Shown: in pieces, positions 1-64,000 of the stretch
Numbering within the stretch: the first letter of the stretch is position 1
Layout of the letters: every line of letters starts with the position of its first letter
Assembly: GCF_030055435.1 (NCBI RefSeq)
Contig: NZ_JASFYG010000002.1
Location: 207,224-271,223 of the forward strand
Direction: 5' to 3'
Length of the DNA: 64,000 nt
Origin: Methanothermobacter sp.
GTDB taxonomy: Archaea; Methanobacteriota; Methanobacteria; Methanobacteriales; Methanothermobacteraceae
The notes under the pieces: generated by a model
The model's database searches: none
Seen by the model: the letters and a program-made list of their open reading frames with translations, nothing else
Told to the model about the DNA's origin: nothing
Made by a program: the position numbers and the translations under genes

Positions 1-458
1 CCGTTTTCAAGAACCTCATCGATTTCACCGGGCCTGAGCCTTATCTTTCCCTTGCTCCCGACACCTGATGGTACGTTGGTGAAGAGGGTGTTTATGAGTT
101 CCTTTATCTTTGGCCTAACATCCTCATGGTCCAGATTGGTCCTGACCATGCGGACACCACAGTTTATGTCGAATCCAACACCCCCGGGGCTTATGACTCC
201 TGTGCGGGCGCTGAATGCACCCACACCCCCTATGCTGAACCCGTATCCGAAGTGTATATCTGGGAGTCCAATTGAGAACTTCTGGATCCCTGGGAGGCAT
301 GCAACGTTTGCCACCTGATCAACAGCCCCCTTCTCAAGGTCCCTGAGGGCCTCATCTTTCAGGAATATTCTTCCAGGAACTCTCATTCCCTTCTTGTATG
401 ATGTTGGAACTTCCCAGACGGATTCTCTCACCTTAACCAGCTCTTCCCTTATATCCAT
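1..458 (-). CDS. rtcB: RtcB RNA-splicing ligase, N-terminal part (3' end beyond window)
   Basis: This is the N-terminal part of the GTP- and metal-dependent RNA ligase that joins tRNA exon halves. The reverse strand reads [18 protein letters not shown] and then the RtcB signature [15 protein letters not shown] followed by [12 protein letters not shown], which carries the Asp and Cys metal ligands. I place the start at the ATG at 458 because GAGAGG lies nine bases upstream; in-frame ATGs at 464 and 467 sit on the Shine-Dalgarno itself. About 152 codons are present; the family is about 480 residues, so the rest lies left of position 1. It follows the archease gene by 25 bases on the same strand, the usual pairing of RtcB with its activator. 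Confidence 0.93.
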
Positions 459-483
459 ACGCATCATCCTCTCTACTTATACA

Positions 484-906
484 TTACAGGTCCAGAATAA
501 CTCTTGCCTTCATCAAGCCATCCTCTTCAAGGATATCCATCATGTGAAAGGTCACGGCTTTAACCTCATCACGCCTCTCATGGTGGTCCTTGATCACCTC
601 TCCTGAGGCTTTACCGCTAAGACGCAGACCATCATAATCTTCAGTTATCTTAACTTTGAACTTACTGAATAAAATAAATTCAGTGTCATGTATAAAGAGG
701 AGTTCATCAAGCCAGTCATAGAGCAGCGAAACCATATCCTCGGATTTTATTTTCACTCTCCTGCTTTCCTCTGCTTTGACAAGTGATGTGTCTGTCATTA
801 TCTCGAACATTGCAAGGGCGGCGTTTTCAAACACCTCTTCGGGTGTATGGCCATAGGCCCAGTATCCTGCATCTGCAGTAACATCAAAGAATTCAAACCT
901 TTTCAT
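484..906 (-). CDS. Archease, RtcB-activating protein
   Basis: Archease is a small acidic protein that speeds guanylylation and turnover of the RtcB ligase in tRNA splicing. The 140 residues match the family length. Visible hallmarks are the N-terminal FDVTADAGYWAYG segment with the conserved Asp, the central LLYDWLDELLF helix, and the C-terminal VTFHMMDI. A GGAG lies about eight bases before the ATG. It lies immediately upstream of rtcB on the same strand, so the two probably form an operon. Confidence 0.93.
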   Translation of the reverse strand: MKRFEFFDVTADAGYWAYGHTPEEVFENAALAMFEIMTDTSLVKAEESRRVKIKSEDMVSLLYDWLDELLFIHDTEFILFSKFKVKITEDYDGLRLSGKASGEVIKDHHERRDEVKAVTFHMMDILEEDGLMKARVILDL

Positions 907-1029
907 GGGGGACTCTCCATTTATCTGATTCAGAGAGGAATGATTATTTCATCCACTGGTTAGTTTTCAGATGCTCTCTATCTCTTTTTTTAAATAAATC
1001 TCCGGTGAAGATGATAGTGGAGTGGTAGT

Positions 1030-1200
1030 ATGCACAGTCTCAGGAAACCAAACAGTATCAGGAGAAGGTTCTGGCTGCTGACGGTGGCTGGTGTTGATCC
1101 AAGGTCATTCATCTTAATCTCAGTTGTGATTTCTGTCGTAGTCTGGGGCCTTCTCATGGTGGCGGGAGGGGCCAACTCCAACTGCCCTGCAGGGGTCTGA
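1030..1200 (+). CDS. Small single-pass membrane protein, unknown
   Basis: This 56-codon frame starts MHSLRKPNSIRRRFW and has one strongly hydrophobic segment at residues 27-46 (FILISVVISVVVWGLLMVAG), then a short Cys-containing tail. The basic N-terminus before the helix suggests a cytoplasmic N-terminus. Support for expression is a GGAGTGGT motif just before the ATG and an AT-rich TATA-like element (TTTTTAAATAAATC) at about 987-1000, a spacing that would give a very short leader. Its stop abuts the stop of the convergent Cdc6 gene with no gap. I do not recognise a family. A Sec61-beta-like role was considered but the proline-rich N-terminal signature is absent. Confidence 0.5.
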   Translation: MHSLRKPNSIRRRFWLLTVAGVDPRSFILISVVISVVVWGLLMVAGGANSNCPAGV

Positions 1201-2325
1201 TCAGTCCAGGCACCTCTTAAGTTCGTCCCTGCTGAATCTGGGGATCACAATCCTCGAATTACCACGAACACCCTTACCTGTCAGTCTCGTGTCAATGAGT
1301 CTCAGAAATTCAAGCTTCTCAATTGTCCTGTTGAATGACGAGTAACTAGCCCCTGTCCTCTCATAGAAGAGCTCATAGAGCCTGCCAGCGGTTATGTCGT
1401 CATCCTCTGCCTCAATTATACTGATGAGAAACTCTCTTTCCTGACTGTTGAGTGTCCTCACGGTGTGCATGAGGTTAACCGGCCCGGTGCTCCTCACAGC
1501 CCTTTCAAGGTGTTCCTCGGTTATTACAGGTGAGGCATCGGCCTCTGCAAGGTTTCCGCATACCCTCAGGAGGTCTATGCCGTAGCGCAGGTCCCCGGTA
1601 TCCACGGTGTGATCGGTTATTCTCTCTATGAGTTCATCGGAGATCACACCTGGATAGAAGCCCACCCTCACACGATCTCTAAGGATATTGAATATCTCCT
1701 CACGGGTGTAGGGTGGGAATATGATCTCCTGGGGTATGAATATGGAGTTGACGTTTTTATCAAGGGCGTACCTGAATTCAATGTCAGATAAAACCGCGAA
1801 TACACCGGTTCTAACGCCCTCAAACACCTCATGGGCCCTCAGTATATCGTACAGGACCTTGTTGGCGTTTTTACTGTAAAAGAGGTGGTTTATATCATCC
1901 AGGGCCACCACCAGCGCCCTGTTTTCACTGGCCAGGTGCTGCATTATCGCCTGGTAGATCCTGGAGAAAGGTACACCTGTTTCAGGGGGCTGATGTCCGA
2001 ATATTTTGCTGTAAATCTGGGAGAAGATACCGAATCTTGTGGTGTGAAGCTGACAGTTTATATAGCAGCAGACAACGTTTTCGGATGTTGACTCAACCAT
2101 CTCAAAGATCTTTTTGATGGCGGTGGTCTTACCTGTTGCACAGGACCCCAGTATAACGGCATTCACGGGTCTTCCATTCCTCAGGGCAGGCCTTATGCAG
2201 ACTGCAAGGGCCTCCATCTGGGATTCCCTGTACCTGTAGTTCTCAGGGACATAGTCCGGGTCAAAGGCATTCATATACCTGAAGATGGTTTCATCATGAA
2301 GCAGTATATCCCTTATATCCTTCAT
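1201..2325 (-). CDS. Cdc6/Orc1 replication initiator, second paralog type
   Basis: This is an AAA+ origin-binding and helicase-loading protein. About 374 residues contain Walker A GSCATGKT (near residue 65), Walker B ALVVALDDINHL, a sensor-1 region TGVFAVLSDIEF and a C-terminal winged-helix region from about residue 290. The genus has two Cdc6 proteins; the divergent sequence suggests this is the non-canonical one (Cdc6-2), which I infer. I chose the ATG at 2325 because the upstream in-frame GTG at 2334 is part of a GTGA Shine-Dalgarno. The upstream intergenic region holds a 30-nt direct repeat that could be a binding site. No canonical origin-recognition box array was identified here. Confidence 0.88.
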   Translation of the reverse strand: MKDIRDILLHDETIFRYMNAFDPDYVPENYRYRESQMEALAVCIRPALRNGRPVNAVILGSCATGKTTAIKKIFEMVESTSENVVCCYINCQLHTTRFGIFSQIYSKIFGHQPPETGVPFSRIYQAIMQHLASENRALVVALDDINHLFYSKNANKVLYDILRAHEVFEGVRTGVFAVLSDIEFRYALDKNVNSIFIPQEIIFPPYTREEIFNILRDRVRVGFYPGVISDELIERITDHTVDTGDLRYGIDLLRVCGNLAEADASPVITEEHLERAVRSTGPVNLMHTVRTLNSQEREFLISIIEAEDDDITAGRLYELFYERTGASYSSFNRTIEKLEFLRLIDTRLTGKGVRGNSRIVIPRFSRDELKRCLD

Positions 2326-2334
2326 ATTCTTCAC

Positions 2335-2723
2335 AGTTTATTTTAAATGGCCATAAGGATTTTTTCAGAGCACACATGAAATCATCAGAATGATTTATAT
2401 GGTAAGAACTTAATAAGGTTTTATCTGGATCTGTTTACTTAGATTGAGAATTGCATGAGTTGAGGGTAAGGATTTAATAATGTTTTATCTGGATGATACC
2501 CGCTTTAATGAGATGACGTCCCTAATGACTCACTTTAAATTAAAGGGAAATAAGATCCGCATTAGTTTTATGATGATGTCTTTGCTGCTGGAATCACTCC
2601 TATGCATTCTGATAACTGATGAATTTAATCAAGTAATGGAAATGATTATGTTCCTCGCTTTACAAATCATCAGGGGGAGAACATGGTTAGGCAGCGCATT
2701 TATGCACTGTAGCCTCCTTAAGG
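2335..2723. other. 389-nt intergenic region upstream of cdc6
   Basis: This AT-rich gap separates cdc6 from mptE, both on the minus strand. It contains an imperfect 30-nt direct repeat at 2401-2430 and 2465-2494. I see no RNA gene. A plus-strand frame (2480-2797) starts inside the second repeat and runs into mptE antisense, so I do not accept it as a gene. Confidence 0.6.
2401..2494. repeat. Imperfect 30-nt direct repeat, 64-nt period
   Basis: Copies at 2401-2430 and 2465-2494 share 27 of 30 positions and both end in GTTTTATCTGGAT. They start 64 bases apart and lie 76-169 bases upstream of the cdc6 start. They may be protein-binding iterons (autoregulation or origin-related) or a local duplication. 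The two readings cannot be separated from one sequence. Confidence 0.75.
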
Positions 2724-3422
2724 TTACCATTTCTCTATCTGGATTCTTCCATTCCTTTCAATCCACTCTATCAGTCTCTCAGCATATTCGAGTTTGAGCC
2801 TCTTAACTGGATCCGCCCTTCCTGTTTCGGAACCCATCTCAGGCCTTGAGTACCTGGTTACAACTTCACCGAAGTCCATGCCGGCAAGTATCACGGTTTC
2901 TGCACCGAGGGCCTCTGCAAGGAAAACGGCCCGGTCACCATCCGTGAAGCCCCCAAAATTGTATATGCATCCATAGGGGACACTCTGGGTTGTCCCTATA
3001 AAGTTCTTGAGGCATGGCAGATACTTCCTGAGCGCCTCAAGGTTGTTGCCATGGGCATGAACCACCAGGGAGGCCCCCCTCCTGTTGGCCTCAATTATAT
3101 CCTCCATTCTACCGTCAAGGTCCGTCACGATTATATGGGGGACTAAACCCTCCTCAAGAAGCGCTGTTGTCGCACCATCTGCTGCCACTATGGTGACATT
3201 CCCTCTGACCTCTTTGAATCTTTTAACGTGTTTCCTGAGTGATGGACCAGCACCGAATACGATGAAGTCCAGTGAGGGAACCCTCAGGATTTCGGGTCCC
3301 GGGCAGCCATGCTCCCTCAGGAAGGATTCCAGGTAGAATGCAGACTCCTCATCGGCCCTCCTGCTGAATCCAAAGTCATCAAGTATTCGCCCATACCATT
3401 CGAGCCAGACTTCCATTTCCAT
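2724..3422 (-). CDS. mptE: 6-hydroxymethyl-7,8-dihydropterin pyrophosphokinase MptE-like (DUF115)
   Basis: The archaeal MptE transfers pyrophosphate from ATP to 6-hydroxymethyldihydropterin, a step towards methanopterin. The 232 residues show the DUF115 core: FIVFGAGPSL near residue 55, TIVAADGATTALLE, HIIVTDLDGR with acidic metal ligands, VHAHGNN and FGGFTDGDRAVFLA. This is the usual archaeal domain arrangement and length. ATGs at 3422 and 3416 are both possible and neither has a strong Shine-Dalgarno. It is transcribed away from the neighbouring aminotransferase, so it likely has its own promoter in 3423-3617. Confidence 0.85.
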   Translation of the reverse strand: MEMEVWLEWYGRILDDFGFSRRADEESAFYLESFLREHGCPGPEILRVPSLDFIVFGAGPSLRKHVKRFKEVRGNVTIVAADGATTALLEEGLVPHIIVTDLDGRMEDIIEANRRGASLVVHAHGNNLEALRKYLPCLKNFIGTTQSVPYGCIYNFGGFTDGDRAVFLAEALGAETVILAGMDFGEVVTRYSRPEMGSETGRADPVKRLKLEYAERLIEWIERNGRIQIEKW

Positions 3423-3617
3423 GGGACAAATCTATCAGGGGAGATATATGATTCTTTTGATCAGACTTTCTGGTTCCATCCAGGTAGAGGCCGGTGACCC
3501 CCATGTGTTCCTCCAACTTGAACTTTATGGCATCATCACATGTGTAAATCTTTTTAAATGCACGATTAAAAATAAGTACAGGTTACAGAATCCACTTGAA
3601 TCTGGAGGTTTTTTGGA

Positions 3618-4775
3618 ATGGATGAAACACTGCTTATGATCCCCGGGCCAACACGGGTGGCCCAGAGAGTCCTTAAGGCAATGTCAGAGAACATTGTTAA
3701 CCACAGGAGCGCACTGTTTGGTAAAATACTCACTGAAACAACTGAGATGATGTCAGATGTCTTCAGGACAAACAATAAATCTTACCTCCTAACAGGGTCG
3801 GGGACAGCTGCCATGGAGGCGGCGGTTGCAAACATCATCGAACCAGGTGACAAAATCCTGAACGTTGTTGGAGGCAAATTCGGCCAGCGGTTTGCACAGA
3901 TAGTTGAGGCCTTCGGTGGAGAATCAATAAGGATAGACGTCGAGTGGGGCAGCGCCGTCAACCCCGATGAGATAGGATATATGCTTGAGGAGAATGACGA
4001 TATAAAGGCGGTCACCGTTGTCCACAATGAGACATCAACCGGTGTTGCAAACCCAATAAAGGAGATAGGTAAGATAATGGCGGATTACGACGCCCTCTAC
4101 ATAGTTGACACGGTCTCATCCCTCGGTGGGGACGAGGTTGAAGTTGACGGCTACGGCATAGACATCTGCGTGACCGGCTCCCAGAAGTGCCTTGCAGCCC
4201 CACCCGGCCTGGCAGCCATAACACTCAGCGACGACGCCTGGAAGGTTGTTGAATCAGTGGATAACCCCAGGACATACTACCTGAACCTCAAGAGGTACAG
4301 GAAGAGCGGGGATGCCGAGCCACCTGAAACCCCCTACACACCAGCAGTCTCACTTATATACGCAATGCACGAGGCACTTCAGGTGATAATGGAGGAGGGA
4401 CTCAGCAACAGGATAAAGAGGCATAAACTGGCAGCTGAGGCAACCAGGAATGCTGTAAAGGCCCTCAACCTTGAACTCTTCCCTGATGAATCGGTATCAT
4501 CCACCACGGTGACGGCCGTTAATCTACCTGAGGGCGTCACAGATGGAGAACTCAGGGGAACAATGAGGAACAAGTACCACGTTGAACTCGCAGGGGGCCA
4601 GGACCACCTGAAGGGCAAGATATTCAGGATAGGCCACATGGGTAACATAACCCACAGGGAACTTATAACAACATTCTCAGCCCTGGAGATGACCCTGAGG
4701 GAACTGGGCTTTGAAGTTGAAATGGGAGAGGCAGTGGCCGCGGTTGCCGACACCTACCTCCCTGAGGATGTCTGA
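3618..4775 (+). CDS. Class V aminotransferase (serine/alanine-glyoxylate type)
   Basis: This is a PLP-dependent aminotransferase of fold type I, 385 residues. The N-terminus LLMIPGPTRV, the LTGSGTAAMEA phosphate-binding region and the PLP lysine in VTGSQKCLAAPPGLA identify the serine-pyruvate / alanine-glyoxylate / aspartate group. In methanogens a homolog (MJ0959) works as the phosphoserine aminotransferase of serine biosynthesis. I infer the same possibility here, and a phosphoserine phosphatase domain is encoded at 23645-25132. The start is well supported: TGGAGGT lies eight bases before the ATG. Confidence 0.88.
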   Translation: MDETLLMIPGPTRVAQRVLKAMSENIVNHRSALFGKILTETTEMMSDVFRTNNKSYLLTGSGTAAMEAAVANIIEPGDKILNVVGGKFGQRFAQIVEAFGGESIRIDVEWGSAVNPDEIGYMLEENDDIKAVTVVHNETSTGVANPIKEIGKIMADYDALYIVDTVSSLGGDEVEVDGYGIDICVTGSQKCLAAPPGLAAITLSDDAWKVVESVDNPRTYYLNLKRYRKSGDAEPPETPYTPAVSLIYAMHEALQVIMEEGLSNRIKRHKLAAEATRNAVKALNLELFPDESVSSTTVTAVNLPEGVTDGELRGTMRNKYHVELAGGQDHLKGKIFRIGHMGNITHRELITTFSALEMTLRELGFEVEMGEAVAAVADTYLPEDV

Positions 4776-4838
4776 ACGGATTATTTTCCTTTAATTCTTT
4801 TTTAAGGCCAAAATTCCTTTTTTCATCCAGTTAAGGAT

Positions 4839-6407
4839 CTACAGATCTGGAAGGGGTATGTTCTCCTCTTCAACCATTAACTCCACTAGATAGGGTTCTC
4901 CTGAATCAAGGCCCCTCTCAACGGCCCCTGCAACGTCACCAATTTCATAAACCCTCTCTGCACCTATACCATATGCACCTGCAAGTTTAACAAAATCAGG
5001 GTTCCTCATCTTAACAGAGTAGCTTGCACCGTATTTCATCTCCTGCCACTGCCTTATAACATCAAGTTGCCCGTTGTTCAGTATGCACATGGTGATTCCA
5101 AGGTCCAGTTCAGCCACGGTCCCGAGTTCCTGCATGGTCATCTGGAAACCCCCGTCCCCCGCCACCAGCAGAACATCATCATCTGGCCTTGCAAGTTTTG
5201 CACCCACTGCAGCAGGCAGGCCATACCCCATGGGTCCGAACCCCCCGGAGAAGAGGAGGCTGCGCTCCCTTAGAACCCTCCTGTGGAGGGTGACCCAGGT
5301 TGTGTGACTTCCAGCGTCACTGACCACAACCGCATCTGGGGCAGCATCTAGGATGCTGCGGACGGCTGAGGAGGTCTTAAGGGTTTTCTCTTCGCCAAGA
5401 GGTAAATCATAGAGGGGAGGATTTTTTTTCCTGAAGTCATGAAGTTCCCTTAACCATCTTACAGGATGTTTCACATGAATACCATGCATCAGAAAGTCCT
5501 TTACATTCATATTTAACCTGAAATCGCCCCTAAGGACATTGGGGTCTGTATTAACATGTATAATCTGGGGGTTACCAATCGCCGCTGAGGTCCTATCTGA
5601 GAGTCTTGAGCCGAGCACGAGGAGAACGTCACATTCCCTTGCAGCATAGTTTCCTGTGGGAGTCCCCCTTGTCCCTGTCATTCCAAGGCAGAGTGGGTGG
5701 TCCTCTGGGAGAACACCCCTCCCACTGTAGGTCGTCACAACCGGGAGCTGGTTTTCAGTGATAAACTTCCTGAACTCCTCAAGGGCTCCTGCCCAGATTA
5801 TGCCCGCGCCTGCCAGGACCAGGGGCTTTTCTGCTGATCTCAGAACCTCAATGGCATCATTGGGGTCTGGTGTTTTACCTGGTGTACTGGGGGGTTTTTC
5901 AATGGTCTTCACCCCCTCCTCAAGCACATCCTTGGGGAGGTTGATGTGCATCACCCCGGTGACTCCCCTATCAAATGCATCGAGGGCATCAATAAGCGCC
6001 AGGGTAGCATCATCTCCATTGAAGGCTGTTCGACTGCTCTTTACAACTGGACTGAAGACACCCTCTATGTCTGTCTCCTGGAACCTGCCCCCACCTTCAC
6101 CCCTGGGAAGGTCCCCTGTTAGAGCTATGAGGGGCACAGAATCGGTGTTTGCAGCGGCTACTCCCATAACAAGGTTCAGGGCCCCGGGGCCGCCGGTGGC
6201 CACGCATATACCTGGCCTTCCAGAGGCCCGGGCGTAGCCGTCTGCAGCATGTACAGCCCCCTGTTCGTGCCTCATGAGAACATGCTGGATCCCTGATTTT
6301 CGGAGGGCCTCGTAGAGGGGGAGTATCTGTTCACCGGGATGCCCGAATATGTGGGTGAAACCTGCCTCCTCAAGCATCTCTGTGAGGACCTCTGCGCACA
6401 CCTTCAT
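4839..6407 (-). CDS. Acetolactate-synthase-like thiamine-diphosphate enzyme
   Basis: The 522 residues have the three domains of the ThDP-dependent decarboxylase/AHAS catalytic family. Seen are the catalytic Glu48 in LMRHEQGAVHAADGYAR, the middle-domain region KPLVLAGAGIIWAG, and the ThDP-Mg motif beginning GDGGFQM and ending CILNN. It resembles the AHAS large subunit but no small regulatory subunit is adjacent, so it may be a paralog with another 2-oxoacid substrate rather than the main IlvB. It converges on the aminotransferase gene and is divergent from acs. The Shine-Dalgarno is weak. Confidence 0.82.
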   Translation of the reverse strand: MKVCAEVLTEMLEEAGFTHIFGHPGEQILPLYEALRKSGIQHVLMRHEQGAVHAADGYARASGRPGICVATGGPGALNLVMGVAAANTDSVPLIALTGDLPRGEGGGRFQETDIEGVFSPVVKSSRTAFNGDDATLALIDALDAFDRGVTGVMHINLPKDVLEEGVKTIEKPPSTPGKTPDPNDAIEVLRSAEKPLVLAGAGIIWAGALEEFRKFITENQLPVVTTYSGRGVLPEDHPLCLGMTGTRGTPTGNYAARECDVLLVLGSRLSDRTSAAIGNPQIIHVNTDPNVLRGDFRLNMNVKDFLMHGIHVKHPVRWLRELHDFRKKNPPLYDLPLGEEKTLKTSSAVRSILDAAPDAVVVSDAGSHTTWVTLHRRVLRERSLLFSGGFGPMGYGLPAAVGAKLARPDDDVLLVAGDGGFQMTMQELGTVAELDLGITMCILNNGQLDVIRQWQEMKYGASYSVKMRNPDFVKLAGAYGIGAERVYEIGDVAGAVERGLDSGEPYLVELMVEEENIPLPDL

Positions 6408-6476
6408 GACTTCAAGTATATTCTGCCAACTATTTAAATCATGAAATAGAAAAATTACTGTAAGTGGGGGTTTATT

Positions 6477-8438
6477 ATGAGCGGGCAGCTAGATTCTCTT
6501 CTTAAGGAGGAACGAATTTTCAATCCAGATGATGAGACAGTTAGAAACAGCAATATAAGGATCTGGATGGATCAACATGGCATAGGGGATTATGATGAGC
6601 TCCTTGAGAGAGCCAGGTCGGATCCTGAATGGTTCTGGGATGAAATGGCATCTGAACTTGAATGGTTCAGTCCATACGAGAGGGTCCTTGAATGGGAACC
6701 ACCCCATGCTAGGTGGTTCACAGGCGGAAGGTTCAATATAACCTACAATGCACTTGACAGGCACGTTGCTGGCCCTGAAAAGAACAGGGTCGCCTATATA
6801 TGGGAGGGTGAGGATGGTAGCGTCAGGAAGCTCACCTACTATGACCTCTACCGGGAGGTTAACCGTCTTGCCAATGCACTTAAAGAGATGGGTGTCGGGA
6901 AAGGGGACCGTGTGAGCATCTACCTTCCCATGATACCTGAACTTCCGGTTGCGATGCTGGCATGCGCAAGGATAGGGGCCGTTCACAGTGTTGTATTCAG
7001 TGGGTTCTGGGCCAAGGCGTTCCGTGAGAGAGCTGTGGATGCAGAGGCAAAGGTTGCAATAACTGCAGATGCATTCTACCGGAGGGGTAAGGTAATAAGG
7101 CTCAAGGATACCCTCGATATGGTAGCAGATGACATACCATCACTTGAGAGGGTCATAGTTGTTGACAGGCTCGGGGAGGACGTGAACATGGTTGAGGGGC
7201 GGGATTTGCGCTGGGAGGATGCAGTTGAGGGAATGAGTGATGAATGCCCCTGTGAGGAGCTCGACCCGGAGGACCCCCTCTTCATACTCTACACCTCGGG
7301 CACCACAGGAAAACCCAAGGGAGTGGTGCACACACACGGGGGCTACGCAGCTGGTGTGAGTTCCACCTACCGGTTTGTCTTTGATGTAAAGGAAAGGGAC
7401 ATCTGGTGGTGCGCAGCGGATATAGGGTGGATAACAGGTCACAGCTACATAGTCTACGCCCCCCTCATTGAGGGCTCAACATCGGTTATGTATGAGGGAG
7501 CCCCTGATTACCCTGACCCTGGAAGGATATGGAGCATGATTGAAAGGTACGGTGTGACAATCTTCTACACTGCCCCCACAACCGTCAGGCTCTTCATGAA
7601 GTACGGGAACAAGTGGCCTGAAAAGTATGACCTCAGCACCCTAAGGCTCCTTGGATCTGTGGGTGAACCCATAAACCCTGAGGCATGGATGTGGTACTAC
7701 AGGACGATTGGTGGTGGCAGATGTCCAATCATGGATACGTGGTGGCAGACAGAGACCGGGATGCACATGATAACACCCCTTCCTTTAACACCACTCAAGC
7801 CTGGATCTGCAGGGAAGCCCTTCCCCACAGTGGTGGCTGATGTGGTTGATGATGACGGTGAGAGCATACGTGGAAGTGGGGGACATCTGGTTATAAGGAC
7901 ACCCTGGCCTGCAATGTTCAGGACACTGTTCAGGGAACCTGAGAGGTATGTGGAGGCATACTGGAGCACCTTCCCTGGGATTTACCTCAGCGGGGATGTT
8001 GCAAGGATAGATGAGGATGGCTACTTCTGGATACAGGGAAGGGAAGACGATGTCCTCAACGTCGCAGGTCACAGGATAAGCACAGCCGAGGTTGAATCGG
8101 CCCTTGTAAGTCACCCCGACGTAGTCGAGGCCGCGGTGGTCGGAAAACCCGATATACTGAAGGGTGAGGAGATAGCGGCATTCGTGACACTCCGGGACAC
8201 CGTGAAGCCAGTACCACGCCTCAAGGGCGTTCTGAGGGAGCACGTCAGGAGGGAGATAGGGCCAATAGCAAGTCCGAGTTACATTGAATTCGTCGAGGAT
8301 CTGCCAAAAACACGTTCAGGTAAGATAATGAGGAGGGTTATAAAGGCCCTTATAAGGGGTGAGGATGCGGGTGACCTGAGCACACTCTCAAACCCCGAGT
8401 CTGTGAGGATGCTTGAGGAGAGACTTCAGACAATTTAA
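6477..8438 (+). CDS. acsA: Acetyl-CoA synthetase, AMP-forming
   Basis: The enzyme activates acetate to acetyl-CoA through acetyl-AMP, letting an autotroph assimilate acetate. The 653 residues are full length. Visible are the P-loop YTSGTTGKPKG, the GSVGEPINPEAW motif, the substrate region DTWWQTETG, the hinge ISGD-like YLSGDVARIDEDGYFWIQGR, and the C-terminal KTRSGKIMRR with the regulatory and catalytic Lys616. The reading frame is uninterrupted. I recall that the strain Delta H annotation splits this gene, which suggests a strain difference or an older sequencing error. GTGGGGGT precedes the ATG. Confidence 0.95.
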   Translation: MSGQLDSLLKEERIFNPDDETVRNSNIRIWMDQHGIGDYDELLERARSDPEWFWDEMASELEWFSPYERVLEWEPPHARWFTGGRFNITYNALDRHVAGPEKNRVAYIWEGEDGSVRKLTYYDLYREVNRLANALKEMGVGKGDRVSIYLPMIPELPVAMLACARIGAVHSVVFSGFWAKAFRERAVDAEAKVAITADAFYRRGKVIRLKDTLDMVADDIPSLERVIVVDRLGEDVNMVEGRDLRWEDAVEGMSDECPCEELDPEDPLFILYTSGTTGKPKGVVHTHGGYAAGVSSTYRFVFDVKERDIWWCAADIGWITGHSYIVYAPLIEGSTSVMYEGAPDYPDPGRIWSMIERYGVTIFYTAPTTVRLFMKYGNKWPEKYDLSTLRLLGSVGEPINPEAWMWYYRTIGGGRCPIMDTWWQTETGMHMITPLPLTPLKPGSAGKPFPTVVADVVDDDGESIRGSGGHLVIRTPWPAMFRTLFREPERYVEAYWSTFPGIYLSGDVARIDEDGYFWIQGREDDVLNVAGHRISTAEVESALVSHPDVVEAAVVGKPDILKGEEIAAFVTLRDTVKPVPRLKGVLREHVRREIGPIASPSYIEFVEDLPKTRSGKIMRRVIKALIRGEDAGDLSTLSNPESVRMLEERLQTI

Positions 8439-8443
8439 TCCAT

Positions 8444-8896
8444 TCAATCCTCCTGGTAGCTCCCCCTGTACCTCCCAGAACCCTTGACGGGGAATACAAC
8501 TCCCTGCGCTATCCTTTCACCCCTCTTGATCCTGTACTCATATTCACCACAGTTCTGGACAAGGAACTGGAGCGTCCCCCGGAATCCAGGGTCTCCAACT
8601 GCGGTGTGGACCGATACAAAGGATCGCAGCAGGGTTGACCTTGGAAGGTAAAGCATAGCATAGCCCTCAGGTATTTTTATTTTTCTATCCACACTCACAA
8701 GGTAGGATTTCCCTGGTTCCAGTGTGTATACAGGCGGATCCAGCCTTTCAAGGGGCGGCAAATTCTTTTCATCGTCAATCAGTGAACCTGGACCTGCCTG
8801 CCGGTAAACCTCATCAACACGGAGGTCAATCCCAGCCGGCTGTACCAGTTCCTTAAAATCCGGAAAAAGTTTTATTAACTCCTTTTCTCCGATCAT
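8444..8896 (-). CDS. dut: dUTPase / dCTP deaminase family protein, probable dUTPase
   Basis: This is a 150-residue member of the dCTP deaminase/dUTPase trimeric beta-barrel family, which keeps uracil out of DNA. It has the PAGIDLRVDEVYR start, the LPRSTLLRSFVSVHTAVGDP segment, GFRGTLQFLVQN, and a C-terminal GRYRGSYQED. The core segment lacks the deaminase-type HLTAGWIDPGF pattern, so hydrolysis of dUTP fits better, though a bifunctional enzyme cannot be excluded. It ends five bases from the stop of the convergent acs gene. GAGAGGA precedes the ATG. Confidence 0.8.
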   Translation of the reverse strand: MIGEKELIKLFPDFKELVQPAGIDLRVDEVYRQAGPGSLIDDEKNLPPLERLDPPVYTLEPGKSYLVSVDRKIKIPEGYAMLYLPRSTLLRSFVSVHTAVGDPGFRGTLQFLVQNCGEYEYRIKRGERIAQGVVFPVKGSGRYRGSYQED

Positions 8897-8985
8897 ATCT
8901 CATTCCTCTCTGTTGATACTGTGATATAAGCTCATCCAGTTTAAGACTTATTTGATGTGACTCCATAGTTATATCTGGTGGTACC

Positions 8986-9171
8986 ATGCCTGTTATTCAG
9001 ATAAGCTGCAACAAGCTGACAAGGGAAAAGAAGAGGGAACTTGTAAAACGTATAACAGAGGTCTCAAGTGAGGTGATGGGCCTTCCAGAGTCAACAATAA
9101 CAGTGCTCATAAGGGAGGTCCCACCTGAGGATGTTGGTGTTGGGGGGATACTCCTCTGTGACAGGGATTGA
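8986..9171 (+). CDS. 4-oxalocrotonate tautomerase family protein
   Basis: A 61-residue protein whose N-terminus is MPVIQIS, so that methionine removal exposes the catalytic Pro1 typical of the tautomerase superfamily. The body follows the family beta-alpha-beta pattern (KLTREKKRELVKRITEV, then ITVLIREVPPEDVGVGG). Such small enzymes form hexamers. The substrate in methanogens is unknown and no catabolic genes are nearby. A CTGGTGG motif lies just before the ATG, and T-rich sequence follows the stop and may terminate transcription. Confidence 0.85.
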   Translation: MPVIQISCNKLTREKKRELVKRITEVSSEVMGLPESTITVLIREVPPEDVGVGGILLCDRD

Positions 9172-9172
9172 A

Positions 9173-9237
9173 AGATTTTTTAATTCTCAGATGAGGGGAT
9201 AGATAAGAAATTCAGATTTTTTTAATTTTCAGCTGGA
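9173..9237. repeat. T-rich direct repeat at convergent 3' ends
   Basis: Two similar segments, starting at 9173 and 9214, share the pattern AGATTTTTT, AATT, CTCAG or TTCAG, then a GATGAG-like end. The first directly follows the tautomerase stop and the second covers the stop of the convergent response regulator. The T-runs could act as plus-strand terminators. The extended similarity beyond the T-runs suggests a local duplication. Confidence 0.55.
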
Positions 9238-10496
9238 GAACGATCAATTAAAAATACCGTTACAGTGTCCCCTGAGGTTTTAACAGTTCTCAATTCCAGA
9301 AACTTCACAGAATCTCCGTTACGGTACTGAAGACGTTCCCACCTGGAATCCTCACCCCTCTCAGCTGCCCTTATTATCTCTTTTAAATCATCCTCATGGA
9401 GACCGCTGAGCACATCCTCAATGCTCTCACAACCGGCGGTCTCCAGCCCGGTTAAGATTGAGGCTGCTCTATTGAGTTCAGCAAGATGGATACCATCTCC
9501 AACCTTGAAGTTGAGTATGGCCAGAGGGGTTGACTCAAAAATTTTCCTGAATAATTCCTCCCTTCTTTCAAGTTCAGTTATCCTTTTCTCCATTTCACCA
9601 AGGACACTTTCAGATTCAAGGCGGAAGGATATGTCAGCTGCAAGTTCAGCCAGGAGTTCCACCTCTTCAGGGTCGAATGAATCCTTCTCTGAGGAGTAAA
9701 CGGTGAGTGCCCCAATGTTATCGTCCATAACCCTGATGGGAAGTCCCATAACAGACATGTACCCCCTCTCAATGGCCTCATCCCTCCATGGGGCGAAGGA
9801 TGGATCATTTTCGGTATCCCTTATAACTACGGGTTTCCCCTCCTTTATGGATCTTCCTGTGGGTCCCTCACTGTATCTGCCCTCACCCCAGCTCACCTGT
9901 ATGGAATCAAGGTATCCCTCATGGAAACCATACTCTGCAACCGGACGGACGGATCTGAATTCATCATCCTCCTTAAACCCTATCCAGGCCATCCTGTAGC
10001 CACCCACATCAACCATGATCCTGCATATTTCCCTTAAAAGTTCTTCAGTATCCTTGATCCTGACTATGGCCTGGTTGCACTCACTGAGCATCCTTAGGGA
10101 ACGGTTGAGTTTCCTTATCTTCCTTTCGCTTCTGTGCCTCTGAATGGCCAGTTCTATTGTGAAAAAGAGTTCCTTCTCATCGAACGGCTTTATTAGGTAA
10201 CCGTATGGCTCAACCTCCCTTGCACTCTCCATCGTGGTTTCCTCGGAGTGTGCTGATAGAAAAACAATGGGTATATCAAGATCCTTTATCCTCTCTGCAG
10301 CCTCAACTCCACTCATGGGGCCCCTGAGGATTATGTCCATGAGAATAAGGTCTGGCCGGTGTTTCTCTGCAAGTTCAACTGCAGCCTCCCCGCTGTGGAC
10401 AATTCCGGTCACATCGTAACCTTGGAATTCCAGTTTCCTCTGGAGGTCCATTGCAGTTATCGCCTCATCCTCAACCAGCAGTATCCTTGCAGTCAT
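9222..10496 (-). CDS. REC-GAF-PAS response regulator
   Basis: A cytoplasmic signalling protein of 424 residues. Residues 1-125 form a receiver domain with acidic pocket E9-D10, phosphoacceptor Asp54 in ILMDIILRG, Ser81 and Lys103 in YLIKPFDEKE. Residues about 140-300 are a GAF domain (TEELLREICRIMVDVGGYRMAWIG at its start), and about 310-420 a PAS domain (LFRKIFESTPLAILNF). There is no histidine kinase or DNA-binding domain, so output is probably by protein contact or ligand sensing. The ATG has GGAGGGG upstream. The cognate kinase is not in the window. Confidence 0.88.
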   Translation of the reverse strand: MTARILLVEDEAITAMDLQRKLEFQGYDVTGIVHSGEAAVELAEKHRPDLILMDIILRGPMSGVEAAERIKDLDIPIVFLSAHSEETTMESAREVEPYGYLIKPFDEKELFFTIELAIQRHRSERKIRKLNRSLRMLSECNQAIVRIKDTEELLREICRIMVDVGGYRMAWIGFKEDDEFRSVRPVAEYGFHEGYLDSIQVSWGEGRYSEGPTGRSIKEGKPVVIRDTENDPSFAPWRDEAIERGYMSVMGLPIRVMDDNIGALTVYSSEKDSFDPEEVELLAELAADISFRLESESVLGEMEKRITELERREELFRKIFESTPLAILNFKVGDGIHLAELNRAASILTGLETAGCESIEDVLSGLHEDDLKEIIRAAERGEDSRWERLQYRNGDSVKFLELRTVKTSGDTVTVFLIDRSPAEN

Positions 10497-10599
10497 ATGG
10501 AAACCCCTCCATGGGAAATGGAGATTGTATTTTATAAAAAAATCACATTGTATAAAAATTTTTGGATAATGTAGGTCATGATGCTAAACTGAGAATCAG

Positions 10600-11682
10600 T
10601 CAGGTAAACAGCTGATCGACCATCCATTGGGGCTGGAATTCCATGATGTCATCGTAGCCCTGCCCTGTACCGAGGAATATTATGGGCTTACGGATCATGT
10701 AACCTATGGATAGGGCTGCTCCGCCACGGGCGTCGGCATCAGCCTTGGTGAGTATAACGGCATCTATGCCCACTGCATCATCAAATTTTGTTGCCTGTTC
10801 AATGGCATCGTTACCTGTAAGGGCATCACCAACAAATATTATGAGGTCAGGCTTCACAACCCTCTTTATCTTGGCCATTTCATCCATGAGGTTGACGTTT
10901 GTCTGCATTCGCCCCGCCGTGTCTATGAGGACAACATCCTTACCCTGAGCCTTCGCATGGGATACTGCATCGAAGGCCACCGCAGCAGGGTCAGCCCCCT
11001 TTCGGTGGCTTATAAGTTTAACACCAAGTTTATCTGCGTGTTCATGTAGCTGCTCTATTGCCCCTGCACGGAATGTATCTGCTGCAGCCATAACAGGTTC
11101 AAGGCCCATCTTCATGAAGTACCTGGCCACCTTGGCGATTGTTGTTGTTTTACCTGTACCGTTTATACCCACGAACATTATAACAAGGGGCTTCCTTTTT
11201 TCTGCAAGTTCTCTGATTTTAACGCCATCAACACTCAGAACATCCATGACGGCCTTTTTAAGGGCTTCCCTTGTGTAATTTGAGATTTCAGTACTCCTTT
11301 TAACCTTCTTACCAACCAGCTCCTTCCTGAGTTCCTCAACGATTCTTTCAGCCACTTCAAGTGCCACGTCACTTTCAAGGAGGGCCATTTCCAGTTCCCA
11401 GAGTACGTCTTCAACGTCCTTTTCTGATATTTTCTTTTCCCTGAAAAATGAAAGAAAACCTGAGCCCTCTCCATCACTCCTTTCTTCAGTTTCTTCATCC
11501 TCTAATTCTGGAATTGGAGTCTCAGATTCTGTATTATCGGTTTCAGCAGCTGCCACAGGCTCAGGGCCGCCCCCTTCTGGGGATGTCTTCTCATCCTCAG
11601 ATGGGGCTTCAGCACCTGAAGAGACCTTCTCGGTGATCTTCCCAACTGTCTCAGTGAATTTTTTCTTCAGAGATTCAAACAC
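10600..11682 (-). CDS. ftsY: Signal recognition particle receptor FtsY
   Basis: FtsY is the SRP receptor GTPase that docks ribosome-SRP complexes at the membrane. The first 80-100 residues are an acidic Glu-rich tether. The NG domain follows with G1 VGINGTGKTTTIAKVARY, DTFRAGA, G3 DTAGRMQTN, G4 TKADADARGGAAL and the closing GTGQGYDDI. The start is GTG with GAGGAG just upstream, overlapping the prefoldin stop. It is the last gene of the information operon that begins at rnp4. Confidence 0.96.
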   Translation of the reverse strand: MFESLKKKFTETVGKITEKVSSGAEAPSEDEKTSPEGGGPEPVAAAETDNTESETPIPELEDEETEERSDGEGSGFLSFFREKKISEKDVEDVLWELEMALLESDVALEVAERIVEELRKELVGKKVKRSTEISNYTREALKKAVMDVLSVDGVKIRELAEKRKPLVIMFVGINGTGKTTTIAKVARYFMKMGLEPVMAAADTFRAGAIEQLHEHADKLGVKLISHRKGADPAAVAFDAVSHAKAQGKDVVLIDTAGRMQTNVNLMDEMAKIKRVVKPDLIIFVGDALTGNDAIEQATKFDDAVGIDAVILTKADADARGGAALSIGYMIRKPIIFLGTGQGYDDIMEFQPQWMVDQLFT

Positions 11683-12108
11683 TTACTCCTCACTTCCCCT
11701 TACCCTTTTAAGGAGTTCCTCTGCCTGAGGAGATAGTTTGAGGATGATGTCGGTTATCTTGCGGAGGTTTTCACCCATCTTCTGGAGTGTTGCCTCAAGT
11801 TCCTTCTTCTGCGAGTCGATGGTTTTCATGGCGTCCTCAAAGTTCTTTTTTATGGCAACACCAGCACCAACACTCATTATGACTTCACTTGTCTCCTTGA
11901 GTTCTGCCTTTATGAAGGAACCGGCACCAACAGGTACAAGGGTTTCAGAGCCATCCTTTCCCTGGATGTCCTTCAGTGTGTTTTCAAGTATTTCCAGTTC
12001 ACTGATAGTTGCCCGGACAGCCTCCATCTGCTGCTGGATAAGTTCTGCCTGGCTCTGGTAAATGTTGAGCTGGTTTACTATCTCCTCAAGTTTCTGCTGG
12101 TCTTCCAT
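11683..12108 (-). CDS. pfdA: Prefoldin subunit alpha (GimC alpha)
   Basis: Prefoldin is an alpha2beta4 chaperone that hands unfolded proteins to the thermosome. The 141 residues show the alpha-class pattern: N-terminal coiled coil (about 1-50), a hairpin region with [15 protein letters not shown] and [18 protein letters not shown], and a C-terminal coiled coil. The gene lies between LX and ftsY, the usual archaeal order, and its stop overlaps the ftsY start. Confidence 0.95.
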
Positions 12109-12112
12109 GGGA

Positions 12113-12343
12113 TCACCTCTGGACCAGCGCCCTGACCACCGGGTCCTCTACCTCCTCGGGTGATATCTCCTCTATCTCCTCAATCATAACCTTGCTTCTT
12201 GGAACCCTGTGTTTGCTTCCGAATTCTGAGTAGATTCTCTCGTAGATCTCCTCTTTCCTTATTGCCTTGAGTTCCTTTGTGAATGGCTGAAGTTTATCAC
12301 CCATCTGGAACTTTCCTTTAACCCTAAATATCTTCGTTTTCAT
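12113..12343 (-). CDS. rpl18a: Ribosomal protein LX (L18a/L20a family)
   Basis: A 76-residue large-subunit protein, the archaeal equivalent of eukaryotic L18a/eL20. Residues [20 protein letters not shown] and the [18 protein letters not shown] segment are characteristic. It lies 3 bases after aIF6 and 4 bases before prefoldin alpha, so it is cotranscribed with them. Confidence 0.94.
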
Positions 12344-12346
12344 TTT

Positions 12347-13015
12347 TCATCCCTCAAGAAAACCTAAAGCTTCTTCTATCCTTGCAAGTTCAGGTCCTGT
12401 GGTTTCTTCACCCACAAGGACACCATTTGAGTTGGCTGCTGAGCAGGCACCTACCAGTGTTACCCCATGGTTGACGGTGCCAACATCCGCCTCCACTCCC
12501 AACACTCCCTCAATGACTCTCATTTCATCCTCTGAGGTGTGGGGGTGCAGGAGTGCTCCGCGGTTGGTCACAGCCCCCAGGGATCCTATGATGTTGAGGC
12601 CTGCAACTGTGGATACTTTAACATCAACCTCAAGAACATCCCCTATAACATTCAGGGCATCCTCTGATAGCAGTGGACTTGCAACAGCACCATTATCATT
12701 GGCCAGAACAAGGTTGCCAACTGCTGTGAACCTGTCAGGGATGCGGGTAACCTCAAGACCTGCAGCCATAAGCGCCTCAACTTCACGGTCCATAGCCTGG
12801 TTTGAAACCACGAAACCGTTCGAATTCCCGGCTGAAAGCGCCCCGTTGAGGCTGCTGCCACTGAGGGATGTCCTCAGGACTTCAACTTCAAGGGCCTCCC
12901 TCAGTGCATCCTCAAATTTTGGGGATGCATTCACAGGTATGAGGGCCACACTGTCAGTTACAGAGATGTAGACTCCAAGGTTGGGGTTTCCGCTGAGGTT
13001 GATCCTTCTGATCAT
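12347..13015 (-). CDS. eif6: Translation initiation factor aIF6
   Basis: aIF6 binds the large ribosomal subunit and blocks premature joining. The 222 residues show the pentein repeats of the family, each with a related motif (VANDNGAVASPL, VTNRGALLHPH, AANSNGVLVGEE). Position between L31e and LX is the conserved archaeal arrangement. Confidence 0.96.
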   Translation of the reverse strand: MIRRINLSGNPNLGVYISVTDSVALIPVNASPKFEDALREALEVEVLRTSLSGSSLNGALSAGNSNGFVVSNQAMDREVEALMAAGLEVTRIPDRFTAVGNLVLANDNGAVASPLLSEDALNVIGDVLEVDVKVSTVAGLNIIGSLGAVTNRGALLHPHTSEDEMRVIEGVLGVEADVGTVNHGVTLVGACSAANSNGVLVGEETTGPELARIEEALGFLEG

Positions 13016-13028
13016 AATCCACCATTTT

Positions 13029-13274
13029 TTATTCTTCGAGAATGGCTTCCACCACGCCGTCCTCGTCCTTGACGGCTCTGACCTTTATCTTGGGGGGAAT
13101 CTTCTGGATACCCCTCTCCCAGATTTTTTCATTGATGGATTCATCAATTTTGACAGTGTCTGTCTTCATGTGTTTCATGAGAAATTCCCTGACAATCTTA
13201 ACAGCCTTCGGTGCTCTTATGGTTCTTGGAACTTCCTTTGCCTTCCTAAGGGGTATAACGTAAATTCTTTCCAT
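13029..13274 (-). CDS. rpl31e: Ribosomal protein L31e
   Basis: An 81-residue large-subunit protein. [17 protein letters not shown] and [20 protein letters not shown] are the family signature. It follows L39e by 13 bases in the operon. Confidence 0.96.
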
Positions 13275-13287
13275 GTTAAGATCCCTC

Positions 13288-13443
13288 CTACACCTTGAGT
13301 TTGGTCCTTCTCCAGTGCCTCATCTTTGGATGGCTTCTGACCCTGTAATTGGTTTTAACCATCACCCATGCTGGCACCCTTCTGTTCTGTCTGTTAGCCT
13401 TCGCCATTCTAAGTTTTCTGGCAACATGTTTGTTTCTACTCAT
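13288..13443 (-). CDS. rpl39e: Ribosomal protein L39e
   Basis: This 51-residue protein begins [20 protein letters not shown] and continues [20 protein letters not shown], the standard highly basic L39e that lines the exit tunnel. It is too short for common ORF cut-offs. The start at 13443 abuts the stop of the upstream PP-loop gene, and L31e follows, as in many archaea. Confidence 0.95.
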
Positions 13444-14046
13444 TCAGCATCCTCCTTGTTGCGAATCTTTCCAGCCAGTCACCCTGGTCTGGAAGTGAAC
13501 GGGGAAGAATGTCTCTGATCTGCAGCCCATCTTCTCCATGAGGATTCTAACCTCAACCTCATAGTCGGAGCTGTTTTCAGGATTACTCTTCTCCCTTTTA
13601 AGCGTGAATAACTCTGAAGAGAATCTGTTGATGGTCCTGTGACCAAAACCATCAAGGTTCACGTATTCAATATCCCTACGGTCTTCGAGGCTCTGTATTT
13701 CATTTCTTGTAAGCTTGGGGGTCCTGTCGTCACGTCGCGTTCCATCAGCAACCAGATCGTACTCACCTGCAGCGGCCTCAACGGCGTTTCTGTGTATATA
13801 CCTTATACCGTTATTGGGGAACCCATCATTTATTATCATTTCAGCGGCTTCCCTCAGCACATCCTCACTGAGTTCAAGGACCCTGTGTTTAAAGCCCAGG
13901 GCATCTGCCGCCATGGATGCGGGTCTCCAGGAATCATAGACACCGAAATTCACAGTTACAAGTTCAGCCTGGATCCCCATCCTCTGGAGCATCACAGCCA
14001 TCAGTGAGCTGTCCTTACCGCCACTGTAGAGTACACATGCATTCAT
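13444..14046 (-). CDS. PP-loop ATP pyrophosphatase-like protein, unknown
   Basis: This 200-residue protein has the PP-loop SGGKDSSLMAVML at its N-terminus (MNACVLYSGGKDSS), so it probably adenylates a substrate, as in tRNA thiolation or amidotransferase enzymes. No zinc-finger or ferredoxin-like partner domain is visible. The middle contains VADGTRRDDRTPKLTRNEIQ. It overlaps the PDCD5 gene by four bases and sits inside a ribosomal operon, which suggests an RNA-modification or translation-linked role; that is inference. The substrate is unknown. Confidence 0.8.
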   Translation of the reverse strand: MNACVLYSGGKDSSLMAVMLQRMGIQAELVTVNFGVYDSWRPASMAADALGFKHRVLELSEDVLREAAEMIINDGFPNNGIRYIHRNAVEAAAGEYDLVADGTRRDDRTPKLTRNEIQSLEDRRDIEYVNLDGFGHRTINRFSSELFTLKREKSNPENSSDYEVEVRILMEKMGCRSETFFPVHFQTRVTGWKDSQQGGC

Positions 14047-14378
14047 TTTCTACTGATCTTTATCTCCCTTTTTTTGCCAGAAACTCTCTTGAGCAACTCC
14101 TTGAGCTGTTTGTCTGTTATCTTCGACCTCACACGACCCATCTGGGCCAGCTGTATCAGCTGGAGTTCTATCTGCTCAACGAATTCTGGCCTTGTAAGCC
14201 TCAGATTCGCAAGACGGCTGCGGGCTTCAGGGGTGAGTATCTGCATCATTATCTGTTTCTTCTGCATTTCAAGCTGCTGACGCATCTGCTCCTGGGCTTC
14301 AGTTTCCATTGCCTGCTGCTGTGCCCTCTGCTGGAGTTCCAGCATTTTTTTGCGACGTATTTCTTCGAGGTCTGTCAA
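14043..14378 (-). CDS. PDCD5/TFAR19-family DNA-binding protein
   Basis: A 111-residue helical protein of the PDCD5 family with the typical Gln-rich N-terminal helix (ELQQRAQQQAMETEAQEQ) and the core ILTPEARSRLANLRLTRPE. The archaeal homologs are reported to bind nucleic acid. The start is a TTG seven bases after GGAGGT. It lies between S19e and the PP-loop gene in the operon. Confidence 0.93.
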   Translation of the reverse strand: MTDLEEIRRKKMLELQQRAQQQAMETEAQEQMRQQLEMQKKQIMMQILTPEARSRLANLRLTRPEFVEQIELQLIQLAQMGRVRSKITDKQLKELLKRVSGKKREIKISRK

Positions 14379-14409
14379 TTAGAAAACCTCCCAGGCCCCT
14401 TCAGGTTTT

Positions 14410-14847
14410 TCAGTAATTCTCAAGGCCTTCAACTTCTTTTTTTACTTCAGCAGCCGCTTTATCCAGGAATGAACGGCCTTCAGGTGTTATGACTCTCCCG
14501 CCATCCTCCTTTGTTATGAGGCCTGATTCCTCAAGCTGCTGGAGGGCTCTCCTTATTATTGCACCGCTTCCCCTTCTGAACCTTTCTGGCCGTGAACCCC
14601 TATCCTTTTTACCGCCGTAGTGGGTTCTGAGGCTGTTAACACCCACAGGCCCGTCGATGTAGACCCTCCTAAGAAGGGCAGCTGCCCTCACATACCACCA
14701 GTCAGGATTCTCGGGCCTTCTTTCCTTGTGGACACCTGTCTTGACAAAGTTAACCCACTCAGGGGATTTAACCTTACCATCCTTCTTAAGGTCCTCGGCA
14801 ACCTTATTTATAAGCAGATCTGCTGGCACATCATAAACTGTAGTCAT
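14410..14847 (-). CDS. rps19e: Ribosomal protein S19e
   Basis: A 145-residue small-subunit protein with the family motifs [32 protein letters not shown] and [11 protein letters not shown]. It follows the YhbY-like gene by 10 bases and precedes PDCD5, the common archaeal gene pair. Confidence 0.96.
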
Positions 14848-14857
14848 ATTTATCCTC

Positions 14858-15121
14858 CTAAGATCTTTTTTTGAAAATTATTGCCACATTTCCTCTTAAA
14901 TCTATGAGCTTAGAATTTGTTTTTTCAACTATCTCGGTAATATAGCTTTCTTTTTCTGAGGCCACTGTCCTGGCAAATCTTACCTTTATAAGTTCATTTG
15001 CCTTTAACTGCCTTCTGACCTCTTCAATGAGACTTTCAGTCACCCCGGCCTTTCCCACGTTTATTGTGAGAGCCGACAGTGACCGGCTCATCAGTTCCTT
15101 TTTTGATGGTGTGAGACTCAA
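14858..15121 (-). CDS. YhbY/CRM-domain RNA-binding protein
   Basis: An 87-residue stand-alone CRM domain. [16 protein letters not shown] matches the N-terminal helix, and [19 protein letters not shown] contains the GxxG-like loop. Bacterial YhbY associates with pre-50S particles. The family alignment requires residues before the internal Met11, so the start at 15121 is preferred even though this makes the gene overlap rnp4 by 86 bases. Confidence 0.88.
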
Positions 15122-15455
15122 TTTTATTTCTCCTTTTCTCCTTTTTTTCCTGAATGTAGGGGAATCTCATGATGTGACCGCACTCATGACACCTAAAATT
15201 AACCTTCCCACCGGATATCCTGACGGTGCAGTTTGAACCTGGTTTGAGGAAGCTGTAACACCTCCTGCAGAACCGCCTTCTCCACTCTCTGGGAATCCTT
15301 ACACGGTACTTCATGGATATGTTTCTTGCAAGTTCGGTGTACCTGTGCGATCTCCCCGGGTTGGCTGCAAATTCACGGTCAGCCATTCTGAAGAGGATGT
15401 CTATTCTCTCACGGGCAATCTTCAGCATCCATCCGGGCCTCTTTCCTCTCCTCAA
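15036..15455 (-). CDS. rnp4: Ribonuclease P protein component 4 (Rpp21/Rpr2)
   Basis: Rnp4 is a zinc-ribbon subunit of archaeal RNase P, pairing with Rpp29 to mature tRNA 5' ends. The 139 residues include the helical N-terminus, then [20 protein letters not shown] and the second zinc pair in [14 protein letters not shown]. The start is a TTG six bases after AGAGGT. The C-terminal roughly 28 residues are a basic tail lying in the 86-nt overlap with the YhbY gene, read in another frame. It heads the information operon. Confidence 0.9.
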
Positions 15456-15530
15456 GGTTTAACCTCTCACAACGGAATAGAACATCCCTGATCTTGCACA
15501 TAAGATGGTGTTTAACTTAAGCACAAGAAG

Positions 15531-15541
15531 AATATTATAAG
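15531..15541 (-). promoter_or_regulatory. Predicted TATA box of the rnp4-ftsY operon
   Basis: The minus strand reads CTTATAATATT about 80 bases upstream of the rnp4 TTG start, a good archaeal TATA match. It is the only strong candidate before the eleven-gene minus-strand run. Confidence 0.5.
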
Positions 15542-15559
15542 TGGTTTGTGTTTCCATAT

Positions 15560-16099
15560 TTAAAAAGCTTTTCCATCACCCAGGAGCCATCCTGAGAAGT
15601 CAACCCCACCTGGCTGGCACACCCGGGAACCACTTATAATATCCATGATGATCTCTGTAACCGCGCTGGCTGATCTGCCGGTTGTGTCAACCTCATGGAC
15701 CCTATCACCATGGATCTCAACCGCCTCCACCAGACAGACGTCAAGGGCCTCGGCCTCAAGGTTCTCAGCGATCTTCTCCTCAGGATAACCCCTGGCCTCA
15801 AGGCGCCCCTCAAGGATTCGGGGGTGGAGCCTCAGTACTATCACCATGCTGCAGCAATCACAGAGATGGGAGAGGTGACCCTCGAGGATGGCATCGTCAC
15901 CCCCAAGGCCCTTAACGTGGCTGCAGAGGGATTCAATGTCCACCTCAAGGTAACCACGGTCAGGGTCCCTTCCAAGGATGAAACCCTCCTCCATTGCAAG
16001 TTCACCCACAGAAAGGACCCTGAAACCGGAATCCTTGAGAATTTCAGCCACTGTACTCTTACCAACACCGGGGGTGCCTGTTATGCAGATGGGCCTCAT
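15560..16099 (-). CDS. Fap7/hCINAP-type adenylate kinase-like ATPase
   Basis: A 179-residue P-loop protein with CITGTPGVGKSTVA at residues 5-18 and the compact NMP-binding architecture of the adenylate-kinase-6 family. Eukaryotic and archaeal Fap7 act in 40S/30S maturation together with uS11. The acidic EGHLSHL segment and the VLRLHP motif are typical. It shares its first base region with the Thi4 stop and lies just upstream of the ribosomal operon, consistent with a ribosome role. Confidence 0.88.
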   Translation of the reverse strand: MRPICITGTPGVGKSTVAEILKDSGFRVLSVGELAMEEGFILGRDPDRGYLEVDIESLCSHVKGLGGDDAILEGHLSHLCDCCSMVIVLRLHPRILEGRLEARGYPEEKIAENLEAEALDVCLVEAVEIHGDRVHEVDTTGRSASAVTEIIMDIISGSRVCQPGGVDFSGWLLGDGKAF

Positions 16100-16881
16100 T
16101 ATCTCAGCTTCTCAATTATCATCTCTGCAACCCTTCGACCTGAGACCAGCATACCCCCGAATATGGGACCCATACGTGGGGCCCCGTAGACTGCGTTGCT
16201 CGCCATACCAGCCACATAGAGGTTGGGGTAGACCTCACGCGTATTTTCTAGGAGGGCGGCCTCACCTACATCGGCCCACATTGACCTCTCACCCTGTATC
16301 CTGCCATTGGGGGTGTTGAGTTCAGGGCCTATCTTCCGCTCCACCACCTTCACTATCTCGCAGTCATGGCCGGTTGCATCTATAACTGCACTTGCCCTCA
16401 CGGTGAGGGGGTCAACGTGGAGTCCGGCCATCTCAACAGAGCTCCAGTTAAGCACAAGACCCGTTATGCCCTCATCACGGATCATAACATCCTCTATGCT
16501 CATTAGGTTGAATATCTTGAGTCCCGCCTGGCATGCCCTTGAGCAGAGGGTTGATGTTGCCTCAACAGAGTCTGCAACGTGGTATCCCTCATCATAGGGC
16601 CTTGACCTTACACCGAACTCATCCAGGATCTCCTTACCATCATCCTGGACAACGATCTTGTTGAACATCATACCGCCGCCCCACATACCCCCGCCTATGG
16701 AGAGTTTTCTCTCAAATAGGGCAACCTTCAGGCCCGCCCTTGCAAGGTAGTAACCTGCTGTAAGTCCGGAGGGTCCTCCTCCACCAATTGCAACGTCCAT
16801 GTCCATGTAGTCCAGGAGTTCCTCCATGTATCCTTCAACAATGGCTCTTGAAATTTTTATATCATCAAGTTTCATCTTCAC
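16099..16881 (-). CDS. thi4: Thi4-family thiazole synthase (ADP-thiazole synthase)
   Basis: Thi4 makes the thiazole moiety of thiamine from NAD and glycine. The 260 residues contain the FAD/NAD-type motif [18 protein letters not shown] at about 29-46, the [13 protein letters not shown] segment, [11 protein letters not shown], and the C-terminal [16 protein letters not shown]. Yeast Thi4 is a suicide enzyme giving up a Cys; methanogen homologs use sulfide and iron. I see no Cys at the expected yeast donor spacing after GHD, although one Cys directly follows GHD, so sulfide use is inferred. A homologous ribose-1,5-bisphosphate isomerase annotation exists but fits less well. Confidence 0.88.
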
Positions 16882-16939
16882 ACCTTCAAATGATATATGT
16901 TCACTAAATACGCCTTTCTCTTGATGTTCCGCCGGGAGT

Positions 16940-18034
16940 TCACTTCTTTATGATGATCCTCAGCACATCCTCATCGTTGAGTACATGGTCAATACCTACC
17001 TTTTGGCCGTCAAATTTCACTGAGCTACCCCACACCCTTGCATGCCTGAATTTACGGACAAAGTCTCTGTGGAGTTTCTGACACACGTCACCAACTGTTG
17101 AACCCTCTTTAATTATTAAAGGCTCACTGTAGTCTGCCTTCTGCCCCTGTGGCTTCATGTATATCCTTATAAGTCCAAGGCGGTTAAATATTTCCTCCCT
17201 GAGCTCATCAATGTTCAGGCTCCTGTCCGCAGATATCAGCAGGGCATCGGGGAATTTTTGCTTTATATGGTTCAGATAGGATTCATCCACAAGATCTATC
17301 TTGTTTATAACGGTTATGGCAGGTATGTAGGCGCGGTTTGCCTCCATAACATCTATGAACTGGTCAACAGTTATATCCTCCCTTATGAGCACATCGGCGT
17401 TGTGTATTCCATACTCATTGAGCACGGATCTTATTATTTTCTCATCCAGGTGGGTCAGTTCAACTGTCGAGGACAGTTTCACACCACCCAGCTTTCTCCT
17501 CTTCACGGTCACATCAGGGGGCGTCTCGTTGGGCCTTATGCCAACATCCCGAAGTTCACGGAGGATCACGTCCATGTGGTCAGTGTTGAAGACATCAAGG
17601 ACTATGACTATGAGGTCAGCGCTCCTTGCAACTGAAAGTATCTCCCTTCCACGGCCCTTACCTCGCGAGGCACCTGTGATTATCCCAGGTATGTCAAAGA
17701 TCTGTATCTGGGCCCCCCGGTACTCCATCACACCAGGTACTATTTCAAGGGTTGTGAACTGGTAATCCCCAACCTTTGACTCCGCATTGGTGAGTTGATT
17801 GAGGAGGGTGGATTTACCGACAGAGGGGAAACCTATGAGGACAACGGTGGAGTCCCCTGACTTTTTTATATGGAATCCTCTCCCCTTCCCTGAGGACGAC
17901 CTTCTCTGGAGGGCCTCCTCCTTCAGGCGGGAGATCTTTGCCTTCAGTTTCCCTATATGGTGTGCTGTGGCCTTGTTGTAGGGAGTCCTCTGTATCTCCT
18001 CTTCTATCTTTTTGATCTTCTCCTCGATATCCAT
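16940..18034 (-). CDS. DRG-family GTP-binding protein (Rbg)
   Basis: A translation-associated GTPase of the OBG-HflX superfamily, 364 residues. The coiled N-terminus ([20 protein letters not shown]) is followed by G1 [19 protein letters not shown]2/G3 region [11 protein letters not shown] and FDIPGII, G4 VINKIDL, and a C-terminal TGS domain ([10 protein letters not shown] onward). I use the ATG at 18034; the open frame extends to 18082 but the family begins at MDIEEK. It is divergent from the CBS protein gene. Confidence 0.93.
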
Positions 18035-18123
18035 AATACTCACATGAACATTGTTGAAGCGGGACAAAATCAGTGTAATCATTTAATGTTCTCTAATCCA
18101 CATTATTAAATATTTTCCCTTAT

Positions 18124-18157
18124 AATTTTATATCATAAAATTCATAATATATTATGG
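18124..18157. promoter_or_regulatory. Two adjacent AT-rich palindromes before the CBS gene
   Basis: AATTTTAT-ATC-ATAAAATT (18124-18142) and CATAATATATTATG (18143-18156) are both perfect inverted repeats, next to one another and 9-40 bases before the ATG at 18165. They overlap the region expected for the TATA box and start site. They could be an operator, possibly for autoregulation, but AT-rich promoters give such palindromes by chance more often than GC-rich DNA. Confidence 0.5.
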
Positions 18158-18164
18158 TGATTTT

Positions 18165-18542
18165 ATGAGGGTTGAGGACGTTATGGTTACAGATGTTGAC
18201 ACCATTGACATATCGGCCAGCCTTGAGGATGTTCTCAGGAACTATGTTGAGAACGGCAAGGGGAGCTCGGTTGTTGTCAAGGATGGTGTCAAGGTTGGAA
18301 TTGTAACCACCTGGGACGTGCTTGAAGCAATTGCGGAGGGGGATGATCTCGGAGAGGTCAAGGTATGGGAGGTCATGGAGAGGGACCTTGTCACAGTCCC
18401 GCCAGGGGCAACCCTGAAGGAGGCCGCTGAGAGGATGGTCAAGAACGTTGTCTGGCGCCTCCTGGTTGAGTATGATGACGAGATAATTGGCGTAGTAAGT
18501 GCAACGGACATACTAAGGGCCAAGATGGCCAAACGCTACTGA
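18165..18542 (+). CDS. Two-CBS-domain protein
   Basis: A 125-residue protein made of two CBS motifs: [15 protein letters not shown] to about residue 60, and [20 protein letters not shown] to the end. Such pairs form a Bateman module that binds adenine nucleotides or similar ligands. No effector domain is fused, so it probably regulates a partner in trans. GGTGAT lies three bases before the ATG. Confidence 0.88.
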
Positions 18543-18578
18543 AAAATTAATTTTTCTTCACTGAATGTTGATTTCTTA

Positions 18579-18656
18579 GATTAAAAAATGGTTATGTGCT
18601 TTTTTAAATTATTTTTCTACTTCTTGTGGATTATAAAAAAATATGGTTATGCTGCT
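18579..18656. repeat. Direct repeat between CBS and aglB 3' ends
   Basis: GATTAAAAAATGGTTATG (from 18579) recurs as GATTATAAAAAAATATGG then TTATG (from 18629) with a 5-6 nt insertion, each followed by TGCT or CTGCT. The second copy covers the aglB stop codon. The first lies in the noncoding gap after the CBS gene. Confidence 0.5.
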
Positions 18657-21190
18657 GTCCAAAGCAGCACACCTGGTTCCTGATGAAGGAACTTAAAGGA
18701 TGTCTGGTTGAATCCACCCAGGAGGAAGAGTTTAGTGAATACCGCGTCTTCCAGCTCCCTGTTCATTATCACAGTTGTGTACTGGTTTCCGCTTCCGATG
18801 ACAATTAGGCTGAGCTGGGCATTGCTGTCCACAATCTCATTCCTGACAAGGAGGTTACCCTCTATTATTATGAGCTTGTGGGGGTTTATCCTCTGAACGG
18901 TCCTGTTATTGCCGATGGCTATCGTTGCATTTGTTGTATTGCCTTTCTTCTCTATGATTGTTCCAACCAGGTTGTCCTCCACCATTGTGTTGACGGTCTG
19001 GATCACGGTTGTGTTGTTCACAACCTGGGGCTTTGAACTTCCCATTGATGGATAGTAGCCGTACCTTGACCCTGTTTTCTTCTTGAAGTCCCAGGTCCCG
19101 AAGTATGTCCACCATGGGGCCTTGCCGAGCATGTCAGAGCTGAGTACAAGTACGAAGGGTTTTGGTTTTGCGGGGTGTGAATATCTGAGTACACTATCAG
19201 CCTCCTTCTCTGTGAGGCCGTAGCGCCCCGTCATAACTGCCCTGGCATCATCCCTTGAAAGTCCCAGGGTGGATGTGAGTATCTCGGCGGTTTTACCACT
19301 GTCATTTGTATAGTTGTCGAGGGTTTCATAGGCAAGATCCCCGCTGGATGATAACATTGTGAGTATACCCCTTGAGAGTGTCTCGTTACTGGTTGTCAGC
19401 GCCTTACCGATCCAGTAAGCCCTTGGAGTGTTCTGTGAACCACCATCGAAAGTCACGGGCCTATCAGCTGCAACAGCAAAGAGGTGGCCGAAGTCCCACC
19501 ATGACATGACCACGGTGTCCTTGCTGGTGTTCTTCTTGATCCACTCCATTGATTTCCACATCCCATCATCTGTGCCCGGTGCCACAGATGATGTAAGTGA
19601 ATGTGCTCCGCTCACAGAGGGGGCCACCACCGCCAGGACAACAAGGGCCATCATGACAGGAGCCCTAACCTCTGGCTTCCTGACCAGGTATATGAATCCA
19701 GCTGCAATCACCCCTGCAAGGAGTTTAACAGCAACTGAGACACCGAAGGGCATTGCAATTGCAATAGCAGCCACAAAGGCAACCAGTGCAATGGAGGATG
19801 TTGTCTTAATATTTTCCCTGAGGTATTCAACCAGGAATCCCGTGAATATCCCTGCTGAAAGTCCCAGGGGTATTGCAAAGGTTGGTATGAACCTTGAACC
19901 TTTCGTGACAGCGTATCCACTCATCACCAGCCATACAGCCATTAGGACAGCGTATAGGAGGTACCTGTGCCTCATTTCACTGTCGGTGGTTCTGTTTTTA
20001 TTCTGCCTTTTAATGAATTTGCTCTTCTTGCCGGCCTTAATCTTTCTGTCAGGTTCCTTAACCTGAACCTCAGGCTGGCGGTACTTCCAGAGGAGGACTG
20101 CGACACCGAGTATGCCAAGAAGGAATACCAGAAGGCCACCAACACCACCAACAACCGTTCCCTGTCCTGGCATGAACAGGTTCTTTGCCCCGGCACCGGT
20201 GGTTATAAATTCTGGGATCTGGAGCTCGGAAACTGATACATAAACGTTGGGGTAGGCTGTTGTCTGGGCCGTTGCCTGTATCTGGGTGGTGCTCACAAGA
20301 CCCGTTACGGCACCAGCCAGGCTGGAAACTCCTCCAAATATGCTTATGAGAATCCCGCCACCTATAAGGAGGACCAGGAGGGGGAATATCTCGCGCTGAT
20401 GCAGCAGCCAGTCAACCTTACCCGTGAACTCCCTATCGGGTTTCTCACCCAGAACGTACCTTGAGATGAGGGAGTAAACTATGATGAAGGCCACAAGAAC
20501 GGCCAGATAGAATATGTAACCGACCCATGCAGCTGAGAATACAAGTACTGAAACTGCAGCTGCAAACGCATAGGCAGTTTTCCTTTTCAGGTCCACTGCA
20601 AGCATGCTCTCTGTGAAGAACCAGAACACCAGCAGTGGAAGAACGAAGTTGAACATGTCAGTGTCAAAGAAACCGGCGTAGGTGTGGGCAACGTAGGTGG
20701 GGACCAGTCCAACCACAAGGGCTGCTGCGATGCCCCCGTAGTCATTGGTGATTCTCCTGACGAAGAGGTAGGCAGGTATTACACAGAGGGAACCTATTAG
20801 GGCCCCCATCCAGAAAGCCACCTCCTTGAGGCTAAAGTCTCCAAAGACGTTTGCCACCCTGTAGGCAGCGGACGTTATGTAAACTATGAGTGGGGGGTAA
20901 TCGACGGGTCTTCCAGGGGGGTAGTATGAATGGAGGTCGTATGGTTTGCCGTCGACAAGGGTATCCCCCATTATGCCCCTGGTGAGGTAATTCATTGTGA
21001 GCCTGTAGTTGTAGTAGGAGTCCATCTCACTGAAGTACGGCAGTCCATCGGAGTCCTTATAGAATTCCTTTGCATCAGCAGGGACCCCTCCAATGTTACT
21101 GGCCTCGGCCCTTATATAGAATACGGCTGAGAACAGCAGTATAATTATTATGAAGGGCTTCAATTTTTCAAGCAAATTTCTGATATTCAT
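18647..21190 (-). CDS. aglB: Oligosaccharyltransferase AglB (STT3)
   Basis: AglB transfers a lipid-linked glycan to Asn in N-glycosylation sequons on the outer membrane face. The 847 residues have an N-terminal hydrophobic helix, about a dozen membrane segments to residue 560, and a C-terminal soluble domain. The catalytic STT3 motif is SWWDFGH, and an acidic motif lies in the first external loop (FSEMDSYYNYRL). The start ATG at 21190 gives MNIRNLLEKLKPFIIIILLF, a signal-anchor. Its 3' end converges on the CBS gene. Confidence 0.95.
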   Translation of the reverse strand: MNIRNLLEKLKPFIIIILLFSAVFYIRAEASNIGGVPADAKEFYKDSDGLPYFSEMDSYYNYRLTMNYLTRGIMGDTLVDGKPYDLHSYYPPGRPVDYPPLIVYITSAAYRVANVFGDFSLKEVAFWMGALIGSLCVIPAYLFVRRITNDYGGIAAALVVGLVPTYVAHTYAGFFDTDMFNFVLPLLVFWFFTESMLAVDLKRKTAYAFAAAVSVLVFSAAWVGYIFYLAVLVAFIIVYSLISRYVLGEKPDREFTGKVDWLLHQREIFPLLVLLIGGGILISIFGGVSSLAGAVTGLVSTTQIQATAQTTAYPNVYVSVSELQIPEFITTGAGAKNLFMPGQGTVVGGVGGLLVFLLGILGVAVLLWKYRQPEVQVKEPDRKIKAGKKSKFIKRQNKNRTTDSEMRHRYLLYAVLMAVWLVMSGYAVTKGSRFIPTFAIPLGLSAGIFTGFLVEYLRENIKTTSSIALVAFVAAIAIAMPFGVSVAVKLLAGVIAAGFIYLVRKPEVRAPVMMALVVLAVVAPSVSGAHSLTSSVAPGTDDGMWKSMEWIKKNTSKDTVVMSWWDFGHLFAVAADRPVTFDGGSQNTPRAYWIGKALTTSNETLSRGILTMLSSSGDLAYETLDNYTNDSGKTAEILTSTLGLSRDDARAVMTGRYGLTEKEADSVLRYSHPAKPKPFVLVLSSDMLGKAPWWTYFGTWDFKKKTGSRYGYYPSMGSSKPQVVNNTTVIQTVNTMVEDNLVGTIIEKKGNTTNATIAIGNNRTVQRINPHKLIIIEGNLLVRNEIVDSNAQLSLIVIGSGNQYTTVIMNRELEDAVFTKLFLLGGFNQTSFKFLHQEPGVLLWTAA

Positions 21191-21325
21191 TTAACCGCCT
21201 CTTTACCTTAGTTGGTAATAAATTCAGGAACTTATGGATGATGTATACTCTTTAGTTCAGTAAACACTTATAAACTTTGATCTGTCTACAGGCTGAGGCA
21301 GTGTCCCTGTGAAAATGTACCCTCA

Positions 21326-23461
21326 TCATGCAGCCTGAACATCGTCAACCGAGCAGGTGAATCGACACTTGGGGAATCCCTTGCAGCCCACGAACTCACC
21401 GTAACGCCCTGAACGTTTTATAAGATCGGATCCACACTCAGGACACTTACCAACAATTTCTTCACCTTTGGATTCCTTCTTCCCACACGATGGGTCAAGG
21501 CAGGCCCTCTGACGTGGCCTGCCATAGGATATCATGGGAAGGCCACATTTTTCGCAGCGACTTTTAAGTACACTGGCCCGCTGGGGAAGTGAATACACTG
21601 TTCTGCAATCAGGGTAGCCTGAACACCCCACAAAGGTGCTTTTGTTTCTGGGGGAATATTTTATGACAAGATTCCTGCCACATTCAGGGCATTCACCCAC
21701 AACCCTGCTGTCCTGGTAGGCTTTATAGAGGTCCCTGCCTATGTCTTTCATATTCCTCTCAATATCACTGAGTATGGATTTAACCTCCTCTATGGCCTCA
21801 TCCACCACCCTATCGCGGCTTATCTTTCCCTTCATGATCTCCTCGAGTTCCCTCTCAAACTGCCTTGTGAGCTCCTCACTGGTTATCTTCTCACAGTACT
21901 TTGTGAGGGTGTCAATTATGTTCTCACCCAGGGGGCTCACACGTATCTTCTTACCCTCAATGTACTTTCTGTCATAGAGTTTGGCTATTATATCTGCACG
22001 GGTTGATTTGGTTCCAAGGCCCCTCTTCTCCAGTTCCCTTATGAGTGAGGCTTCATTGTATCTGGCTGGGGGCTTTGTCTCCTTCTCCAGGGCGGATACC
22101 CCCACAACGCCCATAATATCACCCTCGGATATATCAGGGAAAACCTCATCTTCAATTCGGGTGTAGGGGTAGCTATCCATCCATCCCCTTTTGCTCACCC
22201 TCTTTCTTGAGAAACTGAACTCCTCTCCTCCTATTTCAAGGTCCACCCTCATTGTCTGTAGAACAGCATCTTCCCCGAATACACTTATGAAACGGTGGAC
22301 TATGAGATCATAGATCTTTCTTTCATCACTGGAAAGATCTGATGGGAGAAGACCCGTTGGGTGTATCGCAGGGTGTGCATCATCAACCTTTTTACCCTCG
22401 TGGGGTTTTAGGGGCTCCCTGAGCCCTTCAATGTGCGCACTGAACCGTGGGTCCTCTGAAAGCCTGTCCAGTATCTTACGGTAACCTATGCTTTCAGGGA
22501 GCTTCTGGGATGATGTCCTGGGATAGGAGGTGTAACCCTCGGTGTAGAGGTTCTGTGCGATGGTCTGGGTCTTCTTGGGACTGAATCCAAATACCCGGTA
22601 TGCCTCCGACTGGAGTGATCCAAGATCAAAGGGCACAGGCGGTTTCCTTACTGTTTCCCTTACCTTCACGCTTCTAACAGACGCATCGCTACCACTACAC
22701 CTCTCAAGGACCTCATCAACGAGGGGGCGCTTGAATATCTTACCCCTTCTGCTCTCTGCCACGATACCTGATTCAAGTTCTGCCTGGATTATCCAGTAGG
22801 GGACCGGCTTGAATTCCCTTATCTCCTTCTCCCTTTCGACGAGTATCGCAAGGGTGGGGGTCTGAACCCTCCCGGCAGATAATTTAATGAAGCGGTTGGT
22901 CGCCTCCTTCACGGATTTCATTAGGGACCTTGAGATGTTCACACCGAATATGAAGTCAAGGATGTGCCGTGCAGCGCCACTGTCCACCTGCCCGCAGTCA
23001 AGTTCTATGGGGTTCTCATAGGCTTTCCGTATCTCCTCCCGTGTGAGGGTTGAGAACTTCATCCTCACGGTTTTCTTGAGGGCGTTCCTGCCACATCCAT
23101 ACCTGATGGCATTGAAACCGATGAGTGTACCCTCTATGTCATAGTCACAGGCATGTATGTAGCGGTCAGCGCCGGCAGCGAACTTTTTTATTACATTGAG
23201 GTAGTCCTTAACGTAGTTCTTCTTCTTATCAATCTCATGAAGGGGCGCCCATTCAAGGTCAAAGAAGTGCTCATCCCCGGGTTTACTCGGGCGAAGTGAA
23301 TAGAGGTGCCCAACCGCTGATATGATGGTTACCCTTTTATTGCCTTCAGAATATTCCCAGTAGGACACCTTCCCGTACTTCTTTTTCTCTGCATCTGGAA
23401 AGAGTGCTCCTGCGATCTTCTCTGATGACTTGGGCTTCTCACATATTATAACTTCATGCAT
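21326..23461 (-). CDS. topA: DNA topoisomerase I, type IA
   Basis: A type IA topoisomerase that relaxes negative supercoils. The Toprim domain starts [16 protein letters not shown], with acidic [17 protein letters not shown]. The active tyrosine lies in [17 protein letters not shown]. Two full C-terminal CxxC zinc ribbons ([24 protein letters not shown]) flank a third CEKCGLPM module. I prefer the ATG at 23461 (GAGTGGT upstream, standard N-terminus) to the GTG at 23482, which overlaps the preceding stop. A 7-bp inverted repeat (21289-21295 with 21331-21337) spans the 3' end and may aid termination. Confidence 0.95.
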
Positions 23462-23478
23462 CTTACCACTCAGAATCG

Positions 23479-23634
23479 TCACCTGTAAAATCCATAGAAG
23501 TCACTGCAGTAACTGCACATCGGGTACTTACCGTAATGATAATGGCTTGAGTCATCGGCGTTTATGTTAAACTTCTTATGGCATATGAAGCACACTTCTA
23601 TCTTCTCTTCGTCTGAGGACTTCCCTTCGCACAT
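23479..23634 (-). CDS. Zinc-finger microprotein, unknown
   Basis: A 51-residue protein beginning [20 protein letters not shown] with a second Cys pair in [12 protein letters not shown], so it has a CxxC-x(n)-CxxC zinc ribbon or treble clef. AGGAG lies seven bases before the ATG at 23634, which decides the start; the open frame runs further upstream but into the serB-fusion 3' end. It lies 10 bases after that gene and 17 bases before topA, so the three are probably cotranscribed. A role with topoisomerase or translation is possible but unproven. Confidence 0.75.
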
Positions 23635-23644
23635 ATATGATCTC

Positions 23645-25132
23645 CTAAACGATCCTATGCTTCTGAAGAAGAAGGATTTCATCCTTTGTAAGTTTCTTAC
23701 CCTCTTTGAATTTCTCATATATTTCACGGGCCCTCTCCTTCTCCTCAAGATCCCTTTCACGGGTGACCCTTCTTTTAGCGTTTCTCTTTTCTGATCTGAG
23801 GGCGTTGATACGTTTGTTTATCCTCTTAATTTTGCCAAGAGTTGACTTGAATTCCTCATGTTTCTCTGAGGCCATTCTCCTGAATTCAAGAAACTTCTCA
23901 TGGGCTTCATCAGCCTTCTTACGTATCTCATCTGTCTTTCTGAAATACTCAATCATTTCCTCATGATACTTCTGGGCCTCCTCTGAAAGCGAGACCACCA
24001 TCTCATGGTATTCCTCTGATTTCTTCCTGAGTTCAAGGGCTTTTTGCCTGGTCTCCTCATCCTCCTGGATCTTCATGAGCTTCTTACGTAATTCATTGGC
24101 AGTCTTGACCAGTTCATTCTCCTTGTTAATATCAAGTACCCTTGTTTCTATGATCTTATCTATTCTCCGGATTTCATTTTCTATCTTTATCCTGTCACGA
24201 CCACCTGAGGACCACTCAAGCTTTTTTATCTCCTGATTTATCTTATCCCTGAGCTTCTTGTTCTTCTCAACCTTAGAATTTATCTCATTACGTCTGTCCC
24301 TGAGTTCAACAGCTCTGTTAAGTGTTTCACGAAGTTCACTGTTCAGTTTATCCCGGAGTTCCTTCATTTCACGGGCCTTTTTATTCAGTTCATCCCTTTC
24401 AGATGCCAGGCCTGAGAGTTTCTCCTCGTATTCATTTTTAAGGTCTATTACCTCATCGTAGCCGAGCTTATCCAGCTTCTCATCCACCTCAGCTATCTCC
24501 TCGATAATCGGCAATATTTTCCTGAGATCCTTCCCATCAACCACTGCGTCAGCCTTCTTCCTGAGGGCGGGTTTTGCATTGAATGCTATCCCCAACCTGG
24601 CTGCCTGTATCATGGATATGTCGTTGGCGCCATCGCCAACAGCAACACATTCTTTGGTGCTTATACCCTCCTTATCGAGGATCTCACAGAGAACATCATA
24701 CTTTGAGTTTTTCACAAGAGGTCCGCTCACTTCACCGGTAAGCACACCCTCCTCCTCATGGAGCCTGTTGCAGAAGAGATAATCAATACCAAGTTTTTTT
24801 CTGATGGGCTCGGCCACCAGGTCAAAACTTCCACTTATAACCGCGACCCGGTAACCCTTCTCCTTGAGAGTTCTGATGGTCTCCTCAGCACCCTCCATGA
24901 GGGGCAATTCCTCTGCAACCGCCTTTATATCCTCAACCGCTGTCCCCTTGAGGAGCTTCACCCTCTCCCTTATGGAGGATTCGAAGTCAACATCACCCTG
25001 CATGGCCTTTTCGGTGATCTCCTTTACTTCCTCCTCGACTCCAGCGATTTTCCCTATCTCGTCTATGGCTTCCCCATCAATAATGACATTATCAAGATCG
25101 AAAACTACAAGTTTAATCAAAAATATCACCAT
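23645..25132 (-). CDS. serB: Phosphoserine phosphatase (SerB) fused to a long coiled coil
   Basis: Residues 1-215 are a HAD-family phosphoserine phosphatase: VVFDLDNVII (DxD variant with nucleophile Asp), AVISGSFDLV, KNSKYDVL, and GDGANDISMIQAA. Residues about 220-495 are almost wholly charged heptad-like coiled coil (RDELNKKAREMKELRDKLNS and similar), resembling the archaeal coiled-coil family COG1340. M. jannaschii SerB is only about 210 residues, so this is a fusion. The first HAD motif has Asn where many have Ser or Gly at DxDxT, so activity needs checking. The ATG overlaps the tbp stop (TAATG); an internal TTG at 25120 gives the standard MIKLVVFDLD start. Confidence 0.88.
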   Translation of the reverse strand: MVIFLIKLVVFDLDNVIIDGEAIDEIGKIAGVEEEVKEITEKAMQGDVDFESSIRERVKLLKGTAVEDIKAVAEELPLMEGAEETIRTLKEKGYRVAVISGSFDLVAEPIRKKLGIDYLFCNRLHEEEGVLTGEVSGPLVKNSKYDVLCEILDKEGISTKECVAVGDGANDISMIQAARLGIAFNAKPALRKKADAVVDGKDLRKILPIIEEIAEVDEKLDKLGYDEVIDLKNEYEEKLSGLASERDELNKKAREMKELRDKLNSELRETLNRAVELRDRRNEINSKVEKNKKLRDKINQEIKKLEWSSGGRDRIKIENEIRRIDKIIETRVLDINKENELVKTANELRKKLMKIQEDEETRQKALELRKKSEEYHEMVVSLSEEAQKYHEEMIEYFRKTDEIRKKADEAHEKFLEFRRMASEKHEEFKSTLGKIKRINKRINALRSEKRNAKRRVTRERDLEEKERAREIYEKFKEGKKLTKDEILLLQKHRIV

Positions 25133-25677
25133 TAAATCAGATCTAACTCGGCAAGCCTTGCCTTGGTCTTTTCAACTCCAAGCTTAGCGTCCTCAGCACT
25201 CTTGGCGCCTGTGCACACAACCTTCCCTGAACCGAAGAGTAGCAGGACAACCTTGGGTTCATCCAGCCTGTAAACAAGGCCAGGGAACTGTTCAGGTTCA
25301 TATTCAGTGTTCTCAAGTCCCAGGGCAACAGCCTCCAGGTTCAGGGGTTTCCCGAGGTTTGCCGAGGCAACAATGTTCTGGATCTTTATCTCAAATTCCT
25401 CGGGTATATCTGGATCCATGGTCCTCATCATGTCAACTGTGAGTTTTATGGCCCTCTTGGAGTCCTCAATGGATTTTGCGCCAGTACATACCAGTTTACC
25501 TGATCCAAAGATTAGAGCAGCGGTTTTAGGCTCCTTTAATTTGTATACAAGGCCAGGGAACTGTTCACGGTTAAAATCAACGTTTTCAAGGGCTTCAGCA
25601 ACTTTCTGAAGATCAATGGATTTCCCAAGGGTTGCAGAAGCAACAATATTTTCTATCTTGATATCCACATCTGTCAA
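25132..25677 (-). CDS. tbp: TATA-binding protein
   Basis: TBP nucleates archaeal transcription initiation. The 181 residues form the two-fold repeat: IKIENIVASATLGKSIDLQ with LIFGSGKLVCTGAKSIEDS, then IKIQNIVASANLGKPLNLE with LLFGSGKVVCTGAKSAEDA. Start is TTG preceded by GGGAGGT. It is the first gene of a run with serB-coiled coil, the zinc-finger microprotein and topA. A TATA-like AAATTTATATG lies upstream on the minus strand. Confidence 0.97.
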   Translation of the reverse strand: MTDVDIKIENIVASATLGKSIDLQKVAEALENVDFNREQFPGLVYKLKEPKTAALIFGSGKLVCTGAKSIEDSKRAIKLTVDMMRTMDPDIPEEFEIKIQNIVASANLGKPLNLEAVALGLENTEYEPEQFPGLVYRLDEPKVVLLLFGSGKVVCTGAKSAEDAKLGVEKTKARLAELDLI

Positions 25678-25935
25678 CTAGATACCTCCCGGTGAAGTTT
25701 AAACTACATATAAATTTAAATGCACCTATATTAATATTGACGTAAAAAGCTAGTTATTATAGATAAAATTATATTTAATAATACAAGTGGTGTATTAAAA
25801 TCATTCATAACTTTTTGGCATTTCCCCGTAGAAATTATGCACCTCATTATACCAGAATTTAAATAATGTGATTTTCATAGTGATAGCATATACCAGATTT
25901 TTTAGGACCCGGGGGTTCATTGCTGGGGGGATGAT

Positions 25936-26331
25936 GTGGTTATCGATCCTAGAATCTACAAGGAACAGGTTGAGGAACTTGGGATTGAGGGACTTGAAAT
26001 AAACCCCTCGAGTAGAGAGGAGGCCCTCGAGCTTCTGAGGGAGGTTGAAGGATATATAAAAAACCTTAAGAGGATAAGGTACAATCTCCATATGGACATG
26101 AGGATCATCAGAAGGCAGTACCTGAAAAGAATGAAGGACCCCAAGGTTAGGGGAGACTTGCAGAAGAGAAGGAGCATCCTGGATGAAAGGGACGATATTC
26201 TCGGTCCATATGAAGGTGTTGATAGGATGATAGATGCCCTCCTTGATGAACTGGATGAATCAGCACATTTTTTAAGGGAATACGCTGGACTTGAGGATAC
26301 CGGTGTATCCACTGGTATTGAAGGGTGGTAG
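25936..26331 (+). CDS. Conserved helical hypothetical protein
   Basis: A 131-residue, charged, largely helical protein (REEALELLREVEGYIKNLKR, then RIIRRQYLKRMKDPKVRGD) with no membrane segment or metal motif. Start is GTG after a GGGGGGA run. It ends four bases before the CYTH gene and is probably cotranscribed with it. I do not recognise the family. The arrangement suggests a helical bundle or coiled coil that could act as an adaptor. Confidence 0.7.
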   Translation: MVIDPRIYKEQVEELGIEGLEINPSSREEALELLREVEGYIKNLKRIRYNLHMDMRIIRRQYLKRMKDPKVRGDLQKRRSILDERDDILGPYEGVDRMIDALLDELDESAHFLREYAGLEDTGVSTGIEGW

Positions 26332-26334
26332 AAT

Positions 26335-26868
26335 TTGATAGAGGTTGAGGTTAAAGCTAAAATTTCCAGTGGGAGTGAGGTAAGCGAGCGCATAATTTCA
26401 CTTGGGGGGCGCCATCTTTCAGATGAGGAACAGAGTGATATCTACTTCAATGCCCCCCACAGAGACTTTGCAGAGACCGACGAAGCGCTGAGAATAAGAA
26501 AAACAGGAGAAAGGACATTCATAACCTACAAAGGCCCAAAAATAGATGATAAGAGCAAGACAAGGAAGGAACTAGAGGTTGAAGTTGCGGATGCTGAAAC
26601 AGCAGCAGGGATACTGGATTCCCTTGGATTTAGAAGGGTGAGGGAGGTTTTCAAGGAAAGGAGGACCTACTCACTCGGAGATTTCACCCTATCCATTGAC
26701 ACCGTTAGGGGCCTTGGGACCTACCTTGAAATAGAGAGGGACCTCCCTGAGGGCAGTGACTACGGGGATGCCCTCAGTGAGATATTTGAGCTCTACAGAA
26801 AACTGGGGGTAAGTGGGGGATTCGAGAGGAAATCCTACCTTGAACTTCTTGAGGCTGAATCTGAATAG
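26335..26868 (+). CDS. CYTH-domain protein (class IV adenylyl cyclase / thiamine triphosphatase type)
   Basis: A 177-residue CYTH triphosphate tunnel enzyme. The EVEVKAK motif at residues 3-9 is the ExExK signature; ALRIRKTGERTFITYKGP, KTRKELEVEV, VFKERRTYSL and TYLEIERDLPEG supply the further charged residues lining the tunnel. The substrate cannot be told from sequence: the family includes cyclases and triphosphatases. Start is TTG four bases after the preceding stop. Confidence 0.87.
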   Translation: MIEVEVKAKISSGSEVSERIISLGGRHLSDEEQSDIYFNAPHRDFAETDEALRIRKTGERTFITYKGPKIDDKSKTRKELEVEVADAETAAGILDSLGFRRVREVFKERRTYSLGDFTLSIDTVRGLGTYLEIERDLPEGSDYGDALSEIFELYRKLGVSGGFERKSYLELLEAESE

Positions 26869-27166
26869 AACTGCTATGCGCCCATAAACAGAATCTAAGA
26901 GACAGATGAAAAATCGCTGAATAATCCCCTTAAGGATACCACTCAGTGTACCACTAAATGATACTTGAACATGAAAGCTGAACAGCGCTGGACAAGCACC
27001 AGTAGTTAAAACCCGCACAGCCACCCACCAGCTACAGATGACCACCAACAGCTAAAAGATGCAGACCGGAAGACGGCTGTACTCTCAAACCTTTTATACT
27101 TAAATATCAAATTTAAATAAATGCTAGAGTCTTCATTTTAATAAATCAAGTTAAGGTGGTAATCCC
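26869..27166 (+). promoter_or_regulatory. Intergenic region with aksA promoter
   Basis: This 298-nt gap has a relatively GC-rich first two thirds without a convincing gene. An archaeal promoter, CTTTTATACTTAAAT, lies at about 27091-27105, followed by AT-rich sequence. AAGGTGGT is the ribosome-binding site for the TTG start of aksA. Confidence 0.55.
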
Positions 27167-28342
27167 TTGAAATACTTCGTCAGTCCCTTCAATAAGGAAG
27201 CTGAATTAGAATTTCCTGATAAGATCACTATTTATGACACAACACTCCGCGATGGGGAACAGACCCCCGGAGTATGCCTTGGAACCGATGAAAAACTTGA
27301 AATAGCCAGAAAACTCGATGAACTGGGCATACACCAGATAGAAAGTGGTTTCCCAGTCGTATCAAAGCAGGAAAAGGTTTCAGTAAAGACAATAGCCAAT
27401 GAAGGCCTCAACGCGGATATACTTGCCCTGAGCAGGACAAAGAAGGAGGACATAGACGTCGCAATTGACTGCGACGTTGATGGCGTCATCACCTTCATGG
27501 CAACATCCGACCTGCACCTCAAACACAAACTCAAACTCACAAGGGAGGAGGCACTCAACGTATGCCTTAACTCCATAGAATATGCCAAGGACCACGGCCT
27601 CTTCCTGGCATTCTCAGCAGAGGACGCCACAAGGACTGACCTGGACTTCCTCAAGCAGATATACAGGAAGGCTGAGAGCTACGGGGCAGACAGGGTCCAT
27701 ATAGCAGATACGGTTGGTGCCATAAGCCCCCAGGGAATGGACTACCTTGTAAGGGAACTCAGAAAGGATATAAAAGTGGATATAGCAATGCACTGTCACA
27801 ATGACTTTGGCATGGCACTCTCAAATTCAATTGCAGGGCTCCTGGCAGGCGGAACCGCAGTTTCAACCACAGTTAACGGTATAGGTGAAAGGGCCGGGAA
27901 CACCCCCCTCGAGGAGCTTATAATGGCCCTGAGGATAATCTATGAAATTGACCTCGGATTCAACATCAGCGTACTCTATGAGCTTTCAAGGCTCGTTGAG
28001 AAGCACACACGCATGAAGGTGCCTGAAAATAAGCCCATAGTTGGAAAGAACGTCTTCAGGCACGAGTCAGGTATACACGTGGACGCTGTGATAGAGGAAC
28101 CCCTCACATATGAGCCGTTCCTCCCTGAGATGATAGGACACCAGCGCAAGATAGTCCTGGGCAAACACTCAGGGTGCAGGGCAGTCAAGGCAAAACTTGA
28201 GGAGTACGGTATAGAGGTTACAAGGGAGGAACTATGCAGGATAGTGGAGGAGGTAAAGAAAAACAGGGAGGAGGGGAAATACATTAACGATGAACTCTTC
28301 TACAAGATCGTAAAGTCTGTGAGGGGGCCCGTTGACTTTTAA
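27167..28342 (+). CDS. aksA: Homocitrate synthase AksA (coenzyme B pathway)
   Basis: AksA condenses 2-oxoglutarate and longer 2-oxodiacids with acetyl-CoA, starting the chain elongation to 2-oxosuberate for coenzyme B. The 391 residues are a DRE-TIM metallolyase: IYDTTLRDGEQTPGV holds the Arg-Asp pair, and AMHCHNDFGMA and TVNGIGERAGNTPLEE give the metal and substrate residues. A communication region follows (HESGIHVDAV). Close relatives are LeuA and citramalate synthase; adjacency to a homoaconitase supports AksA. Start TTG follows AAGGTGGT. Confidence 0.9.
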   Translation: MKYFVSPFNKEAELEFPDKITIYDTTLRDGEQTPGVCLGTDEKLEIARKLDELGIHQIESGFPVVSKQEKVSVKTIANEGLNADILALSRTKKEDIDVAIDCDVDGVITFMATSDLHLKHKLKLTREEALNVCLNSIEYAKDHGLFLAFSAEDATRTDLDFLKQIYRKAESYGADRVHIADTVGAISPQGMDYLVRELRKDIKVDIAMHCHNDFGMALSNSIAGLLAGGTAVSTTVNGIGERAGNTPLEELIMALRIIYEIDLGFNISVLYELSRLVEKHTRMKVPENKPIVGKNVFRHESGIHVDAVIEEPLTYEPFLPEMIGHQRKIVLGKHSGCRAVKAKLEEYGIEVTREELCRIVEEVKKNREEGKYINDELFYKIVKSVRGPVDF

Positions 28343-28410
28343 TCGGTTAATATGAACATGGAGGGGTCATAGGGGATTAAAAGATCCCAGATAGCTTTCA
28401 GGTGATTGAA

Positions 28411-29667
28411 ATGAATATCACAGAGAAAATCCTTGCAGATGCAGCCGGAGTAGCTGAGGTCACACCCGGCGAGATAATAGAGGCAAGGGTTGACCTTGCA
28501 ATGACCCACGACGGCACATCACCCCCAACAATCCGTACATTTAGGGAGATAGCCTCAAGGGGAGGCCCACAGAGGGTGTGGGACCCTGAAAGAATAGTTA
28601 TGGTATTCGACCACAACGTACCACCCAACACAATCGGGGCAGCAGAGTTCCAGAGGGTAACATCCGAATTCGCATCTGAGCAGGGGATAAATAATATCTT
28701 CAAGAACGCTGAGGGAATATGCCACCAGGTCCTCCCTGAGAAAGGATTTGCACGCCCAGGAATGGTCATAGTGGGTGCAGACTCGCACACATGCACATAC
28801 GGGGCATTTGGGGCATTTGCAACTGGAATGGGAGCCACAGACATGGCAATGGTATTCGCCACAGGAAAAACATGGTTCATGGTGCCCGAGGCAATGCGCA
28901 TAGAGGTTACAGGTGAACTGCAGGGTTTCGCCACAGCTAAGGATGTTATACTGAAAATCATAGGGGAAATCGGTGTTGATGGTGCAACATACCGGGCTGT
29001 GGAGTTCACTGGAAGCACGGTTGATGAAATGGACGTTGCCGGAAGGATGACAATTTGCAACATGGCAGTTGAAATGGGGGCCAAAAACGGTATAATGGAG
29101 CCCAGCAGGGAGATAATCCAGTATGTAAAGTCCAGGACAGGGAGAGACTTCAGGGTTTACCGTTCAGATAGGGACAGCCAGTACGTGGAGGACCACCACT
29201 TCGATGTCTCCGACCTCGAACCACAGGTTGCCTGCCCCGACGACGTGGATAACGTGACACCTGTTCACAGGGTTGAGGGAACCCACATAGACGAGGCATT
29301 CCTTGGTTCATGCACAAACGGCCGCTACGAGGACCTCAAAATGGCAGCAGATGTCCTTGGAGATAGAAGGATCCATGATGATGTGAGGTTCATAGTTGCA
29401 CCCGCCTCAAGGGAGATCTACTTAAGGGCACTGAAGGATGGTATAATAGAGGCCTTCATAAGGGCCGGGGCCATAGTCTGCAACCCAGGATGCGGGCCCT
29501 GTCTCGGAGCCCACATGGGGGTCCTGGCTCCAGGAGAGGTTAGCATAGCCACAACCAACAGGAACTTCAGGGGAAGGATGGGGGACCCATCATCAAAGGT
29601 ATACCTGGCCAACCCTGCAGTCGTGGCGGAATCGGCAGTTAAAGGGGTGATCAGCGCACCCGAATAG
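28411..29667 (+). CDS. aksD: Homoaconitase large subunit (AksD/HacA)
   Basis: The [4Fe-4S] large subunit of methanogen homoaconitase, which isomerises homocitrate and longer analogs. The 418 residues have ADSHTCTYGAFGAFATGMG, the cluster cysteine in LGSCTNGRYEDLKMAA, and the pair in CNPGCGPCLGAHMG. LeuC-type isopropylmalate isomerases are similar; the location after aksA favours the coenzyme B pathway. The small subunit is not in the window. I chose the ATG at 28411, four bases after GGTGAT, over the GTG at 28402 inside that motif. Confidence 0.88.
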   Translation: MNITEKILADAAGVAEVTPGEIIEARVDLAMTHDGTSPPTIRTFREIASRGGPQRVWDPERIVMVFDHNVPPNTIGAAEFQRVTSEFASEQGINNIFKNAEGICHQVLPEKGFARPGMVIVGADSHTCTYGAFGAFATGMGATDMAMVFATGKTWFMVPEAMRIEVTGELQGFATAKDVILKIIGEIGVDGATYRAVEFTGSTVDEMDVAGRMTICNMAVEMGAKNGIMEPSREIIQYVKSRTGRDFRVYRSDRDSQYVEDHHFDVSDLEPQVACPDDVDNVTPVHRVEGTHIDEAFLGSCTNGRYEDLKMAADVLGDRRIHDDVRFIVAPASREIYLRALKDGIIEAFIRAGAIVCNPGCGPCLGAHMGVLAPGEVSIATTNRNFRGRMGDPSSKVYLANPAVVAESAVKGVISAPE

Positions 29668-29704
29668 AAAAATGGGAAGACCCGCATTATGAGGGAGGCA
29701 AGAA

Positions 29705-30247
29705 ATGGATGTCAATATCATGGAGGAGATTGAACGCATTGAGAGGATAATAGGGAAGCTCTCAAACACCCAGAAGATACTGCTATCAACAGACGGCTCG
29801 GTAACAAGGATACTTGACGTCCTAAGGGGAACAGTAACCATAAGGACCATAAAACAGGAATTCATACCATCAACTCCAGAAATCGCAGATAAACTCAGGA
29901 TACCCCCCGGTGAAATGGTTAATCACAGGGTGGTTGTGATAGGGAATAATGAACCCCTGATACACGCAGTATCATACATACCACTATCAAGGCTTGATGA
30001 TGGATTCAGAGAGGACCTCATAAGGGCGGATATACCCATAGGAAGGATACTGAAGAAGCACAGTATAGAATCCCGCAGGGAGATAGAGATCCTTGACATA
30101 GAAAGTCCCAGCAGAGAACTTAGGGAAATATTCAAAACAGACTCCCCCATGCTCACAAGGACCTACAACATAATCCACCAGGACGAGGTGCTCATAAGGA
30201 TAAAGGAGACCTTCCCATTTGACTGGTTCAGGGAAGAATTTCGGTAA
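29705..30247 (+). CDS. DUF98 chorismate-lyase-like protein
   Basis: A 180-residue protein of the DUF98 / chorismate pyruvate-lyase superfamily, with LLSTDGSVTRILDVLRG, then EMVNHRVVVIG, AVSYIPLSRL and RTYNIIHQDEVLIRIKETFP. Family members cleave chorismate to 4-hydroxybenzoate; a related MJ0807 exists in Methanocaldococcus. A role in supplying an aromatic precursor is possible but unproven. It stands between homoaconitase and FEN-1 on the same strand, ending 10 bases before fen. Confidence 0.72.
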   Translation: MDVNIMEEIERIERIIGKLSNTQKILLSTDGSVTRILDVLRGTVTIRTIKQEFIPSTPEIADKLRIPPGEMVNHRVVVIGNNEPLIHAVSYIPLSRLDDGFREDLIRADIPIGRILKKHSIESRREIEILDIESPSRELREIFKTDSPMLTRTYNIIHQDEVLIRIKETFPFDWFREEFR

Positions 30248-30257
30248 CGGTGTTTTC

Positions 30258-31244
30258 ATGGGAGTTAAATTAAAGGATATAATATCAGCAGAGAAGATAA
30301 GTCTTGATGATCTCAGGGGACGCACCGTTGCAGTTGATGCAGCCAACAGCATATACCAGTTCCTCTCAAGCATAAGACAGAGGGATGGAACACCCCTCAT
30401 GGACTCAGAGGGGCGGGTGACATCCCACCTCAGCGGAATACTCTACAGGACAGCGGCAGTTATGGAGAGGGATATAAGGGTTGCCTATGTCTTTGATGGG
30501 AAATCCCATCACCTCAAGGGCGAAACAGTAACAAGGCGTATTGAAACCCGGAAGAAATCTGAAATGGAATGGAAGAGGGCCCTTGAGGAGGGTGACATCG
30601 AGAGGGCAAGGAAGTATGCTGTGAGGTCCTCAAGGATGTCACAGGATATAGTTGAAAGCTCCAAAAGGCTCCTTGAACTCCTAGGGATACCATACGTCCA
30701 GGCACCTGGAGAAGGGGAGGCACAGGCATCATTCATTGTCAGGAGGGGTGATGCCTGGGCAGTGGCATCCCAGGACTACGACTGCCTCCTCTTCGGAGCC
30801 CCCAGGGTCGTTAGAAACCTAACACTCAGCGGAAAACTGGAGGAACCAGAGATAATTGAACTGGAATCTGTCCTTAGGGATCTTTCAATCACCCATGAAC
30901 AGCTCGTGGACCTAGCACTCCTCGTTGGCACAGACTTCAATGATGGAATAAAGGGGATAGGTGCAAGGAGGGGACTCAAACTCATAAAGGAGAAGGGTGA
31001 CCTATTCAGTGTAATTGATGAGGTTGATGGGGACATCGGAGGCGACCCCCACGTCCTCAGGGGGATATTCCTTGAACCCGACGTGACTGGGGACTATGAG
31101 CTCAGATGGAGGAAACCTGATAGGGATGGGGTCATAGAGTTCCTCTGCGGTGAGCATGGCTTCTCAGAGGAAAGGGTAATGACGGCCCTTAAAAAAATTG
31201 AAGGTGCTTCATTCACACAGAAAAGCCTTGAGGACTGGTTCTAA
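30258..31244 (+). CDS. fen: Flap endonuclease 1
   Basis: FEN-1 removes 5' flaps in Okazaki fragment maturation. The 328 residues begin MGVKLKDIISAEKISLDDL and show TVAVDAANSIYQFL (N-domain metal Asp), YVFDGKSHHLKG, VQAPGEGEAQASF (I-domain acidic cluster), ASQDYDCLLFGAP and LVGTDFNDGIKGIG. The C-terminus SFTQKSLEDWF is the PCNA-interacting box. The ATG at 30258 follows GGTG and gives the canonical length; the longer frame to 30219 overlaps the DUF98 gene. Confidence 0.96.
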   Translation: MGVKLKDIISAEKISLDDLRGRTVAVDAANSIYQFLSSIRQRDGTPLMDSEGRVTSHLSGILYRTAAVMERDIRVAYVFDGKSHHLKGETVTRRIETRKKSEMEWKRALEEGDIERARKYAVRSSRMSQDIVESSKRLLELLGIPYVQAPGEGEAQASFIVRRGDAWAVASQDYDCLLFGAPRVVRNLTLSGKLEEPEIIELESVLRDLSITHEQLVDLALLVGTDFNDGIKGIGARRGLKLIKEKGDLFSVIDEVDGDIGGDPHVLRGIFLEPDVTGDYELRWRKPDRDGVIEFLCGEHGFSEERVMTALKKIEGASFTQKSLEDWF

Positions 31245-31323
31245 GGATCATGGACTCCACTAGATGTGGGTATATGTACTAGTGGAGTGTCACTGGACTG
31301 GCTCTAAAATCATGAACTCCACT
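31232..31323. repeat. Duplicated fen stop region with 10-bp hairpin
   Basis: GGACTGGTTCTAAGG then ATCATGGACTCCACT (31232-31261) recurs as GGACTGGCTCTAAAATCATG then AACTCCACT (31295-31323), about 26 of 30 aligned positions. The first copy holds the fen stop, the second the stop of the convergent helicase. Between them ACTCCACTAG (31254-31263) pairs perfectly with CTAGTGGAGT (31279-31288), giving a stem with a 15-nt loop that may terminate either transcript. Confidence 0.75.
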
Positions 31324-33289
31324 CCCGCAGATCATCAGCGGAGGGTTCATATAGGAATCCCTTTTCCCTGCAGTATTCAATCAGCCTCCGGTAGGATGGA
31401 TGTGATGAGAGGGTACCGGTATCACCTATTATTATGAGCTTGCGCCTTGCCCGTGTAAGTGAAACATTGAGTCTCCTGAGATCCCTGAGGAAACCTATGT
31501 TACCTTCACTGTTACTTCTAACCATTGAGATGATGATGACCTCCCTCTCACGTCCCTGGAAACCATCCACACTGTTAACCTCAACAGGGGTCATGGAGGA
31601 TATCAGGTCCACCTGGTCATCGTAGGGTGTTATTATACCGATCTCCTCTTCTTTCACACCCATCCTGATGAGTGCACCAGCGATTATAACTGCAAGGTCA
31701 GCCTCAAGGGGGTTCTGGATTGATGTTGAGCCCTTCAGCCTCCTCTCACCCCTCCCAACCTTCGAGGTATCAATAAAGAGGACAGGGTCCCTTTCTGCAA
31801 TTTTCCTGTGCGGCATTGAGTCAGGGATCTCAGAGGATATAACATCCAGTATTGAGATTTCCTCAAGGGAAGGGTGGGCCCTTATCCTTCCCCCATAGAA
31901 CTCCCTGTTCGGGAACTCCATTATGGCAGGGTTCATACGGTACTGGCAGTTCAACATCCATGAATTCTCAGGGTATGACCCTATGAGCTCCTCAAAGAGT
32001 GTCAACTCCAGTTCAGAGGCCTCAGGGTTCAGTATGGTCGGTGGAAGCTGCCTATGGTCCCCTGCCAGCACGAACCTTGGTGCACGTGAGAGTGGTATGA
32101 GTATACTGGGAATTGTGGCCTGGGATGCCTCATCGACAATCGCAACATCAAACTTCACATTATCTATGTACTCGAGGGCCGCAGATGAGTTGGTTGCAAG
32201 GACAACCTGGCTGTTACGGATTATCCTCTCAACGATTTCAACTTCAACCTCCTGCATCTTCCTGTGGAGTTCATCTATCTGCTGGTTGACCTCTATCCAG
32301 CGGGCCATGGATATCATCACGTTGGGGGATATTCCCCGGGCGCCCCTCCTCTTTGCTGCGTTGATCATTATCTGACTGTCTGTGAGCCCCCTTCGTAGCT
32401 GGGGGGTGGGTTTATGGTGCCTTTCACGCTCCTCAATGAGCCTGTCAACCCTCTCCTGGTATTCGAGGACCCTCCTGTAGTCGGGGTGGTTCTCAAGTTT
32501 ATATGCAAGTGTCTCCTGCAGGTTGGTCCTGGAGACCCTCTGGGGGTGTCCAAGACGGACACACCTCAGATGACCTGCGATTCCCTCAAGGAGGTTATCA
32601 ACTGCAGCGTTGCTCTCAGCCGTCACAAGGACACGGTTACCCCTCCTGACCTCCTGCCTTATGAGTTCATGGAGTGTACGGGTCTTCCCTGTACCGAAGG
32701 GTCCATGTATAAGGAAGAAGTCATCTGATCCAAGGGCCCTCATTATAGCCTCCCTCTGGGACCTGTTGAGTTCAGGGTCCACGGGTTCAAATTCAACAAT
32801 CTGGTGACCAGATGGCTTTTCATTCCCAAGTAGAAACCTTAAAACCCTGAACACATTCCTTCCTGCACCCTTGAGGTTGTCTATCATCCTCTGGAAGGTT
32901 ATGTCATTGGCGTAGAGGTCCACCCTTACGTTCCTCAGGGCCCAGCGGGGGACATTTTCAAGTGCCACCACAATGAATCGTTTACCCTTCGCCGCCACGG
33001 TACCTGTGAGGTCACTTCTGAGGGGGTTTCCACGGCTTATCAGGACAAGGTCACCCACTGATATCTGGGTATCTATGGGTTCCCTCCTCCCGTATTTCAC
33101 GAGATGAAATCCAAGTTCACGCCCGGTTACCTTACCGTTAAGGCCATTTATGGCCCTTCCTATCCTTTCACGCTTCTGGGGGGACAGTCTCCTTATCTCG
33201 TTCATCATGGCGTTTATCTCTGCCTCCCTCTCCATCTCAACAAGTTTAATGAGCCTCTTTATATATGATTTCACACTGATAGTATCCAC
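31310..33289 (-). CDS. UPF1/DNA2-like superfamily 1B helicase
   Basis: A 659-residue SF1B helicase. Walker A is IHGPFGTGKTRTL, motif Ia lies in RVLVTAESNAAVDNLL, motif II is VAIVDEASQATIP, motif III LAGDHRQLPPTI, motif V VNSVDGFQGRE and motif VI NVSLTRARRKLIIIG. Its N-terminus (1-160) carries a stalk/beta-barrel region (ISVGDLVLISRGNPL). Archaeal members act on DNA or RNA; the convergent fen gene hints at DNA repair, which is inference. Confidence 0.9.
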   Translation of the reverse strand: MDTISVKSYIKRLIKLVEMEREAEINAMMNEIRRLSPQKRERIGRAINGLNGKVTGRELGFHLVKYGRREPIDTQISVGDLVLISRGNPLRSDLTGTVAAKGKRFIVVALENVPRWALRNVRVDLYANDITFQRMIDNLKGAGRNVFRVLRFLLGNEKPSGHQIVEFEPVDPELNRSQREAIMRALGSDDFFLIHGPFGTGKTRTLHELIRQEVRRGNRVLVTAESNAAVDNLLEGIAGHLRCVRLGHPQRVSRTNLQETLAYKLENHPDYRRVLEYQERVDRLIEERERHHKPTPQLRRGLTDSQIMINAAKRRGARGISPNVMISMARWIEVNQQIDELHRKMQEVEVEIVERIIRNSQVVLATNSSAALEYIDNVKFDVAIVDEASQATIPSILIPLSRAPRFVLAGDHRQLPPTILNPEASELELTLFEELIGSYPENSWMLNCQYRMNPAIMEFPNREFYGGRIRAHPSLEEISILDVISSEIPDSMPHRKIAERDPVLFIDTSKVGRGERRLKGSTSIQNPLEADLAVIIAGALIRMGVKEEEIGIITPYDDQVDLISSMTPVEVNSVDGFQGREREVIIISMVRSNSEGNIGFLRDLRRLNVSLTRARRKLIIIGDTGTLSSHPSYRRLIEYCREKGFLYEPSADDLREWSS

Positions 33290-33350
33290 CCCAGACTTTA
33301 CCTACGGTAGTATCTCATTATCTTCATTAACATGATTTTATAGGATTCAC

Positions 33351-33971
33351 CTAGAATGGTGGGTATTCCCCGAAGAACTCCCTGGCGTATCTCCTTGCGG
33401 TTTCAACCTGCTTTGGGTATCTCTTGCTAAGACGCTCCTCCAGTTCTTCACGGGTCTCTGATGATGCAACGGTCTTCAGGAAATTCACGTAAACCTCAAG
33501 ACTATCAACTTCATCCTCTGGTCCCCTTAAACAGGGCATCTCAATGGTCAGGCAGATGTCCTCGCGTCTGAAGAGTTTCTTGCGTATGTGGGGTGATACC
33601 GACCCTATTAGGACACCCTTCTCCAGTTCTATGAGGGGAGGGACACCGTCCCTGCTCCTCCTTGAGGGATCCGTTAATCTGCTGTAGCTCTCCTCCCTGT
33701 AGCAGTGGGCCTCCAGGTATGTTGATGGCTGGTACTTCTCTATGAGTCCTATTATTTCTCTTCCCTGCTGGCTCCTGTAATAATTGGGGTCGAGTGTGCT
33801 CAGGTACTCTGTTGGGTTGCAGCTGTATATTATCAGCTTTCCACTCCTGATGACATTGAAACCAAGCCTCTTAAGGGCCCTTATAGCTGTGAAGCCCTCC
33901 TTTCCATGCACACCACCAACAAAGAGTCTTACAGGACCTTTACCCTTATCTATCATCCTGAAGAAACCCAA
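33351..33971 (-). CDS. DUF2119 family protein
   Basis: A methanogen-enriched protein of unknown function, about 206 residues. RLFVGGVHGKEGFTAIRALKRL, STYLEAHCYREESYSRLTDP and CLTIEMPCLRG resemble an amidohydrolase or carboxypeptidase-like fold with HGxEG, H-C and E residues that could bind metal, which is inference. I chose the TTG at 33971 because AGGAGG lies six bases upstream; ATG 34007 would overlap ahcY by 26 bases. It is the downstream partner of ahcY. Confidence 0.75.
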   Translation of the reverse strand: MGFFRMIDKGKGPVRLFVGGVHGKEGFTAIRALKRLGFNVIRSGKLIIYSCNPTEYLSTLDPNYYRSQQGREIIGLIEKYQPSTYLEAHCYREESYSRLTDPSRRSRDGVPPLIELEKGVLIGSVSPHIRKKLFRREDICLTIEMPCLRGPEDEVDSLEVYVNFLKTVASSETREELEERLSKRYPKQVETARRYAREFFGEYPPF

Positions 33972-33981
33972 GTTCTTCCTC

Positions 33982-35235
33982 CTATGTACCCTCTTCCCAG
34001 CTTTCAAGGTACCTTCTCTGTTTCTCTGTCAGTTCATCAATCTGGATTCCCATGGCCTCCAGCTTCATCTCCGCAACCCGAATGTCTATCTCATCAGGGG
34101 CCCTGTAGACGCCGGGTTCAGGTTTTTCAGTGAGGAGGTGTCTCGCTGATAGTGCCTGCATTGCAAAGCTCATGTCCATTATCTCTGCGGGGTGGCCCTG
34201 ACCCCTCTCTGAGGCGAGGTTCACCAGTCTCCCCTCGGCAAGGAGGTATAATTTGCGCCCATCAGGCATGATGAAGACCTCTATGTCCTCCTTAACCAGT
34301 CTTTTCTCCCCTGATAACCTTTCAAGGTCCTCCCTGTTTATTTCAACGTTGAAGTGGCCTGCATTTGCCATCACACAGCCGTCCTTCATGTTCATGAAGT
34401 CATCACCCGCAACCACATCAGTGTTTCCTGTTGCAGTTACCAGTATATCTGCATGTTTAACGGCCTCTGAGACCCTCATAACCCTGAATCCATCCATACG
34501 GGCCTCGAGTGCCCTTATGGGGTTAACCTCGGTTACTATGACATTCGCGCCAAGGCCCTGGGCCCTCAGGGCTATTCCGCGTCCGCACCAACCATAGCCA
34601 CACACCACAACGGTTTTGCCTGCTATGAGCATGTTGGTGGTTCCCATTATGGAGTCAAATGTGGACTGGCCGGTTCCATAGCGGTTGTCGAATAGGTACT
34701 TTGTGTAGGCGTCGTTCACGGCCATCACGGGAAATTCGAGGGCACCATCGGCTGCCATGGCCTTTAGTCGGTGTATACCTGTTGTTGTCTCCTCACAGGC
34801 ACCTATTATTCCATCAAGAAGTTCCCTCCTTTCCCTGTGCACCAGGAATATCATGTCTGCCCCGTCGTCTATGAGGATGTCAGGTTCATGGTCCAGGACA
34901 CGGTGTATGTTTTCATAGTACTCCTCATTGGTTTCACCGCGCCAGGCGTACATGTTAAGGCCCATTTTTGCTCCAGCGGCGGCTGCATCGTCCTGGGTTG
35001 ATAGGGGGTTGCATCCTGTCATGGCAACCTCTGCACCGCCTGCAAGGAGGGTGAGTCCCAGGTTTATGGTTTTTGGTTCTATATGGAGGCATGATGCTAC
35101 TGTGATCCCCTCGAATGGTTTTTCCTCTGAGAAGTCCCTCTTGATCCTTTCAAGTACAGGCATGTGTTCTTGGACCCACTGGATCTTCTTTTTACCCTGT
35201 GGGGCAAGTGATATGTCTTTAACATTATATGGCAT
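33982..35235 (-). CDS. ahcY: S-adenosylhomocysteine / S-inosylhomocysteine hydrolase
   Basis: The enzyme recycles the product of SAM-dependent methylation. The 417 residues include [25 protein letters not shown], the NAD site [21 protein letters not shown], and [11 protein letters not shown]. In M. jannaschii the homolog prefers S-inosylhomocysteine after deamination of SAH, and the same may apply here. GGTGAT precedes the ATG by three bases. Unusual inverted repeats lie 76-133 bases upstream. Confidence 0.93.
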
Positions 35236-35310
35236 GGTATCACCAGGTTAACTTAATTCATTGACTTTAGATAAATAGTTGGAGTGACCACTTAAAAATA
35301 GTTATGAGGA

Positions 35311-35368
35311 GGCCTTCTGGTGACTTTTCATTATTGCTTTTCGCCTTCCGGATCCACCACAGAAGGCT
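35311..35368 (-). promoter_or_regulatory. Mutually exclusive inverted repeats upstream of ahcY
   Basis: Reading the minus strand, AGCCTTCTGTGGTGG (35354-35368) can pair with GGAAGGCG (about 35342-35349) as a short hairpin, or with CACCAGAAGGCC (35311-35322) as a longer stem with a bulge. The three elements could be an RNA switch or attenuator, or operator half-sites. A TATA-like CTATTTATC lies closer to ahcY, at about 35270-35278; if used, the elements would be upstream of the transcript and so would be DNA sites. Confidence 0.4.
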
Positions 35369-35863
35369 GTTAATGATCCATATAATTGCTTAAATTTTGT
35401 TTTTTTAGATTATAAAGATTTAAAAGATTTTGATTCAATAATGAAAATTCCAATAAACTCTTTGAAATTATAAAACATTTTTAGTGATTCTAATAAGTTC
35501 ATATCACACTAAAAAATATTTTTAAAGCTTTTAATCCAATAAAATAATTTTTTAAGGTCATTGAAGGGATATCCTTCAGAAGTTTTTGACCATTTTCCAG
35601 CTAGCCTTTTATAATAACCACATGTTATTTTAAGCTTCTTTTATCATTAAAAGGCATTATAGTTTATTTTTAACTTTTTATCTCGCTAAAATTTTGATTT
35701 TAATTTTTTAAATTATTCATGATCTTTATTTTTTAATTATAAAGCCCAAAAGCAAGTCGTCTGTCAATATAAATGAACTGCATTATCGGGGATCGACAAA
35801 TTTATAAGTCTGAGAGGAGAAATTTCAGAGTGATACAGGCCAAATAGAGAAAAAATCCGCCCT
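35369..35863 (+). promoter_or_regulatory. CRISPR leader, AT-rich, with predicted promoter
   Basis: About 490 bases of very AT-rich DNA without a credible reading frame precede the first repeat. A palindrome, TGAAGG-GATAT-CCTTCA, is at 35562-35578. A TATA-like ATTTATAAG at 35800-35808 lies about 60 bases before the first repeat and would start transcription at roughly 35830, running into the array. The location next to the least degenerate repeats, opposite the decayed end, identifies it as the leader. Confidence 0.75.
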
Positions 35864-38570
35864 GTTAAAATCAGACCAAAATGGGATTGAAATTGAGTTC
35901 TGTGATGTTGGTGTTGAAGAGTTTGCTGTGTTAAAATCAGACCAAAATGGGATTGAAATGTTTAAGGCCCTGGAATTCTCCAGCCTCATCATAAATGTTA
36001 AAATCAGACCAAAATGGGATTGAAATGGCTTATCATTCATTAAAACCTCAGGTTTTATAGGTTAAAATCAGACCAAAATGGGATTGAAATTTTTATTGGT
36101 TGATTAACAGGAGGGGTTTTTAGTTAAAATCAGACCAAAATGGGATTGAAATCATCAATGTTAATCCTCACCTGAAACCACCCTGAAGTGTTAAAATCAG
36201 ACCAAAATGGGATTGAAATCAACTATGCAGAGAAAAAACAGATAAGCCCAAAAGAGAGTTAAAATCAGACCAAAATGGGATTGAAATCCACATAGACATA
36301 TACATAAAGGAGGTGAAAGAATGAGTTAAAATCAGACCAAAATGGGATTGAAATCCTTTATTTGCCTTGAAATATCCGGGGGTTGAGTTAAAATCAGACC
36401 AAAATGGGATTGAAATACTTTTAACTGTTACATATATATCAAAACATTCAAAAGTTAAAATCAGACCAAAATGGGATTGAAATTTTGTTACTGGGAATGA
36501 GGGTGTTAACTGTATAAAATGGTTAAAATCAGACCAAAATGGGATTGAAATCTAATGGGGGTTATCATTCCTACTTCTTCACTGATGGGTTAAAATCAGA
36601 CCAAAATGGGATTGAAATTAAGGAGTTTTGCATACTCCTTAAGGCCATTATTCGTTAAAATCAGACCAAAATGGGATTGAAATTTTTAGCTTTTTTAGTC
36701 TCTTATCGGGGTAGATAAGAGACTTGTTAAAATCAGACCAAAATGGGATTGAAATTCATTTATTTCTATCCCTACTTCTATTCTCTCCAGTATTGTTAAA
36801 ATCAGACCAAAATGGGATTGAAATTCATTGGAGCTTTAACGGGCAATCCAGCCCTTATAAGGTTAAAATCAGACCAAAATGGGATTGAAATATTTTTTTT
36901 ATGTTTGATGTTTCTTTTTTTCATTCTGTTAAAATCAGACCAAAATGGGATTGAAATCATCAGCATCAGATTGGAAATCAATATAGTTACGCACAGTTAA
37001 AATCAGACCAAAATGGGATTGAAATCTTTTATAGTCTCGATAACTCCTCTACAATGACCTGTGTTAGTTAAAATCAGACCAAAATGGGATTGAAATACGA
37101 GCATTGATGGACACAACACCCCTCATACCAGAATCGTTAAAATCAGACCAAAATGGGATTGAAATATGACAGCATCTTAGAAACGCGCTTAAAAAGCGTT
37201 GAAGGTTAAAATCAGACCAAAATGGGATTGAAATACTTTTAGAAGTTGGGACGCGAACTGTATCAAGTACGTTAAAATCAGACCAAAATGGGATTGAAAT
37301 GTGGATGATATGGTGTCAGATGATGATGGGTCTGATGTGAGTTAAAATCAGACCAAAATGGGATTGAAATATTGTATCTGATATTGTTCTCGTTGAGGGT
37401 TTGGGGTTAAAATCAGACCAAAATGGGATTGAAATACTCTTACCTTTACCATATTATCACCTATTGTCTTTTTTGTTAAAATCAGACCAAAATGGGATTG
37501 AAATTAAAACTATCAGACACTAATTCTGCTGTATCAGTGTTAAAATCAGACCAAAATGGGATTGAAATGTTTTAGTGCTTCTTCTTTCATTTTGTCTGTC
37601 TTGTGTTAAAATCAGACCAAAATGGGATTGAAATTTTATAGCTTCTTTAAACATTCTATTCACCTTTTATTTGTTAAAATCAGACCAAAATGGGATTGAA
37701 ATGTAGAGGGCAAGGAACTCTATGTCTCTAATGAGAATGGGGTTAAAATCAGACCAAAATGGGATTGAAATCAAACGCGCCCCTTAGGAGGCCTTCACTG
37801 GTCACACGTTAAAATCAGACCAAAATGGGATTGAAATTGTTTTATTATTTCGTCTATGATGTATTTGTCTGTTAAAATCAGACCAAAATGGGATTGAAAT
37901 ACAACTACTACTTTATCAAACTTTTTAGAAATATGTACAAGTTAAAATCAGACCAAAATGGGATTGAAATTACACTTCTGTCATGTTTCTCATCCTCCAT
38001 TTTTTTGTTAAAATCAGACCAAAATGGGATTGAAATCTGCAGGTGTTTGGTATGTATTTTTTGGTAGACAAATGAGTTAAAATCAGACCAAAATGGGATT
38101 GAAATGAACTAATAAGGCGTTTTTTGTCAAAAGCTGGCATAGTTAAAATCAGACCAAAATGGGATTGAAATAGGGTCTGGTCGTCTTCAAATTTAAGCAG
38201 ATGGAGGATGTTAAAATCAGACCAAAATGGGATTGAAATTCTAACCCCCCCACTGATAACTTACAACTTACAACTTGTTAAAATCAGACCAAAATGGGAT
38301 TGAAATAGCGATGGGTCTCATGGAATTCATAGAATTCCTCGTTAAAATCAGACCAAAATGGGATTGAAATTGATTAGGGCCCCCCGGCCTCTTTTAGTGT
38401 CAAGGGGGGTTAACAGACCAAAATGGGATTGAAATATAGGAGAGAGATAATATGAAGACAATTGAAGTAGAGATAGGTTAAAATCAGACCAAAATGGGAT
38501 TGAAATACGAAGAAATGGAAAAAGCAGTCGAACTCGCAAGGTTAAAATCAGACCAAAATGGGATTGAAAT
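35864..38570 (+). CRISPR. CRISPR array, 41 repeats and 40 spacers
   Basis: I counted 41 copies of a 30-nt repeat that begins GTTAAAATCAGACC and ends ATGGGATTGAAAT; 40 are identical as far as I can read. Repeat 39 (38409-38435) lacks three bases near its 5' side. Spacers are 32-42 nt, mostly 34-40. The repeat 3' end gives the 5' handle ATTGAAAT, so transcription from the left leader fits. No spacer duplicates were noticed. No cas genes occur in the window; the repeat is the type known from Methanothermobacter, whose cas operon lies near another array, so processing in trans is inferred. All reading frames within the array are repeat artefacts. Confidence 0.98.
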
Positions 38571-38577
38571 TTAAAGT

Positions 38578-38700
38578 ATGGATAAGAAGGTGGTTAGATT
38601 GGTGAGTGATGAGACTAAGGAAATACAAGGATGTATATTTTTAATTCTATTGTTTTTGTTACTCGTTCTCTTTTTTTGGAGTATGATATTGGGAGGATGA
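38578..38700 (+). CDS. Possible membrane microprotein at the array's distal end
   Basis: A 40-codon frame, MDKKVVRLVSDETKEIQ followed by a hydrophobic run CIFLILLFLLLVLFFWSM and GG, starts seven bases after the last repeat. The charged N-terminus and single strong helix look protein-like, but there is no clear Shine-Dalgarno, and an in-frame TAA precedes it. It could be transcribed by read-through from the array. It could also be a remnant of a gene interrupted at the array edge, or chance in T-rich DNA. Confidence 0.3.
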   Translation: MDKKVVRLVSDETKEIQGCIFLILLFLLLVLFFWSMILGG

Positions 38701-38828
38701 TAGGCAGACTCATCCCTTTGTCTTTTCCTTAAACAGTCGAAGAGGTTGTAATGCTTATTTATCCTGAATTTAAAAAAAGATCTCTTTTAAATTAAAAATG
38801 TGTAAATTCATTTAAAAAAATTTAGAGG
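38701..38828. other. Gap between array-distal ORF and cdc48 3' end
   Basis: A short AT-rich stretch with an A-run and a T-run near 38773-38822. No gene or structured RNA is seen. The poly-A tract on the plus strand (poly-T on the minus strand) lies at the cdc48 3' end and may terminate that transcript. Confidence 0.4.
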
Positions 38829-41081
<2,253 letters not shown>

Positions 41082-41218
41082 TTAGTAAATTTAAGTTACT
41101 ATAATATCGAAGTAAGTCATCATATATAAAGTTTTCGGTACATTTATATAGTAGTATTAGAATCAATTAATACTTCTCTGCTGGCCCACTTCAGCCATCT
41201 TTAACCGACAGGCAGCTG

Positions 41219-42529
41219 CTACCTTATCCTGGCCCCCATACCCTCAAGGATTTCCCTGACCCTCTCATAGTCCTCCCGCTGGAATACACGAATCCTGAGG
41301 GTTAAACTCACATGACCCTCGGGTATCTGTGGTCCACTGTAAACATCAACAACCTCTGAGCCAGCAACACCATCAAGAAGCCCTGTGAGGTACTCAATAA
41401 CCTCGGGGTCCACTGTATCCGGAAAAACAGCCGATATATCATACACACGTGTGGGGAGGTTCTCAGCCTTCCACCTCTGAAGTTCATCATCAGATAGAAC
41501 CCTTATGTTGGAAATCTTGAAGCTGAGCACCCTCTTACCTTCCCTGAGGGTCGCATAATCCGGTGTGACCGACTCAAGCACCCCAACGTGCACCTTACCA
41601 GAATAGATGTGCCTCAGACCAACTTCCTCTCCAACAGAATCCTTCAGAATTTTAAGTTCCTCATTGAGGGCCTCTATTGCCTTATCGGATCTCCCCAGGG
41701 ACGCCTCAACATCATCGATGTTCTTGGCTGCAAGACCCATCCTTGATACGAATTCATCCATCCTGCCATCACTGAGCATCTCATTGAGTTCAGAGGCAGT
41801 CCTCAGGAAACTGTCACGCATATCCTGTCCATGGGGGTTATGGGTCTGGATGGAGTACGCCAGGTATGGGTTCTGGGCCACTATCCTTGCAATGGTGTCT
41901 ATCATGAGGTTGTATATGGGGCTTGCAAATTTCCTCGACTCCCTTATATCGACCCCCTCTACCTCGAGGGTGGATGCTATGCTTATGTAGGCAAAGTGTG
42001 TCAGCACCTGCACAACACTCATCATACGGTCATGGGTTGCAGGGTCAGTTACTATAACACGGGCCTTACGTTTCTCAAGGAAATCAATGACGGTATCAAC
42101 CCATGGGTTTTCCTGTGTGGGTGTCAGGACAACAACCTGCCCCTCAAGGGAGGACACCCTCGGCCCAAACATGGGGTGGGCTGGAAGATGGTGGGCGCCA
42201 TCCCCTATGGACTCCTCCATGACCCTGGCGGGCTCCTCCTTTACAGATGTGACGTCCATCAGGAGACCCCCCTTCCTGACATGGGGGGCGACCTCCCTTA
42301 TAACATCTGCAGTTACATCTATGGGCACAGAAACAACCACCACATCTGCACGGGATGCCGCCTGGACGTTGTCAGCACAGTATTCCACACCGATCCTTGA
42401 TGCGGCTTCCATTCCAGCATCATGGTCCCTTCCGGTGATTATGACCCTCAAGCCCTCCCCCTTCAGGAACCTGGCTATCCAGTATCCAAGCCCACGAGTA
42501 CCCCCTATGATGCTCACAATCATTTCCAT
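41219..42529 (-). CDS. tyrA: Prephenate dehydrogenase (TyrA) with C-terminal extension
   Basis: TyrA oxidises prephenate to 4-hydroxyphenylpyruvate in tyrosine synthesis. Residues 1-280 have the Rossmann motif VSIIGGTRGLGYWIA, the prephenate-binding HPMFGPRVSS and VQVLTHFAYISIASTL. The remaining 150 residues include a helical region around EASLGRSDKAIEALNEEL and a C-terminal ACT-like ferredoxin fold (VSLTLRIRVFQREDYERVREIL), probably regulatory. A chorismate mutase-like segment was considered but no clear catalytic motif is seen. Start ATG 42529 follows GGAG and overlaps the upstream gene's stop. Confidence 0.85.
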   Translation of the reverse strand: MEMIVSIIGGTRGLGYWIARFLKGEGLRVIITGRDHDAGMEAASRIGVEYCADNVQAASRADVVVVSVPIDVTADVIREVAPHVRKGGLLMDVTSVKEEPARVMEESIGDGAHHLPAHPMFGPRVSSLEGQVVVLTPTQENPWVDTVIDFLEKRKARVIVTDPATHDRMMSVVQVLTHFAYISIASTLEVEGVDIRESRKFASPIYNLMIDTIARIVAQNPYLAYSIQTHNPHGQDMRDSFLRTASELNEMLSDGRMDEFVSRMGLAAKNIDDVEASLGRSDKAIEALNEELKILKDSVGEEVGLRHIYSGKVHVGVLESVTPDYATLREGKRVLSFKISNIRVLSDDELQRWKAENLPTRVYDISAVFPDTVDPEVIEYLTGLLDGVAGSEVVDVYSGPQIPEGHVSLTLRIRVFQREDYERVREILEGMGARIR

Positions 42530-42533
42530 CAGC

Positions 42534-42884
42534 CTACTCCCTGAAGGCTTTAACAGCAATGTAGCCCCCTATACCACCCAGCAGGAGGCTCAGGCCCCCG
42601 ATGATCACAAGACCCGTGGTGAAGGTGAAAATGTCAGGTGCGGCAAGACCTGCAATCCTACCAGGCATTCGAGGACCGAATACCATCCCTGATGAGAAAC
42701 TTATAACCGCAAGGATGAGTGAAGCGGCACCCCCTCCACCAGCACTTCTCCTTTCAGCCCTTGTGAGGTAGGCTGCCAGGAACCCCGTGAAGGTGTAAAC
42801 AAAGAGGCCGTCAATGAAGAATAGCATGATGAAGCCCACGATGATGCTCAGAAAAATTGCAGTGCCCGAATCATAGTCACCCAT
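42534..42884 (-). CDS. Small three-helix membrane protein (DUF5518-like)
   Basis: A 116-residue membrane protein with hydrophobic segments at about 10-40, 55-72 and 90-112, and Gly-rich linkers (RSAGGGGAAS). It resembles the DUF5518 family of small archaeal membrane proteins. Function unknown. It lies directly upstream of tyrA, overlapping its start, probably by chance of operon structure rather than pathway. Confidence 0.7.
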   Translation of the reverse strand: MGDYDSGTAIFLSIIVGFIMLFFIDGLFVYTFTGFLAAYLTRAERRSAGGGGAASLILAVISFSSGMVFGPRMPGRIAGLAAPDIFTFTTGLVIIGGLSLLLGGIGGYIAVKAFRE

Positions 42885-42995
42885 CAGATTACACTCCTCG
42901 CCTTAGCTGTCTTAATTTATAAAAGCATTCATATATAATTATCATTGATCATTCAGCATATAGAATCATCTTCCAATTGATTTCAGGGTGAAGAG

Positions 42996-44057
42996 ATGAG
43001 GATAGTACATGAGGATGAGAAAAACGGCGTCATAGAAGTCGTACCAGAAACCCTTGACGACCTCTGGCACCTCTCCCATATAATTGAGAAGGGTGACCTT
43101 CTTTCTGCAAGGACAACAAGGAGGATACAGGATACCAGCGGAGAGAAGATAAGAAGCGACAGGGGAGTTAAGAAAACCTTCTATCTGGGTATAAGGGTGG
43201 AAGGTGTCAGTTTCCACATATACACAGGAAAACTCAGAGCAACAGGGGTTATAGAGCGGGGCCCTGAGGACCTGGTCCCCCTCGGGTCGCACCACACCCT
43301 TGAGGTTAAACTCAACACCCCCCTCAGGATCAAAAAGGATTCCTGGAGCAGATGGACACTTAAGAGGCTTCAGGAGGCGGTAGAGGCATCAAAGCATATC
43401 AGAGCCGTGATAGTTGTGATTGAGGATGATGTGGCAGACATTGGAGTCATAAGACAGTATGGTGTGGATTACCAGGGCCCCATCACAGGCCACATCCCGG
43501 GTAAGAGGATGCATCAGAGGGACCGTGGGAAAATGCGCCTTGAATTCTATGAGAGTATAGTGGACGCCCTCAAAAAATACGGTGAACTTGAGACAATCAT
43601 AATTGCAGGTCCTGGCTTCTACAAGTCGGACTTCCATGAATACCTGCTTGAGAAGCACCCTGAGATCGGAAGGAAGGCCGTGGTTGAGAATACAGGGACC
43701 GGTGGAAGGTCAGGAATATATGAGGTTCTAAAGAAGGGCACAGTGGAGAGGGTTTCATCAGAGAACAGGGTTGCAGCAGAGGTAAGGAATGTGAATGAGG
43801 TCCTTGAGAGGCTGGCGAGGGACCCTGAAACCGTGGTCTATGGCAGGGAGAAGGTGCTGGAAGCCATCAATATGGGGGCTGTTGAGAGACTGCTGGTCCT
43901 TGACAGGGTTGTAAGCAGAGAGGATATTGAGGGATACCTTGATATCGTTGAAAGTATGGGGGGTTCCGTGGTTCTCATAAGCAGTGAACACGAGGGCGGC
44001 AAACAGCTGGAATCCCTCGGTGGACTTGCAGGTATATTGAGGTTCAGGATTTCATGA
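42996..44057 (+). CDS. pelA: Pelota (mRNA surveillance / ribosome rescue factor)
   Basis: Archaeal Pelota recognises stalled ribosomes and, with aABCE1, splits them. The 353 residues follow the eRF1-like layout: N-domain MRIVHEDEKNGVIEVVPE, central domain with AGPGFYKSDF, and C-domain with VYGREKVLEAINMGAVERLL. The N-terminal domain lacks the NIKS motif of eRF1, as expected. GGGTGA lies just upstream of the ATG. Confidence 0.94.
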   Translation: MRIVHEDEKNGVIEVVPETLDDLWHLSHIIEKGDLLSARTTRRIQDTSGEKIRSDRGVKKTFYLGIRVEGVSFHIYTGKLRATGVIERGPEDLVPLGSHHTLEVKLNTPLRIKKDSWSRWTLKRLQEAVEASKHIRAVIVVIEDDVADIGVIRQYGVDYQGPITGHIPGKRMHQRDRGKMRLEFYESIVDALKKYGELETIIIAGPGFYKSDFHEYLLEKHPEIGRKAVVENTGTGGRSGIYEVLKKGTVERVSSENRVAAEVRNVNEVLERLARDPETVVYGREKVLEAINMGAVERLLVLDRVVSREDIEGYLDIVESMGGSVVLISSEHEGGKQLESLGGLAGILRFRIS

Positions 44058-44069
44058 TGGGGGTATCAG

Positions 44070-45224
44070 GTGTTCAGGATTCTCCAGGATAAATGCACCG
44101 GCTGCGGGAGATGCAGGATGCTCCAGTGCAGCGGAAAATGTTCAGGGTGTGGGGCCTGCCAGATGGTATGCCCTGAGGGAGCACTTGTTCCAGGGAGAAG
44201 GGATGATACAGAGTACAGGGTGACAGTAAACAGTGAAGATGTCATGGCCACTGGCACCGTGGGGGATGCCCTTGAGGTTGCAGGTATCAGGGTAAGTGAC
44301 ATTCCCTGTGAGGGTGAATTATTCTCACCATGCGGTACAGGCGGATGCTGGGCCTGCGCTGTATCAGCAAATGGCAGGACGGTGCAGTCCTGTGTAACAC
44401 CCCTTGAGGAGGGGATGGTCATAGAGACCATACCTGAACCACCACTTAGGTATGTGAGCAACTTCGGCCCCCACACTGCTGGGGGAGTGGGGACACCCTT
44501 CAGTGAAAAGGGGGATGGCCCCGTTGAGGTGGTGTGCTTCGCCCATGGATGCAACCTGAGGTGTCCCCAGTGCCAGAACAGCCAGGTGGCGTTCACCACG
44601 GGTGACACTTTGCTTGACCCTGAAGAAACCGCAATGATACTGCTTGGCGTTGAATCGATTTACAGGACAGGCACCGTGACGTTCTCTGGCGGTGAATGCA
44701 CACTTAACAGGTCATGGCTCTCCGGTTCAGTCAGGAGGATAAGGGAACTTGATGGGGGAATCAACATTCACGTGGACACAAATGGTACCGTGCTCACCCC
44801 GCGATACATCGATGAACTTGTTGAGGCCGGCATGAACCGGATAGGAATTGACCTCAAGGGTAGGAGGCTGGAGACATTCATGAAGATAGCAGGGCTCAGC
44901 GACCCTGAGAAAGCCAGGGTATACCTTGAAAACTCCTGGAATGCCTTCAGATACATATCTGAGGAGCATGATGGAATATTCATGGGCCTCGGAGTCCCAT
45001 ACAACAGGGCACTCATATCCACAGGGGAGATTGCTGAAATGGCATCTGAGATAGCCTCTGTCAGTCCAGACGTCCAGGTAACCCTACTTGACTACAGGCC
45101 CGAGTTCAGGCTTAAAAATATACAGAGACCCTCGGTTCCTGAAATGCTTGAGGTTCGTGACCTGATGCTTGACAGGGGCCTCAGAAGGGTAATTGTCCAG
45201 ACATCTGAGGGATTCATAGGATGA
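44070..45224 (+). CDS. Multi-Fe-S radical SAM protein
   Basis: This 384-residue protein joins three Fe-S regions. Residues 9-34 have eight cysteines, CTGCGRCRMLQC and CSGCGACQMVCP (C9/12/15/20 and C24/27/30/34), enough for two [4Fe-4S] clusters. Residues 80-108 read C80 and then C88xxxxC93xxC96 and C108, the plant-type [2Fe-2S] pattern. Then comes a radical SAM core with GCNLRCPQC (C161, C165, C168), FSGGECTLN and DLKG motifs, resembling PFL-activating enzymes. Start is GTG after a GGGGGT. The partner radical enzyme is unknown. Confidence 0.9.
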   Translation: MFRILQDKCTGCGRCRMLQCSGKCSGCGACQMVCPEGALVPGRRDDTEYRVTVNSEDVMATGTVGDALEVAGIRVSDIPCEGELFSPCGTGGCWACAVSANGRTVQSCVTPLEEGMVIETIPEPPLRYVSNFGPHTAGGVGTPFSEKGDGPVEVVCFAHGCNLRCPQCQNSQVAFTTGDTLLDPEETAMILLGVESIYRTGTVTFSGGECTLNRSWLSGSVRRIRELDGGINIHVDTNGTVLTPRYIDELVEAGMNRIGIDLKGRRLETFMKIAGLSDPEKARVYLENSWNAFRYISEEHDGIFMGLGVPYNRALISTGEIAEMASEIASVSPDVQVTLLDYRPEFRLKNIQRPSVPEMLEVRDLMLDRGLRRVIVQTSEGFIG

Positions 45225-45245
45225 TCACAGAAGGGGTGTGAGAAC

Positions 45246-46136
45246 TTGGTTATGTTAATTTATGATTGGGCCCTGCCTTTAGTGGCTGTCGCCGTGCTTC
45301 TACTGACACCTGCTGCTGCGGCCATCATATCCCTCTTTAAAAATTCAAATCTCTACACTGATGTGAGGGGTGGCACACCCCGCGGTGCAGGTATTGTTCC
45401 ATGGGCAGCACTCTCCATATTCACATCCCCACCATTTAACGTGCCTATTGCTGTAATGGGGGCTCTGGCCTTTATTGATGACCTTACTGGAAGAAGAGGG
45501 ATAATGAACATTCCCATTGAGTGGGGGCAGCTTTCAAGGGGATTGGGTATACTGGCAGTCCTCCTCATCACCTACCCCTTCATGGGGGCCTGGGGACTCC
45601 TTGTGGCACTCATGGTACAACCACTGAATATTGCCGACATGCAGCCGGGTGTGGCCTGCACCGTGACGGTCCTCATGTCCCTCCTGGCACTCCCTGCAGC
45701 AGTCATGACGGGTTCAGGAATCCACTTTGCCCTTCTCATCATGGTGGTGGCACTGGCATACTCACCACTCGATTACATGGGGAGGATAATGATGGGGGAG
45801 GTTGGAAACCACAGCTTCGCAGTTGCCCTTGGGCTATTATTCTACATTTCAGGGGGGCCTTGGCTTCTCCTGGCGCTCTTTCTCCTGACACCCCTTGTAA
45901 CGGCCATTTTAAGGAGGGGCAATCTCTCAGACTTCCTTGAGAGGAGACTTAAAATTGAGAACCCCACCCTTGGGGATCTTTATATGGATGTCATGACAGG
46001 CGGAGGTCTCGGGGATCTTTTAAGGAGGATCATACTCGGTAGGAGGGCTTTCAGAATCAGGAACCCCTTCCTGATTTCGCTGGGATTCAGGAGGCTACTT
46101 TTCAACCCCCATGCGTCCCGGCTCCAGGAGTCCTGA
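45246..46136 (+). CDS. MraY-like phospho-sugar transferase (GT4-like)
   Basis: A polytopic membrane protein of 296 residues. MraY/WecA-family features are degraded but visible: a RGGTPRGAGIVPWA loop, GALAFIDDLTGRRG (aspartate pair), QPLNIADMQPG in place of the N-x-x-DGLDG motif, and MGEVGNHSFAVALG in place of MGDTGS. Such enzymes move a phospho-sugar to a polyprenyl phosphate. In Methanobacteriales a pseudomurein pathway uses MraY-like enzymes; this could be a paralog for cell-wall or glycolipid synthesis. TTG start after GGGGTG. Confidence 0.65.
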   Translation: MVMLIYDWALPLVAVAVLLLTPAAAAIISLFKNSNLYTDVRGGTPRGAGIVPWAALSIFTSPPFNVPIAVMGALAFIDDLTGRRGIMNIPIEWGQLSRGLGILAVLLITYPFMGAWGLLVALMVQPLNIADMQPGVACTVTVLMSLLALPAAVMTGSGIHFALLIMVVALAYSPLDYMGRIMMGEVGNHSFAVALGLLFYISGGPWLLLALFLLTPLVTAILRRGNLSDFLERRLKIENPTLGDLYMDVMTGGGLGDLLRRIILGRRAFRIRNPFLISLGFRRLLFNPHASRLQES

Positions 46137-46141
46137 TTCCA

Positions 46142-47818
46142 TCAGGTCATCCTCCTTGACTTTATGATTGAAATTATGAGTGCAAGGGCTATGAGGAAAC
46201 TCACAGCAAAACCAAAAAGCCCCAGGAAGGGGAACTTCTGGAGTATCAGTGCCTCCTTTGGGATTGTAACCAGTGATGAGCCGATTATAAGGGCTGATAC
46301 CAGCATCGCCACTGATATCCTGTTGGTTGATCTTTCAATTCTCCTTGATATCTCATCGAGGTTTCTGTGCTCAAGTTCCATCTTGAGTTTGCCCTCCTCC
46401 AGCCGCTGGAGCGCCCTTATAATACCGCGTGGGAGATCGTTCACTATGTGTTCAAGTTCTATTAGCGTTGAGGGGACCTCTTCCAGGTTCCGCAGGGGGT
46501 TCAGGCGTTTTCTGATGAGACTGTAGGTCATCTCCCATGCAACTTCAAGTCCATTGAATCTGGGATCCAGGCGCTCACCAAGATCCTCTGCCATGCTCAT
46601 AACCCTTGCAAGGAGTACGAAGTCCCGGGGGATCCTTATCCTGTGCTTCATTATCATCTCAGGCATTGTGAATTCTGTGAGGATCTCCCCAACCTTCTTA
46701 ACGTCTGCACCATAGTAGCGATCAAGGAGGTCTATTATATCGTACTTGACCTCTTCAAGATCTGTATCCTCTGTGAGGATATTCATGTACCTAAGCTGGT
46801 TCACTATACCATTCACATCATAGTTCATGAGTAGAATGAAGAGTTCAGCCAGTTTATCCCTGAATGAACGGTCAAGGTGACCCATCATTCCGAAGTCCAG
46901 GAAGCAGAGCACATTACCCTTCTGGACCAGTATATTGCCCGGGTGGGGGTCGGCGTGGAAGAAGCCGTGTATGAATATCTGCTTGAAGTAGCAACGGGCA
47001 CCCCGCTCTGCTATTGTCCTTGCATTGAATTTTATGTCTGATTCAAGGATTTCTGTGAGTTTAACCCCCTCAACGTACTCCATGGTCAGCACCTTGCTGG
47101 TGGAATATTCCCTGTAGACGTAGGGGGCGTAAACGGTTTCATCATCAAGGAACATGGTCCTGAATCTCTCAGCGTTGTTGGCCTCCTGATGGTAGTCCAG
47201 TTCCTTCCTTATGGCCCTTTCAAATTCCGCCACTATCCCCGGGAGATTGTAGTACTCTAGACCCGGTATACGGTCATTTGCAAGCTTTGCAAGGTACTTC
47301 ATGAGTATAATATCACTCTTTACGGTGGCGGCTATACCCGGACGCTGCACCTTAACGGCAACAGCCTCTCCGCTTTTCAAACGCGCCCTGTGGACCTGGC
47401 CTATGGATGCCGATGCAATGGGCTCCTCCTGGAATTCTGAAAAGATATCCTCCAGTGGCATGCCAAGTTCAGATTCGATAACCCTCCTGACGTCCCTGAA
47501 GGGGAACGGCGGTGCCTCGTCCTGAAGTTTGGCCAGTTCATCTGCTATTTCCCTGCCAACTAGGTCCGCTCTGGTGCTCAACACCTGGCCCAGTTTGATG
47601 AAGGTCGTCCCCAGCTCTTCGAGGACGAGTCTGAGGCGTACGGGGGCCGGTTCATGGATCTCCTCAGGGCTCCTTATGTAGAGTTTGAGGCTTTCAAATA
47701 ACCTGTTTTTGAGGCCTATGGCCTCAAGTATGTTCCCGAAGTGGTACTTGCCCATTACCCTTACTATCTCCCTGAGGCGCCCCATGTCTGGCCTTTTATT
47801 ATAGGGGGGTATCTTCAT
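46142..47818 (-). CDS. UbiB/ABC1/AarF-family atypical kinase
   Basis: An ABC1-family protein kinase-like protein of 558 residues. It has the KxGQ motif [15 protein letters not shown], the A-rich loop [28 protein letters not shown] and [11 protein letters not shown]. Two C-terminal membrane helices ([16 protein letters not shown] and [15 protein letters not shown]) anchor it. In bacteria and mitochondria UbiB acts in ubiquinone synthesis; methanogens have no ubiquinone, so the role may be in another lipid. The ATG at 47818 follows GTGGT. It converges on the MraY-like gene with five bases between them. Confidence 0.88.
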
Positions 47819-47916
47819 ATTAACCACTTATTTAATGTATAATATTTAAACCTATTTTGCAGATATAGAATCTCCCTTTACATTTCATGGGTTTTTCACT
47901 GAATCATGGTGATCAT

Positions 47917-48966
47917 ATGAAGGCACTTTTCACTGTAACAGGTCGGGGAATGGGTGGAGACGCAATAACAGCACTAAACATAGCCAGTGCACTTGAGAAG
48001 AGAGGATTCGAATGCGAATTTGCACTTGATCACAGCGCCCCCGGGATACTCCTCAAAAAGAGGGGTATCGACTGGCACAGGGTCAGGATACCCCAGGCCG
48101 GAGGCCACGCAGCAAGCAGACTGAAACTACTGAAAGCTGCTTTCAGGACCCTGAGGGCGGTTTACGAGACAGGAAGGCTGATAAGGAAGATCAGACCCGA
48201 TGTGGTTGTTGGCGTGATAGGCGGGGGCGCGGTGGTGGGCTGCCTTGCCGCAAAAATTACCGGAGTGCCTGCTGTGGGGGTTCTCATAACCCCAACCGAT
48301 GCACGGGTCTGCACCCGCCTCAACAGGAACGTGGCGCTTCCAGAGTCCAACCTGTTCGGAAAGGACGTTGAGGGTGTTGAGAGTGTATATTCACCCATCA
48401 GCCCTGATATAACACTGGGGGATCCTGAAAGGGCCATTCAAAGGATGCCCCCTGAATTTGACCCTGATAAACCAACCATTGTTTTCTCCTCAGGTTCATC
48501 CCTCTTCAGGATGATGGCTGAGGCTGCGGTTAAAATGGCAGAATCAGATGTCAGTGCAAACATCACAGTTGTGGGGCACCCCCTCAGGGAGGAATACGGG
48601 CGGATGGTGGATCATGAGGGGATAATCAACCTGGGCTACATAGACTGGGTCAGTGACCTCTACAGCCTCGCCGACCTTGCGGTGCTCTCTGATGATGGGG
48701 TGATGGTCCATGAGGCCATTGCAATGAGGGTGCCGGTGGTGGCACTGAGGGGTGTCAAGTATGGAAGGTACCATAACATGGGTGCTGTCTTCAGGGGGGC
48801 CGTGCTGGAGACCGACCTTGATGGTATAGATGGGGCTATTTTGAGGGCACTTGAGGCTTCAGATGATATGAGGAGGGCCGCTGAGGCCTATAGTGGTGAT
48901 GTAATAGGGGCGGCAGATAGGATAGCTGAAATTATAGAGGAGGAGGCAGTTAAATCAGTGTCTTGA
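47917..48966 (+). CDS. MurG-like GT28 glycosyltransferase
   Basis: A 349-residue two-domain GT-B enzyme. The N-terminus MKALFTVTGRGMGGD has the Gly-rich loop, VVVGVIGGGAVVGCLAAK is the acceptor-domain motif, and NLGYIDWVSDLYSLADLAVL and SDDGVMVHEAIAMRVPVVAL give the C-terminal nucleotide-sugar site. It resembles MurG and UDP-GlcNAc 2-epimerases. With the MraY-like protein and UbiB kinase nearby it suggests a membrane glycan or pseudomurein role. Start is ATG preceded by an ideal GGTGATC. Confidence 0.75.
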   Translation: MKALFTVTGRGMGGDAITALNIASALEKRGFECEFALDHSAPGILLKKRGIDWHRVRIPQAGGHAASRLKLLKAAFRTLRAVYETGRLIRKIRPDVVVGVIGGGAVVGCLAAKITGVPAVGVLITPTDARVCTRLNRNVALPESNLFGKDVEGVESVYSPISPDITLGDPERAIQRMPPEFDPDKPTIVFSSGSSLFRMMAEAAVKMAESDVSANITVVGHPLREEYGRMVDHEGIINLGYIDWVSDLYSLADLAVLSDDGVMVHEAIAMRVPVVALRGVKYGRYHNMGAVFRGAVLETDLDGIDGAILRALEASDDMRRAAEAYSGDVIGAADRIAEIIEEEAVKSVS

Positions 48967-49027
48967 GTTTGAAGTGAGCCCCCTATTGGTATCTTATCTG
49001 AGGAGGCGGTTAAGTCAGTACCTTGAG
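48941..49027. repeat. Direct repeat at convergent 3' ends, 60-nt period
   Basis: AGGAGGCAGTTAAATCAGTG (from 48941) and AGGAGGCGGTTAAGTCAGTA (from 49001) each continue to CTTGAG. The 27-nt copies differ at four positions, all transitions. The first encodes the end of the MurG-like protein and its stop; the second, antisense, contains the stop of the FAD oxidoreductase. Confidence 0.75.
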
Positions 49028-50298
49028 AGGAACCTCATGAGCTTGTATACACCATCCGTTGAGGGGTGTGTCTCCACGAATTCCTCAAATTCATACATTG
49101 AAACACCCATTCGCATGAGCAGTGAAAGATAGGGCATTATCAACCTGGCACCCGGTGCAACAGAGTACACTGCAGTTGCAGTGCCATCATCCTGGATTCT
49201 AACCTTATTTAACCCTGTTTTCCCCTCAGAAACACTCCAAAATGAACCTGGACCTGCAAGACCCGGTATAACAGCCTCCCTACCCTCAGAATCCCCGGTT
49301 TCGATGAAGCCAACATCGTACCCCAGTGATATTGCGTAGGGAAGGTAGCGGTAGTCAATTCGCCTCTCAACACCCGCTGCATTGAGCCCTGCCACCACAC
49401 CCTCCATCCTTGCAACGGGTGTTGTTCCGTGGCCACCTGTAACGTCGCCTGCCGCGTATACGTGTTTTCTTGAGGTCTCCATACGTTCATTAACCTTAAC
49501 TGCACCGTTTTCTCTGAGCTCAACGAACCCATCAAGGAACTCTGAGTTTGGCCTCTGACCTGTTGCAAGGAGGGTGAGGCCCTCAATGCGGCCGGCTGAT
49601 GTTTCGGTACCATCCTCATCTATTGAGGTGGTGGATGTATTCTCAAGGATTCTGACGTCTTTCAGAAGTTTCCTCATAACGTAATCCCTGATGAGGGGGT
49701 CAAGTTTGCCAAGGAACTCGCTTCTTGATACCACGGTCACATCTGATCCAAGGGAGGAGAATATGCCTGCAAATTCAGCTGCAATTACACCCCCACCTAT
49801 TATCACGAGTTTTTCCGGGATCCTCTCAAGATCCAGCACATCCCTGTAGGTTATGGCTTTTTCAGCGCCTTCAATGGGTGGGATGCTGGGCCTGGCCCCT
49901 GTTGCTATTATGAGCCTGTCATAGGGGAATTCATCATCCCCTGCGATTACCCTACCTTCTGAGACCTCTGCGTCGGCGTATATTATCTCAACACCAGCAT
50001 CAAGTGTCTCCCTTTCTGTAACATGCCTTATCCTGCTGAGTGTTTCCCTAACACCAGCTGCTATTCTACTGTAGTCTGCAGAGTATTCAAGGTCAACGAC
50101 ACCGAGATCCCTGAGCCTGCAGGCTTCATCCAGGAATCTTGCAACGTCGTTCAGACCACACACAACCATACATCCCTCATTCAGGCATGTTCCCCCGATG
50201 AATTTCCTTTCAAGGATTGTAACGTCGTTTTCAAGGGCTGCAAGTTCCATGGCCGCGGCCCTTCCTGCGGGACCTCCCCCTATCACAACACACTTCAT
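49015..50298 (-). CDS. FAD-dependent pyridine nucleotide-disulfide oxidoreductase
   Basis: A class I disulfide reductase of about 427 residues. The FAD motif is MKCVVIGGGPAGRAAAMELA, the redox disulfide GGTCLNEGC (CxxxxC), the NAD(P) motif KLVIIGGGVIAAEFAGIFSSLG, and the second FAD motif VYAAGDVTG. The C-terminal dimerisation part lacks the usual HxxxxE of lipoamide dehydrogenase (it reads THPSTDGVYK), so the electron acceptor is not lipoamide; a mercuric reductase-like or thiol role is possible. The ATG at 50298 follows AGGTG. Confidence 0.85.
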   Translation of the reverse strand: MKCVVIGGGPAGRAAAMELAALENDVTILERKFIGGTCLNEGCMVVCGLNDVARFLDEACRLRDLGVVDLEYSADYSRIAAGVRETLSRIRHVTERETLDAGVEIIYADAEVSEGRVIAGDDEFPYDRLIIATGARPSIPPIEGAEKAITYRDVLDLERIPEKLVIIGGGVIAAEFAGIFSSLGSDVTVVSRSEFLGKLDPLIRDYVMRKLLKDVRILENTSTTSIDEDGTETSAGRIEGLTLLATGQRPNSEFLDGFVELRENGAVKVNERMETSRKHVYAAGDVTGGHGTTPVARMEGVVAGLNAAGVERRIDYRYLPYAISLGYDVGFIETGDSEGREAVIPGLAGPGSFWSVSEGKTGLNKVRIQDDGTATAVYSVAPGARLIMPYLSLLMRMGVSMYEFEEFVETHPSTDGVYKLMRFLSRY

Positions 50299-50334
50299 AG
50301 GACGCACCTGTATTAATTCTGAATGATTATTTCC

Positions 50335-50364
50335 CACAAATCTTTATATGTCACAAATCTTTAT
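50335..50364. promoter_or_regulatory. Tandem 13-nt repeats in the hypC intergenic region
   Basis: CACAAATCTTTAT occurs at 50335-50347 and 50352-50364, start-to-start 17 bases, in the divergent promoter region between the FAD oxidoreductase and hypC. They overlap TATA-like sequence on both strands and could bind a shared regulator. Confidence 0.4.
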
Positions 50365-50424
50365 CTAATTACTGACAGTGTAATTTTTTGACTTTAATCC
50401 TATTAATTTGGAGAGGGTTATTGA

Positions 50425-50673
50425 ATGTGTATTGCAGCACCTGCTCAGATTATTGAAATTGACAGTGAGGATAATGTTGCCACCGTCGACTTTGGTGGTG
50501 TGAGGCAACAGGTGAAACTTGATCTTGTGGATGACGTTGAGGAGGGCAAGTATGTGCTTGTTCACTCAGGCTACGCCATTGAGGTCATGTCTGACGAGGC
50601 GGCCAGGGAGTCCCTGGAGGCCTGGGATGAACTTCTGAAGGCCCTTGAAGAGGAGGATAACCTGGAAATTTGA
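50425..50673 (+). CDS. hypC: Hydrogenase maturation protein HypC
   Basis: HypC carries the Fe(CN)2CO fragment to the [NiFe] hydrogenase large subunit together with HypD. The 82 residues begin MCIAAPAQIIEID with the essential Cys2, and have the beta-barrel YVLVHSGYAIEVM and an acidic C-terminal helix. GGAGAGGGT precedes the ATG. Other hyp genes are not in the window. Confidence 0.93.
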   Translation: MCIAAPAQIIEIDSEDNVATVDFGGVRQQVKLDLVDDVEEGKYVLVHSGYAIEVMSDEAARESLEAWDELLKALEEEDNLEI

Positions 50674-50682
50674 ATTTCCAGG
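50661..50682. terminator. 22-bp palindrome containing the hypC stop
   Basis: CCTGGAAATT-TG-AATTTCCAGG has perfect 10-bp arms and a two-base centre. The hypC TGA begins with the last arm base before the centre. T/A-rich sequence follows. It may act as a terminator or protect the mRNA 3' end; alternatively it could be a protein site. Confidence 0.6.
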
Positions 50683-50730
50683 ATTCCATTTAATTTTAAA
50701 GGTTCTGGTTTATTCTTTGCTGCTTTGGTG

Positions 50731-50748
50731 TACTGAAGTCCTTCAGTA
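50731..50748. terminator. 18-bp palindrome containing the trpY stop
   Basis: TACTGAAG-TC-CTTCAGTA has perfect 8-bp arms with a two-base centre. The minus-strand trpY TGA stop at 50743-50745 lies in one arm. Together with the palindrome at hypC it brackets the convergent gap. Confidence 0.6.
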
Positions 50749-51246
50749 TATCGACACCCTTTTAACACCATCTATTTTCAGGAATTCCCTGAGTAGACTG
50801 CCGGGGATAGGTTTTTCTGTTATTATGGTTAGTTTCGGATTTTCATCCAGTTCAGGGTCCCCTGCATGGGCTTGCCTTATGCTTATACCGCTATTGGATA
50901 TCAGCTCTGCAGCAGCGGCAAGTATCCCGGGGTTACGGGCTTCTGCCTCTATCTCCACAACACCAAAGTCAAGTTCGGCTGCAGCGTCCCTCAGGAGTGC
51001 CCCTGCGGGTCTGAGGTTCTGGAATATCCCCCTGAGTTTTTCATCCTCCAGGATGGTTTCTGCTGTTGCCCTTACTGTTCTCCTGTCAACACCTATGGCC
51101 CTTGCAAGGGCAACGTCATTTATTTCAACGTCATCACAGTAGACCTTTCCATCAGGGTCTATTCTGAGTCCCAGCTCTATGATCTTCCTTGCAACATCCA
51201 TTCTCGACGGGTATCTTTCGAATCTGTGCTTTATCTGATTCCACAT
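50743..51246 (-). CDS. trpY: TrpY, tryptophan-responsive transcription regulator
   Basis: TrpY of Methanothermobacter represses its own gene and the trp operon in response to tryptophan. The 167 residues start MWNQIKHRFERYPSRMDVARK; the N-terminal half (to about 75) holds an HTH region (VALARAIGVDRRTVRATAETI), and the C-terminal half an ACT-like amino-acid-binding domain (VVEIEAEARNPGILAAAAEL). The position, divergent from trpE with shared TGTACA sites, is the known trpY arrangement. Confidence 0.93.
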   Translation of the reverse strand: MWNQIKHRFERYPSRMDVARKIIELGLRIDPDGKVYCDDVEINDVALARAIGVDRRTVRATAETILEDEKLRGIFQNLRPAGALLRDAAAELDFGVVEIEAEARNPGILAAAAELISNSGISIRQAHAGDPELDENPKLTIITEKPIPGSLLREFLKIDGVKRVSIY

Positions 51247-51262
51247 AACAACACCACATCAA

Positions 51263-51316
51263 TGTACATTATTATACAGGCAAGATTTAAATAGTACTTT
51301 CATGTATAAGTACTTT
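51263..51316. promoter_or_regulatory. trpY-trpE divergent promoter with TRP-box-like sites
   Basis: TGTACA at 51263-51268 is the known TRP-box sequence and forms an imperfect palindrome, TGTACATTATTATACA, to 51278. That overlaps the trpY TATA (minus strand TATAATAATG). A trpE TATA-like GATTTAAATAG is at 51284-51294. TGTATA at 51303 and two AGTACTTT copies (51293, 51309) flank the expected trpE start site. This layout fits TrpY blocking both promoters. Confidence 0.8.
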
Positions 51317-51343
51317 GTGGATTAATTAAGGTGATATGAATGC

Positions 51344-52756
51344 ATGGGAGTGAATGTTTTTGGCATTATAAACCTGGAAAAACCCATAAAAGAAAAACTG
51401 GAATTCAGAGAACCCTTTGAAGTATTCAAAAGTATCTATTCTGAATATGAGTCTTCATTCCTTCTGGAGTCCATGGAAAGTGACACTGGACTTGCAAGGT
51501 ACTCATTCATTGGATTTGAACCTGAGATGATAATAAGGGCCCGTGAAGGGGTCATTGAGGTTGATGATGGTGAGTCCAGGGAGGAGTTTGATTCTAAAAA
51601 CCCATTTGAGGACCTCAGGGGATTTCTGAAGATGGAAAAAAATTCTGGAGGATTCTGCGGGGGTCTCGTGGGTTACATATCCTATCAGGCCGCAAGATTC
51701 TTTGACACCATCCACCTCAGTGAAGGTGATTTTCCTGACTTTGAATTTGGACTCTTCCTTGATGGTATCATGTTCAACCACCTGACAGGGGAATGCAGCT
51801 ACATCAGCCGTCACGACAACAGACTACCTGATATAGCTCCCCTCCTTGGAGAGGAGGTCCCCACAGGGACCCTTGGATACAGGAGGAAACGAACACTCCT
51901 CTCAAAAAGGAGGTACATGGACATGGTCCTTGAGGCCAAGGAGAGGATAAGGGAGGGTGAAATATTTCAGGCAGTGCTCTCCAATGCCACAGATTACAGG
52001 CTGAGTGGAGACAGGCTCTCATTCTATGAATCCCTCAGGAGGATCAACCCCTCCCCATACATGTACTACCTTAAACTGGGTGAACAGGAGATAATCGGCT
52101 CAAGCCCCGAGATGCTTGTCAGAGTTGAGGATAGAAGGGTTGAAACCTTCCCTATTGCGGGAACACGTCCCAGAGGAAGGACAGAAGAGGAGGACAGGAT
52201 GATAGCCTCTGATCTTTTATCTGATGAGAAGGAACTTGCAGAGCACCTCATGCTGGTTGACCTGGCCCGGAACGATATAGGGCGGGTCTCAGAGTTCGGC
52301 TCGGTGGAGGTGCCTGAATACATGACCATAAAGAAGTTCTCCCATGTGCAGCACATACTCTCCCATGTAACCGGTAAATTGAGGGATGGAATTGACGCGA
52401 TTGATGCACTGGGGGCTGTTTTTCCTGCAGGCACCGTGAGCGGAGCACCAAAGATAAGGGCAATGGAGATAATAGAGTCCCTTGAAGGTTTTCCAAGAAA
52501 TGCCTATGCAGGTGCACTCGGCTACCTCTCACTCAATGGAAACGCGGACTTCGCAATAACCATAAGGTCAATGGTATGCCAGGGAAAAACAGGTAGAATC
52601 CAGGCAGGAGCAGGGATAGTTCATGACTCCATCCCGGAGATGGAATATCTGGAGTGCCAGAATAAGGCGAGAGCCCTTCTAAAATCAATGGAAATGGCAG
52701 CTAACACTGAGCACCTTATGGGTGCTCAGCTGCCCTACAATGGAGATGGCAGGTGA
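51344..52756 (+). CDS. trpE: Anthranilate synthase component I
   Basis: TrpE converts chorismate and ammonia to anthranilate. The 470 residues contain the N-terminal LLESMESDTGLARYSFIG, which includes the tryptophan feedback site, and the catalytic segment GTRPRGRTEEED, LVDLARNDIGRVSEFG, GTVSGAPKIRAMEIIE and AGAGIVHDS. Start ATG 51344 lies eight bases from GGTGAT; a GTG at 51350 is possible. First gene of trpEGCFBAD. Confidence 0.96.
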   Translation: MGVNVFGIINLEKPIKEKLEFREPFEVFKSIYSEYESSFLLESMESDTGLARYSFIGFEPEMIIRAREGVIEVDDGESREEFDSKNPFEDLRGFLKMEKNSGGFCGGLVGYISYQAARFFDTIHLSEGDFPDFEFGLFLDGIMFNHLTGECSYISRHDNRLPDIAPLLGEEVPTGTLGYRRKRTLLSKRRYMDMVLEAKERIREGEIFQAVLSNATDYRLSGDRLSFYESLRRINPSPYMYYLKLGEQEIIGSSPEMLVRVEDRRVETFPIAGTRPRGRTEEEDRMIASDLLSDEKELAEHLMLVDLARNDIGRVSEFGSVEVPEYMTIKKFSHVQHILSHVTGKLRDGIDAIDALGAVFPAGTVSGAPKIRAMEIIESLEGFPRNAYAGALGYLSLNGNADFAITIRSMVCQGKTGRIQAGAGIVHDSIPEMEYLECQNKARALLKSMEMAANTEHLMGAQLPYNGDGR

Positions 52757-52762
52757 AGAAAG

Positions 52763-53344
52763 TTGATCCTGATAATAGATAACTATGACTCATTCACCCA
52801 CAACCTCTACCAGATGGCAGGGGAGATCCTCATGGAAATGGATCCAGCAGATATAATGGTTGTGAGAAACGATGAGGTGAACATTGATGACGTTAGAGAC
52901 CTTGACCCTGAAAAGATAATAATCTCCCCGGGTCCAGGCAACCCCCTTAAGAGGGAAGATTTTGGTATATGCAGTGAGGTGATAGGTGAATTCACTGATA
53001 GGCCCATACTGGGGGTCTGCCTTGGACACCAAGGGATATTCCATTACTTTGGTGGTGTTGTTGGTTACGGGGAACCTGTTCATGGAAAGATCAGTGAGGT
53101 CTTCCATGACGGATCAGAACTCTTCAGGGGAGTTCCAAATCCCTTCAGGGCCACAAGGTACCATTCACTGAGATGTGAATGTAATGGGGTGCCTGAGGAC
53201 ATCCTGGTATCTGCATCTGCACCTGACGGCACCATAATGGCCATAAGACACCGGAGGTACCCAGTCTACGGCTTACAGTTCCACCCGGAATCAGCGGGAA
53301 CCCCCCATGGGAGGGACATACTTGAAAATTTCCTCAGGATGTGA
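52763..53344 (+). CDS. trpG: Anthranilate synthase component II (glutaminase)
   Basis: TrpG supplies ammonia from glutamine to TrpE. The 193 residues are a class I glutamine amidotransferase: [16 protein letters not shown], oxyanion region ISPGPGNPL, nucleophile GVCLGHQ, and the His-Glu pair in QFHPES. No phosphoribosyl transferase fusion is present. TTG start follows AGGTGA and lies six bases after trpE. Confidence 0.96.
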
Positions 53345-53348
53345 TCAG

Positions 53349-54173
53349 ATGTCCATACTCCAGGAGATAATAAGGTCAAAAAAACTTGAGATCAGAGATT
53401 TATCCAGAAAAAAGCCCCTTGAAGAGCTCAGGGATGACCTCACATTCCTGGACGAACCATTGAGTTTCACTGATGCACTAACAGGAAACCGTGTATCGCT
53501 CATATGTGAATATAAAAGGGCATCCCCTTCCTCAGGAAGAACCTATGGGAGGGGCCTCCATGAGATGATGGAAGTGTACAGGGAGGGCGCAGACGCTGTT
53601 TCTGTTATCACAGAGAACAGGTACTTCCATGGATCCATAGAGTTCCTCAGGGAGGCTTCAGAATATGGTATACCCCTCCTCATGAAGGACTTCGTGGTGG
53701 ACGAGTACCAGATATACCAGGCAAGGGCATCAGGGGCATCATCGGTTCTCCTAATAACCGGGGTTTTTCCTGACCTTGAATCAGGAATTGAAACCTGTAG
53801 GGAACTTTCAATGGAGCCCCTGGTGGAGTGTCACAGTGCAATCGACATATACAGGGCCATAGAGGCCGGGGCAGAGATCATAGGAGTTAACAACAGAAAC
53901 CTGGAAACACTCGAGGTTAACCTTGGGCGCACAAGGGCCCTGGCCCCCCTCGTACCCGATGAGCTGCTCCTGGTATCAGAAAGCGGGGTCAGGGGGCCTG
54001 AGGATGCTGAGATACTTGCAGGCTGCGGGGCAGACGCGCTCCTCATAGGCACCTCCCTCATGCTGGCCAGTGATCCACGGGAACTCCTTGATGAGATAAT
54101 AGCAGCCGTTAAATCCTGTAGACCCGGCAGAAAGAGGTACTCAGGGGACGAATTCTTTGAACAGTTCGCATGA
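53349..54173 (+). CDS. trpC: Indole-3-glycerol-phosphate synthase
   Basis: TrpC closes the indole ring. Beginning [19 protein letters not shown], the 274 residues show the TIM barrel catalytic motifs [11 protein letters not shown] (Lys), [15 protein letters not shown] (Lys), and the phosphate site [14 protein letters not shown] and VSESGV. The ATG at 53349 follows GTGATC, four bases after trpG. Confidence 0.96.
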
Positions 54174-54191
54174 GCAACCTATGGGGAAGGA

Positions 54192-54881
54192 ATGAGTCAG
54201 ATGAAGATCAAGATCTGTGGGCTCACCAGGGAGGAGGACGTTGTCCTCGCAGATTCACTTGGGGCCGATTTACTGGGATTCATACATGCACGAAGGTCGC
54301 CAAGGCACCTTGAACTGGGGGATGTGGCGGAACTCTCCTCCATCATACCGGATGAAAAGGCTGTTATTGTCCTTGAGACATCAGAAACCAGTAGGATAAG
54401 GGAGGCCGTAGATGAAACAGGTATAGAAAGGATACAGCTTCACTCTGTAAGTCCTGAAACAGCTGGAAGAATCCATGAGTCCCTCCATGAGGAGGGATAC
54501 AGTCTGGAGCTGACCCTCGCCATCCCCCCACTTTCTTCCTACATCTGCGGACATGAATTTCAGGGAGTATCCGGCCTGATCCTTGACTCGGCTGCAGGTG
54601 GAAAAACAGGGGGCACAGGGAAGATAATACCCCCCTCAGATGGCCTTGAGTTACTGGCCCTTGTAAGGGGAATGGATCCCTCCCTGAGGGTTACACTTGC
54701 AGGGGGCCTTACACTGGAATTTGTCAGGAAAAACATGGAATATGTATCGAAATTCGACTGCCTGGACTTCAACTCAGGAATTGAGGCTGAGCCGGGTGTA
54801 AAGGACCATGAGATGATGGCTGAACTCATGGACTACATTGAGGGACTCCCCTCCAGAAAAGGGGCAATTGAAAAATTATAG
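54192..54881 (+). CDS. trpF: Phosphoribosylanthranilate isomerase
   Basis: TrpF performs the Amadori rearrangement in tryptophan synthesis. The 229 residues include the catalytic Cys motif [17 protein letters not shown], and the phosphate-binding [12 protein letters not shown] and [10 protein letters not shown] 54192 or 54201 may be used. In many bacteria it is fused to TrpC; here it is separate. Confidence 0.95.
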
Positions 54882-54891
54882 GTGTTTTATC

Positions 54892-56073
54892 ATGATAATG
54901 GATGGTAAATTCGGTAAATATGGAGGAATATTCGTGCCAGAACTCCTCATACCTGCACTTGAGGAGCTTGAGGCGGCATTCCTCCACTACAGTAAGGATA
55001 GGAGGTTCAATGAGGACCTGGACCACTACCTGAGGGAGTACGCAGGAAGACCAACAGGTCTATACCACGCCAGGAACCTCTCAGAGAAACTTGGATGCAA
55101 TGTCTACCTCAAGAGGGAGGATATGCTGCATACAGGGGCCCATAAAATAAACAATACAATAGGACAGGCACTCCTCGCGAGGTATATGGGTAAGAGGAGG
55201 CTGATAGCAGAGACAGGTGCAGGGCAGCATGGAATAGCAACTGCAGCAGCAGGCGCCCTCTTCGGGATGGAAGTTGATGTCTACATGGGAACCGAGGATG
55301 TTGAGAGACAGAAACTCAACGTCTTCAGGATGGAGATCTCAGGTGCCAGGGTCATACCTGTTGATTCAGGTTCGAGGACACTTAAGGACGCCATAAACCA
55401 GGCCATGAGGGACTGGATAAGCAGCGTGGAGGACACCCACTATCTGATAGGATCCACCATGGGCCCCCACCCCTACCCCACAATGGTGAAGCACTTCCAG
55501 AGCGTCATAGGCAGGGAGGCCAGGGAACAGATACTTGAAATTGAGGGTGAACTCCCTGATACCATAATAGCCTGCGTTGGCGGAGGTAGCAATGCCATAG
55601 GCATATTCTCGGCCTTCCTTGATGATGATGATGTTGAACTGATAGGTGCAGAGGGAGGGGGTGAAGGTATAGAGTCAGGAAACCATGGGGCAACCCTATC
55701 TGCCGGTTCAGAGGGTGTACTGCATGGTTCACTTTCATATGTACTCCAGGATGATGATGGACAGATAAATGAGGCCCACTCGGTTTCTGCGGGCCTCGAC
55801 TATCCGGGGGTTGGCCCGGAGCATGCATACCTCATGGAGACTGGAAGGGCAAGGTATGAGCCCATAACCGACGCCGAGGCCCTCAGGGGCTTCAAACTCC
55901 TCTCAAGATGTGAGGGTATAATGCCGGCGCTTGAAAGCGCCCATGCCATAGCATGTCTTGAAAAATACGCCTCAAAACCTGAAAACAGGGGAAAAACTGT
56001 TATAGTTAACCTTTCAGGAAGGGGAGACAAGGACATGTTCCTTGCAGCAGGCCTTCTGGGGGTGGACGTATGA
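54892..56073 (+). CDS. trpB: Tryptophan synthase beta chain
   Basis: TrpB joins indole and serine. About 393 residues starting [19 protein letters not shown]. The PLP lysine lies in [17 protein letters not shown], the Gly-rich phosphate loop is [10 protein letters not shown], and the monovalent cation region is [16 protein letters not shown]. It is the TrpB1 type, paired with TrpA. ATG 54892 follows GGTG; the earlier frame start at 54838 lies inside trpF. Confidence 0.96.
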
Positions 56074-56139
56074 ATTACGCTGGAGTAACTCAGAAAGATA
56101 TACATAGTACTGGAGTGGGGAGTTATATGAATTACGCTG
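56069..56139. repeat. Direct repeat duplicating the trpA start region
   Basis: TATGAATTACGCTG occurs at 56069-56082 and 56126-56139, exactly 57 bases (19 codons) apart, and CTGGAGT is also repeated between them (56080 and 56110). Both ATGs are in the trpA frame and both have G-rich ribosome-binding sites. Confidence 0.8.
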
Positions 56140-56924
56140 AAATGTTCAGCAGGGTTGAGGGATGTGCCTTTGTCCCCTTCGTGGTTGCAGGGGACCCTGA
56201 CATGGAGACCTCAATTGAAATCATAAGGACACTTGTGGATGCCGGTGCAGATGCCCTTGAAATAGGCTTCCCATTCTCTGATCCCATAGCAGACGGCACA
56301 AGTGTACAGGAGGCTGATCTGAGGGCTTTAAATTCCGGGATGACCACCGATGACTGCTTCAGGCTGATAGAGAGGATAAGAGAATTCACCTCAGTACCGG
56401 TGGGCCTTCTTGTATACTACAACCTGATATACCGCATGGGTGTTGATGAATTCTACAGGAGGGCCGCTGGGTCAGGTGTTACAGGCATCCTCGCGGCTGA
56501 TCTTCCCCCGGAGGAGGCCGCCGAGGCCCTCAGTGCGGCTGAAAAGTATGGTATTGATCAGATCTTCATAGTTGCACCCACAACAGACAATCAGCGCCTC
56601 AAAATGATCTCAGAGGTTTCCTCAGGGTTCCACTACCTTGTATCGGTTATGGGTGTCACCGGTGTAAGGTCCAGGGTTGAGGAGAGCACACTTGAACTCA
56701 TAGAGAGGGTTAAGGGGGCAGGAAGCCTTCCTGTGATGGTTGGCTTTGGTGTTTCACAGCCAGAACATGTGAGGATGCTTGCTGACGCAGGTGCTGATGG
56801 TGTTATAGTTGGAAGCGCAATCATAGATCTGATATCCAAAAATCTTGATGACAGGGAGAGGATGCTTCGGGAGATATACGAAATGGTCAGAAAAATGAAG
56901 AACGCTGCAGGGGGGTCCAGATGA
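56127..56924 (+). CDS. trpA: Tryptophan synthase alpha chain
   Basis: TrpA cleaves indole-3-glycerol phosphate and channels indole to TrpB. From [12 protein letters not shown] the 265 residues show [12 protein letters not shown], the catalytic Glu in [14 protein letters not shown], the loop Asp region [12 protein letters not shown], and [13 protein letters not shown]. An in-frame ATG at 56070 overlaps the trpB stop and would add 19 residues that partly repeat the second start. I favour 56127 (GGGGAG upstream), but both may be used. Confidence 0.94.
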
Positions 56925-57973
56925 GGTTTGAGGGGATAATGAATGATATAATGGACTTCAGGAACCTGACTGAGGATGAGGCCCACGATTTAATGGAGAT
57001 GATAATGGATGGTGAAATGGGGGATGTGCAGATTGCCGCATTACTCACAGCCCTTGCAATGAAGGGGGAGACCGTGGAGGAGATCACGGGCTTTGCAAGG
57101 GCAATGAGGGAGAGGGCGGTAAAGGTTAAAACTCCTGAATCCATGAGGGTCGTTGATGCATGTGGAACAGGGGGTGACAGGTTCAAATCCTACAATGTGA
57201 GCACCGCAGCGGCAATAATAGCCGCCGCAGCCGGTGTTAAGGTGGCAAAACATGGTAACAGGGCGGTTACAGGTTCATGTGGCGGTGCAGATATACTTGA
57301 GGCCGCGGGTGTCAACATAGAGCTGGGACCTGAAGCTGCACGAAGGTCCCTTGAAACCCTGGGAATAGCCTTCATGTTTGCACCACTCTTTCACAGGGCA
57401 ACCGCCAGGGTGGCACCCGTAAGGAGGGAACTTGGCTTTAAGACGGTATTCAACATACTGGGACCCCTAACATCCCCTGCATCAGCAGAGGTACAGCTCC
57501 TGGGGGTTTTCGACCCCCATCTTGTGGGTCCAGTTGCAGAGGTCCTCAGAAACCTTGGTGTGAAAAGGGCGATGGTTGTCCATGGCTTTGATGGTAACAT
57601 GAACCCTGCGATGGATGAGATATCCACGGTGGGCCCAACCCTTGTGTGTTTCCTTGAGGACGATGAGATAGGAATCGAGAGGCTCATGCCATCGGATTTC
57701 GGTGTTGATGTGGGGCAGCTACAGCACCTGAAGGCGGCATCAACTGTTGATGAAAACCTCAGAATGTTCCTGGATGTCCTCGCGGGACTGCATGATACTC
57801 CTGAGAGGAAATCGCGCCTGGATATCGCCCTTGCAAATGCAGGGGCACTTATATACCTTGCAGAAATGGAGGATACACTTGAAGGTGGAACAGAAGCTGC
57901 AAGAGAAACAGTTGAATCTGGAGCTGCACTCCGTTTACTGGAAGACTTTGCATCCTTCACTCATAACCTGTAA
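56921..57973 (+). CDS. trpD: Anthranilate phosphoribosyltransferase
   Basis: TrpD attaches phosphoribose to anthranilate. The 350 residues include the PRPP-binding [33 protein letters not shown] and the DE motif [11 protein letters not shown]. Overlaps the trpA stop by four bases. Last gene of the operon, ending eight bases before the opposite-strand tRNA-Ile. Confidence 0.96.
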
Positions 57974-57980
57974 ATGTGAA

Positions 57981-58054
57981 TGGGCCCGCTGGGATTCGAA
58001 CCCAGGGCCTCACGGTTATCAGCCGTGCGCTCTAACCACCTGAGCCACGGGCCC
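57981..58054 (-). tRNA. tRNA-Ile (anticodon GAT)
   Basis: The minus strand folds as a complete cloverleaf: acceptor GGGCCCG with CGGGCCC, D-stem GCTC/GAGC, anticodon stem CACGG/CCGTG with loop CTGATAA (anticodon GAT), and T-stem CTGGG/CCCAG with loop TTCGAAT. The discriminator is A at 57981. CCA is not encoded. No intron is present. Confidence 0.97.
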
Positions 58055-58144
58055 ATGAAGTATTTAAGAATCAGTGGGGTGATTCCAACTTTTGGAATTC
58101 CTCATATATATGCTTTTCTGTCTGGGAATTCAGGGTTTCCAGCA

Positions 58145-58717
58145 TCAACCCCTTAAAATCTCTACGTCCTCCGCTGCCTTGATGATCTCAGTGATTTCAG
58201 AGGCGGCCACTTCAGGGGTCCTGTTTTCAACCACACTGACGATGGATCCCATGAGGGTTGCGCATACGAACATTGCTGTTCGAAGTAACTCCATGTGCTC
58301 CATAAGACTTGAGGGAGTATCATGTATTCTCCTTTTGGAGTCCGCACTCCTCCTTTTAATTATATCCAGGGGGTCTGATTCAAGGATTATGATAAGATCA
58401 GGGGTTATGAACTCCACTGGAAGTGAAAGAAGGTAACCGATGGGTGACCTGTCAAGTCCGTGGAGATCCAGGAGCACCCACTTCATTTCAGATACTCTGT
58501 GGGCGGCTTCACGCCAGATGATGTACTGCTGATCCATGGGGAGGCTGAAAAGTTCCTCCATTGTACCTGCAAGACCTCTCTCCCCTGCAACTTCAAGCAT
58601 CAGTTCTCCATAATTGATGAAGTTATGATCCAGTTTTTCAGAGAGAATCCTGCATATGGTGGTTTTTCCTACACCAGGCACGCCCACAATGGCAATGGTT
58701 TCAGGGAAACCCGGCAT
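58145..58717 (-). CDS. adkA: Archaeal adenylate kinase AdkA
   Basis: A 190-residue archaeal-type adenylate kinase, AMP + ATP to 2 ADP. P-loop AIVGVPGVGKTTICRIL, the INYGELMLEVAGERG region, LLDLHGLDRSPIGYL and IIILESDPLDIIKRR match the trimeric archaeal family. Ten bases separate it from the upstream MIP18-like gene. Confidence 0.92.
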   Translation of the reverse strand: MPGFPETIAIVGVPGVGKTTICRILSEKLDHNFINYGELMLEVAGERGLAGTMEELFSLPMDQQYIIWREAAHRVSEMKWVLLDLHGLDRSPIGYLLSLPVEFITPDLIIILESDPLDIIKRRSADSKRRIHDTPSSLMEHMELLRTAMFVCATLMGSIVSVVENRTPEVAASEITEIIKAAEDVEILRG

Positions 58718-58727
58718 GAGACTGATA

Positions 58728-59021
58728 TCATTTATTTACCATTTCACTTATGGCATCTGCCATCATATGGCCTTCCACGGTTATCTCGGCCCGGTCGATG
58801 CCCTCAACCTCCTCTGCAACAGTTCTTGCATCCATGGCCATCCTGGCGGCGCTCATGCAGCCGGGGTTTGTGGGCCGGATCGTTATCTTTGCAATGGTTT
58901 CACCCTTATCCTCGATTTCGATGTTCTCAACAAGACCCATCTCCACTATACTTATACCCATGTGTGGGTCTGCAACCTTTTTGAGAGCTTCCTTAACCTT
59001 TTCCAAGAGTTCTTCTGACAT
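58728..59021 (-). CDS. MIP18/PaaD-like Fe-S assembly protein (DUF59)
   Basis: A 97-residue DUF59 protein. LEKVKEALKKVADPHMGISI is the family N-terminus and RPTNPGCMSAARMAM carries the conserved Cys. Family members help Fe-S cluster transfer. I chose the ATG at 59021 (MSEELLEKV), which has GAGGT seven bases upstream; the frame continues to 59063. Confidence 0.88.
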   Translation of the reverse strand: MSEELLEKVKEALKKVADPHMGISIVEMGLVENIEIEDKGETIAKITIRPTNPGCMSAARMAMDARTVAEEVEGIDRAEITVEGHMMADAISEMVNK

Positions 59022-59152
59022 TATTATTACCTCAGCTGGTATTTTGATAATCACTGTGATCATTCTCTATTTTTAAGTTAACCCTATTTAAACATGTCCA
59101 TTATCAGCCACCCGGAAAAAGAATTCCAAGCCATCAAATCATTAAATAAAGG

Positions 59153-60070
59153 CTATTTAAAACTTTTTCTGCGCCTTAACCTGACAGCAACACCACGCTC
59201 TGCCTTCACCATCTCCTCCCCACATAGGACAGCCCTCCCAACACCCACAACATCCCCCTTATGGACTATTACAACCTCATCGCCAGGTATTATTTTCCTG
59301 TCGGCGTCCACAACACCGGGTGCAAATAGCGTGTTGCTCTCCAGGCTGAAATCTATCTCAACCCATTTCACGCCGAGGCTGTAAATGGATGCCGCACCCT
59401 CAAGGGATGGTGAGATGAGCCCCCGGTCCATCATCAAGGTGCCTATCTCTGAACCATCCTGCGTGAGGATCCGCCTATGGTATCTCCCCCTCACCCTGCA
59501 GTCATCGGGGATGATAACATCTGCACCCTCCCCGAACTGGTATACCGCCACCGAGCGCAGCATATGGAGCATCCTTTCCCGCGCCCCTATCTTTTCATAG
59601 CCTTTAAGTTCTCTTCCAAGTTTGTGAATGGCCTCTGGAGAGGTGGGCCTTGAGGTGGTGGCTGTGGGGGTGAAGGCGTCAAGGTACTCCTCGCAGACCT
59701 CAAGGTACCCCCCATCAACATGGGCTATAACATCAAGGTCACCCACGTAGTCTCTTAGGAGTTCTCCTGAAAGTTTTATCTCCTCATGGGACCATTCCCC
59801 TGTGGTTGAAACATCATATGATGATATTGGATGTGTATTCTCCATCTCCCGGGGGCATATGCCGAAGGGTGATGTGAGTATGAGTTCCTGGAATCCCCTG
59901 GTGACCCTCATGAATTTCCTGTGGGACCTTGAGGTGGAGTAGGGCTTCTTCATGCTGCATGGTAGCACCACAACAACCTCCCCGAGGGGCTTCATCAGTT
60001 TCATTCTCTCGCGCCACCTCACAGCCTCGGGGCGGTGGAGTGATTCTTCAATTGAACATATAATCTTCAT
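59153..60070 (-). CDS. ArcS-core protein (DUF5591 plus PUA), archaeosine synthase-like
   Basis: ArcS converts preQ0 at tRNA position 15 to archaeosine. The 305 residues have the ArcS core motif PCSMKKPYSTSRSH, fitting PCxxKPYSxSxSH, then a C-terminal PUA domain (about 225-300, KWVEIDFSLESNTLFAPGV). The N-terminal TGT-like domain of full-length ArcS (about 550 or more residues) is absent, so a separate subunit may provide it. The motif is well preserved. Confidence 0.8.
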   Translation of the reverse strand: MKIICSIEESLHRPEAVRWRERMKLMKPLGEVVVVLPCSMKKPYSTSRSHRKFMRVTRGFQELILTSPFGICPREMENTHPISSYDVSTTGEWSHEEIKLSGELLRDYVGDLDVIAHVDGGYLEVCEEYLDAFTPTATTSRPTSPEAIHKLGRELKGYEKIGARERMLHMLRSVAVYQFGEGADVIIPDDCRVRGRYHRRILTQDGSEIGTLMMDRGLISPSLEGAASIYSLGVKWVEIDFSLESNTLFAPGVVDADRKIIPGDEVVIVHKGDVVGVGRAVLCGEEMVKAERGVAVRLRRRKSFK

Positions 60071-60109
60071 CCTATCAGTTATGATTTTATCATGACTCCT
60101 TACTGTGGG

Positions 60110-61555
60110 TTAAAGACCATTCAACCATCTCAGACCTGTGAGTTCTGCCACATCCTTTTTAAGGGCTATAAGGTCCTCGTGATTCAGTTTTTTAATATCA
60201 TCCTTTCCGGTTATCCTTGCAAAATCAGCTATCTCGGCTGTTGAGACCCTTATATAGTTTTCAAGTCGCTCAGCAGCCTTCTTGGTGTCCAGGTGCTTCA
60301 CAAGGGCAGGGTCATGGGTGGTTATACCAGTTGGACACATGCCAGTGTGGCATAGCCTGTGCTGCTGGCAGTTCATGGCAATGAGGGCAGCAGTACCTAT
60401 GTAAACTGCATCTGCCCCCAGGGCAAGGCATTTGGCCATATCAGCCCCTGTCCTGAGGCCTCCCCCTGCAATCAGGGATACTCTACCCTCAAGGCCCTCG
60501 TTGACAATAACCTTGGCGGCCCGGGGTATGGCTGCAATGATTGGTATACCTGTGCTGTCCCTTATATGTGGGTTAACAGCACCTGTACCCCCTCCGAATC
60601 CATCGAGACCTATGAAGTCAACACCAGCATCAAGGAGGGCTTTCACATCGTCCTCAACGTTTCCACATCCGATCTTGGCACCAACAGGAGAACCTCCAGA
60701 GAGTTCCCGAAGGTATGATACCTTCTCTCTGAGCTCCTCAGGGTTTCTGATGTCAGGGTGATGTGCAGGAGAATATGAGCCCTCACCCTCTTTAAGCCCA
60801 CGAACCCTTGCCACATCATCTGTGATTTTTTCAGGGGGCAGATAACTTCCTTTACCGGGGTATGCCCCCTGACCGAATCTTATCTCTATGGCGGCGGCCC
60901 TCTGAAGTATATCCTCTGTGACACCGAATCTACCTGTTGAATACTGGACTATGAGGTAATCTCCAGCCTTCTCCATTTCATATTCAAGGACACCCCCCTC
61001 ACCTGAATTGAAGCCTATCCCCAGTTTTGCTGCAGCGGATGCAATGGCCATCCTTGTATTCTTTGATACGGCACCATAACTCATACCGCTTATCATTACA
61101 GGGGAGCTCAGTTTCAGGGGTTTATCTGCCATCCTCCCTATGGTAACACCTGTTTTCACAGGGTCCTCTGCATTGAGTGGTATGGATGATACCTGTGCCG
61201 GTACAAAGTGTATGTCATCGAGTCCCAGAGGCAGCCTCTTTTGAGATCCCATTGACTCCAGGGGCGCTTCACCTGTTCCTGCGGCTTCCTTGATATGGAT
61301 TATGTTCATGTAGTCCCTGTGATTCTCGGAGCGATCTTTCCTCCTCATACGGATACCATTCAGTGATTCTGTGTTACAGAAATAGAGTTCCCTGAGGCCA
61401 TATTTCTGATAAACAGGGCATGATGCGCAGAGACATCCCCTTTCATTAACCTCGTATCTGCTGCTCCCGGTGGCACAGAATAGTATCTCATCTTCTCCGT
61501 GTCCTGGATAACTAGGGCAATCCGGGCATAAACATTCCGTGTCCTGTTCCTTCAT
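60110..61555 (-). CDS. Glutamate synthase FMN-domain protein with N-terminal DUF2769
   Basis: A 481-residue protein. Residues 1-65 have two DUF2769-like Cys motifs (CLCPDCPSYPGHG, CLCASCPVYQKYG). Residues about 90-450 are the GltB FMN-binding synthase domain: MISGMSYGAVSKNTRMAIA, GEGG, IGLDGFGGGTGAVNP, and cluster cysteines in CQQHRLCHTGMCPTG. The glutaminase and GXGXG parts are elsewhere or missing. It is a typical archaeal split glutamate synthase, but the enzyme may use another amino acid. Confidence 0.88.
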   Translation of the reverse strand: MKEQDTECLCPDCPSYPGHGEDEILFCATGSSRYEVNERGCLCASCPVYQKYGLRELYFCNTESLNGIRMRRKDRSENHRDYMNIIHIKEAAGTGEAPLESMGSQKRLPLGLDDIHFVPAQVSSIPLNAEDPVKTGVTIGRMADKPLKLSSPVMISGMSYGAVSKNTRMAIASAAAKLGIGFNSGEGGVLEYEMEKAGDYLIVQYSTGRFGVTEDILQRAAAIEIRFGQGAYPGKGSYLPPEKITDDVARVRGLKEGEGSYSPAHHPDIRNPEELREKVSYLRELSGGSPVGAKIGCGNVEDDVKALLDAGVDFIGLDGFGGGTGAVNPHIRDSTGIPIIAAIPRAAKVIVNEGLEGRVSLIAGGGLRTGADMAKCLALGADAVYIGTAALIAMNCQQHRLCHTGMCPTGITTHDPALVKHLDTKKAAERLENYIRVSTAEIADFARITGKDDIKKLNHEDLIALKKDVAELTGLRWLNGL

Positions 61556-61670
61556 AACGACCCCTGCTGCACTTGGCTCTTAATAAGTTATAACGCCTTT
61601 ATGTAATTAATAGTGATGGTCTGGCAAACACGTGCGGAGGGGATGTGTGGCTTGCTACTCTAGGTCCCTA

Positions 61671-62156
61671 CTATCGTGACATCTCCATGAGTTCTTCATG
61701 AAGTTGTCTGAGACGATCTATTGATGGATGATTCTTTCCAAGACGATCAGACCATTTTTTAATCACAAAATCAATACCAACCTCATCTGAGCCATTTATG
61801 AGGTTATCTGCATGGGCCACGATCTTTTCTTCAAGGGTCTCCGGCATGTAGTTTCCAGGCGGAAGTCCCAGGGCATCAGCCTCGTCATCAGGTATCCCCG
61901 CGCCCACATGCCTCTCAACTATCCTGATGACCTCCACAGGGTAACCAAGTTTTCTGAGGATACGGGCCCCCTCAACTGCATGATCAACTCCACTGGTCCT
62001 GCAGCGGCCTATATCATGAAGAAGGGCACCCTCTTCAACAAGTTCTATGTTAACAGGGAGGTTTTCTGCCAGTTCAAGAGCCTTTTTTCTAACGGCCAGT
62101 GAATGCTTCACCACCCATTCGGGACAGCCAGCACTTCTAAGTAGACGGATGCTCAA
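61671..62156 (-). CDS. HD-superfamily phosphohydrolase
   Basis: A 161-residue HD-domain protein. HSLAVRKKALELAENLP, ALLHDIGRCRTSGVDHAVEG, ERHVGAGI and IVAHADNLINGS give the H...HD...H...D metal ligands. The archaeal subfamily has no proven substrate. It follows tfe in the same direction. Confidence 0.87.
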   Translation of the reverse strand: MSIRLLRSAGCPEWVVKHSLAVRKKALELAENLPVNIELVEEGALLHDIGRCRTSGVDHAVEGARILRKLGYPVEVIRIVERHVGAGIPDDEADALGLPPGNYMPETLEEKIVAHADNLINGSDEVGIDFVIKKWSDRLGKNHPSIDRLRQLHEELMEMSR

Positions 62157-62188
62157 GAAAACACCCTTTTAATCAAAATTCGCTGTTC

Positions 62189-62725
62189 TTATGAATTCAG
62201 AGTCTGGGTGTGTGCATTATCGAAACCATTGTTTTCGTAGAGGCTCAGCTCATCCTTCAACTGCTGTATTATTTCAGAGTTGTCCATGAATTCCATTTTA
62301 GAGCCACATTCAGGGCATGTGAAATTCTCTTCAGCAGCCTCATCGAAGGTGAAGCGGTAGTGACCGTTTACACATACAAAGAACATGTTGTTCTCCTCAA
62401 AGTCCAGTGCTTCCCTTAGTTTTTTAACTATTTCACTGTGCTTTCTCTTTATCATCTCTGTAACCTTTTCAGGTTCAAATTTCCATGTGTAGGTGTACCA
62501 CTGTGTTTCAGGGTCCTTGCTTCTCTTGTAGCTTGCAACCCCCGCATCATAGAGTTTGTAGAGTATCCTCCGGACTATGTTGAGTTTAAGCTGGGTTTTC
62601 TCTGAAATCTCCTCATCTGTCACCTTACCCTTCATGAGGCATTCCAGAACTGGCACTGCCTCCTCCTCTTCCTCCTCAGTGATAATCTCATGGATCAACT
62701 CTTGTAGCATCTGATTGTCAATCAA
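62189..62725 (-). CDS. tfe: Transcription initiation factor E alpha (TFE)
   Basis: TFE stabilises open promoter complexes. About 178 residues: a winged helix ([40 protein letters not shown]), an alpha-helical linker, and a zinc ribbon formed by [11 protein letters not shown] and [12 protein letters not shown]. The first zinc-ligand pair appears degenerate, with one Cys (CVNGH). I chose the TTG at 62725, seven bases after GGAGG. Confidence 0.92.
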
Positions 62726-62836
62726 TTGAAATCCTCCAGCTTTAAGAAATAACTGCATACAGGGTATGCTGAATCAATCAAATTTTTTGAGTGCACTTCA
62801 ATTTATGTGCCTAATCTTATTTAAAATTTTATAAAA

Positions 62837-63691
62837 TCATGGGTCCCTCACTTCAGTGGGGGGTCTAACAATAACCGCCGGCACATGATCCAGTGAGGAA
62901 AGCATTTCAACTGTAACTGTTTCGGGTTCACATCCAAGTTCACTGGCCATATCATAAACGGTTTTTCTGCTACTGTGCCTTTCATGGTACTCCTCGGCGA
63001 CTGATGCCACCTCAAGGAGCACTTCCGTGTTAGCGGGCCTTGATGAGGCAAGGGGGGTTGGCCATTTCTTTCTGGAAAACCTTCCTGCAATGTAACCCAG
63101 GAAACCGGTATCTGAGATTATACCCGGTGCAGCTGTGGGAAGTGATGTGAAATACCTCCCAAGGATTCGGTAGGTTGCGTCCGTGTCAATAACAACCACG
63201 GTGACATCGACACCGAATTTACTCAGAATCCCCTCTGCAATGGATTTTGCAGCACCCTCCGGGTTTTCAGGAAGAAGCGAAACATATGTGGCGGGGACGT
63301 TGCTCAAATCAATTCCAGCCTCTGAGGCCGGTTTAAGGGCATGTTTCAGGCCGTAATACCTGAGCACAACCTCCTTATGGTTTCTTGCCTCGGGGGGGAG
63401 GTTTCTGAGGTTTCTCAGGGTTCTTTCCTTTATTCCAAAAATGGGTCCGAGAATATGGCCCCAGATGTACTTTGACCAGAGGTCTGCAAGAATGATGGCT
63501 GTCCTGGAGGCTTCAAATTCTGATTCATCAATGAGGTTTCCCTGGGCAACCGAGATGGGGGTTTCAGAGACCACAAGGAAATCCCCATCTATGACCAGTT
63601 CACCTGCCATCTCCACGATTTTCCATAAACCCTCACCAGGCTTTATGTAGTCCGTCCTCACAGGTACTGTGGTGTATCTATCTCTGGGCAT
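62837..63691 (-). CDS. CofE-like protein (F420-0:gamma-glutamyl ligase family)
   Basis: A 284-residue member of the coenzyme F420-0 ligase family. It has the VPVRTDYIKPGEGLWKIV start, DGDFLVVSETPISVAQGN and VTVVVIDTDATYRI, which fit the fold. CofE proper is about 250 residues and adds glutamates to F420-0; this longer version may be a paralog acting on another coenzyme. No other F420 genes are adjacent. Start ATG 63691. Confidence 0.7.
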   Translation of the reverse strand: MPRDRYTTVPVRTDYIKPGEGLWKIVEMAGELVIDGDFLVVSETPISVAQGNLIDESEFEASRTAIILADLWSKYIWGHILGPIFGIKERTLRNLRNLPPEARNHKEVVLRYYGLKHALKPASEAGIDLSNVPATYVSLLPENPEGAAKSIAEGILSKFGVDVTVVVIDTDATYRILGRYFTSLPTAAPGIISDTGFLGYIAGRFSRKKWPTPLASSRPANTEVLLEVASVAEEYHERHSSRKTVYDMASELGCEPETVTVEMLSSLDHVPAVIVRPPTEVRDP

Positions 63692-63749
63692 GTTCTGTCC
63701 TCAAAGGCATGCTCCTGTCAATTGACCATTCAGAAATTTATGGGCAGGT

Positions 63750-64000
63750 TCACCTGACCTTCACAGGCGGGGCCCAGACCTTGAGGTCTATACCCTCTAT
63801 GATGGCCCTCCTGCCTTCAAGCTGCACCACGACCCCTGAGTGGACCTTCTGCATCATGCAGTGGGCCGGGAGGAATCTCACGGTGTCACCGATGTTGGGG
63901 AGTTCCCCATCGATCATACCCTCGAAGCCCCCCACCAGGCAGACCCCGATGTCCCTGAACTCAAAGTCCTCTCTGCCAAGGCGGTGACATGGCCCCACGA
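63750..64000 (-). CDS. C-terminal part of a protein cut by the window, possibly PLP fold-III enzyme
   Basis: The last 83 codons of a protein read [13 protein letters not shown] and continue [27 protein letters not shown], and end [10 protein letters not shown]. The LPAHC segment followed by a beta strand and VW resembles the C-terminal metal-binding domain of D-threonine aldolase / D-serine dehydratase-like PLP enzymes, but the match is weak. The frame is open to the window edge, so the N-terminus lies beyond 64000. Confidence 0.55.

Follow-up and report, generated by a model that had tools for sequence, protein, structure and literature searches.

The window, a stretch of 64,000 nucleotides of Methanothermobacter sp. 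DNA, contains the gene of a radical SAM protein, which lies 12 bases downstream from the pelota gene and 21 bases upstream from the gene of a membrane protein. The features of the locus are as follows:

42996 to 44057, forward strand: pelota (mRNA surveillance protein), the upstream neighbour (TIGR00111, 495.5 bits)
44070 to 45224, forward strand: the whole radical SAM gene (2x[4Fe-4S] ferredoxin/[2Fe-2S]/radical SAM), 384 aa, GTG start
44094 to 44171, forward strand: predicted 2x[4Fe-4S] ferredoxin domain of the bacterial type, residues 9-34, eight cysteines (Pfam Fer4, conservation, PDB profile matches)
44211 to 44429, forward strand: predicted [2Fe-2S] ferredoxin domain, residues 48-120 (Pfam Fer2_4, invariant cysteines, PDB profile match to the N-terminal domain of HydA1/NuoG)
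44463 to 44510, forward strand: linker F-x-x-H-x-x-G-G-V-G-T-P-x-x-x-K, residues 132-147 (H135 and G138-P143 invariant in 67 of 67 members)
44514 to 45221, forward strand: radical SAM core of the PFL-activase/NrdG2 type, residues 149-384 (Pfam Radical_SAM, Foldseek 3cb8)
44550 to 44573, forward strand: CNLRCPQC, residues 161-168, the predicted CX3CX2C ligands of the SAM-binding [4Fe-4S] cluster (invariant in 67 of 67)
44769 to 44786, forward strand: HVDTNG, residues 234-239, first part of a putative monovalent-cation/SAM-carboxylate site of the PFL-AE type (aligned to LDTNG of PFL-AE)
44844 to 44858, forward strand: GIDLK, residues 259-263, second part of this putative site (aligned to LDLK of PFL-AE)
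45246 to 46136, forward strand: 296-aa membrane protein, labelled MraY-like, the downstream neighbour (no Pfam match above the cut-off)

The gene is a single open frame of 384 codons with its stop codon at 45224, and is present in its own genome as a single full-length copy. A close relative has ATG at the site of the GTG start codon, followed by the identical FRIL sequence. The Pfam domains, all above their gathering scores, are arranged in the order Fer4 (27.8 against 21.1 bits), Fer2_4 (PF13510; 30.5 against 22.8 bits), and Radical_SAM (PF04055; 64.2 against 29.5 bits).

Relatives were sought by scanning a public genome collection with peptide patterns around SGGE..TLN and H.DTNGT, which led to the confirmation of 119 relatives, 80 of which were kept, and the conservation counts were based on an alignment of 67 members of the family. 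The N-terminal cysteines form two four-cysteine motifs (C9, C12, C15, C20 and C24, C27, C30, C34), each residue of which is retained in 56-58 of the 58 members with the eight-cysteine domain. The predicted ligands of the [2Fe-2S] cluster (C88, C93, C96, and C108, that is, CX4CX2CX11C) and the cysteines of the radical SAM motif (C161, C165, and C168) are invariant in all 67, and two additional cysteines that the original prediction left uncounted, C80 and C210, are not conserved. Both Fer2_4 and Radical_SAM are recovered by Pfam in every member, and Fer4 in 56 of them. Given that the cluster ligands are conserved across the 67 relatives, the domain pattern is not due to chance, and the open reading frame is a member of a real, widespread, and strongly conserved family. 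In the putative cation site, D236 is retained in 66 of the 67 members, and T237, N238, D261, and K263 in all of them, although the invariance of the columns covered by the search patterns (D236, T237, and their neighbours in one pattern) is partly the result of selection, whereas the cluster-ligand columns lie outside these patterns. The linker that joins the [2Fe-2S] domain to the radical SAM domain, with its histidine and GGVGTP stretch (138-143), has so far been seen in this family alone.

The original prediction of a radical SAM protein with the potential for four Fe-S clusters, and with a [2Fe-2S] domain ahead of the radical SAM core, was thus borne out by the reading frame, the Pfam matches, and the conserved ligands, and we infer from these cysteine sites that all four clusters would be assembled. 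The protein belongs to the radical SAM superfamily, given its motif, profile, and modelled half-barrel fold, and is predicted to cleave SAM, while the profile match and the four conserved cysteines place its second domain in Fer2_4, with predicted cluster binding. The description of this domain as plant-type did not hold, however, as it matches Fer2_4 and the N-terminal domain of NuoG, HydA1, and the formate dehydrogenases, rather than the plant-type Fer2.

The eight-cysteine domain is missing from nine of the 67 members, an absence that, on a tree from which the domain was excluded, requires two changes, one in the mesophilic Methanobacteriaceae and the other in the Desulfobacterales, and the [2Fe-2S] domain is never absent. 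As these nine members lack the eight-cysteine domain, the obligatory unit of the family consists solely of the [2Fe-2S] and radical SAM parts. The absence of the outer domain in two separate clades, with the [2Fe-2S] domain being kept, is consistent with a relay whose outer module may be replaced by an external ferredoxin.

A structural model of the protein was generated by AlphaFold2 from the 67-row alignment, with high confidence (mean pLDDT of 95.7, pTM of 0.93, every residue at 70 or above), and has a core resembling that of the pyruvate formate-lyase activating enzyme (PFL-AE). This enzyme is the top Foldseek match in the PDB (3cb8, E 1.6e-12, TMt 0.78), and the further matches, all of them radical SAM proteins, include NifB, QueE, viperin, MoaA, and LipA. 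In a profile search of the PDB sequences, the N-terminus matches the polyferredoxins MvhB and FwdF, positions 56-144 of the profile match the N-terminal [2Fe-2S] domain of HydA1, NuoG, and the formate dehydrogenases, and positions 166-301 match PFL-AE; no solved chain in this search spans the entire protein. The electron-transfer domain shared with HydA1, NuoG, and the alpha subunit of formate dehydrogenase is fused here to a radical SAM domain, rather than to a hydrogenase or dehydrogenase. From what is known of PFL-AE, we take the DTNG and DLK motifs to be the site that binds SAM and a monovalent cation. A bound monovalent cation is important to the activity of PFL-AE itself (PMC9326890).

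The same anatomy bears on the direction in which electrons might flow. For a number of radical SAM enzymes, the auxiliary Fe-S clusters have been suggested to act as electron acceptors, and the ferredoxin domains may, in a similar way, receive an electron from the radical that hydrogen abstraction leaves on the substrate, and hand it on to ferredoxin, in a net oxidation comparable to that of the anaerobic sulfatase-maturating enzymes. This arrangement would suit the observed domains, but such electron-accepting clusters sit in SPASM or Twitch domains behind the active site, and no domain of this kind was seen in the protein, while C-terminal cysteines recur at two columns alone (338 and 376), each of which lacks a cysteine in 19 of the 67 members, including the protein encoded in the window, which makes an electron sink rather improbable. 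The invariance of the [2Fe-2S] site would also be compatible with a sacrificial sulfur donor, the precedent being biotin synthase, in which sulfur insertion uses a [2Fe-2S] cluster. The site lies, however, in a four-cysteine ferredoxin domain akin to the electron-transfer domains of HydA1 and NuoG, and not in the barrel with an arginine ligand, so that this role is very improbable indeed.

No NCBIfam equivalog scores above its cut-off for the protein, and the family has neither an NCBIfam equivalog nor a Pfam family of its own, in agreement with the original view that it falls outside the families with an assigned function. The NrdG2, YjjW, and PFLA models nevertheless match all 67 members. 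The top-scoring model for the protein is NrdG2 (TIGR02495; 66 bits, against a cut-off of 131.15), which lacks the [2Fe-2S] domain. PFL-AE (TIGR02493, PDB 3cb8/8fo0) shares the radical SAM core and the CX3CX2C, SGGE, DTNG, and DLK motifs, but has no ferredoxin domains, and its model yields a score of 45, against a cut-off of 231.75; PFL was not found in the host genome. The C-terminal end of the AmmeMemoRadiSam radical SAM enzyme (TIGR04337) aligns with the radical SAM part of the protein, at 26% identity, but this enzyme also lacks the ferredoxin domains, and the host has a separate copy of it (369.6 against 220 bits). Another activase-like radical SAM protein found in the genome of the window (G000:C7; L002:1285-2259, forward strand), with the N-terminus NCSLCEWRCGANRSAGERGVC..., has no NCBIfam model above the cut-off.

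The closest precedents for the accessory clusters are the PFLE/PFLC (TIGR02494), YjjW (TIGR04041), HPAD-AE, and CutD activases of the glycyl radical enzymes (GREs), which share the activase core and have accessory [4Fe-4S] clusters. In the GRE activases with a 2x[4Fe-4S] insert, the ferredoxin-like domain is inserted into the radical SAM domain, C-terminal to the CX3CX2C motif, whereas in the protein described here, it is N-terminal and is followed by the [2Fe-2S] domain. The scores for the models of these insert-bearing activases are far below the cut-offs, and the protein lacks a GRE partner. Auxiliary [4Fe-4S] clusters of unknown role are found on most of the GRE activases, and ferredoxin-like [4Fe-4S] modules are common on the radical SAM activases (PMC11528403). 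Because of this, only the [2Fe-2S] part of the ferredoxin-radical SAM fusion, which the original prediction considered unusual as a whole, is in fact unusual, whereas a 2x[4Fe-4S] module is already known from the GRE activases. The open-licence literature yielded no paper in which a [2Fe-2S] ferredoxin domain is joined to a radical SAM protein.

The original prediction was correct in placing the gene after pelota, although the MraY-like label of the downstream gene finds no support in Pfam, and the expectation that this neighbourhood, with its suggested link to pseudomurein, would be informative was not sustained. In eight Methanobacteriaceae genomes that lack the family (L121, L123-L127, L129, and L130), the pelota and MraY-like genes are adjacent to one another without the radical SAM gene; locus L122, where the downstream stretch is uninformative, was left out of this count. 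In genome G001, the MraY-like gene directly follows pelota, and the radical SAM gene is located elsewhere, between genes resembling the DNA polymerase II large subunit and CobB/CbiA, as read by eye. Given that the neighbours are adjacent without the radical SAM gene, and that the gene lies elsewhere in G001, the linkage is dispensable, an operon of the three genes is rejected, and the apparent operon reflects a gene order particular to the lineage, with pelota and the MraY-like gene being next to the radical SAM gene by chance.

In almost every one of the Methanobacteriales examined, the gene of the MraY-like membrane protein is conserved next to pelota. A MurG-like glycosyltransferase (window positions 47887-48966, forward strand; TIGR01133, 30.9 bits, below the cut-off) is encoded two genes 3' of it, and in G001 (L128), a MurG-like homologue, identified by eye, directly follows the MraY-like gene. 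These two genes possibly form a conserved envelope pair.

The family is patchy among the anaerobes and is usually present as a single copy. In the phylum survey, 16 carriers were found among 152 genomes, and 16 among the 91 good genomes, while profile searches free of the pattern bias recovered the family in 34 of the 345 genomes of the Archaeoglobus phylum and eight of the 297 genomes of a Desulfobacterales phylum. Its presence in sulfate reducers, Asgard archaea, Chloroflexota, and Firmicutes, together with its absence from most Methanobacteriaceae, excludes a link with methanogenesis as such, for which co-occurrence had originally been suggested as a check. The possibility of plasmid or viral cargo was also rejected, as no full-length plasmid relative and no viral relative were found. 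Two genomes of the Desulfobacterales phylum (G726 and G748) have three copies each, which may be paralogues with different targets.

No gene or cluster recurs beside the family across phyla in the loci inspected, and the failure to find a partner gene counts against the main reading given below. The co-occurrence of candidate partners was analysed in 29 carrier genomes (21 for the PFL-like proteins), with the exclusions resting on the carriers with complete chromosomes, given that completeness is known for only part of the carriers. The protein may, for example, be the activating enzyme of a GRE, such as NrdD, a PFL-like protein, or an aminoacyl radical variant, as the PFL-AE-type core and the residues of the SAM/cation site (D..T, D.K) would suggest, together with the presence of NrdD in its own genome. 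This genome also encodes a separate NrdG2 (L004), however, which scores 162.6 bits, above the cut-off of 131.2, and two carriers with a complete single chromosome (G168 and G170) have no NRDD, Gly_radical, or PFL-like matches, nor do two others of unknown completeness (G157 and G160), while no recurrent GRE gene adjoins the family in the inspected loci. A dedicated GRE activase is therefore rejected family-wide; the idea could survive solely for an unrecognised GRE-like protein, and has little probability.

A role in the maturation of CODH/ACS came into consideration through the CODH genes (Prismane/CooS-type) found within 8 kb of the family gene at three loci (L047:4021-5931, L084:2021-3940, and L104:13763-17271), which are not a general rule; AcsB is also nearby in L104. 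This role was rejected, as CdhC, the beta subunit, is absent from 12 of the 29 carriers, including those with the complete chromosomes G166-G168 and G170, and CODH/ACS is present in half of eight non-carriers. The maturation of tungsten aldehyde oxidoreductases was rejected due to the absence of AFOR_N from all seven of the Methanobacteriales carriers tested, and from G169; the score of the protein for the TIGR04317-like model is 31.9, against 380 bits. A second radical SAM protein resembling PflA/YjjW, with extra cysteines (CRACGSC...YCPG), adjoins the family gene at three loci, from archaea and a bacterium (L104:7509-8555, forward strand; L047:2258-3298, reverse strand; L040:9215-10255, reverse strand), and is found away from it in other carriers. 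It was rejected as an obligate partner, as the carriers among the Methanobacteriales have no clear copy of it. All four candidates, that is, the GREs, CODH/ACS, the tungsten oxidoreductases, and the second radical SAM protein, are thus excluded as obligate partners.

We consider the protein to be a stand-alone radical SAM enzyme with its own electron-input module, whose likeliest substrate is a macromolecule, that is, a protein, a reading to which we assign a probability of roughly 0.45. Electrons would enter at the N-terminal 2x[4Fe-4S] ferredoxin domain, or would be supplied by an external ferredoxin in the short forms that lack it, and would then cross the invariant [2Fe-2S] domain to reduce the SAM-bound [4Fe-4S] cluster. 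The cleavage of SAM would generate a 5'-deoxyadenosyl radical in the half barrel, which would, in turn, take a hydrogen atom from the substrate. A built-in electron wire of this kind is plausible. The substrate is likely to be a macromolecule because the core is shared with activases of protein substrates, although the fold also matches QueE, viperin, and MoaA, and such cores do not always act on macromolecules.

Given these matches, which extend to NifB and LipA, the enzyme may instead synthesize or modify a small molecule, such as a cofactor, a lipid, or a nucleotide precursor, with the ferredoxin domains feeding the extra electrons of a net-reductive radical SAM reaction. Its stand-alone, mostly single-copy, and patchy occurrence resembles that of an accessory biosynthetic enzyme, and a reaction in which both catalysis and the cleavage of SAM consume electrons would be well served by the extra cluster domains. 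The nearest relatives in both sequence and fold are, however, activases of protein substrates, and the protein has no shared biosynthetic neighbours and no additional substrate-binding domain. Overall, a small-molecule substrate is tentatively considered to be nearly as likely as a macromolecular one.

If the macromolecular reading is taken further, the family might be a radical SAM class, common to methanogens, ANME, Archaeoglobi, Asgard archaea, and sulfate reducers, in which the complete in-cis chain from 2x[4Fe-4S] through [2Fe-2S] to the SAM cluster taps the pool of low-potential ferredoxin directly, and drives a novel radical modification of a protein that is neither a GRE nor a known radical SAM target. 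This fuller proposal is somewhat unlikely to hold in all its parts.

To our knowledge, the physiological electron donors of the archaeal radical SAM enzymes are mostly unknown. An enzyme with its own relay, if this is true, would make the question of the electron donor testable within a single polypeptide, with the natural short forms that lack the N-terminal eight-cysteine domain providing a built-in comparison, and the Methanobacteriales, the lineage of the window, include genetically tractable methanogens. Given the breadth of the family, with 119 relatives from one pattern scan, the identification of the substrate would give a function to the genes of many anaerobe genomes at once.
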